Assembly (NCBI GenBank): GCA_020831525.1
Contig: JAFIGH010000034.1
Coordinates: 1 to 48,619, forward strand
Reading direction: 5' to 3'
Origin: Opitutales bacterium
GTDB taxonomy: Bacteria; Verrucomicrobiota; Verrucomicrobiia; Opitutales; Oceanipulchritudinaceae
DNA: 48,619 nucleotides
Shown: positions 1-48,619 of the stretch, piece by piece
Numbering within the stretch: the stretch's first letter is position 1
Layout of the letters: every line of letters begins with the position of its first letter
Translations under genes and position numbers: made by a program
The notes under the pieces: model-generated
Database searches by the model: none
Seen by the model: the letters and a program-made list of their open reading frames with translations, nothing else
What the model was told of the DNA's origin: nothing

Positions 1-133
1 GAGACTGGATCTCAATAAGCTTGCCGCGGTTTCCCCGTAGTTTTAATTGCACCCCGCGCCCGGTGCGGGCGTGGATCCGAAAGAGGGCACATCCATTTTG
101 CGCTTGCCATTGGGTCGTTCCGCGCGCGTTGTA

Positions 134-147
134 TGCATATTTATGAA
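134..147. promoter_or_regulatory. TGCAT-n4-ATGCA-type palindrome, copy 1
   Basis: TGCAT ATTT ATGAA lies in an AT-rich patch about 125 bp before the SUMF1-domain gene. It matches the 5-4-5 palindrome TGCAT-ATTY-ATGCA found near-perfect at 13650-13663 and again at 1246-1259, each time upstream of a gene for an exported protein. An operator role is inferred from position and recurrence. The rest of bases 1-271 holds no gene I can support. Confidence 0.4.
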
Positions 148-271
148 ATAAAAATCGGCGAGCAGGAGGCCGGACGCCCGGCAGCCTTGATCAACGGGGA
201 GTCGCTAGGCTACGTCAGTCTTCCGCCCGCCACGCTCTTTCGATCCGCGCGCACCCGCAACTCCGAGAATC

Positions 272-1204
272 ATGACCCTGAACAACCAGAATTGCCGTCC
301 CGCTGCCTTGGCTGCCCTGCTCACGGCGGTCCTCACCGCGCCCGTCTGGGGCGCAGACATAGTGGCGGTTGAGGGCGGGACGCTGCCCGGCGTATCCGGC
401 CTCGGCGAACTCAACGTGGCCTCCTTTCAGATCGCCCGTTACGAGGTGACCTTGGGCGAATGGGAAGCGGTGCGGGCGTGGGGCGAGGCCCGCGGATATG
501 ACTGGACGTCCGCCGGGGAGGATCACCGCGGAGCGGAGCCCGCGGGCTGCGCCGACAATCACCCGGTGCATTCGGTGAGCTGGTATGACGCCGTGAAGTG
601 GTGCAATGCGAAGAGCGAGCGGGACGGCCTTACACCGGTTTACATCCTTGACGGCGACACCTACCGTGCCGGGGAGCCGGCGCACCGCCAGTGGGATGAT
701 GCCGCGGCGGATTGGCGCTTCGTGCAGACGGGGGTCGTTTCGGAGGACCCCTCGGCGAACGGCTACCGGCTGCCGCGCGAGGCCGAGTGGGAATTCGCGG
801 CGCGCGGGGGCAATCGCTCCGCGGGCTACACCTACAGCGGGAGCAACGACCTCGACGAGGTGGGCTGGTATTGGGAGAACACCGCCGACGCTCCCTGCGC
901 CCTGTGGAGCGGAATCGGCGACGCGGACGGGACGTGGGTGGAGCGCGGCAGCCGGCCCGTCGGCGGCAAAGCACCGAACGAGCTGGGTTTGTACGACATG
1001 AGCGGCAACGTTTGGGAGTGGTGCTGGGATCCTTGCGAGGAGCGCTGTCTTGACCGCTCGGGTGAATCGGTCGGCGACCGCTATCTCCGCGGCGGAAGCT
1101 GGTATGTCACGGCGGCGGGCTGCGCGGTTGCCTACCGCATCACCCTCTACCCGGATTTCCGTGCCTACAACTTCGGGTTCCGCCTCGCCCGCAACGCGGA
1201 GTGA
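272..1204 (+). CDS. SUMF1/FGE-fold secreted protein
   Basis: This 310-residue protein has an N-terminal signal-like segment (about residues 9-27, ending VWGA) followed by a formylglycine-generating-enzyme-sulfatase (SUMF1) domain. Diagnostic blocks are YEVTLGEWEAV, HPVHSVSWYDAVKWCNAKS, YRLPREAEWEFAARGG, LGLYDMSGNVWEW and the terminal RGGSW...YR...FGFRLAR. In true formylglycine-generating enzymes two cysteines sit after GGS; here the first position is Val279 and only Cys284 remains, and no sulfatase gene is nearby. It is therefore more likely a SUMF1-fold protein of another role than a sulfatase activator. It lies 82 bp before the GH16 gene in the same direction, and both have a TGCAT-type palindrome upstream, so a link to glucan use is possible. 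The ATG at 272 gives a complete signal peptide. Confidence 0.85.
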   Translation: MTLNNQNCRPAALAALLTAVLTAPVWGADIVAVEGGTLPGVSGLGELNVASFQIARYEVTLGEWEAVRAWGEARGYDWTSAGEDHRGAEPAGCADNHPVHSVSWYDAVKWCNAKSERDGLTPVYILDGDTYRAGEPAHRQWDDAAADWRFVQTGVVSEDPSANGYRLPREAEWEFAARGGNRSAGYTYSGSNDLDEVGWYWENTADAPCALWSGIGDADGTWVERGSRPVGGKAPNELGLYDMSGNVWEWCWDPCEERCLDRSGESVGDRYLRGGSWYVTAAGCAVAYRITLYPDFRAYNFGFRLARNAE

Positions 1205-1245
1205 CGGAACCGGACCTCACCCTTTCGCGACCAAACCGAACACTA

Positions 1246-1259
1246 TGCATTTTCATACG
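1246..1259. promoter_or_regulatory. TGCAT-n4-ATGCA-type palindrome, copy 2
   Basis: TGCAT TTTC ATACG lies 28 bp before the chosen GH16 start. The left half and spacer match copies 1 and 3; the right half keeps AT and then diverges. The nearby sequence CATACGATTCAT makes this a region of repeated CAT/ATG units. If the GH16 gene used the alternative in-frame ATG at 1245 the motif would be coding, which would weaken an operator reading. Confidence 0.35.
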
Positions 1260-1286
1260 ATTCATAAAAGAAACCCGGAAGCCCCA

Positions 1287-3020
1287 ATGAAGCCGCCGAG
1301 ATACCGGAACCGCATTCGGTGGACATGGCCCCTCGCTCTCGTTGCCGTGGCGGCAGGGGTGTGCGGAGCGGAGCGGACTTTGATCTGGTCGGACGAGATG
1401 GATGTGGACGGCCCGCCGGATCCCGAGAAGTGGCTCTACGACGTGGGCGGCGGCGGTTGGGGAAACGCCGAGGCCCAGTATTACACCGGGAATCGCCTCG
1501 AAAACGCCCGCGTGGAGGACGGCGTTCTCATTATCGAAGCGCGGCAGGAGCCGTGGCCCAGCGCGCGCAACCGCCGCAATGAATATACCTCCGCGCGCCT
1601 CGTCAGCAAGGGCAGCGGGGACTGGCTCTATGGGCGCATCGAAGTGCGGGCGCGGCTGCCTTACGGGCGCGGAACATGGCCGGCCATCTGGATGCTGCCT
1701 ACGGGCGATGCCTACGGGACATGGCCGCGCAGCGGGGAAATCGACATTATGGAGCATGTCGGCTTCGACATGGGCCGGGTCCACGGATCGCTGCACTCGC
1801 TCGCGCACAACTGGCTTACCGAAACACAGCCGACCGGCTCGGTTGTGCTGGAGAATGTGGACACGGAATTCCATGTCTACGCCGTCGATTGGACGCCGGA
1901 CGGGATTCGTTTCTTCGTCGATGAGACGGAGATTCTAAATGCGCCCAATCCCGGGACAGGCTGGGAGGAGTGGCCATTTGACCAGCCCTTCCACCTGATT
2001 TTGAATCTGGCCGTGGGCGGCTTCTGGGGCGGGATCGAAGGAATTGATCCCGACATCTGGCCGCAGCGCATGGAGGTCGACTACGTCCGCGTCTACGACA
2101 ACGGACACACCGTGCCCCTCGACACCAACAACAACGGCATTCCGAACGAGATCGATCCGGACTCCGACGGCGACGGCATACCCGACCGGGTGGAGCATCT
2201 CCTCGGAACCAACCTCCTCAAGGCGGATACCGATGGCGACGGCTTCACTGATCTGGAGGAAATTCTCGCCGGAACCAACCCGCTCTTGAGCGGCTCCTAT
2301 CCGGGGCGTGACCCGAGCATTCTCCTCGTCAACGCGGACCTCCAGGAAGGAGAAACGCCTTGGATCCTCCACACCAACCGCCTCAATGCCAACGGCGAGT
2401 GGATCGGGCAGACGGGCTCGTGGGGCGGGGCCTATGCCGTCTTCGATTTCGTCACGCCGGCACTGGACGGCAGCGCGGAGCTGCAAAACTACAGGGTCGG
2501 CGACGCGCCGGGCGCGGAGCATCTGCTGTATCAGGAGTGGAGCGCCGCCGTGCTTGGCTTGGAGGCGGGCGACGTCATCCGTTTCCGCGGAACGGCCCGC
2601 GCCGTCGATCCCGGCGGCGAGATGACCGCGACGGCGTTCATTCGCGTGTTGGACGGATCATTCCAGCCGCTCCCGGAATCCGCCTCCCTCGAATTGGGCA
2701 CCGAACCGGTGGAGTTTACCCTCGAATCGGTCATCGGCGGGGCACCCGTCAATGTGCTGCAAGTCGGCGTCGCCGTTTCCGGACCGCAGACGGCCTCGGC
2801 CTCGGTGGTCTTCTCGGACTTTTTCGCGACGTGGAATGAGACCCCTGCATGGGCGGGCTTTCCCGTGACAGACGGCGTGGCCGATACCGGCGGATGGCTC
2901 GGACCGCTGTACGTCGAAAGCGATCCATGGATCTGGAGTTTCTCACTCTGGAACTGGCTCTATGTCCCGCCCGTCGATGAGATCGAAGGCGGCGCATGGG
3001 TCTATTTTATCCGGAAGTAA
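1287..3020 (+). CDS. GH16 endo-beta-1,3-glucanase with TSP3-like repeats and Trp-rich tail
   Basis: A 577-residue exported glycoside hydrolase of family 16, probably a laminarinase. Residues 1 to about 28 form a signal peptide (positive start, hydrophobic core, AGVCGA). The GH16 domain runs to about residue 275 and has the active-site signature GEIDIMEHVG, with E151 as nucleophile, D153, and E156 as acid/base; WPAIWMLP and LILNLAVGG are also typical. Two thrombospondin type 3-like calcium-binding stretches follow (NNNGIPNEIDPDSDGDGIPD and ADTDGDGFTDLEE), then a beta-rich carbohydrate-binding-like region (about 340-520). The last 50 residues form a Trp/Tyr-rich tail (GWLGPLYVESDPWIW, WNWLYVPP) related to tails at 12811 and 45097. 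The ATG at 1287 is chosen for the signal peptide; ATG 1245 would add 14 residues. Two GH17 genes follow, so it likely makes the oligosaccharides they use. Confidence 0.93.
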   Translation: MKPPRYRNRIRWTWPLALVAVAAGVCGAERTLIWSDEMDVDGPPDPEKWLYDVGGGGWGNAEAQYYTGNRLENARVEDGVLIIEARQEPWPSARNRRNEYTSARLVSKGSGDWLYGRIEVRARLPYGRGTWPAIWMLPTGDAYGTWPRSGEIDIMEHVGFDMGRVHGSLHSLAHNWLTETQPTGSVVLENVDTEFHVYAVDWTPDGIRFFVDETEILNAPNPGTGWEEWPFDQPFHLILNLAVGGFWGGIEGIDPDIWPQRMEVDYVRVYDNGHTVPLDTNNNGIPNEIDPDSDGDGIPDRVEHLLGTNLLKADTDGDGFTDLEEILAGTNPLLSGSYPGRDPSILLVNADLQEGETPWILHTNRLNANGEWIGQTGSWGGAYAVFDFVTPALDGSAELQNYRVGDAPGAEHLLYQEWSAAVLGLEAGDVIRFRGTARAVDPGGEMTATAFIRVLDGSFQPLPESASLELGTEPVEFTLESVIGGAPVNVLQVGVAVSGPQTASASVVFSDFFATWNETPAWAGFPVTDGVADTGGWLGPLYVESDPWIWSFSLWNWLYVPPVDEIEGGAWVYFIRK

Positions 3021-3101
3021 AGGGCGGCAGCCGCGCGCAGCGGTCGGCCACACTGCGGCGGGTCGACGAAAAATAAACCGGTTTCAAAGAGAGGGAATAG
3101 A

Positions 3102-4007
3102 ATGTCATTCAGGACGGAAAAGTTTATGCGCTTTCAGGGGACCGATGTTCCCATGCAGATCCATCGGTTGGATAACCTCCAGCCGGAGGATCTCCGGACC
3201 GGCTTCCTTGAAATCCTGAAGAGAGGCCTGCACGGCCTTTGTTTCAGCGTCTACGAAGCCGGGCAGAAGCCGGGTGATCCCATCACCGCCGAACAGATCC
3301 AGCGGAAAATCGGGATCCTCAAGCCGTACGCCCGCTGGGTCCGCTCCTTCTCATGCACACAAGGCAACGAACTCATTCCACGGATCGCGAAGGAAGCCGG
3401 AATGAAGACCCTCGTCGGCGCATGGCTCGGCGAGGATGCGGAAAAAAACGGGGAAGAGCTGGAGGGCCTCTACCGTCTTGCCGACGACGGCTGTGTGGAT
3501 ATCGCCGCCGTCGGCAACGAAGTGCTCTACCGGGATGACCTAAGCGAAGATACGCTGCTGCGGCACATCGCGGCGGCCAAGGCGCGAATGCCCTCCGTCC
3601 CCGTGGGCTACGTGGATGCCTATTATGAATTTGTTGATCGGCCCGCCGTGGCGGAGGGCTGCGACATCATCCTCTGCAACTGCTACCCTTACTGGGAGGG
3701 AACTCCGTATGAACACGCTTTCGATCACATGCGCCACATGTACCAACTGGCCGTTGAAGCCGCCCGCGGCAAACGCGTCTTGATCACGGAGACGGGTTGG
3801 CCGAGCCGGGGAGAAACCCTTGGCGGTGCCGAACCCTCCGCCCTCAATGCCATGAAATACTTTATGAAAGCCCAACTGTGGGCTCAGGAGAACTCCCTTG
3901 AAATGTATTACTTCTCCTCCTTCGATGAACCGTGGAAGATCGGTGCCGAGGGAGAGGTCGGTGCCTACTGGGGCATTTGGGACAGCAGGGAGGAATTGAA
4001 ATTTTAA
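3102..4007 (+). CDS. GH17 family beta-1,3-glucan hydrolase (first of pair)
   Basis: A 301-residue protein of glycoside hydrolase family 17. The acid/base glutamate is E140 in AAVGNEVLYR and the nucleophile is E230 in LITETGWPS, both in family-typical contexts; FSSFDEPWK near the C-terminus is also characteristic. There is no signal peptide, so the enzyme should be cytoplasmic and act on imported beta-1,3-gluco-oligosaccharides rather than on polymer. It follows the exported GH16 gene by 81 bp, and its stop codon overlaps the start of the second GH17 gene. Exo-glucosidase and transglycosylase activities both occur in this family and cannot be told apart here. Confidence 0.9.
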   Translation: MSFRTEKFMRFQGTDVPMQIHRLDNLQPEDLRTGFLEILKRGLHGLCFSVYEAGQKPGDPITAEQIQRKIGILKPYARWVRSFSCTQGNELIPRIAKEAGMKTLVGAWLGEDAEKNGEELEGLYRLADDGCVDIAAVGNEVLYRDDLSEDTLLRHIAAAKARMPSVPVGYVDAYYEFVDRPAVAEGCDIILCNCYPYWEGTPYEHAFDHMRHMYQLAVEAARGKRVLITETGWPSRGETLGGAEPSALNAMKYFMKAQLWAQENSLEMYYFSSFDEPWKIGAEGEVGAYWGIWDSREELKF

Positions 4008-4957
4008 TGATGGATACATTCAAACAACTCGGCCTCCCGCACGGACGGGGTGTCTGCTATTCCGGATTCCGGGAGGGCCAGCGCCCCGGTGAGAGCGCGC
4101 CCGGATACGATGAGGTAAAGGAGGACCTGCTCCTCCTTCAACCCCACTGGGATTACCTGCGGATGTACGACTGCGGCATCCACGCGCGCACCGTTGTCGA
4201 CGTGATCGTCCGCGAAAAGCTCGACTTCAAACTCATGCTCGGCGCCGACATCGCAGCGGAGATGAACAACCACGGCTGCCCGTGGGATGGAGGCGTTTAT
4301 TCGGAAGAGGAATTGGCCCGCAACCGTACCCGAAACCGTGAAAAAATCGACGAGCTCATCGGCCTCGCCAACGCCCACACGGAAATCATCTTCGCCCTCT
4401 CCGTGGGCAATGAAACGTGTGTCGACTGGACGGACCATGCCGTGCACGAAGAAAGAGTCCTCGAGTATGCCCGGCAGGTGAAGGCCCGGGCCGCCCAGCC
4501 CGTCACGTTTTGCGAAAATTACGTCCCGTGGCTCGGCAAACTCCGCAAGCTCGCCGCCGCGCTGGACTTTATCTCCGTCCATACGTATCCGGTCTGGGAG
4601 TACAAATGCATCGCCGAGGCGCTCGACTACACCAAGGAAAATTATGCCGCGGTGGCCCGGAAGTATCCCCGCAAAGCAGTCGTCATCACTGAAGCCGGCT
4701 GGACAACCCGCTCCAACGGGCGTGGTATCGAGCCCGGCAACGCCAACGAAACCAATCAGAAAATCTACTTCGAGAAGCTCATGCTCTGGGCGGAAAAAGA
4801 AGGCATCCTCACCTTCTTTTTCGAGGCGTTCGACGAGCCGTGGAAAGGGTCACCCGATCCCCTCGAGCCCGAGAAGCACTGGGGCCTCTTCAAACTCGAC
4901 CGCACTCCCAAAGCCGCCATGCGCGGGCGGCTCCGGACCCCGCTGCCGTCCGTATAG
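4007..4957 (+). CDS. GH17 family beta-1,3-glucan hydrolase (second of pair)
   Basis: A 316-residue GH17 paralogue of the preceding gene. The catalytic pair is E136 in ALSVGNETCVDW and E229 in VVITEAGWTTR; FEAFDEPWKGS matches FSSFDEPWK of the neighbour. The start overlaps the upstream stop as TAATG (ATG 4007, with a second in-frame ATG at 4010), and GGGAGGAA at 3988-3995 could act as a distant Shine-Dalgarno, so translational coupling is likely. No signal peptide is present. The divergence between the two copies suggests different oligosaccharide specificity (inference). A GC hairpin at 4975-4991 follows but lacks a T tract. Confidence 0.88.
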   Translation: MMDTFKQLGLPHGRGVCYSGFREGQRPGESAPGYDEVKEDLLLLQPHWDYLRMYDCGIHARTVVDVIVREKLDFKLMLGADIAAEMNNHGCPWDGGVYSEEELARNRTRNREKIDELIGLANAHTEIIFALSVGNETCVDWTDHAVHEERVLEYARQVKARAAQPVTFCENYVPWLGKLRKLAAALDFISVHTYPVWEYKCIAEALDYTKENYAAVARKYPRKAVVITEAGWTTRSNGRGIEPGNANETNQKIYFEKLMLWAEKEGILTFFFEAFDEPWKGSPDPLEPEKHWGLFKLDRTPKAAMRGRLRTPLPSV

Positions 4958-5073
4958 CAGCGCCGTGGATTGCGGGCGGGGAACCCCCGCCTATGCGGTT
5001 GGGCGGTGTCCATGCGCGGCGAAGGCGGTGAAGGTTCACCGGCATCCCTCCGTCTCTGTGTTCCGGCGGTTGC

Positions 5074-5277
5074 TTAGCGGCGAATGCCGACTCCGCCGAG
5101 GCCGATGACCGTGAGCACGACGCCCGCGATGAACATCCAGACGGATTTGTCGGTCGGCGTCCCGGTGAAGAATGTGGACATATCGGAAGCGAAGGAATTC
5201 ATGGCGGATATGCCGAGAATCACCAGTATGACGCCGCCGATGAGGATTGCGGCAAAGAGAATTTGATTGGTGTTCAT
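5074..5277 (-). CDS. DUF3185 family small membrane protein
   Basis: A 67-residue protein with two hydrophobic helices (about residues 7-27 and 45-65) separated by SFASDMSTFFTGTPTDKSVW. The FFTGxPTDKSxWM pattern is the hallmark of DUF3185, a family of small inner-membrane proteins of unknown role often found near stress genes. It is the last gene of a minus-strand run (receiver, lipoprotein, lmo0937-like protein, DUF3185) and starts 12 bp after the preceding stop. Function is unknown; envelope stress is inferred only from the neighbours. Confidence 0.8.
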   Translation of the reverse strand: MNTNQILFAAILIGGVILVILGISAMNSFASDMSTFFTGTPTDKSVWMFIAGVVLTVIGLGGVGIRR

Positions 5278-5289
5278 GTGGATCTTTCG

Positions 5290-5457
5290 TTATTTGCTGG
5301 CGGCCTGTGTTTTCTCTCTGCGGTCCTGTAGCCAATGGATCACCACGAGGGCTACGGCGAGGACGAGCAGGGTGTGGAAAACACCGCCCATGGAAACCCC
5401 GCTTAGAAAACCGAGCGCCCACAGGACGGCAGAGCCGAGTGCTATGTTGAGTAGCAT
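5290..5457 (-). CDS. lmo0937-like 55-residue membrane protein
   Basis: Reading the minus strand from the ATG at 5457 to the TAA at 5290 gives 55 residues with two hydrophobic stretches (MLLNIALGSAVLWALGFLSG and VFHTLLVLAVALVVIHWL) and a basic tail DRREKTQAASK. The G-G-x-x-H-x-L-L-V-L-A pattern resembles the lmo0937/YqaE-size membrane proteins that accompany general stress genes. It sits between the lipoprotein and DUF3185 genes with gaps of 43 and 12 bp, consistent with one operon. Confidence 0.65.
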   Translation of the reverse strand: MLLNIALGSAVLWALGFLSGVSMGGVFHTLLVLAVALVVIHWLQDRREKTQAASK

Positions 5458-5500
5458 ATTACGTTAGGTGTGTCGTATACCGCGTTCGGGTGAGGTTCGC

Positions 5501-5977
5501 TCACGGCGAAATCTTTTCGCTCAGCCATTCGCGTGTGTTGTTAAAGCCGACCCGCAATTCGGTGTAGGCTTCACTTGTGCCCCTTTTGACGCTTTCCCAA
5601 TTGGATTCGCCGGCGTCTTTCACCTTGTCCAGTTGCGTATGGAGGTGGGCGGACTGAGCGCGCAGCGCCGCGATCCGCGGCTGTGCTTCCGCCCGGACTT
5701 CGCGACTCGATGTTGCAAGCTTGGCGGAAAGTTCGTTGATGTTCTCGTCGAGCCGGGCCAGCCGGGTTTCGAGGTTTTCGATAAAGGCTTCCTTCTGGGC
5801 GTGCGTGAAGGCATCCAGTTCCTTGGCTGCGTCGCGGGTGTCTGTCTGCACCTGCTCGATTTGGCGGGAGACACTGGATTGGGTGTCGCTTTCGGAGCGG
5901 TCGGCGGGTTTGCAACCGGCGGCGAGGGCGGCAACGGCGACGGGGCCGATAAGCCAGAATGTGTGTTTCATTTTCAT
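5501..5977 (-). CDS. sll1863-like coiled-coil lipoprotein
   Basis: A 158-residue predicted lipoprotein. The start MKMKHTFWL is followed by a hydrophobic core and lipobox LAAGC, with acylated Cys22. The mature part is almost entirely helical with heptad character: AFIENLETRLARLDENINEL, then AALRAQSAHLHTQLDKVKDA, then the ending SNWESVKRGTSEAYTELRVG. This helix-then-W-E-x-(V/L)-K-x-G pattern is typical of the sll1863 family of stress-response proteins. ATG 5977 is preferred because it gives a proper signal peptide; upstream codons overlap the receiver gene. The stop of the receiver gene lies 10 bp upstream, so the two are co-transcribed. A periplasmic-face role in envelope stress is inferred. 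Confidence 0.75.
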   Translation of the reverse strand: MKMKHTFWLIGPVAVAALAAGCKPADRSESDTQSSVSRQIEQVQTDTRDAAKELDAFTHAQKEAFIENLETRLARLDENINELSAKLATSSREVRAEAQPRIAALRAQSAHLHTQLDKVKDAGESNWESVKRGTSEAYTELRVGFNNTREWLSEKISP

Positions 5978-5987
5978 ACGGTTTTTA

Positions 5988-6488
5988 TTATACGGGCGCC
6001 GGAATCGGCAGACTATGGGGTGTTTTCCCACTGTTTGCGAGAATGAGAAGAGCCGCGATATCGGGAAGCAGATTCGTGAAGGAGAAGGGCTTGGCGACGG
6101 CTGCGCCCGGGAGGAGCAGTTGCTCCAGTTCGGGCGTTCTCTTCGGCATATTGCCCGACATGAGGATGGCGGGCTGGTTAAGGGAGGCGGCGCGCATGCG
6201 GCGCAGCAAATCGAGACCATTGAGCTTCGGCATTTCGAAGTCGGTGATGATCAGGTCGAAGGGTTCGGCGCAGAGGCTTTGCCAACCCGCTTCGCCGTTT
6301 TCGGCGCAGCGGACGTCGTAGCCCTGTGCTGTCAGCGCCTCGCCGAGAAGGTCGCGCAGGAGTTCATCGTCATCGACGATGACGAGACTGGGCCGCCGAC
6401 CGTTCGCACGGGGATCCGCCGGGTGTAGGCGGAGCGGTCGACGAGCAGGATGAACAGGAGGTATTGTAATCGAGTGCTGAAGGCTCAT
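5988..6488 (-). CDS. Stand-alone response-regulator receiver protein
   Basis: A 166-residue protein with one CheY-like receiver domain (about residues 33-150) after a Pro-rich N-terminus. The acidic pocket is DDDE at 39-42, the phospho-acceptor is D83 in LIITDFEMP, and the conserved lysine is in AVAKPFSF. There is no output domain, so it signals by protein contact or acts as a phosphate sink. It heads the minus-strand stress operon and diverges from the CheB-CheR/kinase/NarL operon, which makes that kinase a candidate partner. The ATG at 6488 is chosen over a longer frame reaching 6662 because the extra residues are low-complexity and overlap the promoter region. Confidence 0.85.
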   Translation of the reverse strand: MSLQHSITIPPVHPARRPLRLHPADPRANGRRPSLVIVDDDELLRDLLGEALTAQGYDVRCAENGEAGWQSLCAEPFDLIITDFEMPKLNGLDLLRRMRAASLNQPAILMSGNMPKRTPELEQLLLPGAAVAKPFSFTNLLPDIAALLILANSGKTPHSLPIPAPV

Positions 6489-6570
6489 GACGGTTGCGGC
6501 GTTTGTCGTTTGCGATGGATTGAGTGAACGCCGCCCGTTTGCACAGGCGGATTCGTTTCGTTTAGGAGAT

Positions 6571-6613
6571 AGTATAGGCAGCTGTTCCTTCTTGGAATGG
6601 GGTGTTGCCCTAC
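6571..6613 (-). promoter_or_regulatory. Promoter and GTAGGG-CACCCCAT motif before the receiver operon
   Basis: Read on the minus strand, GTAGGGCAACACCCCATT (6613-6596) is followed after about 20 nt by TATACT (6576-6571), a good -10 hexamer. The motif end sits where a -35 element would be, as expected of an activator site overlapping -35. The same directional motif occurs at 6709-6728 before the CheB-CheR gene and at 12671-12689 before the decayed radical SAM gene. Confidence 0.45.
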
Positions 6614-6708
6614 GCTGGTTTTCGGTCATTGAGTAAAGGGGCGCGCGGCTTGTGGTGTACATTTACGCATTCGCTCTGCCGCCGGAAGCGGCGGGCTGCG
6701 CGGTGGAG

Positions 6709-6728
6709 GTAGGTGATCACCCCATGTG
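6709..6728 (+). promoter_or_regulatory. GTAGGn-CACCCCAT motif before the CheB-CheR operon
   Basis: GTAGGTGATCACCCCATGTG lies about 100 bp before the CheB-CheR start and contains the perfect palindrome GGTGATCACC. It agrees with the copies at 6596-6613 and 12671-12689 in orientation and distance to the downstream gene. A dyad of this kind would suit a dimeric LuxR/NarL-type regulator such as the one at 10878 (inference). Confidence 0.45.
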
Positions 6729-6827
6729 TATTCCCTTGCCGCTTGCGGCGCGTGGAAGTAGTTCTTGGATAAAGTCGCTGATCCATTGTAACGGTTCACC
6801 GGCATAGAATGCAGGAATCAGGAATCC

Positions 6828-9485
6828 ATGGGCGGAAGAAAACGGGAGTTGAAAGGGGATTGTACGGAAGAGCAGAAAGCAGCGGAACCGGAGGCGGAGG
6901 TTGCCTTTCCCATCGTTGGCGTGGGCGCGTCGGCGGGCGGCCTTGAGGCGCTGGAGCAGTTTTTTGCGAAGGCCTCGGGAGGCGCCGGAATGGCCTACGT
7001 AATCATCCAACACCTCGACCCGACCCGCGAGGGGATGATGCCGGAATTACTGCAGCGCGGCACGGCGATGCCCGTTGTCCAGGTGGAAGACCGCACTCCG
7101 GTGAGGAAGGACCACGTCTATGTGATTCCGCCGAACAAGGACATGTCGATTCTGCACGGGGTTTTGCATTTGCTGGAGCCGAGAGCGCCGCGCGGGCAGC
7201 GCCTGCCGATTGATTATTTTCTGCGCTCGCTCGCGCTGGACCAGCGGGAGCGGAGTATCGGGGTGATCCTTTCGGGGATGGGATCCGACGGGACGCTCGG
7301 GTTGCGGGCCATCAAGGAACAGGGCGGGCTTGTCCTCGTGCAGGAGCCCGCGACGGCAAAGTGCGACGGCATGCCGGGCAGCGCCATCGAGGCCGGTCTT
7401 GCCGATATCGTCGCTCCGGCGGGCGAGATTCCGGCAAGGATTGCTGCTTGGCTGGAGCGCAAGCCGCTTCGGGGAGATGGAGCGGAAGCGTTGCCGGAGG
7501 GTTCGCGAAGCGCGCTGGATAAAGCCGTCATCCTTCTGCGCGAACACGCGGGGCACGATTTTTCACACTACAAGCGCAATACACTCTACCGGCGGATCGG
7601 GCGCCGCATGGGCATCCACCAGATCGACCGGATCGAGGCCTATATCCGCTACCTGCGCGACAATCCGCAGGAACTGGATCTGCTCTTCAAGGAGTTGTTG
7701 ATCGGCGTGACGAGTTTCTTTCGCGACCGCGACGCGTGGGACCGTCTGCGGGAGGACGCGCTGCCCGCGCTGCTTGCGAGCCACACTCCGGGGAGCGCCC
7801 TGCGGGCGTGGGTGCCGGGTTGTTCGACCGGCGAGGAGGCGTATTCTCTGGCCATGGTGATGCGTGAAGCGGCGGACAAACACCGGTCGGCGGGGAGCTT
7901 TCCCATGCAGGTGTTCGCCACCGATCTTGATGGCGACGCCGTCGACCGGGCGAGAACCGGTCTCTACCCGGAAAACATTGCCGCCGATGTCCCGGCGGAC
8001 CGGCTCAAGCGTTTTTTTAACAAGGAAGAGCGTGGCTACCAGATCCGCGCGGAGATCCGGGAGATGGTCATCTTCGCGACGCAGAACCTCATCACGGATC
8101 CGCCGTTCACGAAGCTGGACATCCTGAGTTGCCGCAACCTCCTGATCTACCTCGGCCCGGAAATACAGCGTAAGTTGATTCCGCTTTTTCACTACGGGTT
8201 GAACCCGGGCGGGGTCCTTTTTCTTGGCAGCGCGGAGACGGTGGGTGAGTTCACTTCTCTGTTTTCGCCGGTCGACGCAAAGGCGCGCCTCTACAAGTGT
8301 CTCGCACCCCGGGACCGGCACCATCCGCCGGAGTTTCCGGCGGCCTTCGGAACACGGGTTCCCGGCCGGGTGGACGCGGCGCGGAGCCCGAAGCCGGTCG
8401 CGAACCTGCAATCGCAGGCGGACGAACTCGTCCTGCGCTCCTTCGCGCCCCCGGCGGTCCTCGTCAATGACAAGGGCGACATCCTCTATATCAGCGGACG
8501 TACGGGGAAGTATCTGGAGCCGGCCGCGGGCAAGGCAAACTGGAACCTCTTTGCCATGGCGCGCGAAGGGATGCGCAACGAACTCCTCGGCGCGTTTCAG
8601 AAGGCCTTGCGCAAGGAGGAGCGTATTCTGGTCCGGGGGCTGCGGCCGGAGGGGTTCACTGAGGGCCGGGCGGTGGATGTCGCGGTGGAACGTATCACCG
8701 GGGGCGGTGATTTGCAGGGCTTGGTTATGCTCGTTTTCTTTGAAGTCGCGCTTCCCGCGGAAGTGAAGCGGCGCGGGCGTTCCGCGGCGTCATCCGCCGC
8801 GAATCCGCAGTTGGACGAACTCAGGCGCGAGCTGAACGAGGCGCGGGACGACGCGCGGCTTACCCGCGAGAGCATGCAAACCACGCAGGAAGAACTCCTC
8901 TCGGCCAATGAGGAGCTGCAGTCCACCAACGAGGAAGTCCAGTCCGCCAACGAGGAGTTGATGACCTCGAAGGAGGAAATGCAGTCGCTCAACGAGGAGT
9001 TGCAGACGGTGAACGCCGAACTGCAGGCCAAGGTCGACGAGTTGTCCCGCAGCAGCAACGACATGAAGAACCTCCTCGACAGCACTGACATCGCCACTCT
9101 GTTTCTCGACAACGACCTCAACGTGCGCCGCTTCACGGAACGGGCGACGTCGATTTTCAAGTTGATCAAGAGCGACCTCGGGCGCCCCATCACCGATCTT
9201 GCCTCGCGCCTCTGCTATCCTGAGTTGGAGGAGGATGCGCGCGGGGTTCTGCGCAGCCTGCTCGCGTCCGAGAAAGCCGTGAGCACAGAGGATGGCTCAT
9301 GGTTCACGTTGCGCATCATGCCCTACCGGACCTTGGACAACCGTATCGACGGTTTGGTCATCACCTTTGCGGATATCACGGCGGCCAAGCAACTGGAGGG
9401 CCGGTTGCGCGACCGGCACGCCGATCTGGAGGCGCGCGTCGCCTGCGGCGGCGGGAAAAAGAACGGAGGATCCAATGGCAACTGA
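6828..9485 (+). CDS. CheB-CheR-PAS hybrid chemotaxis-type protein
   Basis: An 885-residue fusion. Residues about 27-205 form a CheB methylesterase domain with the Ser/His/Asp triad visible as GASAGG (S35), QHLDP and GMGSDGT. Residues about 230-500 are a CheR methyltransferase with the SAM-binding motif WVPGCSTGEEAYSLA and the CheR core block SCRNLLIYL. A long coiled coil follows (about 655-745, with repeats such as SANEELQSTNEEVQ), then a PAS domain (about 750-865, ending FADITAAKQLEGRL). There is no kinase domain of its own. The next gene, a histidine kinase, overlaps the 3' end by 11 bp. No chemoreceptor or CheA gene is in the window, so such fusions probably modulate the adjacent kinase rather than motility (inference). 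Confidence 0.92.
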   Translation: MGGRKRELKGDCTEEQKAAEPEAEVAFPIVGVGASAGGLEALEQFFAKASGGAGMAYVIIQHLDPTREGMMPELLQRGTAMPVVQVEDRTPVRKDHVYVIPPNKDMSILHGVLHLLEPRAPRGQRLPIDYFLRSLALDQRERSIGVILSGMGSDGTLGLRAIKEQGGLVLVQEPATAKCDGMPGSAIEAGLADIVAPAGEIPARIAAWLERKPLRGDGAEALPEGSRSALDKAVILLREHAGHDFSHYKRNTLYRRIGRRMGIHQIDRIEAYIRYLRDNPQELDLLFKELLIGVTSFFRDRDAWDRLREDALPALLASHTPGSALRAWVPGCSTGEEAYSLAMVMREAADKHRSAGSFPMQVFATDLDGDAVDRARTGLYPENIAADVPADRLKRFFNKEERGYQIRAEIREMVIFATQNLITDPPFTKLDILSCRNLLIYLGPEIQRKLIPLFHYGLNPGGVLFLGSAETVGEFTSLFSPVDAKARLYKCLAPRDRHHPPEFPAAFGTRVPGRVDAARSPKPVANLQSQADELVLRSFAPPAVLVNDKGDILYISGRTGKYLEPAAGKANWNLFAMAREGMRNELLGAFQKALRKEERILVRGLRPEGFTEGRAVDVAVERITGGGDLQGLVMLVFFEVALPAEVKRRGRSAASSAANPQLDELRRELNEARDDARLTRESMQTTQEELLSANEELQSTNEEVQSANEELMTSKEEMQSLNEELQTVNAELQAKVDELSRSSNDMKNLLDSTDIATLFLDNDLNVRRFTERATSIFKLIKSDLGRPITDLASRLCYPELEEDARGVLRSLLASEKAVSTEDGSWFTLRIMPYRTLDNRIDGLVITFADITAAKQLEGRLRDRHADLEARVACGGGKKNGGSNGN

Positions 9486-10881
9486 GCCCGAAGCTGAGCA
9501 CGGCGATGCCGCCGCGTTGCGCCGCCGCGCCGAAAAACGGCTGCGGGTGCAGGCACCGCCTCCGCTGCCGCAGGAAGGTGATCGGCGTCGTATCCTGCAT
9601 GAACTGCAGGTCCATCAGATTCAGCTGGAGATGCAAAATGCGGAGCTGCGCGACGCCCGTGCCCGCCTTGAAGACTTGGTGGAGAAATACACCGACCTCT
9701 ACGATTTCGCGCCGGTGGGCTATTTCTCGCTGGACGCGACGGGGCGGATACAGGAGGTGAACCTGCCGGGAGCGGCCATGCTCGGGGTCGAGCGTTCCAA
9801 TCTGTTGCGGCGGCGCTTTGCCGGATTTGTCGCGCGCGGATATCACGCTGTCTTCGAGAATTTCTTGCGCGATGCGTTCGGGGGCTCACAGAAGCAGATG
9901 TGCGAGTTGGCTCTCGACCTCGGAGCAAAGGAGCCGGCATGGGTCGACTTGCAGGCCACGACGACCGCGTCTACGGGTGACGGCAGGCCGCTGTGCCGTC
10001 TCGCCGTGTCGGATATCACGGCACAGAAACACGCCGCCGAGGCGCGGCTTCGCGTAGCCGCGCTGGAGGCCATGAACACGGCGCTTGAAAATGAGGTTTC
10101 GAGGCGGAAGATGGTGGAAAAGTCCCTCCGGGATAGCCGCCAAAGCCAAAGTCTTTTGCTCACCGAATCGATGCGCATGGAGCAGGAACTGCGGCTTCTC
10201 TCCCACCAGGTCCTGCATGTGCAGGAAGAAGAGCGCAAACGCATCAGCCATGATCTGCACGATGAAATCGCGCAGACCCTTGCCGCCGTCAACGTCCACC
10301 TTGCCGATCTCTCGCGCGGCGCCGTTTTGGACGGGGAGGACATCAGCGGGAAGATTGTGAAGACGCAGAAGCTGGTGGAGCGGTCGATTGAAAGCGTGCA
10401 CCGCTTTGCCATGGGGCTGCGGCCGACCCAACTGGACGACCTCGGGTTGATCCAGGCCCTGCGGGGCTACACCAAGGAATTCACGAAACGAACGGAGATT
10501 CCGGTCCACCTGAAGACACCCGGCGAGTTGAAACCACTCGGCGACAGCCGGTCTGTCGCGCTCTACCGTGTGGCTCAGGCCGCCTTGACGAACGTCGCCG
10601 AACACGCCGACGCCACGCGGGTGGAGGTGGACATCCGCCAGACGCAGCGGTCTGTGTCCATGGAAATCAGCGACGACGGCAAATCCTTTAATGTGAAAGA
10701 GACACTCCATGGAACTAAGTTCAATCGGTTGGGCCTGATCGGGATGAGGGAGCGCGTGGAGATGGTCGGCGGCAAATTCAAGATCGCCTCGTCCCGCGGC
10801 AAGGGGACGACCGTTCGGGTGACGGTGCCCTGCGCCAAAACAGATTCAGTCACCATCCCCGTGACCAAGGATAACTCATGA
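9475..10881 (+). CDS. PAS domain HisKA_3 sensor histidine kinase
   Basis: A 468-residue soluble kinase. An N-terminal coiled coil (LHELQVHQIQLEMQNAELRD) leads to a PAS domain (about 75-190, beginning YDFAPVGYFSLDATGRI) and a second helix. The HisKA_3 dimerisation domain carries the motif EEERKRISHDLHDEIAQ, with His262 as likely phospho-acceptor. The ATPase domain has an N box (ALTNVAEHADAT) and a G box (RLGLIGMRERVEMVGG), typical of NarX/UhpB-type kinases. No membrane segment is seen, so the signal is cytoplasmic. ATG 9475 follows GGAGGA and overlaps the CheB-CheR gene; the stop overlaps the response regulator start as ATGA, so the three are translationally coupled. Confidence 0.93.
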   Translation: MATEPEAEHGDAAALRRRAEKRLRVQAPPPLPQEGDRRRILHELQVHQIQLEMQNAELRDARARLEDLVEKYTDLYDFAPVGYFSLDATGRIQEVNLPGAAMLGVERSNLLRRRFAGFVARGYHAVFENFLRDAFGGSQKQMCELALDLGAKEPAWVDLQATTTASTGDGRPLCRLAVSDITAQKHAAEARLRVAALEAMNTALENEVSRRKMVEKSLRDSRQSQSLLLTESMRMEQELRLLSHQVLHVQEEERKRISHDLHDEIAQTLAAVNVHLADLSRGAVLDGEDISGKIVKTQKLVERSIESVHRFAMGLRPTQLDDLGLIQALRGYTKEFTKRTEIPVHLKTPGELKPLGDSRSVALYRVAQAALTNVAEHADATRVEVDIRQTQRSVSMEISDDGKSFNVKETLHGTKFNRLGLIGMRERVEMVGGKFKIASSRGKGTTVRVTVPCAKTDSVTIPVTKDNS

Positions 10882-11552
10882 AGAACCGTATATCCATCGT
10901 TCTGGCGGAAGATCACCTCATCGTGCGCGAGGGGATCCGCAATCTCCTTCAAGGCGAAGACGATTTCGCCGTCGTCGGCGAAGTCACCAACGGTCGGGAG
11001 GCGATCGAAAAGGTGGCCGAACTCCGTCCGGATGTTGTCGTCATGGACATCGCATTGCCCCTCCTCAACGGCATCGAGGCCTGCCGGCACTTCCACAAAG
11101 CGCACTCAAAGAGCCGCGTGCTCATGCTTTCGGCGCACGGTGACGACGCCTATGTGGAAGGGTCCATCGAAGCCGGGGCGGCCGGCTTCGTCCTCAAACA
11201 GGCACCCGGCAGCGCCCTCGCCCACGCCATCCGCGAGGTCCACGCAGGGCGGCGGTTCTTCAGCGCGGCCATCCTCCAGCGCTACCGCGACGTGCAATCG
11301 GGGCTTCGCGACGGATCCGGGCCGAAAAAGCGACCGCCCCTGACCCCGCGTGAGGCCGAGGTCCTGCAGCTGATCGCGGAGGGCAAGGCCAATAAGGAAA
11401 CCGCCGTCGAACTGGGCATCAGCATCAAGACCGTCGAAAAGCACCGCACCAACCTCATGCGCAAACTCAATATCCACGACACCGCCACCCTCACCCGCTA
11501 TGCAATCGCCGAGGGCATTATTGAAAGCCGCATCCAGAACACCACCGGGTGA
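10878..11552 (+). CDS. NarL/FixJ-type response regulator
   Basis: A 224-residue two-component regulator. The receiver domain (1-125) has acidic residues E11 and D12, phospho-acceptor D57 in VVVMDIALP, and the conserved lysine in GFVLKQAP. A LuxR-type helix-turn-helix (about 150-212) is shown by LTPREAEVLQLIAEGKANKE and IKTVEKHRTNLMRKL. It is the cognate partner of the upstream kinase by a 4-bp overlap. The GGGT-GAT-ACCC-like dyads at 6596, 6709 and 12671 are candidate binding sites (inference). Confidence 0.94.
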   Translation: MKNRISIVLAEDHLIVREGIRNLLQGEDDFAVVGEVTNGREAIEKVAELRPDVVVMDIALPLLNGIEACRHFHKAHSKSRVLMLSAHGDDAYVEGSIEAGAAGFVLKQAPGSALAHAIREVHAGRRFFSAAILQRYRDVQSGLRDGSGPKKRPPLTPREAEVLQLIAEGKANKETAVELGISIKTVEKHRTNLMRKLNIHDTATLTRYAIAEGIIESRIQNTTG

Positions 11553-11582
11553 GGGGAGCGCCGGAGCTTGTCACCATCACGG

Positions 11583-12594
11583 TCACGCGCGCGGGGAGGT
11601 GACTTCGTCAAGGCAGGGTCGCTTCAACTGCGTTTCGTAAACCTTGCGAAAATGAAAGCCCATAATAGAGAAGGTCACGGCCATGGCGAACAAATCCCTC
11701 CGGCGCAGGAGTGTCCATCCCAGAAGCTTCCAGTATTCGAAGCGCTCCCGGCCGACAAGCCCGAGCCTCCATGATGAGCGGAAGAAGGCCCGCAGGTGGG
11801 CGATCTCCATGGCGGGACGGACGGACGGGCGGCGGTATTCGCGGAGGAACTGTTGCACCCGGCGATAGTAGGGCTTGGGAAGGTAGATACTTTCGAAGAT
11901 TCTGCGGTAGCCTTCCTGAAGGGCCTTCATGCTCATCACCGGCTGGATGTTGGTATCGCAGGCGGTATTGTCGCCCCCCGTGAATCCCTTGATGCGGCCC
12001 TCGCCATTGAGGCGCTCGTAGAGGCGGGTGCCGGCCGGCGCCTGCAAAATCCCGACCATCGCCATAACGATCCCGCTGCGCTGGATGAAATCGATCTGGC
12101 GCTGGAAGATGTCGGGGCCGTCACTGTCGAAGCCGACGATGAATCCGCCCTGCACCTGAAGGCCCGCGCGCTGCATGCGCGAGACGCTTTCGAGCAGGTC
12201 GCGATTACAGTTCTGGCGCTTGTTGCATTCCTTCAGGCCCGCCGCGTCAGGGGTTTCTATCCCGACAAAAACGGTGTTGAAACCGGCGCGCCGCATCGCG
12301 TCCATCAACTCCGGATCGTCCGCGCGCTTGCACCGTGCGATGGCGCTTGTGCGCGGATTCACGCTGGACGACCATTCCCCCGATCATCACGAGTTCCGCC
12401 CATGCAAGGTCCTTGTCGCGCAACCGGCGGATATTCAGATCCGCGAGCCGCAGTGCCCAGCTCCCGGGCAACATCGCCGCTACTGTGAGCAAACCGAGGG
12501 GTGGAAAGGCCGCCCGTTTGCCGAGAAAGCGAAGCGCGTATTTGAAGCTCCAGTAGGTCGCCGGAATCTCCGGGTTGATCAGCAAGACATTCAC
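11583..12594 (-). pseudogene. Decayed B12-binding radical SAM (DUF4070-type) gene
   Basis: Two frames together encode the two ends of one family. The 5' part (GTG 12594) reads as a B12-binding domain start: NVLLINPEIPATYWSFKYAL, AAFPPLGLLTVAAMLP, MVVQRESA. The 3' part, in another frame from about 12362, reads as the C-terminal half: ADDPELMDAMRRAGFNTVFV, GIETPDAAGLKECNKRQN, VQGGFIVGFDSD, then a DUF4070-like end. Intact relatives are about 480-500 residues; here about 340 codons remain. The middle, including the CxxxCxxC iron-sulfur motif, is absent in both frames, and a +1 frameshift is needed to join the halves near 12340-12360. Deletion plus frameshift means no active enzyme. The remaining 3' reading frame is well preserved, so decay is probably recent. 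Confidence 0.8.
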
Positions 12595-12670
12595 AATGCA
12601 TCTCTGTGGTTCACGTAAGGGATTCTCCTTCCGAGGTTGGAAATGCATTGGAAGAATGGCAATCCGTTCT

Positions 12671-12689
12671 ACATGGGGTGATACCCTAC
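12671..12689 (-). promoter_or_regulatory. GTAGGG-CACCCCAT motif before the decayed radical SAM gene
   Basis: Read on the minus strand this is GTAGGGTATCACCCCATGT, 77 bp upstream of the GTG start of the radical SAM pseudogene. It is the third copy of the motif seen twice in the 6489-6827 region, with the same orientation toward the gene and the core palindrome GGGT-GAT-ACCC. No clear -10 element follows. Confidence 0.45.
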
Positions 12690-12749
12690 CCGGTAAGAAC
12701 CTACGACGAATCTTTACCGGTCCGGAACGTGTCCGTTGCGGAGAAGTTC

Positions 12750-12812
12750 AGGGGCTGGAAAACCCCTACGGGGTCAAGCGAAGCGGGCGCGGCCCCGCCG
12801 GAGCACGGGCTT
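12750..12812. repeat. Degenerate REP-like palindromic repeat
   Basis: AGGGG-CTGGAAAA-CCCCT (12750-12767) is followed by GCGAAGCGGGC and GAGCACGGGC. The blocks CTGGAAAACCC, GCGAAGCGGGC and GGAGCAC all recur in the repeat cluster at 21824-21920, so this looks like an eroded copy of the same family. It ends at the stop codon of the Trp-tail gene. Confidence 0.45.
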
Positions 12813-13533
12813 ACTCCGAGGGAAGCATGAAGAACCAGATGGCCGAAACGCCGGGAAACGTGCCGGGGGGCAGGTAGACCCACTGCTCAAGGGCGGATGA
12901 ATAGAGCCATGGATCGTGGGTCACATAGACCCAGCCGAGTTGTCCGGCCATGTCGACCCAGTGTTCATCGACGAGGGTGTAGCCCTTCCAGGTGCCTTCC
13001 GGATCCACGTGCGGTCCGGCGACTTTCAGGTTGTCGATGGCCACGGAAATGTCGGCGCCGAGGACTGCGCCCGTGATCATTTCGAAGCGCAGGTCGACAT
13101 ACGTCGCTTCCGCCGGCACATCTTTGGCGACAAAGGTCAGTGAGGTATGCGACGTGCTGTTGATCAACGCCTCGACATTGAAGTTGATGAAAAACTGCGG
13201 GAAGCCCTCCGGCTCGATATAAAAGTGAAAGACCCCGGCGATATCGGTGAGGATGAGCGCGTCGAAGGTGACCGTGATATCGGAATCATCCTCAAAATCA
13301 AGCGGCAGCCGCACGGTGAAGTTTTTATTCGTCGGCTGCACATTGTTGGCAACGATCACCGCCCCGCCCGGGTTCCCGTCGGTCGCACTCCATTGCGGTT
13401 CGCCGGTCCAATCCGCTATCGCGTCGGCCGTATCGAAGCTTTCTTCGTAGATTGGCGTGCCGGTCGCAGCGGCAGTGAGGGCGGCAAGCGCGAAGGCGCC
13501 CGCGAGGGGTGTAAGGGTCCTTGTCGTGTTCAT
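12811..13533 (-). CDS. Secreted protein with Trp/Tyr-rich C-terminal tail
   Basis: A 240-residue protein of unknown function. A signal peptide (about residues 1-26, MNTTRTLTPLAGAFALAALT) precedes a beta-rich, jelly-roll-like region (27-180) with alternating hydrophobic strands such as FTVRLPLDFEDDSDITVTFD and ISVAIDNLKVAG, reminiscent of extracellular carbohydrate-binding modules. The last 60 residues form a Trp/Tyr-rich tail (GQLGWVYVTHDPWLYSSALE, QWVYLPPG) closely related to the GH16 tail (GWLGPLYVESDPWIW, WLYVPP). A near-perfect TGCAT-n4-ATGCA palindrome lies 117 bp upstream of ATG 13533. These two links suggest it works with the glucan-degrading proteins at the cell surface (inference). 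Confidence 0.75.
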   Translation of the reverse strand: MNTTRTLTPLAGAFALAALTAAATGTPIYEESFDTADAIADWTGEPQWSATDGNPGGAVIVANNVQPTNKNFTVRLPLDFEDDSDITVTFDALILTDIAGVFHFYIEPEGFPQFFINFNVEALINSTSHTSLTFVAKDVPAEATYVDLRFEMITGAVLGADISVAIDNLKVAGPHVDPEGTWKGYTLVDEHWVDMAGQLGWVYVTHDPWLYSSALEQWVYLPPGTFPGVSAIWFFMLPSE

Positions 13534-13649
13534 GGGTAATCCAGTTCTTTTGCGTGAGTATTGGCCGCCCGAACCGGACACCAGCGGGTGCTCGTCGGCG
13601 CGGCTGCATGGAGAAAAGCCGCTCCGGGGCGGTCACGTCAAGTAAATTA

Positions 13650-13663
13650 TGCATATTCATGCA
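13650..13663. promoter_or_regulatory. TGCAT-n4-ATGCA palindrome, copy 3 (best)
   Basis: TGCAT ATTC ATGCA is a perfect 5-bp inverted repeat with a 4-bp spacer in an AT-rich patch; a further ATGCA half-site follows at 13671-13675. It lies upstream of the minus-strand Trp-tail gene. Copies 1 and 2 precede the SUMF1 and GH16 genes. Confidence 0.5.
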
Positions 13664-13821
13664 AAATAATATGCAGAACTGAAGTGCGGGCGTGTTGGTG
13701 TCCGTAAGAGCAGGTGCAGCCGGCTGAAGACCGCGCGCGGCAGTGCCGGACGGGGTGGGGGCATGCGTACCTGCAGGGTTCCGGGCGGACAATTGCACCG
13801 CACGATGGGCGCACGGGTCCC

Positions 13822-14919
13822 CTACCGGGCGAAGAGGTCGAGCTGTTTGCCGCCGACGGGTCGGAAGGCGTCTGTGCGGAGGGTATGGGGGCGGGCGGTG
13901 AAGCCGCTGCGGCGCACGCCGAGTTCGTAGAGCTGGCGGAGAGTCTGCGCCCAGAGACCGGTGCCGCGGAAACGGCGGCCCGGTGCGGTGTCGTTGAGGC
14001 TGCCGCCGCGCAGTGAGCGGAGGCGGTCTTCGACGCGGGCGCGTTTGCCCGGAAACTCCCGCTCGAGCCAGTCGAGAAAGACGGTGTCGGTTCCCCGCGG
14101 GAGGCGGAGGGGCAGGTAGTGGACCCAGCGTGCCCCGGCCTCCTTGGCGGCGGCAACAATGCCGGGGAGTTCAGTGTCGGTGAGTCCTGGAATCATGGGC
14201 GCGGCCATGACGCCGACGGGGATGCCTGCCTCCGCGAGGGCGGCGACGGCTTCGAGGCGTCGCCGCGGAGAGGCGGTGCGGGGCTCCATGCGGCGGGCGA
14301 GGCCGCTGTCGAGAGTGGTGACGGAGAGGGAGACACTCACGCCGCCCCACGCGGCGAAGGAAGCGAGGAGGTCGCGGTCGCGCAGGACGAGGCTGTTTTT
14401 GGTAATGAGGGAGACGGGATTGCGGAAGCGGGCGAGGACGGCAAGGCAGTCGCGCGTGACCTGCCGGTGCCGTTCCGCCGGTTGGTAGGGGTCGGTGACT
14501 CCGCTGAGAAAGAGAGGACGGGGCTGCCATGAGGGCGCGGAAAGCGCGCTTTCGAGAAGACGGGCCGCGTTGCTCTTGACGAGGATGCGCGTCTCGAAGT
14601 CGAGCCCCGCGCTCCACCCGAGGTATTCGTGCGTGGGCCGGGCATAACAGTAGGCGCAGCCGTGCTCGCACCCGCGGTAGGGATTGAGGCTGGCTTCGAA
14701 AGGCAGGTCGGGGCTGCGGTTTTCGGAGACGACGGATACGCTGGAGTCTTCGTAGAAAACGGTGTCGACGCGGTCCGGCGGCTGGTCCGCGGGGTCGGGC
14801 TCGAATCGGGAGCGGGCGAAGCGGACGGCGGGGTTGATGCCCGTGCCGCGGGCTTTCGGTTGATCTCGGCGGGCGTCCATGCAGCGTCCGGACAACATGG
14901 AGCGTGTGCGTTTGTTCAT
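13822..14919 (-). CDS. PA0069-family radical SAM protein
   Basis: A 365-residue radical SAM protein. The [4Fe-4S] motif CxxxCxxC is at C84, C88 and C91 (YRGCEHGCAYCYARP), followed by a TIM-barrel with FLSGVTDPYQPAER and GVSVSLSVTTLD. RGTGINPAVRF and SLNPYRGCEHGC are typical of the PA0069/Rv2578c family related to spore photoproduct lyase; the reaction is not known. The frame extends one TTG codon upstream, but ATG 14919 is the first normal start; an internal Met at residue 14 is an alternative. The gene is followed by 288 bp upstream of the Trp-tail gene with no clear coupling. Confidence 0.88.
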   Translation of the reverse strand: MNKRTRSMLSGRCMDARRDQPKARGTGINPAVRFARSRFEPDPADQPPDRVDTVFYEDSSVSVVSENRSPDLPFEASLNPYRGCEHGCAYCYARPTHEYLGWSAGLDFETRILVKSNAARLLESALSAPSWQPRPLFLSGVTDPYQPAERHRQVTRDCLAVLARFRNPVSLITKNSLVLRDRDLLASFAAWGGVSVSLSVTTLDSGLARRMEPRTASPRRRLEAVAALAEAGIPVGVMAAPMIPGLTDTELPGIVAAAKEAGARWVHYLPLRLPRGTDTVFLDWLEREFPGKRARVEDRLRSLRGGSLNDTAPGRRFRGTGLWAQTLRQLYELGVRRSGFTARPHTLRTDAFRPVGGKQLDLFAR

Positions 14920-14947
14920 CAAATCAATTCCGCCCCGACCCAGAAAA

Positions 14948-14980
14948 AAAGCCCCTCCGGCGGATGCGCGGAGGGGCTTT
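14948..14980 (-). terminator. Rho-independent terminator of the YbaY-like gene
   Basis: The stem AAAGCCCCTCCG (14948-14959) pairs with CGGAGGGGCTTT (14969-14980) across a 9-nt loop. On the minus strand the hairpin is followed by a run of T residues (complement of the A run at 14944-14950). The plus side also has an A/T run, so it may work both ways. Confidence 0.85.
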
Positions 14981-15006
14981 GAAAAAAAAGAAATCTACGT
15001 GGACGC

Positions 15007-15441
15007 TCAGGGGTCGACCCGCACGACACGGATGTCGGCGCTGGCCCCGTGGCCCATGGTGAGGACTTGGAAAGGCCGGGTGTTGGTGAACCGCAGCAGA
15101 CCGTTGTCGTAAACGAAGGCCTCGACGAGGTAAACCTCGTCTTCCTCTATATCACCGCGGTTGTAGCGCAGACGGTAGCTGAGCGGCGGGCTGCCGGGAT
15201 CGCGCTGACGGTCTTCGGCGATGACGGTGGCTTCGCCCACGCCGCGCGAGGCTTCGATGAGGCGAACCCGTAGTTCCGCGCCCGACGAGAGGCTGACGTC
15301 GGAGGGGAGGGACACGGAGCCAGTGATGGCGTCACCGCGGGCGGGCGCGCGCCGCTCGGTGTCTGTGTCCGGGGCGGTCTGGCAGGCGGAGATGAGGACG
15401 AGGCATGCTGCCATCAGGCTTAGAGATATGATTTTGCTCAT
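15007..15441 (-). CDS. YbaY/YscW-like lipoprotein
   Basis: A 144-residue lipoprotein with lipobox LISAC (Cys20). The mature domain has the YbaY/type III pilotin-like layout: ITGSVSLPSDVSLSSGAELR, a strand RVRLIEASRGVGEATVIAED, then LSYRLRYNRGDIEEDEVYLV and YDNGLLRFTNTRPFQVLTMG. This single beta-sandwich domain occurs in periplasmic lipoproteins that bind small molecules or other envelope proteins; the ligand is not known. It is followed by a strong terminator at 14948-14980 and lies 104 bp after the TorF-like porin gene on the same strand. Confidence 0.75.
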   Translation of the reverse strand: MSKIISLSLMAACLVLISACQTAPDTDTERRAPARGDAITGSVSLPSDVSLSSGAELRVRLIEASRGVGEATVIAEDRQRDPGSPPLSYRLRYNRGDIEEDEVYLVEAFVYDNGLLRFTNTRPFQVLTMGHGASADIRVVRVDP

Positions 15442-15545
15442 TGTTGTCGGCTAGTTTGATTAGGAAGCGTGGGTCAGAAAGCCCGTGGTTTCAAACGTTT
15501 TCGGTAATTTGTGAAAGATTCGGCAAAACCGGGGTGACCGCGGCT

Positions 15546-16307
15546 TCAGAAGCGGAAGTGGAAGCTGCCGCGCACCCAGAAGTTCTTCTGGAGGTGGCTG
15601 GTTCCGGGAAAATAGCTGCCCACATCGCCATAGGCAACGCCGAGCTTCCAAACGGAATCTTCTCCGATCTCGTAGGGGAGATCGGCGGAAAATCCGGTGT
15701 AGTGGTATCCTTTGCGGACGGTGGCGCCGGAGTCGGGAAAAAGGTCGCGCGCGTCCACGTATCCGGCGTAGGCGGAGAGGCTGAGCGACAGCGGGATGCC
15801 GTTTTCGGCGAAGGAACGGGCGTAGCCAAGGGAGGCTTCGGCGGTTATGGCGCGGCGGCGCACGTCGTAGTAGAGGGTGCCGCGGGTGCCGACGGTGTTG
15901 GTGCCGTCGTCGTGCAGCCGGAGGTCGCCGCCGATGTGAACTTCCTGGCTGTAGCGGGTGCCGCCGAGCGCGTTGCTGACGTCGGCGGGGCTGGTGTTCC
16001 AGTAGCGGTACATCGTTGCCCCGATGTCGATGGTGAAGTTCTCCGTCAGCGGTTGCCGCCATCCGGCGAAGGCGTCCAGCTCGGACAGTTCGTCGGAGTC
16101 GCGGATGGGTACGCTGGCCCACAGGCCGATGTAAATGGCTTCAAAATTAGCCGTGACAGCGGGCTGGACGGCGGCGTCGGAGAGCTTGAGGCCGCGGAAG
16201 ACGTTTTTGCTGCTGAAGGTGAGATCGGCCTCAACGACCGGTCGGGCCGTCAGCGGAACCGCGGCGGTCGCCACGGCGAGAGCGAGGGCAAGTAGTTTGG
16301 TGTTCAT
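15546..16307 (-). CDS. TorF-family putative porin
   Basis: A 253-residue outer-membrane beta-barrel protein. It has a signal peptide (MNTKLLALALAVATAAVPLT, cleavage near ARP) and then alternating strands with aromatic girdles: TFSSKNVFRGLKLSDAAVQP, TIDIGATMYRYWNT, GTLYYDVRRRAITAEASLGY, and a terminal strand ending NFWVRGSFHFRF with the C-terminal Phe expected for BamA-dependent insertion. The early FRG(L/F)xxSD block is typical of TIGR02001/TorF proteins. It probably forms a small-solute channel; specificity is unknown. The gene lies between terminators at 16355-16396 and 14948-14980. Confidence 0.8.
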   Translation of the reverse strand: MNTKLLALALAVATAAVPLTARPVVEADLTFSSKNVFRGLKLSDAAVQPAVTANFEAIYIGLWASVPIRDSDELSELDAFAGWRQPLTENFTIDIGATMYRYWNTSPADVSNALGGTRYSQEVHIGGDLRLHDDGTNTVGTRGTLYYDVRRRAITAEASLGYARSFAENGIPLSLSLSAYAGYVDARDLFPDSGATVRKGYHYTGFSADLPYEIGEDSVWKLGVAYGDVGSYFPGTSHLQKNFWVRGSFHFRF

Positions 16308-16354
16308 CGTAGTAGAGCGGAATAAGGGTTTTGCCGAACGGTTTGTGGTTGTCT

Positions 16355-16396
16355 GAAAAAGAGGGGAGCCTGCGGTTTGGACGCAAAGCTCCCCTC
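16355..16396 (-). terminator. Rho-independent terminator of the DUF11 gene
   Basis: GAGGGGAGC (16361-16369) pairs with GCTCCCCTC (16388-16396) across an 18-nt loop. On the minus strand the stem is followed by TTTTTC (complement of 16355-16360). It lies 24 bp after the stop of the OmcB-like gene. Confidence 0.8.
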
Positions 16397-16419
16397 AAAG
16401 CCATAGGCGGTGGCGACCT

Positions 16420-18021
16420 TTAGTAGATGAAGGTCGACTCCTGCTCGATGATATGCTCGGAGAGGTAGGCCGGCATGTAGTTGAGCGTGGCGCGGCCCAC
16501 ACCGGCATTCACGGCGCGTGCGCGGACTTCAATCTTGATCGTGCGGCGCGGGCGGATGTCCACTTCGGCGAAGCGGATCTGACCGTCTTCGAACGTGAAA
16601 CGGGACGGTCCGCTGGCATCGATGTATTCAAGCTCGCTGGAGAGGGTCAGGTAACCCTCTACGGAGACGGACTCGAACTGTCCTTGGTTGGTGATTTCCA
16701 CGATGTAGGTCACCGTGTCGCCAACCCGGATCGGGTCGTTGTCGTCATACATGACGGACTTGACGCCCGGAGCGGCGACGAAGCGTGTGGTGGCGCTGTC
16801 GCTGTCGGAAAGGCCGCGTGCGGTCTCCACGGCGACGCGGTTGGTCAGCGTGGTGGGCACGTTCGAGGTGTAGGCGATACTGTAGCTGCGCTCGGAACCG
16901 GCGCTGAGGCTGTTGATGCGCCATGTGAGGGTGCGGCCACTATGGTCGGCGCCACCGGCGTCAACGAGTTCCGCACCTTCCGGAAGCGTATCCGTCACGA
17001 CCACGTCGTCGAGGGTGACGTCACCGGTGTTGCGCACGACGATGTCGTAGCGGGCCGGACTGAAGACGAATTCGCGCTCGGGTCCGGTCTTTTCGATTTC
17101 GATGCCGGGCTGGGCGACGCGCACGAGGTGGTCGTCGGAGACGCGGTCCACACCGTCGGCGACGGCGCTTGCGCGGTTGAGGAATTCGCCGGTCTCGTTG
17201 GCGCGGGCCTCGACGGGGAAGGTGTGGCTTTCGCCCGGATCGAGGCTGCGCACGCTGTCGGTGACGGCGCCGCGGGCAGAGAGGCCGCGCGGCAGTTCAT
17301 CCTCGATGCGGACGTTGCGTGCCGGGGCCGTGCCGGTGTTGGTTACAGTGACATCGAAAGTGATGGTTTCGCCGACTTCGGCGTTGTCCGGGCCGGTCTT
17401 GCTGATGGCGAGGTTGGCGGAGCCGGCGTACATCGGCAGACAGAGGATCGGATCGGCGGTGACGATGGTGCACGGCTCGAAGCGGCCTTCAGTGGTCGGA
17501 ACGACGGTCACGTCGAAGGTGCGGCTGGAGCCGGCCGATTGCCGGTCATACGCCCAGAGGAGGTTCTGGCCGTCCTCTTCGCTGGGCGAGGGGCTCGACC
17601 GCGTAAAGCGCACGTTGTCCGGGAGTTCTTCATGCACGCGGATGTTGGCGAGGTTTTCCTTCGCCTCGACGCGGATGCGGTAGGTGAAGTCAGAGCCGAC
17701 TTGGCCGGTGGAAATGACTTCCTTGATAACGCGGAAGAGCGGACCGTCGTAGACGACGGATTCGGAGTCGGACGGCTGCGCGGCCTGCGCCACCGGTGCG
17801 GCTGCCGCCGCCGGAGCCGGGGCGGGACGGGCGGCGGGCGCCGGAGCGGCGCGGGGTGCCGGGGCCGGAGCCTCCGCGCGTGCAACCGCTGTGCGCTGCG
17901 TTTCCGCGCCGTGGAACGGATAGTTCTGCGAAGTCGGATTGGCCTGAACCATGCCCGTGAGGGTGATGGCGGCGGCGATGCCGACCAGCAGCGAGGAGAA
18001 TGACCGTCTTTTTGTTTTCAT
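16420..18021 (-). CDS. OmcB-like DUF11 repeat envelope protein
   Basis: A 533-residue exported protein. After a signal peptide (residues 1 to about 28, ending VQA) comes an Ala/Pro-rich linker (about 45-85) and then at least four DUF11-type Ig-like repeats. Typical units are KTGPDNAEVGETITFDVTVT, TGTAPARNVRIEDELPRGL, YDIVVRNTGDVTLDDVVVTD and GDTVTYIVEITNQGQFESVS. The ending IEVRARAVNAGVGRATL...EQESTFIY strongly recalls the C-terminus of chlamydial OmcB. Unlike OmcB it has very few cysteines (a pair in EPCTIVTADPILCLP), so it cannot form the same disulfide network. A longer start at 18072 exists, but ATG 18021 gives the signal peptide directly. A terminator follows at 16355-16396. Confidence 0.82.
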   Translation of the reverse strand: MKTKRRSFSSLLVGIAAAITLTGMVQANPTSQNYPFHGAETQRTAVARAEAPAPAPRAAPAPAARPAPAPAAAAAPVAQAAQPSDSESVVYDGPLFRVIKEVISTGQVGSDFTYRIRVEAKENLANIRVHEELPDNVRFTRSSPSPSEEDGQNLLWAYDRQSAGSSRTFDVTVVPTTEGRFEPCTIVTADPILCLPMYAGSANLAISKTGPDNAEVGETITFDVTVTNTGTAPARNVRIEDELPRGLSARGAVTDSVRSLDPGESHTFPVEARANETGEFLNRASAVADGVDRVSDDHLVRVAQPGIEIEKTGPEREFVFSPARYDIVVRNTGDVTLDDVVVTDTLPEGAELVDAGGADHSGRTLTWRINSLSAGSERSYSIAYTSNVPTTLTNRVAVETARGLSDSDSATTRFVAAPGVKSVMYDDNDPIRVGDTVTYIVEITNQGQFESVSVEGYLTLSSELEYIDASGPSRFTFEDGQIRFAEVDIRPRRTIKIEVRARAVNAGVGRATLNYMPAYLSEHIIEQESTFIY

Positions 18022-18454
18022 GAACAGTTGTGGCTTCGGAGATTGAACTTGAAGTATGGGTTTGTGTTGCATGCGGAAGGGCTTTGTTCAAGCAACAAAG
18101 CAACTTTCGTTAGAAATTAACGGCCCTCACCCGCCTGCGCTTCAATTGTCGTGTTGTGGATCTTGCTGGTTTTTCTATGGGAAATTGTAGTTTCGCCAGC
18201 CAAGAGATAGGTGAATTGCCGCCGCGCGCAATCTTTTCTTTCGCCCTTTTGCGCCCTTTTACGTCCGTTTGCGGGGCGGCCCGCGGGGGAATGGCCGCAG
18301 GGCGCTTTACGCGGTTGCGCGGCCCTCTGCCGCGCCCTCCGAAAATCCCCGCGCCGGGGCTTGACTCGTGCGGGCCGGGGATAAAGTATGGTTTGAAAGG
18401 TAGGAAACCTTAGATTCAGTTCCCGTAACCAATACACCGGAGAAAAACAGACTT
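18022..18454. other. Divergent intergenic region with promoter for the rhodanese gene
   Basis: This 433-bp gap separates the minus-strand DUF11 gene from the plus-strand rhodanese gene. A plausible sigma-70-like promoter is TTGACT (18361-18366), 17 bp, AAGTAT (18384-18389). CCGGAG about 15 nt before the rhodanese ATG may be the ribosome site. AAGGT-AGGAA-ACCTT just after the -10 could form a small leader hairpin. I see no gene or known riboswitch. Confidence 0.4.
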
Positions 18455-19360
18455 ATGAAGAAGACGATCATTGCATTCACGGCGGCCGCGGTTTCCACGC
18501 TGTCCGCTTCCGACGCCCTCGTCCCGACGGATTGGGTGGCGGAAAATCTACGCAACCCGGAGGTCCGCGTCATCGAAGTGAGCGTGGAGGACGGCGTCTA
18601 TCAGCGCGGTCACGTGCCCGGCGCGGTCAATGCCCGCTGGCACACCGATCTGGTCGACCCCGTCAACCGCGATATCGTGTCGAAGGAGAACTTCGAGAAA
18701 CTGCTTTCGGGCTTCGGCGTGACGCCGGACACGACGGTGGTGCTCTACGGAGACCACAACAACTGGTTCGCCGCGTGGGGCGCGTGGATCTTTGACTACT
18801 ACGGCCATGACAACGTGAAGCTCATGGACGGCGGCCGCGACAAGTGGGAGGCGGAGCGCCGCCCGCTCTCGACCTCGCCGCAGCGCCACCGCCGCACCGA
18901 ATACACGGTGCAGGAGACGCGTCCGCACCTGCGCGCGCTGCTGCCCGATGTCCTCGCGGCGGTGAAGGGCGAGACCGACGCCCACTTGGTCGACATCCGC
19001 TCGCGCGACGAGTTTACGGGCAAGGTCGTGGCCCCCGCGGGCATCCAGGAGCTTGCCATCCGCGCCGGCCATGTGCCCGGCGCGGTCAACGTGCCGTGGG
19101 GCGAGGCGGTCAATCCGCGCGACGGCACCTTCAAGTCGAAGGACGAACTGCGCGAGGTCTACGCCGCGGTCGGTATCGACGGCTCCAAGCCGGTCATCGC
19201 CTATTGCCGCATCGGCGAGCGCTCGAGCCACACGTGGTTCGCACTGCGCCACATCCTCGGCTACGAGGTGAAGAATTACGACGGGTCGTGGACGGAATAT
19301 GGTAACTCCGTCGGCGTGCCCATCAACAATCCGTCCGGAACGGTTTGGACGGGTAAGTAA
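18455..19360 (+). CDS. Exported two-domain rhodanese (thiosulfate sulfurtransferase)
   Basis: A 301-residue sulfurtransferase with two rhodanese domains. The N-terminal one (about 22-140; VIEVSVEDGVYQRGHVPGAV) is inactive, and the C-terminal one (about 160-300) carries the catalytic Cys251 in IAYCRIGERSS. A short signal-like segment (MKKTIIAFTAAAVSTLSAS) suggests a periplasmic location. The AYCRIGERSSHTWF loop fits thiosulfate:cyanide sulfurtransferases better than mercaptopyruvate enzymes. It is the first gene of a cluster with a YeeE/TsuA permease and a cysteine synthase, so it probably processes thiosulfate outside the membrane for import. A strong terminator-like hairpin follows at 19388-19422. 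Confidence 0.88.
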   Translation: MKKTIIAFTAAAVSTLSASDALVPTDWVAENLRNPEVRVIEVSVEDGVYQRGHVPGAVNARWHTDLVDPVNRDIVSKENFEKLLSGFGVTPDTTVVLYGDHNNWFAAWGAWIFDYYGHDNVKLMDGGRDKWEAERRPLSTSPQRHRRTEYTVQETRPHLRALLPDVLAAVKGETDAHLVDIRSRDEFTGKVVAPAGIQELAIRAGHVPGAVNVPWGEAVNPRDGTFKSKDELREVYAAVGIDGSKPVIAYCRIGERSSHTWFALRHILGYEVKNYDGSWTEYGNSVGVPINNPSGTVWTGK

Positions 19361-19387
19361 CTGGAAGCTTGTGTCTAGACTTCCTTC

Positions 19388-19422
19388 CGGGCCGCGGCAT
19401 TGTGTCCGCGGCCCGGTTTTTT
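19388..19422 (+). terminator. Terminator/attenuator between rhodanese and permease genes
   Basis: CGGGCCGCGG (19388-19397) pairs perfectly over 10 bp with CCGCGGCCCG (19406-19415) across an 8-nt loop, followed by G and TTTTTT (19417-19422). This is a textbook intrinsic terminator. It ends directly at the ATG (19423) of the permease, leaving no room for a promoter or Shine-Dalgarno, so the permease is either expressed by read-through/antitermination or starts on an unusual message. Confidence 0.8.
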
Positions 19423-20658
19423 ATGGTCATGAAAACAGAGGACACAAATGAAGGGGCGCGCGGCGGGCCGTCGCGCGGGTCGCTGGCGGCGGCCGCCGTT
19501 GCCGCCGTTTTGTTCGCCGCGGGGGCGGTCTGGTTTGGCGACGAGGACCGTTTCGGCAGCCGCGCGGGAATTGTTTTTTTGCTCGGAGGGGCATTCGGTT
19601 ATGTGCTGCAGCGTTCCCGCTTCTGCTTCCTCTGTATCCTGCGGGATTTTTTTGAGGAACGCGACGCGCGCGGGATTCTCGGTATCCTCGCCGCCCTTGC
19701 CGTCGGCCTGCTCGGCTACCTTGTCCTCATGTCGTCGTGGGTCTACGACCCTTCCGCGGGCCACACGCCGCCGGGTGCGCATATCGGCCCGGTGAGCTGG
19801 GTGCTCGTCCTCGGCGGGCTGGTCTTTGGCTGGGGCATGGCGCTCTCCGGTTCGTGTATCAGCGCCCAACTCTACCGTCTCGGCGAGGGCTCGGTGCTCT
19901 CGCCCGTGGCTTTGGCCGGCACGGCGGCGGGTTTTGTCCTCGGCTTCCTTGCCTGGAACACCCTTTACCTGCGTGCTCTCGCCACCGCCCCGGTGGTCTG
20001 GCTGCCGGAGCGCTGGGGCTACGGCGGCGCCCTCGCGGTGTCCTTTCTGGTCCTCGGGGCAGCGGCGGTTTGGCTCCTTACACGACTCCGTCCCGAACCG
20101 GCGGAGCCAGGCGAAGCCCTCGGAGCGCCGCCCTACACGCTCCGCACGCTTCTCCGCGCCGTTTTCGTCCGCCGCTGGCCGGCGTGGGCCGGCGGCATCT
20201 TTGTCGGGCTCATCGCGGCTGTGGCCTACTACCGCGCCGAACCGCTTGGCGTGACCGCGCAAATCGGCAGTTGGTCGCGGCAGGCGGGCACGGCGGCGGG
20301 CGTTGTGCCCGGGCGCATGGAGGGGCTCGACGGATTCGCCGGGTGCGCCACCGCCGTCGGCGCCCACTGGCTCTCCGAGAACGGCATTTTTATTACCGGG
20401 CTTGTTTTGGCGGGCTTCGTTGGTGGCTTGGCGAGCGGGCGCTTCCGCCTTCAGCGAAAGCGTCCCGCGGAATACGCCCTCGCGCTGCTAGGCGGCGTCT
20501 TCCTTGGCTTCGGCAGTATGATCTCGCTCGGCTGCACGGTCGGCACGCTCCTCTCCGGCATCCACGCCATGGCCCTCTCCGGATGGGTCTTCGCCGCCTT
20601 TGTCGTCCTCGGGGTGTGGACGGGGCTGCCCCTGAAGCGCCGCTTCGAATCAGATTAG
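19423..20658 (+). CDS. tsuA: YeeE/YedE-family thiosulfate permease (TsuA-like)
   Basis: An integral membrane protein of about 411 residues with roughly ten hydrophobic segments. Its conserved Cys-containing motifs match the YeeE/YedE family, where a cysteine line relays thiosulfate: QRSRFCFLCILRD, GMALSGSCISAQLYRL, GFAGCATAVGAHW and GSMISLGCTVGTLLSGIHAM. ATG 19423 and ATG 19429 (MKTEDTNEG) are both possible; neither has a ribosome site because the upstream bases are the T tract of a terminator hairpin. The flanking rhodanese and cysteine synthase support thiosulfate uptake for cysteine synthesis. Confidence 0.85.
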   Translation: MVMKTEDTNEGARGGPSRGSLAAAAVAAVLFAAGAVWFGDEDRFGSRAGIVFLLGGAFGYVLQRSRFCFLCILRDFFEERDARGILGILAALAVGLLGYLVLMSSWVYDPSAGHTPPGAHIGPVSWVLVLGGLVFGWGMALSGSCISAQLYRLGEGSVLSPVALAGTAAGFVLGFLAWNTLYLRALATAPVVWLPERWGYGGALAVSFLVLGAAAVWLLTRLRPEPAEPGEALGAPPYTLRTLLRAVFVRRWPAWAGGIFVGLIAAVAYYRAEPLGVTAQIGSWSRQAGTAAGVVPGRMEGLDGFAGCATAVGAHWLSENGIFITGLVLAGFVGGLASGRFRLQRKRPAEYALALLGGVFLGFGSMISLGCTVGTLLSGIHAMALSGWVFAAFVVLGVWTGLPLKRRFESD

Positions 20659-20698
20659 AGGCTTTTCAAACGGTGCGGAACCGTGCAGTTGTAGGATC

Positions 20699-21736
20699 AT
20701 GACCCGTCCGCACCTGCCCAAAGCTCTCGACGGCTTCTGCGCCGCCGTCGGCAACACGCCGCTTATTCGCCTGCGCCGCCTTTCCGAGGCGACCGGCTGC
20801 GAAATCCTCGGCAAGGCCGAGTTTCTCAACCCTGGCGGCTCCGTGAAGGACCGCGCCGCCCTCGGCATCATCGAGGACGCCGAGGCGAAGGGCCTGCTCA
20901 AGCCGGGCGGGGTGGTCGTCGAAGGCACGGCCGGCAACACCGGCATCGGGCTCACGCAGGTCGCCAAAGCCAAAGGATACCGCTGCGTCATTGTCATTCC
21001 GGACGACCAGTCGCGCGAGAAGATCGACCTCTTGCGTGCTCTCGGCGCGGAGGTGCGGACCGTCCCTCCCGCGCCGTATAAGGAGCCGGGCAACTACAAC
21101 AAGGTGGCGGCGCGGCTGGCCGAAGAAACGCCGGGGGCGTTTTGGGCCAACCAGTTCGACAACACCGCCAATGCGGATTTCCACTACCGAACGACGGGAC
21201 CGGAGATATGGGACCAGACCGGCGGCAAGGTGACGGCTTTTGCCGCCGCCGTCGGCACGGGCGGCACCCTCAACGGCACCGCGCGCTTCCTCAAGGAGAA
21301 TAACCCGGATGTCTTCACGGTCTGCGCTGATCCCATGGGCGCGGCCATGTGGTCGTGGTTCACCCACGGCCACCTCGACATCGACGACGGCGACTCCATC
21401 GCCGAGGGAATCGGGCAGGGCAGGGTGACGCGCAACGTGGAGGACACGCCCATCGACAAAGCCTACCGTGTTCCCGACCGTATCCTCATCGAGACCGTCT
21501 ACCACCTCCTCAACGAGGAAGGGCTCTTTCTCGGTACCTCCTGCGGCATCAATGTCGCCGGTGCGGTGCGCGCCGCTCTCGAAAAAGGAAAAGGCCAGGT
21601 CGTCGTCACCATTCTCTGCGACGGCGCCCAACGCTACCAGTCCCGGCTCTTCAACAGCGAGTGGCTGCGCGAGAAGGACCTCCTGCCCGAACACTGGTCC
21701 ACTGACCGCCTTATCGAGAAAATCGCGAAACTGTAG
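20699..21736 (+). CDS. cysK: Cysteine synthase (O-acetylserine sulfhydrylase family)
   Basis: A 345-residue PLP enzyme of the cysteine synthase/cystathionine beta-synthase family. The Schiff-base lysine is K50 in NPGGSVKDRAA; the phosphate/substrate loop is EGTAGNTGIGL, and AAVGTGGTLNGTARFL is the glycine loop that holds the PLP phosphate. The protein is slightly longer than CysK/CysM (about 300-320), with an ending SEWLREKDLLPEHW seen in CysK-like proteins of several phyla. It lies 40 bp after the thiosulfate permease, so it may use thiosulfate (CysM-like, giving S-sulfocysteine) as well as sulfide; this is inferred from context only. Confidence 0.88.
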   Translation: MTRPHLPKALDGFCAAVGNTPLIRLRRLSEATGCEILGKAEFLNPGGSVKDRAALGIIEDAEAKGLLKPGGVVVEGTAGNTGIGLTQVAKAKGYRCVIVIPDDQSREKIDLLRALGAEVRTVPPAPYKEPGNYNKVAARLAEETPGAFWANQFDNTANADFHYRTTGPEIWDQTGGKVTAFAAAVGTGGTLNGTARFLKENNPDVFTVCADPMGAAMWSWFTHGHLDIDDGDSIAEGIGQGRVTRNVEDTPIDKAYRVPDRILIETVYHLLNEEGLFLGTSCGINVAGAVRAALEKGKGQVVVTILCDGAQRYQSRLFNSEWLREKDLLPEHWSTDRLIEKIAKL

Positions 21737-22059
21737 CAGCGCCCGCGCAGGCCCATTTGCGCCTGTCGCGTCCTCCGCATGCACCGGAACGGGGGAGCGG
21801 ATATTCCTTTCCGCTTTGGACCCGGGCACGGGTTGGAAAACCTGTGCTCGCGAGTATGGGGCACGGGTTGGAAAACCCGTGCTCCGTTGGGCGAAGCGGG
21901 CACGGGCTGAAACGGAGCACAAGCATGGTCTTCGACATGCCGCCGCTGCGCTCCACGGAACCTGTCTGCGGAAAGGTCGACCGGCGAAGGCGGCTACGCC
22001 ATGGCCCGGATTCGATTCGGGCTTTCCATGGGGGGCGTCGGTGTGCATGTTATGCTCCC
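21737..22059. repeat. REP-like palindromic repeat cluster
   Basis: This intergenic stretch holds three related units. Unit 1 is 21824-21849 and unit 2 is 21859-21884; both read GGGCACGGGTTGGAAAACC and end GTGCTC. In unit 2 GCACGGGTT and AACCCGTGC form a perfect 9-bp hairpin with a GGAA loop. Unit 3 (21898-21920) is shorter, GGGCACGGGCTGAAACGGAG. They resemble REP elements, and two RAYT transposase genes lie in the same window. The rest of the stretch has no convincing gene. Confidence 0.65.
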
Positions 22060-23157
22060 ATGCCGCGAGCCGTCCGAGCCCTCTTCTTGAGTATTGTCCC
22101 GTCCCCCTACCAGCGCGACCTCTTCGCGCGGCTTGCCGCCCGCGCCGATGTGGAGGTGCGCGTGGTCTATTGCGAGGCCGGCAGCCCCGACTCGCCGTGG
22201 CCGGAGAAAGAACTTGCCCCCTACGAGTCGGTCATGCCCGGATTCTACCTCTCATGGGGCGGTTCGCGCTTCCTCCTCAACGCGGGAGTTCCGCCGGTGC
22301 GCGCCGCCGATGTGGTGGTGTGCAACGGCTACATGACGCTCTCCGCGCAGCGGCTTATGCGGCGCTGCCGCGGGCATGTGCCGGTGCTCTTCTGGGGCGA
22401 AAAAATGGTCGCGGCCTCGCCCGGCCTCAAGGGCGCGGTGCAACGCCGCCTCGCCAGTCCCCTTGAACGTGTCGACGGGTTCGTCGCCATCGGGCAAGGT
22501 GCCAAGGCGGACTACGAGCGCCGTTATCCGGGCAGGCCGGTGTATTCGATTCCCTACTTTTGCGAGATGGAATCGTTCCGGAAAGACCGGCCGGAGCGTC
22601 CGCGAACGCCGCCGGTCATCCTCTTCTGCGGCCAGATGATCGAGCGCAAGGGGCTCGATATCCTGCTCAAAGCCTTTGCGCGCGTGCGGGAGGCGGGCCT
22701 TGACGCCCGCCTGCTCCTCGTCGGTCGCGAGGAAGCCCTGCCCGCCATGCTGGAGGAGATCCCGGAGAAGTTCCACGGCGACATCGAAAATGCCGGATTC
22801 CAGGCCCCCGAAGCCCTTCCCGCCTTCTTCCGCCGCGCCGACCTCTTTGTTCTGCCGAGCCGCTACGACGGCTGGGGCGTGGTTGTGAACCAAGCCGTCG
22901 GCGCGGGTCTGCCCGTCATCGTCTCCGACGCTGTCGGCGCGGGGCCGGACCTTGTGCGGGAGGATCGCAACGGATTCGTTTTTCCGTCCGGCGACGCGGA
23001 TGCCCTCGCCGAATGCATCGACCGCCTCCTGCGCGACACCGGCCGCCTCGCTGCGGCCTCCGACGCCTCATGGGCGCTCGCACCGTCCTTCTTTCCCGAG
23101 CGCGGCGCAGAGTTGTGGGCCGACGTTCTCCACTCCGTTGCGCCGGACAAGCCGTAG
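22060..23157 (+). CDS. GT-B glycosyltransferase (family 4-like)
   Basis: A 365-residue glycosyltransferase with two Rossmann-like halves. The N-terminal half starts RALFLSIVPSPYQRDLFARL, the acceptor side. The C-terminal donor-binding half has VILFCGQMIERKGLDILLKA, LFVLPSRYDGWGVVVNQAVG and LPVIVSDAVGAGPDLV, where D-G-W-G-x-x-x-x-x-A-x-x-x-G-x-P-x-I stands for the GT4 ExFGxxxxEA motif. The ATG at 22060 is chosen because upstream codons run into the REP-like repeat. No polysaccharide cluster surrounds it, so the acceptor is unknown. Confidence 0.85.
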   Translation: MPRAVRALFLSIVPSPYQRDLFARLAARADVEVRVVYCEAGSPDSPWPEKELAPYESVMPGFYLSWGGSRFLLNAGVPPVRAADVVVCNGYMTLSAQRLMRRCRGHVPVLFWGEKMVAASPGLKGAVQRRLASPLERVDGFVAIGQGAKADYERRYPGRPVYSIPYFCEMESFRKDRPERPRTPPVILFCGQMIERKGLDILLKAFARVREAGLDARLLLVGREEALPAMLEEIPEKFHGDIENAGFQAPEALPAFFRRADLFVLPSRYDGWGVVVNQAVGAGLPVIVSDAVGAGPDLVREDRNGFVFPSGDADALAECIDRLLRDTGRLAAASDASWALAPSFFPERGAELWADVLHSVAPDKP

Positions 23158-23203
23158 CACCCCGCAAGCGGCGCTTCCTTTGCTCTGTTTACCGTGCGGG
23201 TGC

Positions 23204-23557
23204 TCAGCCCGGGAGGTGGAAGTGGAGTTTGACGAGATCGTCGAGGATGTCGCGGTCGGCGTCGCGGATGTAGAGGGTCATGCGGGCCATTTGTCCGGCG
23301 CTGCCGAAGCGGAAGTCGACGTCGCGGATGCCGTCGTCGAGTTCGATTTCGAAGGGAATGCCGAGTTGTTCCAGCTCGTCGACGAGGATTTTGCCGTCGC
23401 GCAATTCGAAGCTGTTGTAGCGGCGGAAGCCGTCGGGAGAGAGTTCGTCGCCCTCGCCGGGAGCGGCGGGTTCCGGGACGTCCGTATCGGGCGGGGAGAC
23501 GTCGATCTTTTCGATTTTTCCGCCGAAGAGGGCGGCGAGTACTGACTTGAAATCCAT
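23204..23557 (-). CDS. Hypothetical protein of 117 residues
   Basis: An acidic 117-residue protein starting MDFKSVLAALFGGKIEKI. It has a Pro/Asp-rich linker (PPDTDVPEPAAPGEGDELSP), then a mixed alpha/beta part (FRRYNSFELRDGKILVDELE, GIPFEIELDDGIRDVDFRFG) and a hydrophobic C-terminus with LHFHLPG. I do not recognise the family. It starts 25 bp after the membrane-anchored unknown gene at 23583 on the same strand, so the two probably form a pair. Confidence 0.6.
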   Translation of the reverse strand: MDFKSVLAALFGGKIEKIDVSPPDTDVPEPAAPGEGDELSPDGFRRYNSFELRDGKILVDELEQLGIPFEIELDDGIRDVDFRFGSAGQMARMTLYIRDADRDILDDLVKLHFHLPG

Positions 23558-23582
23558 AACGTGGCCCGCGAGGTCGCAGCCC

Positions 23583-24242
23583 TCAGATGCGGAGGTCGGG
23601 TATGATCTCGGGGTAGACTTGTCCGGTGGCGGTGAGTTTGAAAACGTAAATGAGGCCGGGGCGGAGCCGCGTGTAGACGGCGTTGCCGTAGGTGGCGGAA
23701 ATACCCATGGAGGCGAGTTGGTCGGGATCGTTGGCGAGGTCCCAGATATGTTCCCAGAAGAGGAGCCGGTCGCGCATGCGCAGGCGGCTGAAGACCTCGG
23801 CGTAGCGCACGGGCTCGGCGCCGAAGGTCTCGATGGGAAAGGCGTCGGCGGGAGCGGTGTGTTCGCCGTAGACCCGGCGCCAAATGAAGAGCGCCCGCTC
23901 GCGACCGTCTTCCACGAGCTTCGGATCGAAGCGGACGATGAGGGCGTCGAAATGCACGATGTCGCCCATGATCTCGTATTCGCGCTCCATAAGGATCTGG
24001 AGCGGGTTGTCGCGGGCCGTCTGGACGAACCGTATGGTCGTGAAGAGGCGCCCGTCGCGGTGTTCCTGCCGCAACACGCGGGCGTAGCCGATCTGTTCTT
24101 CGCGGGAGAGGTTGGCGATGGAGGCGCGCAGTGTCTTGTTCTCCGTGAGGAGTTCCTGGAGGGTGCGTGTTCCCTGCAAGAGAAAGAGCGCGAAGACGGT
24201 GCCGAGAGCGAGGGCCGCGAGGGCGATGACACGGGTGAGCAT
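23583..24242 (-). CDS. Membrane-anchored protein of unknown function
   Basis: A 219-residue protein with one N-terminal transmembrane helix (about residues 4-22, VIALAALALGTVFALFLLQG), a short coiled coil (TLQELLTENKTLRASIANLS) and a soluble domain of about 160 residues. Notable segments are EYEIMGDIVHFDALIVRFDP, RALFIWRRVYGEHTAPADAF and LIYVFKLTATGQVYPEIIPD. I do not recognise the family. The topology suggests a domain on the outer face of the inner membrane. It is followed by the 117-residue unknown gene and precedes it in a likely operon. Confidence 0.65.
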   Translation of the reverse strand: MLTRVIALAALALGTVFALFLLQGTRTLQELLTENKTLRASIANLSREEQIGYARVLRQEHRDGRLFTTIRFVQTARDNPLQILMEREYEIMGDIVHFDALIVRFDPKLVEDGRERALFIWRRVYGEHTAPADAFPIETFGAEPVRYAEVFSRLRMRDRLLFWEHIWDLANDPDQLASMGISATYGNAVYTRLRPGLIYVFKLTATGQVYPEIIPDLRI

Positions 24243-24252
24243 GGCGAGTACG

Positions 24253-25503
24253 CTACCGGTTTGGCGCTGCCGTGCAAGGGCGGGCCTGAGTCATGGCGGC
24301 GGTATCTCCCCGGCTATGCCGCCGGAACTCGCCGGGTGTGCGGTGGAAGTGACGCTGAAAAACGTCGTTGAGGTCGCCTTGTTTTCCGAAGGCGCAGCGT
24401 TGCGCGATCTCGCCGACGCGCAGGTCGGTTTCGAGGAGAAGGCGGGCGGCGCGCGTGAGCCGTTGGCCCATCGTGAATTCACGAAGCGAAACGGAGGCTT
24501 GTTTCGCAAAGAGGGCGGAGGCCGCGCGCGGCTTGAGCTGGAACTCACGGGCCAGATCCGCCACCGCGGGTGCCCGCCCCTCATCCACCTCCGCCCGGAT
24601 CCAGCGGGCCATCTCGTTGACAACAGGATGTCCCGTGGCGAAACCACAGGTCGATTCCCGTTCGATCAGAACAGCGCCACTGACGCGGACGACGGACCCC
24701 GGTGGACGGGATGAGCGGTCATCCATGGCCTCGTGGAGGACTTCCGCGGCGCGTCTGCCGAGAGCCTCGAAAGCCGGCCGCACCGAGGTGAGATGCCTGG
24801 CATAGGAGTCTCGCTCTCCGTGATGAAAGCGGTCATCCACGCCGACCACAGCATGAAACGGGAGGTGTCCGCTGCTGTCTTCGCGGCGGATGCGGAGGAT
24901 GCGTCCGGCGAGTTCGTCGTTGGCGGCGAAGATGCCGGTGGGTGCGGTCCATGAGCGCAGCAATCTCCGGATTTCGCCGTGAACGGCTTCTCCGAATTCG
25001 ACAGGGTGCGGGTTCGGCAGCGGGTTGATGTAGTGTTCGCGGACCTCGTACCCCCGCGATTGCAGGACTTTCCGAAAACAGGCACCGCGTTCCCGCGAAA
25101 ACCCCGGCACTTTGCCGAATCCAATGTAAGCGAAAGAGCGGTAACCGCGTTCGATCAGGTGTTCGACCGCCAGTGCCGCAATCTCCTCCTCATCGAGAAA
25201 TACATTGATGGCGTGCGCGCACGGTCCGAAACGGTTGGAGAGGTTGACGACCGGGAACCGGCGGCTCTGCGCGAGAGCCCGGGCTGCTTTCGAGAACATG
25301 GGTGCGATCCATCCCGCGCAATCGGGATGAGTAAGCGTCTTCTCGCCCGGGAGGTGGGAGGAAACGGCTAGTTCGATGACGGCGAGTTCGTTCCAGCGCT
25401 TGCTGAAGTTGCGTCGAATCGGCACCAGAAACAAGGGGGCGGCGGGCGCGTGCAAGAGGATGAATTTCATCGCGGGACGATTGGGGAAAACTCCGCTGTT
25501 CAT
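24253..25503 (-). CDS. XylR-type regulator (LacI-like sensor, AraC HTH)
   Basis: A 416-residue regulator with a periplasmic-binding-protein-like sugar sensor (about 15-285) and a C-terminal AraC double helix-turn-helix (about 295-400). The sensor shows AALAVEHLIERGYRSFAYIG and GIFAANDELAGRIL. The AraC part shows [40 protein letters not shown] and DLNDVFQRHFHRTPGEFRRH. This order matches E. coli XylR and many Verrucomicrobia sugar regulators. It is divergent from the PEP-CTERM gene across a 331-bp region with direct repeats, and is the only sugar-type regulator in the window. The ATG at 25503 is used; Met12 is an alternative. Confidence 0.9.
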   Translation of the reverse strand: MNSGVFPNRPAMKFILLHAPAAPLFLVPIRRNFSKRWNELAVIELAVSSHLPGEKTLTHPDCAGWIAPMFSKAARALAQSRRFPVVNLSNRFGPCAHAINVFLDEEEIAALAVEHLIERGYRSFAYIGFGKVPGFSRERGACFRKVLQSRGYEVREHYINPLPNPHPVEFGEAVHGEIRRLLRSWTAPTGIFAANDELAGRILRIRREDSSGHLPFHAVVGVDDRFHHGERDSYARHLTSVRPAFEALGRRAAEVLHEAMDDRSSRPPGSVVRVSGAVLIERESTCGFATGHPVVNEMARWIRAEVDEGRAPAVADLAREFQLKPRAASALFAKQASVSLREFTMGQRLTRAARLLLETDLRVGEIAQRCAFGKQGDLNDVFQRHFHRTPGEFRRHSRGDTAAMTQARPCTAAPNR

Positions 25504-25834
25504 TCCACAACCGCCGCACCCTTGGTAGCAACACGGAAATCAGCGCGGTGGAATCCGGAAACCGCCGGGTGCCATCGACCGGGTGAGACCCATGGAGGCG
25601 CCGATCCCGGTTTCCAGTTCTGCCTGCCGGGCAAGAACCGGCCCACCGGGACTGAAACCAGCGTGGTGTCGGAATCCGGAAAAAATTAGCGCAAAAACCG
25701 GAAGCCCAAGACACCTTGCTCATGGTAATCTCCGGGAGATTTACCGATATATCCAGAGCTTGCTTCCCCGGTTTCCCCACAGGCTGCCATTTCTGCAAGT
25801 CCAACGAATAACCGAAAAACAAACACATACACCT
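25504..25834. promoter_or_regulatory. Divergent region with near-identical direct repeats
   Basis: Between the XylR-type and PEP-CTERM genes lie two copies of CAGCGyGGTG..GGAATCCGG: 25541-25561 and 25658-25683, the second with a 2-nt insertion. Each is preceded by a GAAAyC-like run. TCCGGA in each copy is itself palindromic. They are candidate sites for the XylR-type regulator (inference). GC content is uneven, and no gene is seen. Confidence 0.35.
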
Positions 25835-26578
25835 ATGATTCAAAACATCCCTAAAACCATCCTTCGCGCCGCCTGCCTTTCCGGGCTTTGCGCGGCGTTC
25901 TCCGTCGCCTCGCTCTCCGGGCAGGTGGTTACAACTGCCAACGACGGGGCGTGGATCCGCAACGACAGTACGGCGCAAAGCGGCGGGACGGACATTCTCG
26001 CCACGGGCACGCTCAACAACAGCACGACGCTTCGTTCACTCGTGACCTTCAACCTGCCCGCAGCAGGCTCCTCGGCCATCCCTTCCAACGCGGGCGTATG
26101 GTTCTATATGGACCGCGATGACATTGACGATCTTCCCGGCTTGCAGACAATCAACCTGCATCTTTTGGCGCAGGATGTCGAAAGGGTGGTGGTAGACAAC
26201 AACAACCAGTGGCCAAATTGGCTCGAATACAGCGCGGGTAATGCTTGGAACACTCCCGGCGGAGACTTTGATCCGACGCCGCTCGCCAGTGTCGAGATTG
26301 ACATGAACACCGCGGGTGCGGGGACGACCTTCACCTTTCAGTCGTCGGCGCTGACCCAGGCGCTGCAAACGGCGGCTGACGGCAGCGGGACGATTTCATT
26401 CGCTCTCGACATGCCCGGGTTGAATCAAGCGGCGTATGATCAGCGGGCGATTGTCTGGGTGCAGGGCCAAACCGGCTCCAACCCGCCGACCATCATCCCC
26501 GAGCCCTCCACTTACGCCGCCATCTTCGGCGGTCTGGCGTTGCTCGGGATGCTTTTGCGCCGCCGCATGCGGAAGTAA
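25835..26578 (+). CDS. PEP-CTERM sorted extracellular protein
   Basis: A 247-residue exported protein. It has a signal peptide (IPKTILRAACLSGLCAAFSV, cleavage near SGQ) and a C-terminal PEP-CTERM sorting signal: the PEPST motif, a hydrophobic helix (YAAIFGGLALLGMLL) and a basic end RRRMRK. This is the target for an archaeosortase-related EpsH/XrtA enzyme, which is not in this window. The body is a beta-rich region with LRSLVTFNLPAAG and VWFYMDRDDIDD, resembling DNRLRE-type surface domains, but I do not assign a function. A terminator follows at 26604-26638. Divergence from a XylR-type gene suggests sugar-dependent control. Confidence 0.85.
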   Translation: MIQNIPKTILRAACLSGLCAAFSVASLSGQVVTTANDGAWIRNDSTAQSGGTDILATGTLNNSTTLRSLVTFNLPAAGSSAIPSNAGVWFYMDRDDIDDLPGLQTINLHLLAQDVERVVVDNNNQWPNWLEYSAGNAWNTPGGDFDPTPLASVEIDMNTAGAGTTFTFQSSALTQALQTAADGSGTISFALDMPGLNQAAYDQRAIVWVQGQTGSNPPTIIPEPSTYAAIFGGLALLGMLLRRRMRK

Positions 26579-26603
26579 GTTCCTTCCATTTTGTCTCTTC
26601 AAA

Positions 26604-26638
26604 ACCGCCGCGGCCCGAAGCCCGGCGGTTTTTTTTAT
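26604..26638 (+). terminator. Rho-independent terminator of the PEP-CTERM gene
   Basis: AACCGCCG (26604-26611) pairs with CGGCGGTT (26624-26631) across a 12-nt loop and is followed by a run of T residues to about 26637. It lies about 25 bp after the stop codon. Confidence 0.85.
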
Positions 26639-26760
26639 GGGCAGGCGACGAATATTGCCACTCGGTTAAGCCCGTGCGTGATCGTGCGCAGGCACCGGGT
26701 GTCCGGCTCGTTTTTGCTCTTGCTGGCCGGGTTGGGCGGGGTTGGGCTGCGGGGGTGATT

Positions 26761-27552
26761 ATGGCGAAGAGAGAGCAGAGATTGCGGGGGCGCCGGATTG
26801 TTGTGACGGGCAGCACGGAGCACGGCGGACGCCTTGCGGGGCGGTTGCGCGTGCTCGGGGCGGAGGTGGTGGAGCTTCCGCTCATCCGCGTCGTAGCGGA
26901 TGTCGACGTGGAGGCGGCAAAGGAGGTGTTTGCCGAGATCGGGCAGTATGAATGGATTGTATTCACGAGCGGGAACGGGGTGCGGCACTTTTTCGAGGTC
27001 TTTTTCCGGCAGTTCGAGGATATCCGTTCGCTCGGATTGATGCGCATCGCGGCTATCGGCGACGGCACAGCGGAGGCGGTCCGCGACCTGTGCCTTAAGG
27101 TGGATGTCCTTCCGGAGAAGGCGGTGGCGGAGGATTTGGGCGAGGCCCTCGCGGCGGAGCAGACGCTCGACAACGTCCGCATCCTCGTCATCACCGGCAA
27201 CCGCAACCGCGACGCGCTCCTCAAGCGCCTCGGCGAGGAGCGCGCCATTGTGGACACACTGCGCGTCTACCGCTCGGAGACGGCGGACCTCTCGAAGCAC
27301 CCGGCGGCGGGGGATTTCCGCGAGCGCGGGGCGGATGCCCTCGTCTTTGCGAGCGCCTCGGCGGTGACGGCCTTCGGCGAACAGGCGGCGCACCTCGCCT
27401 TGAAGAAAGGCGCGAAGGTGCCGCTGTTGTGCAGTTTCGGTCCGGTGACGTCGCAGCGGATGGCCGAGGCGAAAATACCTGTCGCGGTGGAGGCGGCGAC
27501 GCCGGGTGTCGACGCCATGGCCGAGGCTTTGGTTGCCAAGCTGGGGGTCTGA
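26761..27552 (+). CDS. hemD: Uroporphyrinogen-III synthase
   Basis: A 263-residue HemD-family enzyme, which cyclises hydroxymethylbilane to uroporphyrinogen III in haem and corrinoid synthesis. It shows the N-terminal GRRIVVTGSTEHGGRLAGRL, the central YEWIVFTSGNGVRHFFEVF, DNVRILVITGNRNRDALLKR and the C-terminal DALVFASASAVTAFGEQA. It is a stand-alone gene rather than a fusion to uroporphyrinogen methyltransferase, so the region before ATG 26761 (which follows GGGGGTGATT) is not part of a larger domain. The trpF gene starts 18 bp later. Confidence 0.88.
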   Translation: MAKREQRLRGRRIVVTGSTEHGGRLAGRLRVLGAEVVELPLIRVVADVDVEAAKEVFAEIGQYEWIVFTSGNGVRHFFEVFFRQFEDIRSLGLMRIAAIGDGTAEAVRDLCLKVDVLPEKAVAEDLGEALAAEQTLDNVRILVITGNRNRDALLKRLGEERAIVDTLRVYRSETADLSKHPAAGDFRERGADALVFASASAVTAFGEQAAHLALKKGAKVPLLCSFGPVTSQRMAEAKIPVAVEAATPGVDAMAEALVAKLGV

Positions 27553-27570
27553 CCTTTTGCTGCGCCGATC

Positions 27571-28233
27571 ATGAGCACGCGCGTTAAAGTTTGCGGTATC
27601 ACGCGCCCGGAGGACGCCCGGGCCGCGCTGGAGCTGGGCGCGGACTATATCGGGATCATTGCCTACGACCGTTCACCGCGCGCTGTGCCGGCGGAGCGCA
27701 TGCCCGCGTTGCTGGAGGCGATCCCGCCGGGCAAGCGGGTGTTTGTCGATGTCTCCACGCCGACACACGAGTTCGAGCGCTACCTCGGCATGGGTTTTGA
27801 TTTCTACCAGATTCACTTCGATCTCGATGTCGCCATTGCGACCGTAGCGGCGTGGGCGGGACTCGCCGGGCGCGAGCGGCTGTGGCTGGCCCCGCGTGTG
27901 CCGGAGACGGAGGAGGGATTTCCGCAAATCATCATGGAGTTTGCCGACACCTTTCTCGCCGACACCTACAGCAAGGGTGCCTACGGGGGCACGGGGCGCA
28001 CGGGCGACTGGCAGCGGTTCATCGACTGGACGACGCTCTACCAGCACAAGTCGTGGATCCTCGCGGGCGGCCTTGCGCCGGACAATATCGGCACCGCCCT
28101 GCGCGCGACGGCGGCGGATGCGGTGGATGTGAACAGCGGCGTGGAATCCGCGCCGGGGGTGAAGGACGGCGCAAAGCTCCGCGACTTTTTCCGGCAGGTG
28201 CGCGCGTACGATGAGCAGGAGCGTGCCAGCTGA
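27571..28233 (+). CDS. trpF: Phosphoribosylanthranilate isomerase
   Basis: A 220-residue (beta/alpha)8 barrel of tryptophan synthesis. The catalytic cysteine sits in RVKVCGITRPEDA; the phosphate-binding motifs GGTGRTGDW, ILAGGLAPDNI and VDVNSGVESAPGVKD are all present and in order. The usual catalytic Asp/His region is in KRVFVDVSTP and FYQIHFDL. No other trp genes are nearby; it follows hemD by 18 bp and may be co-transcribed with it. Confidence 0.93.
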   Translation: MSTRVKVCGITRPEDARAALELGADYIGIIAYDRSPRAVPAERMPALLEAIPPGKRVFVDVSTPTHEFERYLGMGFDFYQIHFDLDVAIATVAAWAGLAGRERLWLAPRVPETEEGFPQIIMEFADTFLADTYSKGAYGGTGRTGDWQRFIDWTTLYQHKSWILAGGLAPDNIGTALRATAADAVDVNSGVESAPGVKDGAKLRDFFRQVRAYDEQERAS

Positions 28234-28321
28234 CCCCGCGCTTTCTGCGCGACGACACGTTTTCGCGCTGAACCGCTAATTGGATTTGCCGCGGCGGCGG
28301 GCTGTGCGCGAGGGTGGGGGG

Positions 28322-29440
28322 ATGCTTCCGTGGTTCAGTGAAGGCCGCTTCCCCCTTGTCCTCGCCCCGATGGCGGGCTTTACGGACGTGGTCTTCCGCG
28401 AACTCTGCAAGCGCGAGGGGGCCGATGTGCTTGTTTCCGAGTTTGTCATGGCCAACCGGTTTCTCGACCCGGACGGCGAGGTAAACGCATGGGAGACGGT
28501 CGACTTTACGGAGGCGCAGCGACCGATGGGTGTGCAGCTCTTCGGCAGCGACGGGGCAAAGATGGGCGAGGCGGCGCGGCGTATTGTCGACCGGCTCGCG
28601 CCCGATTTTATCGACCTGAATTTCGGCTGTCCCGCCCCCAAGGTGGTGGACAACTGCGCGGGCAGCTCGCTCCTGCGTGATCTGCCGCGCCTGGCGTCGG
28701 TCGCCCGCGGGGTCGTCGAAGCCGTCGGCGCGCGCGTGCCGGTGACGGCGAAGATCCGGATCGGCTGGGACGACCGGAGCATCGTGGCCGTGGAGGCCGC
28801 GCGCCTCCTCGAAGGCGAGGGCATATGCGCGCTCACCGTGCACGGGCGCACGAAGGTGCAGGGCTACCAAGGCGCCGCCCGCTGGGATGTGATTGAAGCG
28901 GTGGCGGCGGCGGCGGGGATTCCGGTCGTGGGCAACGGCGGCATCGAATCGGCGCGGGACGTTGCGGACCGCCTGCCGTCGACCGGTGTGAGCGGCTTCA
29001 TGGTGGGGCGGGCCGCGCTCGGCTATCCGTGGATTTTCCGTGAGATCAAGGGGTATCTGGAAACGGGGACCGTCCCGCCCGAACCGTCCCTTGAGGAGCG
29101 TTGGGCGACGATCCTCTGGTATTGCGACACCCTCATGCGCCACACCCTGCGCCCCGGCCGGTGGGACCGGTTGCAGTGGATGCGTGCCCGCCTCAAGAGC
29201 TTCACAAAACGCATGCCGGGCTGCCGCAAACTGCGCCCCGCCCTCGACCGCGTGGCGACCTACAGCGATTTGCACGCGCTTGCCGCCGGATACCTCGGGG
29301 ACCACGGGGCGGATCTCGCCGCCTTTGCAGACAGTGTGGAGCAGGCTCGCGGCGCCCTCGTCACGCATCATGCGCCGCGGGCCGGTGCGGCGGCTCCGGT
29401 CTCCGCACACCCCTCAGCCGCCGAGGCCCATGGCCAGTAG
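28322..29440 (+). CDS. tRNA-dihydrouridine synthase (DusB-like)
   Basis: A 372-residue flavoenzyme that reduces uridine to dihydrouridine in tRNA. The FMN-binding barrel begins LVLAPMAGFTDVVFRELCKR, the catalytic Cys103 lies in LNFGCPAPKVV, and ALTVHGRTKVQGY and PVVGNGGIESARD are family blocks; GFMVGRAALGYPWIF binds the flavin phosphate. The C-terminal helical domain (about 240-330) contacts tRNA. The last residues overlap by 27 bp with the convergent membrane-protein gene. Confidence 0.92.
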   Translation: MLPWFSEGRFPLVLAPMAGFTDVVFRELCKREGADVLVSEFVMANRFLDPDGEVNAWETVDFTEAQRPMGVQLFGSDGAKMGEAARRIVDRLAPDFIDLNFGCPAPKVVDNCAGSSLLRDLPRLASVARGVVEAVGARVPVTAKIRIGWDDRSIVAVEAARLLEGEGICALTVHGRTKVQGYQGAARWDVIEAVAAAAGIPVVGNGGIESARDVADRLPSTGVSGFMVGRAALGYPWIFREIKGYLETGTVPPEPSLEERWATILWYCDTLMRHTLRPGRWDRLQWMRARLKSFTKRMPGCRKLRPALDRVATYSDLHALAAGYLGDHGADLAAFADSVEQARGALVTHHAPRAGAAAPVSAHPSAAEAHGQ

Positions 29441-29890
29441 GCCACCGACCAGCCCCACGGTGAAGCCGTAGGTGGCGTGCCCCGCCACGTAGACGAGCCC
29501 GATCGCGAAGGTTACGTTGTCACTCCGGTTTTCCGTGCGCGGATGGACGTCGCGCACCAGATACATCAGGAGAATACTCACGAAGATCCCGTGCGCGATG
29601 CCGAAGCCGAGGCCGATGGGGATGGCCGAGGGCATGGAGACGCCATTGATGGCGTCGAGACCCCAGAGATAGAGCAGCCCGAAGACGACGCCGCAGGTCA
29701 GGTGAACCGCCGTGCCCGCCGCCGTGCTGTCGCCGCGTGTAAGCAGGCTGCCGACAACTTTTGTCATATCGACGGGCGTCGCGTGCTTTTGCGAGAGGAT
29801 GCGCATCAGCGTGTTCATCGCCAGACCGCCGGCCAAACCGGCGACCAGCGCGGTGATCAGGAAGGGAAGGAGGGGAAGGCTGTCGTTCAT
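29414..29890 (-). CDS. Small integral membrane protein of unknown function
   Basis: A 158-residue protein with four predicted membrane helices (about 8-28, 60-80, 86-110, 130-155). The first carries FLITALVAGLAGGLAMNTLM; later ones are TAVHLTCGVVFGLLYLWGLD, IPIGLGFGIAHGIFVSILLM and GHATYGFTVGLVGGLL. Conserved-looking His and Gly residues within helices (TAVHLTCG, GIAHG, GHATYG) suggest a packed channel-like or metal-linked core, but I do not recognise the family with confidence; YagU/DUF6789-like proteins have a similar plan. It is convergent with dus and diverges from mutL by 131 bp. Confidence 0.65.
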   Translation of the reverse strand: MNDSLPLLPFLITALVAGLAGGLAMNTLMRILSQKHATPVDMTKVVGSLLTRGDSTAAGTAVHLTCGVVFGLLYLWGLDAINGVSMPSAIPIGLGFGIAHGIFVSILLMYLVRDVHPRTENRSDNVTFAIGLVYVAGHATYGFTVGLVGGLLAMGLGG

Positions 29891-30021
29891 TGTATCAACG
29901 TTCGAGTAAAGCGCCTTTTGATGCAAATTAAAGTCTCTAATCGACAAGACTACGCCTTTCCCGGGCGCGCCGCGGATTTGGTCTTTCGTCCGGCGGCACG
30001 AGCATGCACTGTCGCCTGCAA

Positions 30022-31911
30022 ATGGGCCGGATCCTCAAGTTACCTGACCACGTGGCCAACCAGATCGCCGCCGGCGAGGTGGTGGAACGGCCCGTGGCCG
30101 TGGTCAAGGAGCTGGTCGAAAACGCCCTCGACGCCGACGCGCGCTCCGTCGAGGTCGAGTTCCGGCGCGGCGGCAAGGCCTACATCCGTGTGGCCGACGA
30201 CGGCACGGGCATGGATGCCGAAGACGCCCGCGCCTGTCTCGAACGGCACGCCACCTCGAAAATCCGCGACGCGCGCGACCTCCTGCGGGTGGGAAGCTTC
30301 GGGTTTCGCGGCGAGGCGTTGCCGAGCATCGCGAGCGTTTCAAAGTTCCGTTTGCGCACGCGCCTGCGCGGGGCGGGGGAGGGGATCGAGATCACGATGT
30401 CCGGCGGGGTCGCGCCCTCCGCGCAGTCGTGCGGCATGCCGGAGGGGACGGTGGTCGAGGTGGCCCACCTCTTCAATACCGTGCCCGCGCGGCGGAAGTT
30501 CCTCAAGACCGACCGCACCGAGGCGGCCCACATCGTCCACCTGTGCCGCCTCCTCGCCGTGGCGCACCCGGAAGTGGGGTTCACACTCGTCGAAGACGGG
30601 CGTACCGTCTTCCAGTCACCCGCCTGCGAGTCGCGGGAGGCACGGGTGGCGGAGGTCTTCGGACGGCGCACGGCGGGCGACCTCATGCCTGTCGAAGGTG
30701 CAAGCGCGGAGGGCTGGCGGATGGACGGCCTCGTCGCCCTGCCGGGCCGCGGGCGGTCGACCCGCGCCGAGATGGCATGTTACGTGAACCGCCGCCCGGT
30801 GGACAGCCGCCTCCTCAACTTCGCCCTCATCGAGAGCTACCACACCTACCTCCCGCGCGGGCGCTACCCGGTCGCGTTTCTCTTTCTCGACGTCCCAAGC
30901 GATATCGTGGATGTCAATGTCCACCCCGCCAAGCGCGAAGTGCGCTTCCGCGACGAGGGAGCCGTCCGCCGCTTTGTCATGGAGGCGCTCCTCGCCCGGC
31001 TGCGCGACGCCGCCCGCAAACCGCTGGACCGGGCCGTGCCCGCCGACCGCGGTGAACAGCCGGGTGCCGGCAGCGGTACGGACAGCGCATCCGCCGGGCC
31101 GCCTGCTCCGCGACCCACTGCCGCCCCGCCCCCGTCCGCAGGCAACCCGAAGCCGACGACGGACAGCCCGTCGGCCGTGCCCTCGCCGCGCCGGGAGATC
31201 CCGCCCGAACCCCATTCCGCGCGGTCCTCCCCCGCGGCATCGCCCGCACCGGCTCCCGAACCCGCCTCGGCGCCGCCCGCGAAGGATTCCTCCGGCGGAC
31301 GCCGCACGGGCTGGCGCCTGATCGGCTCTCTGCACGAGCGCTTCGCCCTTTGGGAAACACGCGAAGGACTCGTCCTCATGCATGTGCAGGCCGCGTGGGA
31401 GCGCGTCTGGTTCGAGGACATCCTCCGCAACCTGCGCAGCTCCGGGGCGATCCGGCAAGGGCTGCTCTTTCCCGTGCTCATGGAACTCGACCCCGTCGCC
31501 TCCGATCTCATGGAGGCCGTCGCACCGCTCTTCGAGGGAATGGGTTTCGAGGTCGAACCCTTCGGCCGGCATGTCTTCCGCCTCTCCGCCGTGCCCGACT
31601 GGTTCAGCCCCGAGGAAGGGGAGGGCTTCCTGCGCGACGCCCTCGCCCTCATGCGCGAGCGCGGCTGGTCGTCGCCGGAAGGCGACGATGTGCGCACCGG
31701 CGTCGCCCGGCTCGCCGCCCGCCGCGCCGCCCAACGCATGGCACGGGTCGAGCGCGATGCCGTCGATGCCCTCCTGCCCCGCCTCCTCGCCTGTCGCGAC
31801 CCCCTCGTCGACACCCGCGGCCGCGCCACCTTCGTCGAATACCGCTCCGGCGAACTCGAACGCCGCTTCGGCATCCGCGCCGATTCCGCCCCGTCCGCCG
31901 CCCGAGGCTGA
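30022..31911 (+). CDS. mutL: DNA mismatch repair protein MutL, endonuclease motifs lost
   Basis: A 629-residue MutL. The N-terminal GHKL ATPase is complete: [47 protein letters not shown], and the second domain has VNRRPVDSR and [16 protein letters not shown] Pro/Ala/Ser-rich linker spans about 345-430. The C-terminal dimerisation domain begins about 432. Its metal-binding endonuclease motif DQHAxxExxxxE is replaced by [12 protein letters not shown] (454-465), and the usual ACxxAIKAG and CPHGRP motifs read [10 protein letters not shown] and DTRGRAT (597-603). All expected metal ligands except the glutamates are gone, so it is probably not a nicking MutL. ATG 30022 matches the usual N-terminus; ATG 30004 would add six residues. 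Confidence 0.93.
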
Positions 31912-32188
31912 TCCGTCCCCCCGCCTGAGACCTCCTCCACCCGCCTTCCGCTGTCCGGACAAATTTCTTCTCACCTGCGAAGGAATCTGTCGCAGACATA
32001 AAACTTTCCACCTGCAAGAATTTTTGTCGCGGGGTTGCGGGGTAGCCCTCCGCGTCCCCGGCGGGGCGGCTGCCCGGATGTGCGGGCAACGAAGAATACG
32101 CTTCACAGTGGAACGGGCCGTGCTAGTCTCGTCCGGTGCGTTGAAGACCCGCTGTCTTCGACGACTGCCAACCACTTTATCCAACCGC

Positions 32189-34747
32189 ATGACTGCCAAG
32201 AAAAACGACCGCACCGCCGCGCGCAAAACGTCCGGCAAGGCCAAGAAGTCCGGGGCGAAGACCGCTTCCGGAAACGGGGACGCCTGCGACTTCTACAAGT
32301 TCAATATCTGCGAGACCGTCGAGGGCTTCAAGACGTCCGTCCTCAACCACCTCAAGTTCACGCTCGCGCGCGACGTAAACTCCGCCTCGCCGCGCGACTG
32401 GTGGATCGCCACTTGCCACGCCGCCCACGACCGCATCCTCGAGCGCTTCATCGCGACGATGAAAAAGCACAACGAGGACAACGTGCGGCGCGTCTACTAC
32501 TTGAGTCTCGAATACCTCATGGGGCGCATGTTCGACAACAACCTGTGGAACGCCGGGCTGCGCAAGCTCGCTTCCGAAGCGTTGGGCGAACTGGGTCATG
32601 ACCTCGAGTCCCTGGCGGAGGAAGAGGACGACATGGCGCTCGGCAACGGCGGTCTCGGCCGGCTTGCGGCGTGTTTTCTCGATTCCCTCGCGACGATGGA
32701 GTACCCGGCGGTCGGGTACGGGATCTACTATGAATTCGGCCTCTTCGAGCAGCAGTTTCACAACGGCCGCCAGCACGAGATGCCCGACCCGTGGCGCAAG
32801 TTCGGCACGCCGTGGGAAATCGTCCGCCCGGTCTATTGCCGCCGGGTGCGCCTCTACGGGCGGGTCGAGATGAATTTCGACGACAAAGGCAACCCGCGTC
32901 CCACGTGGGTCGACACGCACGACCTTATCGGATTGCCCTACGACATTCCGATCTGTGGTTTCGGAGCCGACACGGTGAACTTCCTGCGCCTCTGGGAAGC
33001 GCGGGCGAGCGAGGAGTTCGACCTCAAGGTCTTCAACGAAGGCGGCTATGTGGACGCCGTGCGGCAAAAGGCTATTGCCGAGACCATATCAAAAGTTCTC
33101 TACCCGAACGACTCCTCCGAAGCGGGCAAGGAGTTGCGCCTCGTGCAGCAATACTTTTTTGTCAGTTGCAGCTTGCAGGACATCATCCGCCGCTGGCGCA
33201 AAAACAACGGCGACTGGAGCACCTTCCACGAGAAGGTCACGATCCAGCTCAACGACACGCACCCCGCCATCGCTGTGGCGGAGCTGATGCGTATCCTCAT
33301 CGACGAGGCGAACCTCGGCTGGGACCGCGCGTGGAACACCGTGCGCGAGGTGTGCAACTACACCAACCACACCCTCCTCCCCGAAGCGCTGGAGCGCTGG
33401 AGCGTCCCGCTCTTTGAGAAGGTATTGCCGCGCCACCTCCAGATCATTTACGAGATCAACCGCCGCTTCCTTGAAGAAGAAGTCGAGGCGCAGTGGCCGG
33501 GCGACGGCGAAATGAAGAGCCGCCTCTCCATCATCGAGGAGGGGCATCCCAAGATGATCCGCATGGCCTACCTCGCTGTCGTCGGCAGCCACCGGGTTAA
33601 CGGCGTGGCGGCATTGCACACCAAGCTTCTCAAGCAGAATTTATTCTCCGACTTCGACCAACTCTATCCCGGCAAGATCGAGAACAAGACAAACGGCATC
33701 ACGCCCCGCCGCTGGCTCCAGGGCTGCAATCCGCGCCTTGCCTCCCTCATCACGGAGACGGTGGGCGACGGTTGGCAAAAGGACCTCAAACGCCTGCGCG
33801 GCTTGGAGGCGCATGCCGCCGACGCCGGCTTTCAGAAGCGGTTCATGGAGATCAAGCGGGCGAACAAGGTCGATCTCGCCAATATTATCGCGAATACTAT
33901 GGGCATCAAGGTGTCGCCCGACGCAATGTTCGATGTGCAGATCAAGCGGCTCCACGAATACAAGCGGCAGCACCTCAACCTCCTCCATATCCTCCATCTC
34001 TACCGTGCGATCCTTCAGAATCCGGAGGCCGACATCCAGCCGCGCGTCTTTGTCTTCGGTGCGAAAGCGGCGCCGGGTTACGCCCTTGCCAAGACGATCA
34101 TTCACGCCATCAATGCCGTTGGTTTCCAGATCAACAACGATCCGCGTGTGGGCGACCGCCTCAAGGTGGCCTTCCTCCCCAACTACCGGGTTACTCTCGC
34201 CGAGAGTATCATCCCCGCCGCCGACTTGAGTGAGCAGATTTCCACCGCCGGAAAAGAAGCCAGCGGCACGGGCAATATGAAATTCGCCCTCAACGGCGCC
34301 CTCACCATCGGCACGCTCGACGGGGCGAACGTGGAGATCCAGGAGGAAGTCGGGAACGAGAATATCTTCATCTTCGGACTCACCGTGGAAGAGGTCGAGG
34401 CATGGCGGGAGCGCGGCTACAATCCATACGACGTCTACTTCCAAAACGAGGAACTGCGCACGATTGTCGACTGGGTCGGATCCAATACCTTTGCCCAGGA
34501 CGAACCCGGGGTGCTCGCGCCGCTGCGCCACAGCATGCTCGACGGCGGCGACCCCTATTTCGTTCTTGCGGATTACCAAAGCTATGTCGACTCGCAGCGG
34601 GAGGCGGACGCCGCCTACCGGAATCCCGCCCGCTGGGCCCGCATGGCCATCCTCAATACGGCGCGCGTGGACAAATTCTCCAGCGACCGGACGATCCGGG
34701 AGTACGCGCAGAATATCTGGAAGTTGAACGCGGTTCCGGTGCCCTAG
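32189..34747 (+). CDS. glgP: Glycogen/alpha-glucan phosphorylase
   Basis: An 852-residue GT35 phosphorylase that releases glucose-1-phosphate from glycogen or maltodextrin. Family blocks in order are [92 protein letters not shown] and the PLP site [20 protein letters not shown] with K698. An unusual basic N-terminal tail of about 30 residues ([20 protein letters not shown]) precedes the domain. ATG 32189 is the last start before the conserved domain. In the 277-bp upstream region TTCACA (32102) and TAGTCT (32124) with 16-bp spacing may be a promoter. Confidence 0.95.
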
Positions 34748-34761
34748 GTCTCACGCCGTCA

Positions 34762-35712
34762 ATGGATATTGCACGGTTCCTGACCCTTGGCGGCGGACCC
34801 GGCGGCCTGTCGCTTGCGCGGTTTGCCGGGCGGGCCGCGTTGCTCGGCTTCGCCGCGATCGCACCGCTTGTCGCCAGCGGCGGAGATGACCCGCCGACCA
34901 CGGCACGCGACCTCACGCCCGAGATTCTTGAATCCATCACCGTGCCCGACCCGGACCGCGAACTGCCCTTCGTCCCCGGTGAACGCCTCACTTTCCTCAT
35001 CGGTTGGAGCTTCTTCGATGTCGGCGAGGCCGTCCTTTCTGTCGACGAATCCAGTGTCGGCGACGAACCGGCGCTTGTCTTCAAGCTGGAGGTGCAGACG
35101 AATGCCTTCGCCGACCGTATCTACCGGGTGCGCAACCGCACCCGCTCATGGATGGATCCGCAGGCCACGACAACCCTCCACTACCACAACGAGCAGTCCG
35201 AGGGCCGCCGGGAGCGCAACATCGAATACGAATTCGACTGGGTAGCCAACACCGTGCGCTACCGCAACCGCGCGGATGACGACAATCCCGCCTACCACGA
35301 CCCCATCGAAATCATCCATGGGACGTTCGACCCCATGGGCATCACCTACTTCGTCCGCACGCTGCCCTTCGATGTCGGAGACCGGCTTGTCGTTCCGACG
35401 ACGAACGGCCGCGAACTCTTCATCACCGAGATCGACGTCGCCGAGCGCGTCGAGCGCAACTTCCGGCTCGGGCGCCAGAACGCCCTCGTCCTCCATCCCG
35501 ACATCAAGGACGTCGGCGGGGTCTTCCAGCGCAGCAGCGACGCCTCCGTCACTTTCTACATGTCCGATGACGAGCGCCGCCTGCCCCTGCGCATGGAGAG
35601 CAGCGTCACCGTCGGTCGCTTCTGGGCCGAACTCGTCCGCGTCGAACGCCCCGGCGAGGCGGTCGAAGAAGAAGAAACCGCCCCCCGCACCCGCCGCCGC
35701 CGCGGCCGTTGA
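34762..35712 (+). CDS. DUF3108 domain exported protein
   Basis: A 316-residue protein with an N-terminal hydrophobic segment (about 17-40) and a DUF3108 domain (about 70-290). Characteristic parts are GERLTFLIGWSFFDVGEAVL, FADRIYRVRNRTRSWMDPQA, IHGTFDPMGITYFVRTLPFD and RRLPLRMESSVTVGRFWAEL. DUF3108 proteins are periplasmic beta-rich proteins of unknown role, sometimes linked to lipid or outer-membrane homeostasis. A very basic tail RTRRRRGR ends the protein. It begins 14 bp after glgP and is probably co-transcribed. Confidence 0.82.
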   Translation: MDIARFLTLGGGPGGLSLARFAGRAALLGFAAIAPLVASGGDDPPTTARDLTPEILESITVPDPDRELPFVPGERLTFLIGWSFFDVGEAVLSVDESSVGDEPALVFKLEVQTNAFADRIYRVRNRTRSWMDPQATTTLHYHNEQSEGRRERNIEYEFDWVANTVRYRNRADDDNPAYHDPIEIIHGTFDPMGITYFVRTLPFDVGDRLVVPTTNGRELFITEIDVAERVERNFRLGRQNALVLHPDIKDVGGVFQRSSDASVTFYMSDDERRLPLRMESSVTVGRFWAELVRVERPGEAVEEEETAPRTRRRRGR

Positions 35713-35740
35713 CCGTCTCCCCTCCGCGGGTCTGCAGTCA

Positions 35741-35799
35741 ACAATTTTAATTCTTAATTAAGTATAAAATGAATTAATTCGAAATTAAGTATTGCTTTT
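35741..35799. promoter_or_regulatory. AT-rich island before the first RAYT gene
   Basis: About 59 bases of nearly pure A/T with repeated TTAATT and GAATTAATTC units lie just upstream of the transposase gene in an otherwise GC-rich region. TATAAAAT at 35763-35770 could serve as a -10. A similar AT-rich patch precedes the second RAYT gene (about 48470-48515) and the GbsR gene (40450-40500). Confidence 0.4.
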
Positions 35800-35826
35800 G
35801 CGGAGTCTCCGCGTAGTCTGCGGGGC

Positions 35827-36861
35827 ATGTCGTATCATAGACGGATGAAGCAGAGGGGCGGGGACACACGGGCGATGGCGTTTCATTGCATCGTGCGGGT
35901 GACCCGGCAGATGACGTTGCTCGACGCGGGGGCGCGGGACGCGCTGGCGGGGGCAATCCGGCGTGTGGCGGATTTCAGTGGGGTGGAGGTGACGGCGTAC
36001 TGCCTGTTGTCCAACCACTTCCATGTGCTCGTGCGGGTCGACCCGCAGGCGCGGAGCTGTGCCGACGATGAATTGGTCCGCCGCTTCCGGGCGCTCTACG
36101 GGGACAGTCGGGCGCAGTGTATCGGTATGGACGCGCGCAACTTGGAGCGACTTTTTGCCGATCCGGACCGGGCTGAAGCGGCGGAGAGGGTGCGGGCGAA
36201 GCTGCGCGCCCGCATGGGCGATGTCTCGGCCTTTATGCAGACCCTGAAACACCGCTACACGAAGTGGTTTAACCGTGCGCGAGGCGGCGGCGGGAGTCTA
36301 TGGGCGGAGCGCTTCCGCAGTGTGCTGGTGCAGGACTCCGCCGCTGTTCTGCGGGCCGTGGCGGCCTACATCGACCTCAATGCAGTGCGGGCGGGTTTGG
36401 TGGAGGATCCCAAGGATTACCGCTGGTGCGGCTATGCCGCTGCACTGGCGGGGGACGCGTCGCTGCGCGCGGCCTACGGGCGATACGCTGTTCGGGGAAG
36501 GGATTCCTCGGAGGCCATGGCCGCCTACCGGTTGTATCTCATGGGAAAAGGCGAGGCGGCGAAGGGCGACGGATCAGGCGCACGCGTGCCCCGCAGGGTG
36601 GCGGAGGCGGCGAGGAAGCGGGGAGGGCATTTGCCTGCGGACGAGGTGTTGCGCCTGAAACTGCGTTTCATGACGGAGGGCATTGTCGTCGGCGACCGTT
36701 CGTTTGTTGAGGGGGTATTGGACGATGCTGCCATGGTGCGCTACCGGCGGGGCCGTGCGCCCAAGCCGGTGCCATCGCCGGAGGGCGTCGAATCTTTTGT
36801 GTGTGCCCGCCAGTGGTCGCACCGTCCGGAAGTCGAGGCACCCCGGCAGGCTGAAGCCTGA
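35827..36861 (+). CDS. REP-associated tyrosine transposase (RAYT), copy A
   Basis: A 344-residue Y1/HuH transposase of the IS200-like superfamily in its single-copy RAYT form. The metal-binding HuH pair is H64/H66 in LLSNHFHVLVRVDP. The catalytic tyrosine is Y144 in KHRYTKWFNRARG. RMGDVSAFMQTLK, LWAERFRSVLVQD and AAYIDLNAVRAGLVEDPKDY are hallmark RAYT blocks. Its C-terminal part (after about 240) extends past the core. A paralogue is at 47428-48459. The stop codon lies inside a CAGGCT-GA-AGCCTG palindrome. No terminal repeats or target duplication were seen, as expected for RAYTs. Confidence 0.9.
   Translation: MSYHRRMKQRGGDTRAMAFHCIVRVTRQMTLLDAGARDALAGAIRRVADFSGVEVTAYCLLSNHFHVLVRVDPQARSCADDELVRRFRALYGDSRAQCIGMDARNLERLFADPDRAEAAERVRAKLRARMGDVSAFMQTLKHRYTKWFNRARGGGGSLWAERFRSVLVQDSAAVLRAVAAYIDLNAVRAGLVEDPKDYRWCGYAAALAGDASLRAAYGRYAVRGRDSSEAMAAYRLYLMGKGEAAKGDGSGARVPRRVAEAARKRGGHLPADEVLRLKLRFMTEGIVVGDRSFVEGVLDDAAMVRYRRGRAPKPVPSPEGVESFVCARQWSHRPEVEAPRQAEA
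36847..36860. repeat. Short REP-like palindrome at the end of the RAYT gene
   Basis: CAGGCT-GA-AGCCTG is a perfect 6-bp inverted repeat with a 2-nt loop that includes the first bases of the RAYT stop codon. Its plan (GGCTGAAGCC) is like the CTGAAA/TTGGAAAACC cores of the repeats at 21824-21920. Confidence 0.4.
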
Positions 36862-37209
36862 CTGACGCGGTTGAATCGTCGCGATCCGCACCAATGTTTT
36901 GGGCTGCAATAACTTGTCCGCCGCGCTCAACGCACTTTCGAGGTGCGCCCTCGGGGTCGTCCAAGCCGTTTCGCTCCAAAATCTTATCGCATCTCATCGA
37001 CGCTCGACTGCGTCTATAAGGTAGAGAAGGCTATCCGGCGCCTCGCGCCTCGGATAAGGGGTGGAGTTTAACGGCGATCCGGGGCTGCCCGGGAATGCGT
37101 GGCTGTCTCCGTCTTTCCCATGGAAGTGGAAAATCGCGGCAGTGGCCGGATTTCCCTTGCCCGCTTCGGCGGGATTTGTTGAGACAGGTGGTTCAATAAC
37201 TGTATATTC
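36862..37209. other. Intergenic region with a nested hairpin before leuC
   Basis: These 348 bases contain no gene I can support. At 37032-37056 TATCCG-GCGC-CTC-GCGC-CT-CGGATA folds as a strong nested hairpin, preceded by GGTAGAG at 37020-37025. RAYT-linked REP elements in other bacteria often carry a GTAG-type head before a hairpin, so this may be one; a leader hairpin of leuC is the other option. No T tract follows. Confidence 0.4.
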
Positions 37210-38637
37210 ATGGGTAAGAGTCTATTTAAGAAAGTTTGGGACGCGCACTCGGTGAGAGAGTTGCCGAACGGGCAAACGCAGCTACTCATCGGCACGCACC
37301 TCATTCACGAGGTGACGAGTCCGCAGGCGTTCGGGATGTTGCGTGAGCGGGGTATTCCGGTCCGTTTCCCGCACCGGACGTTCGCGACGGTGGACCATAT
37401 TGTGCCGACAAACGAGGTGGCGGAGCCGTACAGCGATCCCCTCGCCCAAGCGATGATTGAGGAACTGCGCAAGAACTGCGCGGACCACGGTGTCACCTTT
37501 TTCGACACCAACACGGGCCATCAAGGGATCGTGCACATCGTGGGTCCGGAGCAGGGCATCACGCAGCCCGGCACGACGATCGCCTGCGGGGATTCGCATA
37601 CCTCGACGCACGGCGCGTTCGGTGCCATCGCCTTCGGGATCGGCACGAGTCAGGTGCGGGACGTGCTCGCCACGCAGACTATTGCCCTCAATCCGCTGAA
37701 AGTCCGCCGCATCAATGTGGACGGCGAACTGGCCCCCGGAGTCTACGCGAAGGACGTGATTCTGCATATCATCCGTCTCCTCGGCACCAAGGGCGGGACG
37801 GGATTCGCCTACGAGTACGGAGGTTCCGTGTTCGACGGTTTTTCCATGGAGGAGCGGATGACCGTGTGCAACATGTCCATCGAGGGCGGCGCGCGGGTTG
37901 GCTACGTGAATCCAGACGAGACGACCGTCGAGTACCTGAAAGGCCGTCCGTTTGCGCCGAAGGGTGCCGGGTGGGACCGCGCTGTCGAGCGGTGGCTCTC
38001 GTTCGCGAGCGATCCGGATTGCGAATACGACGACGTTGTAAATATCCGCGCAGAGAACATCGCGCCCACGGTGACGTGGGGAATCACGCCGGGACAGGCG
38101 GTCTTCATTCACGAGAACATCCCGACGCCGGACGACGGCGGGACGGAGAGCGCCCGCGAGTCCATCCGCGAGGCGCTGGAGCACATGAGCTTCGCGGGCG
38201 GTGAGCCGATCAGAGGCATCCCGGTGGACGTGGCCTTTCTCGGCTCCTGTACAAACGGGCGGCTTTCCGATCTCAAGGAGGTCGCGCGATACCTCGAGGG
38301 GCACAAGGTGAACCCGCGTGTGAAGGCGATTTGCGTCCCCGGTTCGCAAGGCGTTTCGAAGATCGCGGAGGAGCTGGGCCTCGACCGGATCTTCAGGGAA
38401 GCGGGTTTCGAGTGGCGCGCCGCGGGATGTTCGATGTGCCTTGCCATGAACCCCGACAAGCTGATCGGCAACCAGCTCTGTGCCAGTTCGAGCAACCGCA
38501 ACTTCAAGGGCCGCCAAGGCAGCCCCACCGGGCGCACGATCCTCATGAGTCCGCTCATGGTGGCGGCCGCCGCCGTCACCGGAGAGATCGCCGACGCGCG
38601 CGAAGTTTTCGGCATCCTGGAGTCCGCCGGTGTGTGA
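37210..38637 (+). CDS. leuC: 3-isopropylmalate dehydratase large subunit
   Basis: A 475-residue aconitase-family subunit of leucine synthesis, isomerising 2- and 3-isopropylmalate with LeuD. The [4Fe-4S] cysteines are visible as C347 in GSCTNGR and C407/C410 in [33 protein letters not shown] and [15 protein letters not shown] are signature blocks. The length agrees with the bacterial type. LeuD follows after 129 bp; leuA and leuB are not in the window. The ATG at 37210 starts the canonical [13 protein letters not shown]. Confidence 0.97.
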
Positions 38638-38766
38638 TTTTTCCGGCGGCGGCGCGATCCCGTTTGCCGGACGCGCCTTCCCGTGCATACTTCCGGACAG
38701 CCCGGCGGCAACCTTTCGGTGCCGACGGGGTCTAACCTTTCGACCTTTCCCTCAACTCTTTTCCCA

Positions 38767-39369
38767 ATGGCTTTGGAAAAAATTCATTCCGTGACCGGGC
38801 GCGCCGTCTACGTGCCCGGAGACGATATCGACACCGACCGCATCATTCCGGCGCGCTTCATGAAGTGTGTGACGTTCGACGGTTTGGGCGAATACCTCTT
38901 TTACGACACGCGGCACACGCCGGACGGTGAAAAGAAGGACCATCCGCTCAACGATCCGCGCCACGCGGAAGCGTCCATCCTCGTCAGCGGCAACAATTTC
39001 GGTTGCGGCAGCTCCCGCGAGCATGCGCCCCAGGCGATCTACCGCGCCGGATTCCGGGCGGTGGTGGCGGAGAGTTTCGCCGAGATCTTCTTCGGTAACT
39101 CCATTCAACTGGGAATGCCCTGCGTGACAGCGGATGCGGCGGACATCCGCAAGCTGGCGGCGACTGTGCGCGAAGACCCGTCTACACGCGTTGAGATTGA
39201 TGTGAAAGAACGTGTCGTGCGGTTCGGCGGAATGGAAATCCCCTGTGGTCTGCGTGACGGTGCCCGGCAGTCGCTGCTCGAAGGGCATTGGGATCCGATC
39301 CAGGATCTTCTCGAAGGCGCGCCCGAGGTCGAGGCCTTGGCGGGCGGACTCGAATACATGCGGGCCTGA
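38767..39369 (+). CDS. leuD: 3-isopropylmalate dehydratase small subunit
   Basis: A 200-residue partner of LeuC forming the swivel domain. Signature parts are GDDIDTDRIIPARFMKCVTF, ILVSGNNFGCGSSREHAPQA and AESFAEIFFGNSIQLGMPCV. ATG 38767 is chosen because MALEKIHSVTGRAVYVPG is the usual N-terminus, while codons upstream are intergenic in character. ExbB-like genes follow 20 bp later on the same strand and may be in the same transcript. Confidence 0.96.
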   Translation: MALEKIHSVTGRAVYVPGDDIDTDRIIPARFMKCVTFDGLGEYLFYDTRHTPDGEKKDHPLNDPRHAEASILVSGNNFGCGSSREHAPQAIYRAGFRAVVAESFAEIFFGNSIQLGMPCVTADAADIRKLAATVREDPSTRVEIDVKERVVRFGGMEIPCGLRDGARQSLLEGHWDPIQDLLEGAPEVEALAGGLEYMRA

Positions 39370-39389
39370 GCCGGGAGGCTCCCTCCGCT

Positions 39390-39977
39390 ATGTGGACGCT
39401 CTTCGAGCAAGCCGGGATTTTTGCGTGGCCGTTGGCGGCTTGTTCGCTGGCAGCTGTATTTATCGTCATCGAGCGGCTCTTTGCGCTCCGTTCCGGCAAC
39501 GTAATTCCGGCGGAATACCTCGACCACTTTTCCCGTGGTGACATTCCGGCCCAAGGCGACCAGTCCTCGGTGGCCGGGCGCATTGTGGGTTTTTTTCACA
39601 ACCACGATGTCGACGCGGACCAGTTGAAGGCGTTTGCCCGGTTGCAGATCACACGGATGGAGCGGGGCCTTTTTGTCCTTGATATCGTCGTCAGCGCGGC
39701 CCCGCTTCTCGGCCTGCTTGGAACGGTCACCGGACTCGTTAAGGTGTTCAGCCGGATCTCACCCGATACGGGCCTGCCGGAAACATCGATGTTCATCGAA
39801 GGGGTGGCACTCGCCCTCTCCACGACCATGATTGGTCTGGCCATTGCCATCCCCGCCCTTGTCTTCAACTCGTACCTCAGCCGCCGCATCGATACCTATG
39901 CCGCCCAACTGGGTGTGGGCGTGGAACGGCTCATTGCGGCGAAAGGCGACGGATCCCGCCGCCGCCGGGAGTTTTGA
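39390..39977 (+). CDS. exbB: MotA/TolQ/ExbB proton channel protein
   Basis: A 195-residue inner-membrane protein with three membrane helices (about 10-30, 100-120, 145-165). The core motif is VVSAAPLLGLLGTVTGLVKV with MFIEGVALALSTTMIGLAIA, typical of the ExbB/TolQ family. It pairs with the ExbD-like gene 11 bp downstream to form a proton-driven motor for outer-membrane transport (TonB) or cell envelope upkeep (Tol). No tonB, tolA or receptor gene is near, so the partner is unknown. The start overlaps nothing and follows GGGAGG 12 nt upstream. Confidence 0.88.
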   Translation: MWTLFEQAGIFAWPLAACSLAAVFIVIERLFALRSGNVIPAEYLDHFSRGDIPAQGDQSSVAGRIVGFFHNHDVDADQLKAFARLQITRMERGLFVLDIVVSAAPLLGLLGTVTGLVKVFSRISPDTGLPETSMFIEGVALALSTTMIGLAIAIPALVFNSYLSRRIDTYAAQLGVGVERLIAAKGDGSRRRREF

Positions 39978-39988
39978 GGGGCTTGACC

Positions 39989-40393
39989 ATGCACGTCGAT
40001 CTGCGCCCGCGCCACCACCGGCAGAAGAGTGAGATCAACATTATTCCGTTGGTCGATGTCCTTGTTGTGCTCATTTTCTTTTTCCTCGTCTCCATGCAGT
40101 TCCGCAACCTTACGCTGCTGCAGTTGACATTGCCGGAAATCCGCACCGCCGGCCAGGAGCAGGTCTCCGAGCAGGTGGAAATCGGCATCACACCGGAGGG
40201 ACACTTGTATTTTCAAGGTTCACGGGTATCCGAGGAAGAACTGGTCCGCCGTATCGAGCGGGCCGCCGCCGAGACGCGCGCCCGTCCGGTGCTCATCATC
40301 GCCGACGAGGAAAGCAACCTCCGCACCCTGACCTTTGTCATGGACACCTGCCGCCGCGCAGGCCTCGATCGCATCCGCCTCCAGTCGCGCTGA
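39989..40393 (+). CDS. exbD: ExbD/TolR biopolymer transport protein
   Basis: A 134-residue protein with one N-terminal membrane helix (INIIPLVDVLVVLIFFFLVS) carrying the conserved protonatable D23, then a periplasmic domain (about 45-134) with PVLIIADEESNLRTLTFVMD. ATG 39989 is taken over a TTG at 39974, which overlaps the exbB stop. ExbB and ExbD form one unit by spacing. Confidence 0.9.
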   Translation: MHVDLRPRHHRQKSEINIIPLVDVLVVLIFFFLVSMQFRNLTLLQLTLPEIRTAGQEQVSEQVEIGITPEGHLYFQGSRVSEEELVRRIERAAAETRARPVLIIADEESNLRTLTFVMDTCRRAGLDRIRLQSR

Positions 40394-40453
40394 GCCTGCG
40401 CGGCTCGCCACCGGGCCTTCCAGCATCCCTCCTCCGGAAGTGATGCAAACAAT

Positions 40454-40488
40454 TTAATTCGCAAATAGCTTTATTATTGCTGAATTAA
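40454..40488. promoter_or_regulatory. AT-rich inverted repeat upstream of the GbsR gene
   Basis: TTAATTCGCAA (40454-40464) and TTGCTGAATTAA (40477-40488) are inverted copies with one extra base, around a 12-nt centre containing TTTATTA. This lies about 95 bp before the GbsR start and marks the AT-rich promoter area. It may be an upstream operator. Confidence 0.35.
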
Positions 40489-40557
40489 AAATTTTGACGA
40501 ATCACAGAACGGAACAGCAGTGCTCTGTAATTTGCTGCGGATTCGTTGACACCGCCA

Positions 40558-40581
40558 AACTTTCAATACTTACTGAAAGTT
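40558..40581. promoter_or_regulatory. Operator-like palindrome abutting the GbsR start
   Basis: AACTTTCA (40558-40565) and TGAAAGTT (40574-40581) form a perfect 8-bp inverted repeat with an 8-bp spacer, ending one base before the ATG at 40582. A 24-bp dyad of this kind fits a dimeric MarR/GbsR-type repressor and suggests autoregulation (inference). A transcript across it would also form a hairpin over the ribosome site. Confidence 0.6.
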
Positions 40582-41139
40582 ATGCTTCAAGTGGAACCGG
40601 AGAACGGGCGGGCGGCTGCCGGAGCAGCGGCGGCGGACTCGCTGGAGTCGGTGCGGGATATTTTTATCCGGCAGTGGGGTGCGATGGGCAGCCAGTGGGG
40701 GGTGAACCGGAGTATGGCGATGATCCATGCGCTCCTCCTGGTTTCGCCGGAGCCGCTGACAACCGACGCAATCATGGAGGAACTGGAGATCAGCCGGGGC
40801 AACGCGAACACCAACCTGCGCGAGTTGGTGGACTGGGGGCTGGTGTATCCGGTGTTGGTTAAAGGGGACCGGCGCGACTACTTTGTGGCGGAGAAGGATG
40901 TGTGGCGGATATTCTGCATTGTCGCGCGGGAGAGAAAGCGCCGAGAGATGGAACCAGCGCAGAAAGTGCTGGAGGAGTGTGTGCGGCGTTCGGGTTCGCT
41001 GGAGGGCGAGGAGGCGCAGGCAATGCACGCGCAACTCGCGCGCTTGTCCGAGTTTGTGGGCACGGCCAACGAATTGATGGACAAGCTGGCGCGACCGGAG
41101 CGCGACCGGATCTTGCCGAATCTCATGCGGGTACTCTGA
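40582..41139 (+). CDS. GbsR/MarR-family transcriptional regulator
   Basis: A 185-residue winged-helix regulator of the GbsR branch. The family blocks are FIRQWGAMGSQWGVNRSMAM, LTTDAIMEELEISRGNANTN, LRELVDWGLVYPVLVKGDRR and YFVAEKDVWRIFCIVARERK, followed by a helical C-terminal region for dimerisation. ATG 40582 is preferred over an in-frame TTG at 40546 because the latter lies within the palindrome and AT-rich promoter. The cysteine-less DCC-like gene follows 38 bp later, as GbsR and DCC genes often do in other bacteria, so it probably controls that pair. Confidence 0.88.
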   Translation: MLQVEPENGRAAAGAAAADSLESVRDIFIRQWGAMGSQWGVNRSMAMIHALLLVSPEPLTTDAIMEELEISRGNANTNLRELVDWGLVYPVLVKGDRRDYFVAEKDVWRIFCIVARERKRREMEPAQKVLEECVRRSGSLEGEEAQAMHAQLARLSEFVGTANELMDKLARPERDRILPNLMRVL

Positions 41140-41177
41140 GGGACGCCGGACGCCGTAATTGCCGAGGAGGAGCAACG

Positions 41178-41618
41178 ATGAAGAAACTGACCGTTTTCTA
41201 TGATCCCGGGGACGCGCGTGCGCGTGCGGTGCGCGGTTTCCTCGCGCGGCACGCGGCGCGGATCGAGGTGGAGGTGTTTCCGATCGACGCCGGGTCGGTG
41301 CGCATGTGCTTCCCCGAGCTGCACGGAGCACCGACCGGGGCGGCTTTGGTCACCCTGTCAGACACGGGCATCCTGGAGCATGGCGAGGCGTCGTTGCGCA
41401 CGGTTTTGTGGGCACTGGAAGGGTGCGGTGCCTGGCATCGTTTCGGTAAGGAGGATGCTGCGGCCGGGGATTTCGAACGGGCGGTTGATCTGCTTTTCTC
41501 CGGTGCGTGCCGGATTGAGGACGATCCCGTCTCGCTTTTTGTGCCGAAAGAAGACCGGCCGCGGCGCACGGCCCAGAGCGGTCGCATACGCCCGCGCGTC
41601 TTTTCCGGACTCCGTTGA
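41178..41618 (+). CDS. DCC (DUF393)-like protein lacking the CxxC motif
   Basis: A 146-residue protein whose start KKLTVFYDPGDARARAVRGF matches DUF393/DCC thiol-disulfide oxidoreductases (YDPxCxxCxxxxxW/L), followed by VEVFPIDAGSVRMCFPEL and a segment SLRTVLWALEGCGAWHRFGK, as in that family. The redox CxxC that names the family is replaced by GDARAR. It has only three cysteines elsewhere. So thiol-disulfide exchange by the usual mechanism is not possible. A strong Shine-Dalgarno AGGAGG sits 7 nt before ATG 41178. The residual C-terminus is basic. A structural or regulatory role with the upstream GbsR gene is inferred. Confidence 0.6.
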   Translation: MKKLTVFYDPGDARARAVRGFLARHAARIEVEVFPIDAGSVRMCFPELHGAPTGAALVTLSDTGILEHGEASLRTVLWALEGCGAWHRFGKEDAAAGDFERAVDLLFSGACRIEDDPVSLFVPKEDRPRRTAQSGRIRPRVFSGLR

Positions 41619-41656
41619 GGTCTGCCGGCCAGTCTCCCGCGGTCCGGGGGAGGCGA

Positions 41657-42502
41657 TCAGAGTCGGCAGGTCCGGATGTCGTGGGCGATGATTCCCTGGG
41701 CTCCGAGTTCCGATAGCGCGTCGATGATTTTGTTGAGGCCCTTTGTTTTGACCATGGCGGCGACAGCCACCCAATCGGGGTCGCTCACCGGGGAGAGGGT
41801 GGGGCTCTTCACTCCGGGCGTGAGGCGGCAGGCGTCGTCGCGCTGTGCGACGGGCACGACGTACTCGAGCAGGACGTAGGTACGCGCCACGAGGATGCCC
41901 TCAAGGCGGCGAAGGAGCGCTTTCAGTTCGTCGGACCCGTTGTGGTCCGACCGGGTGATAACGACCGCCTCGGAGAGGAGGATGGGCTCCCCGACGATTT
42001 TGAGCCCGGCTTCAAAGAGTGTGCGGCCCGATTCGACAACATCAGCGATTGCGTCGGCAACGCCGAGCTGGACGGAGATTTCGACGGCACCGTCGAGCCG
42101 CACGACGCTGGCGTCTACCCCCCGTTCCGCCAGATCCGCGCGGACGATGTTCGGATAGCTGGTGGCAATGCGCATGCCGCCGAACTCCCCGGGCACGGCG
42201 TCGGAGGCTTTGGGCACGGCGTAGCAGAACCGCGATTTTCCCAACCCGAGGCCGAGGCGCTCTTCAACATCCGCCTGGCTGTCGCGGGCGAGGTCGCGTC
42301 CGGTGATGCCCGCGTCGATGATGCCTTGGCTCACATAGATGGCGATGTCGCGCGGGCGCAGGTAGATGAACTCCACGCTGTGCTCCGTATCGCGCACGAA
42401 GAGTTCGCGCCCGTGTCGTTTGCAACGGTATCCGGCTTCCGCGAGGATGGTGACCGCGGCGTCGGAGAGTGCGCCCTTGTTTGGAATCGCTACCTTGAAC
42501 AT
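41657..42502 (-). CDS. hisG: ATP phosphoribosyltransferase, long form
   Basis: A 281-residue HisG of the long type, first step of histidine synthesis. The N-terminal part starts FKVAIPNKGALSDAAVTILA; DAGITGRDLARD and the phosphoribosyl-binding DAIADVVESGRTLFEAGLKI are characteristic. The extra C-terminal regulatory domain for histidine feedback (about 210-281, TPGVKSPTLSPVSDPDWVAV) is present, so HisZ is not needed. It is convergent with the DCC-like gene and diverges from pmtA. No other his genes are in the window. Confidence 0.94.
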   Translation of the reverse strand: MFKVAIPNKGALSDAAVTILAEAGYRCKRHGRELFVRDTEHSVEFIYLRPRDIAIYVSQGIIDAGITGRDLARDSQADVEERLGLGLGKSRFCYAVPKASDAVPGEFGGMRIATSYPNIVRADLAERGVDASVVRLDGAVEISVQLGVADAIADVVESGRTLFEAGLKIVGEPILLSEAVVITRSDHNGSDELKALLRRLEGILVARTYVLLEYVVPVAQRDDACRLTPGVKSPTLSPVSDPDWVAVAAMVKTKGLNKIIDALSELGAQGIIAHDIRTCRL

Positions 42503-42666
42503 GGAACTACGAGAGCCCGAATTCCGCGCGGGCGTAAAGGCATTTTCCCGTTGGTCCGCGCCAATGTGCGGAAAGCCTTTGCCAAGCGTCACTTTTGTGT
42601 GCTTGTTTTGCGCGGTTTTTTCTTCGGCCGGGCTTCGGCGTGCGGTCGACCAACCAATAGAATACG

Positions 42667-43383
42667 ATGGATTTGAGCAGTGTCAGGAGGGCTTACAAGT
42701 TTTACGCCCCGATCTACGATCTGGTCTTCGGGCGCATAGTCGAGGAGGGCCGCCGCCGCGCGGTGAGCGCATTTCCGCAAAACCCCGGTGACCGCATCCT
42801 TGAAATCGGGGTGGGCAACGGGCGGGCTTTGCGCTACTACGAGCCGCATGTGGAGGTGACCGGGATTGATGTGAGCCCGGAGATGCTGAAGGTGGCGCGG
42901 GACCGGTTCTTCAATGCGCGGTTTCCGCAGGTGAAGGCGCTGTTGCAGATGGATGCGCAGGCACTTGAGTTTCCTGACAATTCCTTTGACGGTGCCGTGG
43001 CCATGTATGTCGCTTCCGTCGTGCCGGACCCGGCGGCGATGATCCGCGAGATGTTCCGCGTCTGCCGTCCGGGGGCGCCTCTGGTCGTGGTCAACCATTT
43101 TGCTTCCCGCAACGGAGTTGCCCGTCGGGTGGAGCGCGGGTTTGCGCCCTTTTCGCGTCGGCTCGGTTTCCGCCCCGACTTTCAACTGGACGACTTTGTG
43201 CGGACGGTCGGCTGCGAGCCGCGGAAAATCACGCGGGTGAATGTGGGTGGATATTGGAAACTCCTTGAGTTTTCCGGCTGGGAAAAGGCCGGTCCCGTGG
43301 GCAACAACGGCGCGGGAGCGCCCGTTGCGGATAATGGAAACGGGCGGCCGCCGTCGCCCGACGCGCTGAACAACGGTCGCTGA
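42667..43383 (+). CDS. pmtA: PmtA-like phospholipid N-methyltransferase
   Basis: A 238-residue SAM-dependent methyltransferase. Motif I is ILEIGVGNGRALRYYEPHVE, with GIDVSPEMLKVA (motif II). The sequence DNSFDGAVAMYVASVVPDPA and PLVVVNHFASRNGVARRVER, then GFRPDFQLDDFV, match the Rhodobacter-type PmtA that converts phosphatidylethanolamine to phosphatidylcholine. The C-terminal 25 residues (NNGAGAPVADNGNGRPPSPD) are disordered-looking. No Pcs gene is near. The Rhodobacter PmtA resemblance is stronger than to UbiE. Confidence 0.82.
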   Translation: MDLSSVRRAYKFYAPIYDLVFGRIVEEGRRRAVSAFPQNPGDRILEIGVGNGRALRYYEPHVEVTGIDVSPEMLKVARDRFFNARFPQVKALLQMDAQALEFPDNSFDGAVAMYVASVVPDPAAMIREMFRVCRPGAPLVVVNHFASRNGVARRVERGFAPFSRRLGFRPDFQLDDFVRTVGCEPRKITRVNVGGYWKLLEFSGWEKAGPVGNNGAGAPVADNGNGRPPSPDALNNGR

Positions 43384-43474
43384 GCGCCCCGCAGGTCGAC
43401 CGGTTCCGCTGCGCCGCCGTCTCCGCGCGCAAAAAAGCTTGGCATTTCTCCGCCTGCCTTGCCGACTGAAGGGT

Positions 43475-45028
43475 ATGGCGAAACTGGCTCTTCTCTCCGT
43501 CAGCAACAAGGATGGACTGGTCCCTTTTGCGAAGGCGCTGGTCGAAAACCACGGCTACCGGCTGCTCTCCACCGGCGGCACAGCGCGGGCTCTCACGGCG
43601 GCGGGTCTGCCCGTCACGGAGGTCAGTGAACACACCGGCTTTCCGGAAATGATGGAAGGCCGCGTGAAGACGCTCCATCCGAAGATCCACGGCGGGCTCC
43701 TCTGCCGACGCGACAAGCCGGACCATGTCGAAGCCGCCCGGGCGCACGGCATCGACCTCATTGATCTCGTCGTCGTCAACCTGTATCCCTTCGAGGAGAC
43801 CGTGCGCAAACCAATGGTCACGGCAGAGGAAGCCATCGAGCAGATCGACATCGGCGGACCGTCCATGTTGCGCAGCGCGGCGAAAAACCACGTTGACGTC
43901 ACTGTCGTTGTCGATCCGGACGATTATGGTGCCGTCCTCGACGCCCTTGCCGACGGAAACGCCCTCTCCGCCCTGCGCCGCAAGCTCGCGCGCAAAGTGT
44001 TCGCCCGCACAAGCGCCTACGACGCCGCCATTGCGCAATACCTCGAAAGAAACGGGGACGAGGAGTCCCCCGATCTCGCCGCCCTCGCCGGCTTTCCGCC
44101 GTCCTTCGACCTGCGCGTGGAAAAGGCGCAGGATCTGCGCTACGGCGAGAACCCCCACCAGAAAGCCGCCCTCTACGGGCGTTTCTTCGAGGTCTTCGAG
44201 CAGCTCCAGGGCAAGGAACTCAGCTTCAACAACATCCTCGATATCACGGCCGCGACCTACCTCATCGGCGAGTTTGAGAAGCCGACCGTCGGCATCCTCA
44301 AGCACACGAATCCCTGCGGGGTGGCGAGCGCGGACGACCTCGCCGAGGCATGGGAACAGGCCTTCGCCACCGACCGCCAGGCCCCCTTCGGTGGGATCAT
44401 CGTCGTGAACAATACTGTCGACGCGGAACTCGCCCGGAAAATCAGCGGAATTTTCTGCGAAGTGATCATCGCGCCTCATTTCAGTGACGACGCTCTCGAC
44501 CTCTTCCGCAAAAAGAAAAACCTCCGTCTTATGGTCAACCGCGATGGGGTGGGGGCCGAATCACTCAAGGACATCCGCTCTGCTGTGGGCGGCCTCCTTG
44601 TGCAGGACCGCGACCAAAAGCGCCTGCGCCCGGCTGACTGCAAGGTCGTGACAAAGCGCGAGCCGACGCCCGCCGAGTGGGATGCCATGTTGTTTGGCTG
44701 GAGGGTCGTGAAGCACGTTAAGTCCAATGCCATTGTCTACGCCGCGGCGGAACGCACTCTCGGAATCGGCGCGGGCCAGATGTCGCGCGTGGATTCCTCG
44801 CGCATCGCCGTATGGAAGGCAGGTGAGGCCGGGCTTCCGCTCAAAGGTTCGGTGATTGCTTCAGATGCTTTTTTTCCGTTTGCCGACGGATTGAACGCCG
44901 CGGGCGAGGCCGGGGCGACGGCGGCCATTCAGCCCGGAGGCTCCGTGCGCGACGAAGAGGTCATCGCCGCGGCGGACGAGCGCGGGATGGCCATGGTCTT
45001 TACCGGCGTGCGTCACTTCCGCCATTGA
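43475..45028 (+). CDS. purH: Bifunctional AICAR transformylase/IMP cyclohydrolase
   Basis: A 517-residue PurH of purine synthesis. The cyclohydrolase half (1-190) has [40 protein letters not shown] and [19 protein letters not shown]. The transformylase half (200-517) has [58 protein letters not shown], and near the end [20 protein letters not shown] and [15 protein letters not shown]. Length and order match the family. The ATG at 43475 gives the standard [14 protein letters not shown] start. Confidence 0.97.
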
Positions 45029-45096
45029 GCGTGGGCGGGACCGAACGGCGGGGCGGCGGCGCATGGACGGCGGGCTGGTGGTGCCGATGCCCGCGG

Positions 45097-46899
45097 TCAT
45101 CGGCCGACGGGAAACCATGAGCCGTATTCAGCAAACCATGCGTAGGGAAAAAATTCGGCATCGATCCAGATCCATCCGTTATCGGGATCGAAATACCAGG
45201 ATTGTTTTTTTGCCACGGGTGTGTCCTTCACGCGGACGGTTACTTCCTGTCCGTTGATCCAGAGAAGACGTTCGCCCGTCGACAGGGGTTCCGCATAGCG
45301 GAAGTGCAACGTAGAACTGCCTTGGCCGAAGGCGGGTCCCTCGAGGGTGATCGCGGAATCCGTCCACTCCACCGAACGGAACGCATCCGGGTCCTCAAGT
45401 GTGACGGCGATGGTGAAGCCGTGTCCCTTCGGGCCGGTGCGGATGTCCGTTGTCGACAGGCGGGTTTCAGGCCGGACCGGTCCCGGCTTCACGCGGTAAA
45501 TCCATCCGTTGTGTTTATTTAGGAAATACAGCTCTTCATTGCGGTCGCGGCCGACACGGAGGTCCGTGCGTTGTCCGGATTGCCCGCGGATAATTCCCGC
45601 CAATGTTGTGCGGTGTCCATGGCTGTTGAAGACCGGAAGTGTGTAAACCGGCAGCGTTTCGGTGTCGGCCAGCTTGTCCAGCGGGCTGGCGGGGGAGACA
45701 AACAACTCGTCGCGGTTGGTGAAGTCGGCGTAGATGTAATAGCCGAATAGCTCGGGTATGGCGTCGCCGCGGTAGACGAAGCCTCCGGAGATCGCTCCGT
45801 TGCGGTCGGCGTGAGCGTATTGGACGACAGGGTACAAGAATCCGGAATCGTCTTCCTGCAGCGGGAAGATGAGTTCTTCATCGTGGCGGAAGGTTCCTTC
45901 GCGTTCGCTCCAACCGTAGTTGCCGCCGCGTTCGATGAGATTGATTTCCTCGATGAAGTCCCCGCCGATATCGTAGGCAAAGAGCCCGCCGGTCACGCGG
46001 TCCCAGTTGATGCGGTGCGGGTTGCGGAGCCCGTATGCCCAGATTTCAGGCAGGGCGTCCGCAGTACCGACGAAGGGGTTTTCAGGCGGAACGGCGTACG
46101 CCCCGTCAGCCCCCGCGCCGCCTTCGGGATCGATGCGAAGGATTTTGCCGAGCGGAGAGGTGAGGTCCTGCGCCGCGCGCTGCGGGTCCGGCGAAACCTG
46201 CTTGAAGACCCATCCGCCGTCGCCCGTGGCGATATAGAGCATGCCGTAGTCGGTGTCGCCCGGACGTGACATCGGGTTGAATGCGATCTCCCCCACGTTG
46301 TGGTCGGCGTAGGGCTGCTCGATGCGCAGCACTTCACGAACGTTTCCCGTGAACGTCGTCGCGCCGGGGTCGTCCGCCTGCCAACCCAGGAGGACATCGT
46401 GATGGCTCGGCTGGCGACTGCTACCCCCGGGGCCGGGAATAGGCCGTTTGCCCGCGAAGGTGGCTGTGCCCGTGGTTGCGGGGGCGGAGACAACGGTATA
46501 AAAGATGCCGTTGTCCGTGAATTCGGGATGGAAAGCGAAGGAAGAGAACCCGGTTTGGCCTGCGTCCTGTGTAATCCAGTCAAATTGCGGAAAGTGGACA
46601 GACACGTCGAGGTATCGGCGCGGGGCGGCTTCCTCGGTCTCAATGACGTAGAGATAGCCGCGCTGGTCGTTTACGAAGAACCGCCCGTCCGCCGTCTGGC
46701 GAAAAAGGTTGAGCCTGGGTTGCTGTTGGTTGGCGGACGAAACCGGGATGCGCTTCCATTGTTCAAGGGTGATTCCCCATGGCGCTTCGGGGGGATCCGG
46801 AAGCGGATCGGCGATGGGTGCGTCCGCGTGGACGGCAGATACCGCAGCGAGGAGCAGGGAGAGGAAAGCCGGTGCGGCCGGGAATCGGAAACGGAGCAT
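45097..46899 (-). CDS. PQQ-type sugar dehydrogenase with Trp-rich tail
   Basis: A 600-residue exported protein of the soluble glucose/sorbosone dehydrogenase fold (six-bladed propeller). A signal peptide (about 1-26) precedes the propeller with TGFSSFAFHPEFTDNGIFYT, HNVGEIAFNPMSRPGDTDYG, LTSPLGKILRIDPEGG, EIWAYGLRNPHRINWDR and GGNYGWSEREGTFRHDEEL. These blocks are typical of PQQ-dependent aldose dehydrogenases (Asd-type), so it probably oxidises a sugar in the periplasm. After about 470 an Ig-like segment follows, and the last 45 residues are a Trp/Tyr-rich tail (QSWYFDPDNGWIWIDAEF, FPYAWFAEYGSWFP) related to those at 1287 and 12811. ATG 46899 is chosen for the signal peptide. Confidence 0.88.
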   Translation of the reverse strand: MLRFRFPAAPAFLSLLLAAVSAVHADAPIADPLPDPPEAPWGITLEQWKRIPVSSANQQQPRLNLFRQTADGRFFVNDQRGYLYVIETEEAAPRRYLDVSVHFPQFDWITQDAGQTGFSSFAFHPEFTDNGIFYTVVSAPATTGTATFAGKRPIPGPGGSSRQPSHHDVLLGWQADDPGATTFTGNVREVLRIEQPYADHNVGEIAFNPMSRPGDTDYGMLYIATGDGGWVFKQVSPDPQRAAQDLTSPLGKILRIDPEGGAGADGAYAVPPENPFVGTADALPEIWAYGLRNPHRINWDRVTGGLFAYDIGGDFIEEINLIERGGNYGWSEREGTFRHDEELIFPLQEDDSGFLYPVVQYAHADRNGAISGGFVYRGDAIPELFGYYIYADFTNRDELFVSPASPLDKLADTETLPVYTLPVFNSHGHRTTLAGIIRGQSGQRTDLRVGRDRNEELYFLNKHNGWIYRVKPGPVRPETRLSTTDIRTGPKGHGFTIAVTLEDPDAFRSVEWTDSAITLEGPAFGQGSSTLHFRYAEPLSTGERLLWINGQEVTVRVKDTPVAKKQSWYFDPDNGWIWIDAEFFPYAWFAEYGSWFPVGR

Positions 46900-46954
46900 G
46901 CGTGTTACAAAAGACGTCCGCGCGCGCGGCGTCCAACGGACGGATGCTATACCG

Positions 46955-47431
46955 TCAAGCGCCGGTTCGCCCGCCCGGTGTTTCAAGAATGTGGTAGCCG
47001 GTCTCCCGGAATCCGCATTCGCGGTAAACGGCATGGGCGCGCTCGTTCGACGCATGGACGTAGAGGCGCAGTCCGCACACATCCGCACGGGCGGAAGCTA
47101 CCTCGCGGAGCGTTTGTAGCAACGCGCGGAATACACCCTTGCGGCGGTGGGGGCGGTCGACGAAAACGCTTTGTATCCACCAGAAATCGGCATTGCGCCA
47201 GTCGCTCCACTCCGTGGTCACAAGCAAGCAACCGGCGGCGGTGCCATCCAGCTCCGCGAGGAAATAGAGCCCGCGTTCCGGTTTATCGAAAACCGACTGG
47301 ACGCCTCGCGCGACGGTCGCAGGATCGAGACGGATACCCTCTGTTTCGGCGGCGAGGTCTATATTGAACCGGGCGATGGCCGATCCGTCGTCAGCGGTAG
47401 CCTGCCGCACACAAACGGGACCGGCGCTCAC
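46955..47431 (-). CDS. GNAT-family N-acetyltransferase
   Basis: A 158-residue acetyltransferase. It shows the GNAT fold with VRQATADDGSAIARFNIDLA at the start, the central strand FWWIQSVFVDRPHRRKGVFR containing the acetyl-CoA loop (RPHRRKGV, the Q/RxxGxG/A site), and LRLYVHASNERAHAVYRECG, the motif before FRETGY. The substrate cannot be told. The start is a GTG that overlaps the stop of the RAYT gene (GTGA at 47428-47431), so it appears translationally coupled to the transposase. Confidence 0.85.
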   Translation of the reverse strand: MSAGPVCVRQATADDGSAIARFNIDLAAETEGIRLDPATVARGVQSVFDKPERGLYFLAELDGTAAGCLLVTTEWSDWRNADFWWIQSVFVDRPHRRKGVFRALLQTLREVASARADVCGLRLYVHASNERAHAVYRECGFRETGYHILETPGGRTGA

Positions 47432-48459
47432 TGGTGTGGCTCCTCCGGGCGTGCTTCACGCGGCAGGCAGACTGCGCCGGGTCCGGCGTGCCGCCGCCCC
47501 GCCACCGCGATGTCGGTGCCGTCCATGACTTTCAGAGGGGCCGTGCCCGGTGGTTTCCGCATTCGACCGAGGGCAGCCCCACCGTCGCCTTCGGTCAACC
47601 AGTCATGGGAGCCGAGAGCCGTTCCTTGAGTGACAAAGCGCAATTTCAGCTGCAGAAGTTCATGGACCTCCAGTTCGCCGTCCGCCCGGACTGCGTCCAG
47701 CAGGGCCTCGCGGTCGATGCGTGCGCCTGTGCCGTCCCGTTTCGCCGCCGCACCCTTCCCCAGCATGCGCAGACGGTATCGGGCAAGGGCCTTCATCGTG
47801 CCGCCTTCGCCCGGAAAACAGCGGGCGAGGGATCGTCGCAGGCCGTCGTTGCCCGCCAGCGCCTCCGCGTAGCCGCACCAGCGGTAGTCTTCCGGAAGCT
47901 TCGCCAGTCCGGCGCGCACGGGATTCAAATCGATATAAGCCGCCACGAGGCCCACGAGCCACGGCGTGTCCTCCACCAGCACGCTGCCGAAGCGCTCCGC
48001 CCACAGCGTGCCCGCCGTGTCGTAAGTGTGATTGAACCACTTTGTGTAGCGCTGGCGGAGCGTTCGCATGAACTCCGAGACATCGCCCATGCGCGCCCGC
48101 AGGCGGGTGCGCAGAAGGCGGGCCTCCTCCGTCTCACCCAGCGAGAGGGCGTGCGCGAGACCGCGGGCATCAAGTCCGCACCACGCCGCCCGCGCAGTGC
48201 CGTAGAGTGCCTCGAAGCGCCGCACCAGTTCAGCATCGCTGCACTCTCTCGTGGCCGGATCGATGCGAACGAGAATGTGCGCGTGGTTGCCGAGAACACA
48301 GTAGGTGATCAGTTCGATGCCGCTGAACGCCACCGCCCGGTGCAACGCCCGCACCCACACCTCGCGCTGCACCTCCGCTAGCAGATATCGCTGGTGAATG
48401 ACTCTTGCAGTAATGTGATATACGGCAATTTTATCGGATTTTAAACGTATTTTTCCCAT
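47428..48459 (-). CDS. REP-associated tyrosine transposase (RAYT), copy B
   Basis: A 343-residue paralogue of the RAYT at 35827. The HuH pair is H59/H61 in VLGNHAHILVRIDP and the catalytic tyrosine is Y138 in RQRYTKWFNHTYD. RLRARMGDVSEFMRTLRQ, LWAERFGSVLVED and AAYIDLNPVRAGLAKLPEDY correspond block by block to copy A, and both end with an extra basic/Gly-Pro-rich part. The AT-rich stretch 48460-48515 upstream likely holds its promoter. Its stop overlaps the GNAT start by 4 bp. Copies A and B are clearly diverged, so they are old duplicates or separate arrivals, not a recent transposition. Confidence 0.9.
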   Translation of the reverse strand: MGKIRLKSDKIAVYHITARVIHQRYLLAEVQREVWVRALHRAVAFSGIELITYCVLGNHAHILVRIDPATRECSDAELVRRFEALYGTARAAWCGLDARGLAHALSLGETEEARLLRTRLRARMGDVSEFMRTLRQRYTKWFNHTYDTAGTLWAERFGSVLVEDTPWLVGLVAAYIDLNPVRAGLAKLPEDYRWCGYAEALAGNDGLRRSLARCFPGEGGTMKALARYRLRMLGKGAAAKRDGTGARIDREALLDAVRADGELEVHELLQLKLRFVTQGTALGSHDWLTEGDGGAALGRMRKPPGTAPLKVMDGTDIAVAGRRHAGPGAVCLPREARPEEPHQ

Positions 48460-48539
48460 AGCTTACATTTTTGATTGAATCAACTTTTCTAATATCTTCG
48501 AGAACTTAATCTTAGTGGATGGGCGGGTCAAGGGAAATT

Positions 48540-48619
48540 TCAGGAGACGGTTTTGAGTTTGGGGAGGGCGGGGAGGCGGAGGCGGCGGGAGAGGGAGTCG
48601 CGGAGTTGGTGGACGGAGA
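48540..48619 (-). CDS. C-terminal fragment of a gene cut by the window edge
   Basis: On the minus strand an open frame enters from the window end and stops at TGA (48542-48540). Its residues read SVHQLRDSLSRRL, then RLPALPKLKTVS. This looks like a basic protein end. It is too short to assign. It would transcribe toward the RAYT gene and stop about 80 bp before it. Confidence 0.35.
   Translation of the reverse strand, partial: SVHQLRDSLSRRLRLPALPKLKTVS

Follow-up and report, generated by a model that had tools for sequence, protein, structure and literature searches.

The stretch of DNA analysed here, called the window throughout, comprises 48,619 nucleotides of an Opitutales bacterium and carries two divergently oriented sets of signalling genes and, farther along, a decayed radical SAM gene. 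Copies of one short dyad motif, hereafter the box, precede each of them and point at them, which raises the question of what the box does and which protein reads it. The preliminary description of this DNA had assigned the box to a LuxR/NarL-type dimer, namely to the response regulator encoded at 10878 inside one of the two operons.

Boxes and genes of the window

All three copies on which the preliminary description relied are present where it had placed them, but the motif comprises 17 rather than 18 bp, and a fourth copy, ahead of the lipoprotein-like gene, had been missed (Table 1). When up to three mismatches are allowed, the window contains four matches against 0.20 expected, a number reached in none of 100 shuffled sequences. 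In an exact-pattern scan of the 5.3-Mb genome, GTAGGNNANCACCCCAT occurs three times, always within the window, and its reversed counterpart never. With a pattern that combines the box and a -10 element (up to two mismatches), the same genome (G000) yields 12 sites and no reversed match, distributed over three contigs: six on C28, three on C64, to which the window belongs, and three on C125.

Table 1. Positions of genes, boxes and promoter elements in the window
Feature	Position	Strand	Remarks
Small membrane protein, DUF3185	5074-5277	-	Pfam E 2.2e-16
Coiled-coil lipoprotein-like gene	5501-5977	-	Weak, below-cut-off Pfam matches only, scanned as ORF 5501-6220; matching DNA in L033 and L034
-10 TATAAT of the 6015-6031 promoter	5992-5987	-	Motif positions 40-45, conserved spacing
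Stand-alone receiver protein	5988-6488	-	Response_reg E 9.1e-20, scanned as ORF 5988-6662
Putative operator box GTGGGAAAACACCCCAT	6015-6031	-	Three mismatches; PWM 15.7; 0 reversed-control matches
-10 TACTAT of the 6597-6613 promoter	6574-6569	-	Spacing conserved elsewhere
Putative operator box GTAGGGCAACACCCCAT	6597-6613	-	Precedes receiver, lipoprotein and DUF3185 genes
Putative operator box GTAGGTGATCACCCCAT	6709-6725	+	Precedes CheB-CheR / kinase / regulator operon
Possible -35 TTGCCG	6736-6741	+	10 bp past the 6709-6725 box; lineage-specific, tentative
CheB-CheR-PAS fusion	6828-9485	+	Pfam CheB_methylest, CheR, PAS_10
PAS-HisKA_3-HATPase histidine kinase	9475-10881	+	Pfam on ORF 9292-10881; start from simple gene caller
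NarL/LuxR-type response regulator, proposed box reader	10878-11552	+	Response_reg and GerE
Decayed radical SAM / DUF4070 gene, two frames	11583-12594	-	Comparison with L144 homologue; Pfam
Putative operator box GTAGGGTATCACCCCAT	12673-12689	-	Highest PWM score of the window, 30.9; precedes radical SAM remnant

Of the four sites, the one newly found at 6015 is followed by the best -10. The receiver open reading frame listed as 5988-6662 would extend across the box; a start at the ATG at 6488 agrees with the box and with the homologue in a related locus (L033). The earlier statement that the motif ends at the -35 position of this promoter is right, but the -10 had been misplaced: TATACT (6576-6571) lies two bases upstream of TACTAT, the hexamer found at the conserved spacing. 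The other two sites lack a -10 at that spacing, which is occupied by GCGCGT at the 6709 site and by CAATGC at the 12673 site; the autoregulatory 6709 site is therefore among the least typical ones. The radical SAM gene behind the 12673 site aligns to residues 30-121 and 283-412 of its homologue in locus L144, in different frames and with about 160 codons of the homologue unmatched, so the middle of the window copy has been lost. In L144, the radical SAM/B12/DUF4070 gene shows no break over the 413 aa that the locus contains, and it has been called 262 bp behind a box. The site in the window is thus not a stray one, since this family member also follows a box.

The arrangement is conserved in two relatives, a Puniceicoccaceae MAG (L033) and an Opitutales MAG (L034), whose regulators are 86% and 77% identical to that of the window and in which boxes are kept at the same places. 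All three loci have AAACACCCCATA without any change ahead of the lipoprotein gene. Ahead of the receiver gene, L033 has GTAGGGGAAGACCCCAT followed by TATCAT at the conserved spacing, and ahead of the CheB-CheR gene it has GTGGGTCATCACCCCAC. In L034, about 225 bp separate the box GTAGGGGTTTACCCTAT from the regulator gene downstream of it, with no CheB-CheR or kinase gene in between. The CheBR/regulator promoters of the three loci all lack the usual -10 and share TTGC 10 bp past the box. As a separate observation, L033 contains, about 0.4 kb behind the regulator gene, a second partial copy (about 80 bp, 11093-11173) of the 3' end of this gene, which is 80% identical to the regulator gene of the window.

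Distribution, direction and promoter geometry of the boxes

Searches with several patterns, each accompanied by a reversed-pattern control, have been applied to the order, to loci selected for their regulators and to the phylum. In the order (273 genomes), GTAGGNNANNACCCCAT was matched 33 times, in 23 genomes, compared with 7 times for the reversed pattern, several of the matches adjoining a CheB-CheR gene or kinase and regulator genes, with regulators 49-52% identical to that of the window. In the best 80 loci (1.13 Mb), which were fetched by similarity of the regulator and not by the motif, GTAGGNNNNNNCCCCAT occurs 77 times in 43 loci and never reversed. The genomes of 48 of these 80 loci, searched with GTAGGGTNNNACCCCAT, contain 149 sites in 38 genomes, up to 20 per genome, and no reversed match. 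Across 337 genomes of the phylum, the bare strict box was found at 154 sites in 38 genomes against none reversed (at least eight genomes are common to this and the 48-genome scan), and the box together with a -10 at 162 sites in 47 genomes against five reversed. An extension to the Planctomycetota, the phylum of G306, was dropped, the signal being no higher than that of the control: besides G306 itself, one of the 149 genomes had sites, two against two in the control.

Of 157 distinct sites with a PWM score of at least 20, a simple gene caller places 149 between genes and only eight inside them, so the many intragenic copies that would have spoken against a regulatory role do not appear. A gene starts within 300 bp downstream of 114 sites (median distance for those, 86.5 bp), compared with 32 in the opposite direction; some loci of this set had been brought in by the motif itself, which has no bearing on direction or on the -10. 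Pairs of sites no more than 150 bp apart are divergent in 16 cases, convergent in none and on the same strand in four. Three of these four are exactly 23 bp apart (L103, 9881/9904; L085, 8885/8908 and 15986/16009), and site coordinates give the same tandem spacing in G588 (twice), G512 and G505; as 23 bp correspond to two helical turns, cooperating dimers are suggested. On a larger scale, boxes cluster over about 10-60 kb in the manner of stress-gene islands (G322 C7, G440 C21, G454 C8, G408 C24 and G000 C28), with the regulator on the same contig in the first four.

The consensus of 79 aligned intergenic sites is G-GTAGGGTWWCACCCCAT-RG, in which GTAGG and CCCCAT are fixed by the pattern used for searching, all other columns being free; the alignment omits L030 and L006, whose genomes are the same as those of L110 and L082, as well as sites in genes or near a locus end. 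Because GTAGGGT and ATGGGGT, the reverse complement of ACCCCAT, differ by two transitions only, the box can be written as two inverted copies of RTRGGGT separated by 3 bp, and sites of the GTAGGGTNNNACCCCAT type are imperfect inverted repeats of this unit. In L063, L108, L089, L092, G239, G227 and G159, from genomes labelled Opitutaceae or belonging to the same order, the central CA of the box is replaced by GG, CG or GT (GTAGGGCAAGGCCCCAT and similar sequences).

Downstream of the box, columns free of any selection reveal a -10 element (T in 52, A in 61 and T in 62 of the 79 sites at motif positions 40, 41 and 45, respectively), and G stands at position 37 in 44 of the 79. In a set of 155 sites, TAnnnT begins at position 40 in 77, compared with at most 10 at any other offset between 21 and 60; about half of the sites, including two of the four in the window, are without a strict TAnnnT at the fixed place. 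Given this constant spacing to the sigma70-type -10 that follows it, the box has its centre near -43, over the -35 region: with the -10 taken as -12 to -7, the box extends from -51 to -35, and its last T is the first base of the -35 hexamer, separated from the -10 by a 17-bp spacer. The asymmetry of the box would then be due, at least in part, to the overlap of its promoter-side half with the -35 position. A box centred at -43 that overlaps the -35 has the geometry of class II activators, whose operators lie near -42, over the -35 and at a fixed distance from a sigma70 -10; about half of the sites show it strictly. A general class I layout, with TTGC as a -35 at position 28 and a -10 at about 51, was considered for the 6709 and 12673 sites and rejected, as TTG at 28 +/-1 occurs in 4 of 155 sites (the window's own excluded) and never together with TAnnnT at 50-53. 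Such a layout is kept, tentatively and as a local variant, only for the three orthologous CheBR/regulator promoters.

Two explanations that dispense with an activator bear on these observations. A chance motif or dispersed repeat might account for cases such as G561 (contigs C20, C141 and C169), where the single variant GTAGGGTCTGACCCCAT is present five times, with three of the copies at intervals of about 50 bp, and looks like an unrelated repeat; as a general explanation it is refuted by the absence of reversed matches in several scans, the fixed -10 and the variable cores of the boxes, and we assign it a negligible probability. It is also very improbable that the box forms part of a promoter for an alternative sigma factor. 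Its direction, its fixed distance to the -10 and, as in RpoS- or SigB-dependent responses, its place at the head of a stress regulon agree with such a promoter, but what precedes the sigma70-like TAnnnT, at a 17-bp spacing, is an inverted repeat of 17 bp, which argues against it, as does the result that none of eight site-bearing genomes has a match above the cut-off of the RpoS model (TIGR02394), all eight having lower-scoring matches of the sigma70 family.

Association of the boxes with a NarL-type regulator

The regulator at 10878 has the layout of the NarL/FixJ family according to Pfam, a receiver plus a GerE/LuxR helix-turn-helix, and its nearest solved chains are VraR (first, E 5.8e-40), DesR, DevR and NarL. 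A HisKA_3 kinase, also recognised by Pfam, is encoded beside it in the window, and homologues of this kinase adjoin the regulator in L006, L007, L008, L011 and L154.

For the co-occurrence of regulator and box, which the preliminary description had proposed as a check, a profile of 21 regulators (20 from box-bearing loci and that of the window) was run over the 337 genomes of the phylum. Orthologues were delimited by a gap between 286 bits, a score reached or exceeded in 45 genomes, and 254 bits, the cut-off being chosen after the gap had been seen; this run scored the best eight candidates per genome, and the runs on the family and on the motif-only genomes scored all. Both the box + -10 pattern and an orthologue are present in 37 genomes, the pattern alone in 10, the regulator alone in eight and neither in 282, i.e. 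sites in 37 of 45 orthologue-bearing genomes compared with 10 of 292 others (odds ratio 130, p 3e-32, uncorrected for phylogeny). The corresponding counts for the bare box are 29, 9, 16 and 283 (odds ratio 57, p 1e-22), and the association for the box + -10 pattern persists when the six of the 37 genomes that supplied profile regulators are removed (odds ratio 109, p 1e-27) or when all ten genomes recognised from the 80 loci or the window are removed (odds ratio 113, p 1e-25), all these values being likewise uncorrected for phylogeny. Three of the eight orthologue genomes without the box + -10 pattern (G497, G500 and G406) carry the bare box.

The same relation holds within the family of the window, where three of 17 genomes, G000, G006 and G008, have an orthologue and all three have sites (by the family scan in G000 and G008, by the box + -10 phylum scan in G006). 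Two others, G004 and G011, have a 208-bit relative of the regulator and the remaining 12 have nothing at E 1e-60; the family scan pattern is absent from all 14 orthologue-less genomes, two of the same genus included. Sites also lie close to the regulator gene, within 10 kb in 29 of 39 genomes that have both, against 0.8 expected, and within 2.5 kb in 23 against 0.2, with distances taken by eye and G064 left out of the count. The recognition-helix region SIKTVEKHR is nearly invariant across 81 aligned regulators, so an attempt to pair helix residues with motif variants gave no outcome.

The preliminary description had named the occurrence of the motif in genomes lacking the regulator as evidence against its proposal, and such genomes exist. 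Eight genomes (G396, G420, G427, G438, G533, G556, G567 and G592) have sites and no orthologue, their best regulator, with all candidates scored, reaching 242 bits and thus staying below the 286-bit edge of the orthologues. Their sites look functional, with several well-placed -10s and with similar types of genes downstream, namely one for a BON protein (L172, by Pfam) and, by eye, CsbD-like and ABC-transporter-like genes. Other NarL-type regulators were considered as readers in these genomes and set aside, none of 12 of their regulator loci (3.4-3.6 kb each) containing a box. The assemblies are 86-96% complete, so missing genes can explain some of the cases, whereas G438 and G556, congeners that both lack an orthologue, suggest a real change of reader. 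In two further motif-only genomes, G123 and G201, the count is a single site, no different from that of the control genomes.

These eight genomes, for example G427 and G556 with four sites each and most of the sites with a rightly placed TAnnnT, are what favours the alternative that a different regulator reads the box and that the NarL-type gene is only a target and a frequent neighbour. Against it stand the strong co-occurrence, the joint presence within one family, the close linkage, the suitability of the dyad for a NarL-type dimer and the near invariance of the recognition helix, besides the possibility that some MAGs simply miss the gene, and we consider this alternative unlikely. Co-occurrence, presence and absence within the family, linkage, synteny and class II geometry thus support, at the computational level, the proposal that the dyad is recognised by a NarL/LuxR dimer and that the gene at 10878 encodes this protein.

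Genes behind the boxes and comparison with known systems

Pfam domains were compared between 89 of 112 distinct downstream genes, after removal of those of at least 1000 aa, those lying more than 200 bp away from their site and some uncertain gene calls, and 89 other genes of the same loci. The targets include BON (12), ice-binding (6), RsbU_N (5), DUF883 (4), DUF5670 (3) and entericidin (3) domains, each of which has at most one representative among the controls, as none is among the 25 of 124 control families listed. No clear enrichment is seen for CsbD (4 targets, 2 controls), PRC (3 and 2), HisKA_3 (8 and 10) or GerE (4 and 6); kinase and regulator genes occur in both sets because genes farther down the same operons form part of the control. 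Boxes are thus found ahead of envelope and osmotic-stress genes (BON, CsbD, DUF883, DUF5670, entericidin, PRC and ice-binding) and of kinase and regulator genes. On contig C28 of the window's genome, six boxes lie among genes for DUF892, PRC-BON and YflT-domain proteins and a small lipoprotein-like protein (no Pfam match), and a 48-aa gene that is DUF5670-like by eye stands behind GTAGGGTCACACCCCAT with TACACT.

Some of the five RsbU_N matches are below the curated cut-off. The one in L044 (E 1.8e-6) is above it, in a 241-aa frame without a kinase match, and in L154 and L137 the domain precedes HisKA_3 with sub-threshold values (5.6e-4 and 2.3e-4). Such RsbU_N-like N-termini of kinases or kinase-like reading frames hint at a partner-switching input; the kinase of the window has PAS instead.

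The promoters are found in many Verrucomicrobia-like bacteria, and probably one two-component regulator turns on stress-protection genes and its own signalling genes through them. The analysis shows where the boxes lie, how they are spaced and oriented, which genes follow them, how they are conserved and that they accompany the regulator; from this we infer the identity of the binder, activation as its action and stress as the signal; with good confidence, though short of certainty, we take the box to be the operator of the NarL-type regulator 10878-11552, acting as a class II activator of both sets of genes. In the proposed mechanism, the neighbouring HisKA_3 kinase would presumably phosphorylate the regulator upon a stress signal, and the regulator would bind RTRGGGT-N3-ACCCYAY, an imperfect inverted repeat, as a dimer. 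In most promoters, the box would occupy -51 to -35 and substitute for a good -35 hexamer; once bound, the dimer would recruit sigma70 polymerase to the TAnnnT -10; with envelope and osmotic-stress genes as well as kinase, regulator and CheB-CheR genes in the regulon, positive feedback would result. NarL-type regulators can also repress from positions overlapping the -35, and the box does overlap it, so a bound dimer might instead occlude the -35. This reading we regard as quite improbable, given that the site profile has no good -35 hexamer under the box, as expected of activator-dependent promoters, and that box promoters drive kinase and regulator genes besides stress genes.

Verrucomicrobiota are abundant in soil and water, and to our knowledge the coordination of their stress survival is poorly known. 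By its breadth and content, the predicted regulon qualifies as a candidate for the general stress response of the phylum. It is possible, although we hold this only tentatively, that such a response operates across a large part of the Verrucomicrobiota, with a NarL-type regulator in the role of RpoS or SigB at sigma70 promoters and some kinases having an RsbU-like N-terminal input that would connect partner switching to a two-component system. In practical terms, the analysis provides a promoter signature of low background that can be searched for in any genome, and with it a predicted regulon, a candidate master regulator, testable targets and a context for genes of CsbD, BON, DUF5670 and ice-binding proteins in this phylum. 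No description of the motif or the regulon was found in the open-access papers searched, a collection that excludes subscription journals and preprints; in the main text of a study of Chlamydiae, as far as accessible, NarL and LuxR are absent (PMC4989314).

Among the systems to which the regulon may be compared, VraR, DesR and NarL share the layout of receiver and helix-turn-helix, a similarity at the family level only, and their operators and regulons differ from those described here. CsbD, BON/OsmY-like, entericidin and DUF883 proteins belong to the RpoS, SigB and EcfG stress regulons, which thus overlap in target types with the box regulon, and the RsbU_N matches add to the likeness; unlike in these systems, a response regulator appears to act here at sigma70-type promoters.

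The best functional parallel is offered by DevR/DosR of Mycobacterium and OsdR of Streptomyces. In these systems, a NarL-family regulator is paired with a HisKA_3 kinase, and the DevR chain among the solved structures nearest to the window's regulator is 3c3w. The OsdR operator is described as a 16-nt palindrome, AGGGCCGATCGGCCCT (GGG-N8-CCC), one copy of which precedes osdR, and the stress genes are clustered (PMC5069765). A response regulator, a GGG...CCC palindrome, a stress regulon and the targeting of the regulator's own gene and of clustered neighbours are therefore common to both. The two differ in operator spacing (GGG-N5-CCC here), in phylum and, as far as that text extends, in targets, BON, CsbD, ice-binding and envelope proteins here corresponding to universal stress proteins and nitroreductases there; the latter two have at most one representative each among the 89 targets, being outside the 25 of 67 families listed. 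Because operator spacing and target families differ, the present system is not counted as a DevR/OsdR system, and we take it to be a hitherto undescribed stress regulon whose mechanism is of a known, DevR/OsdR-like kind.
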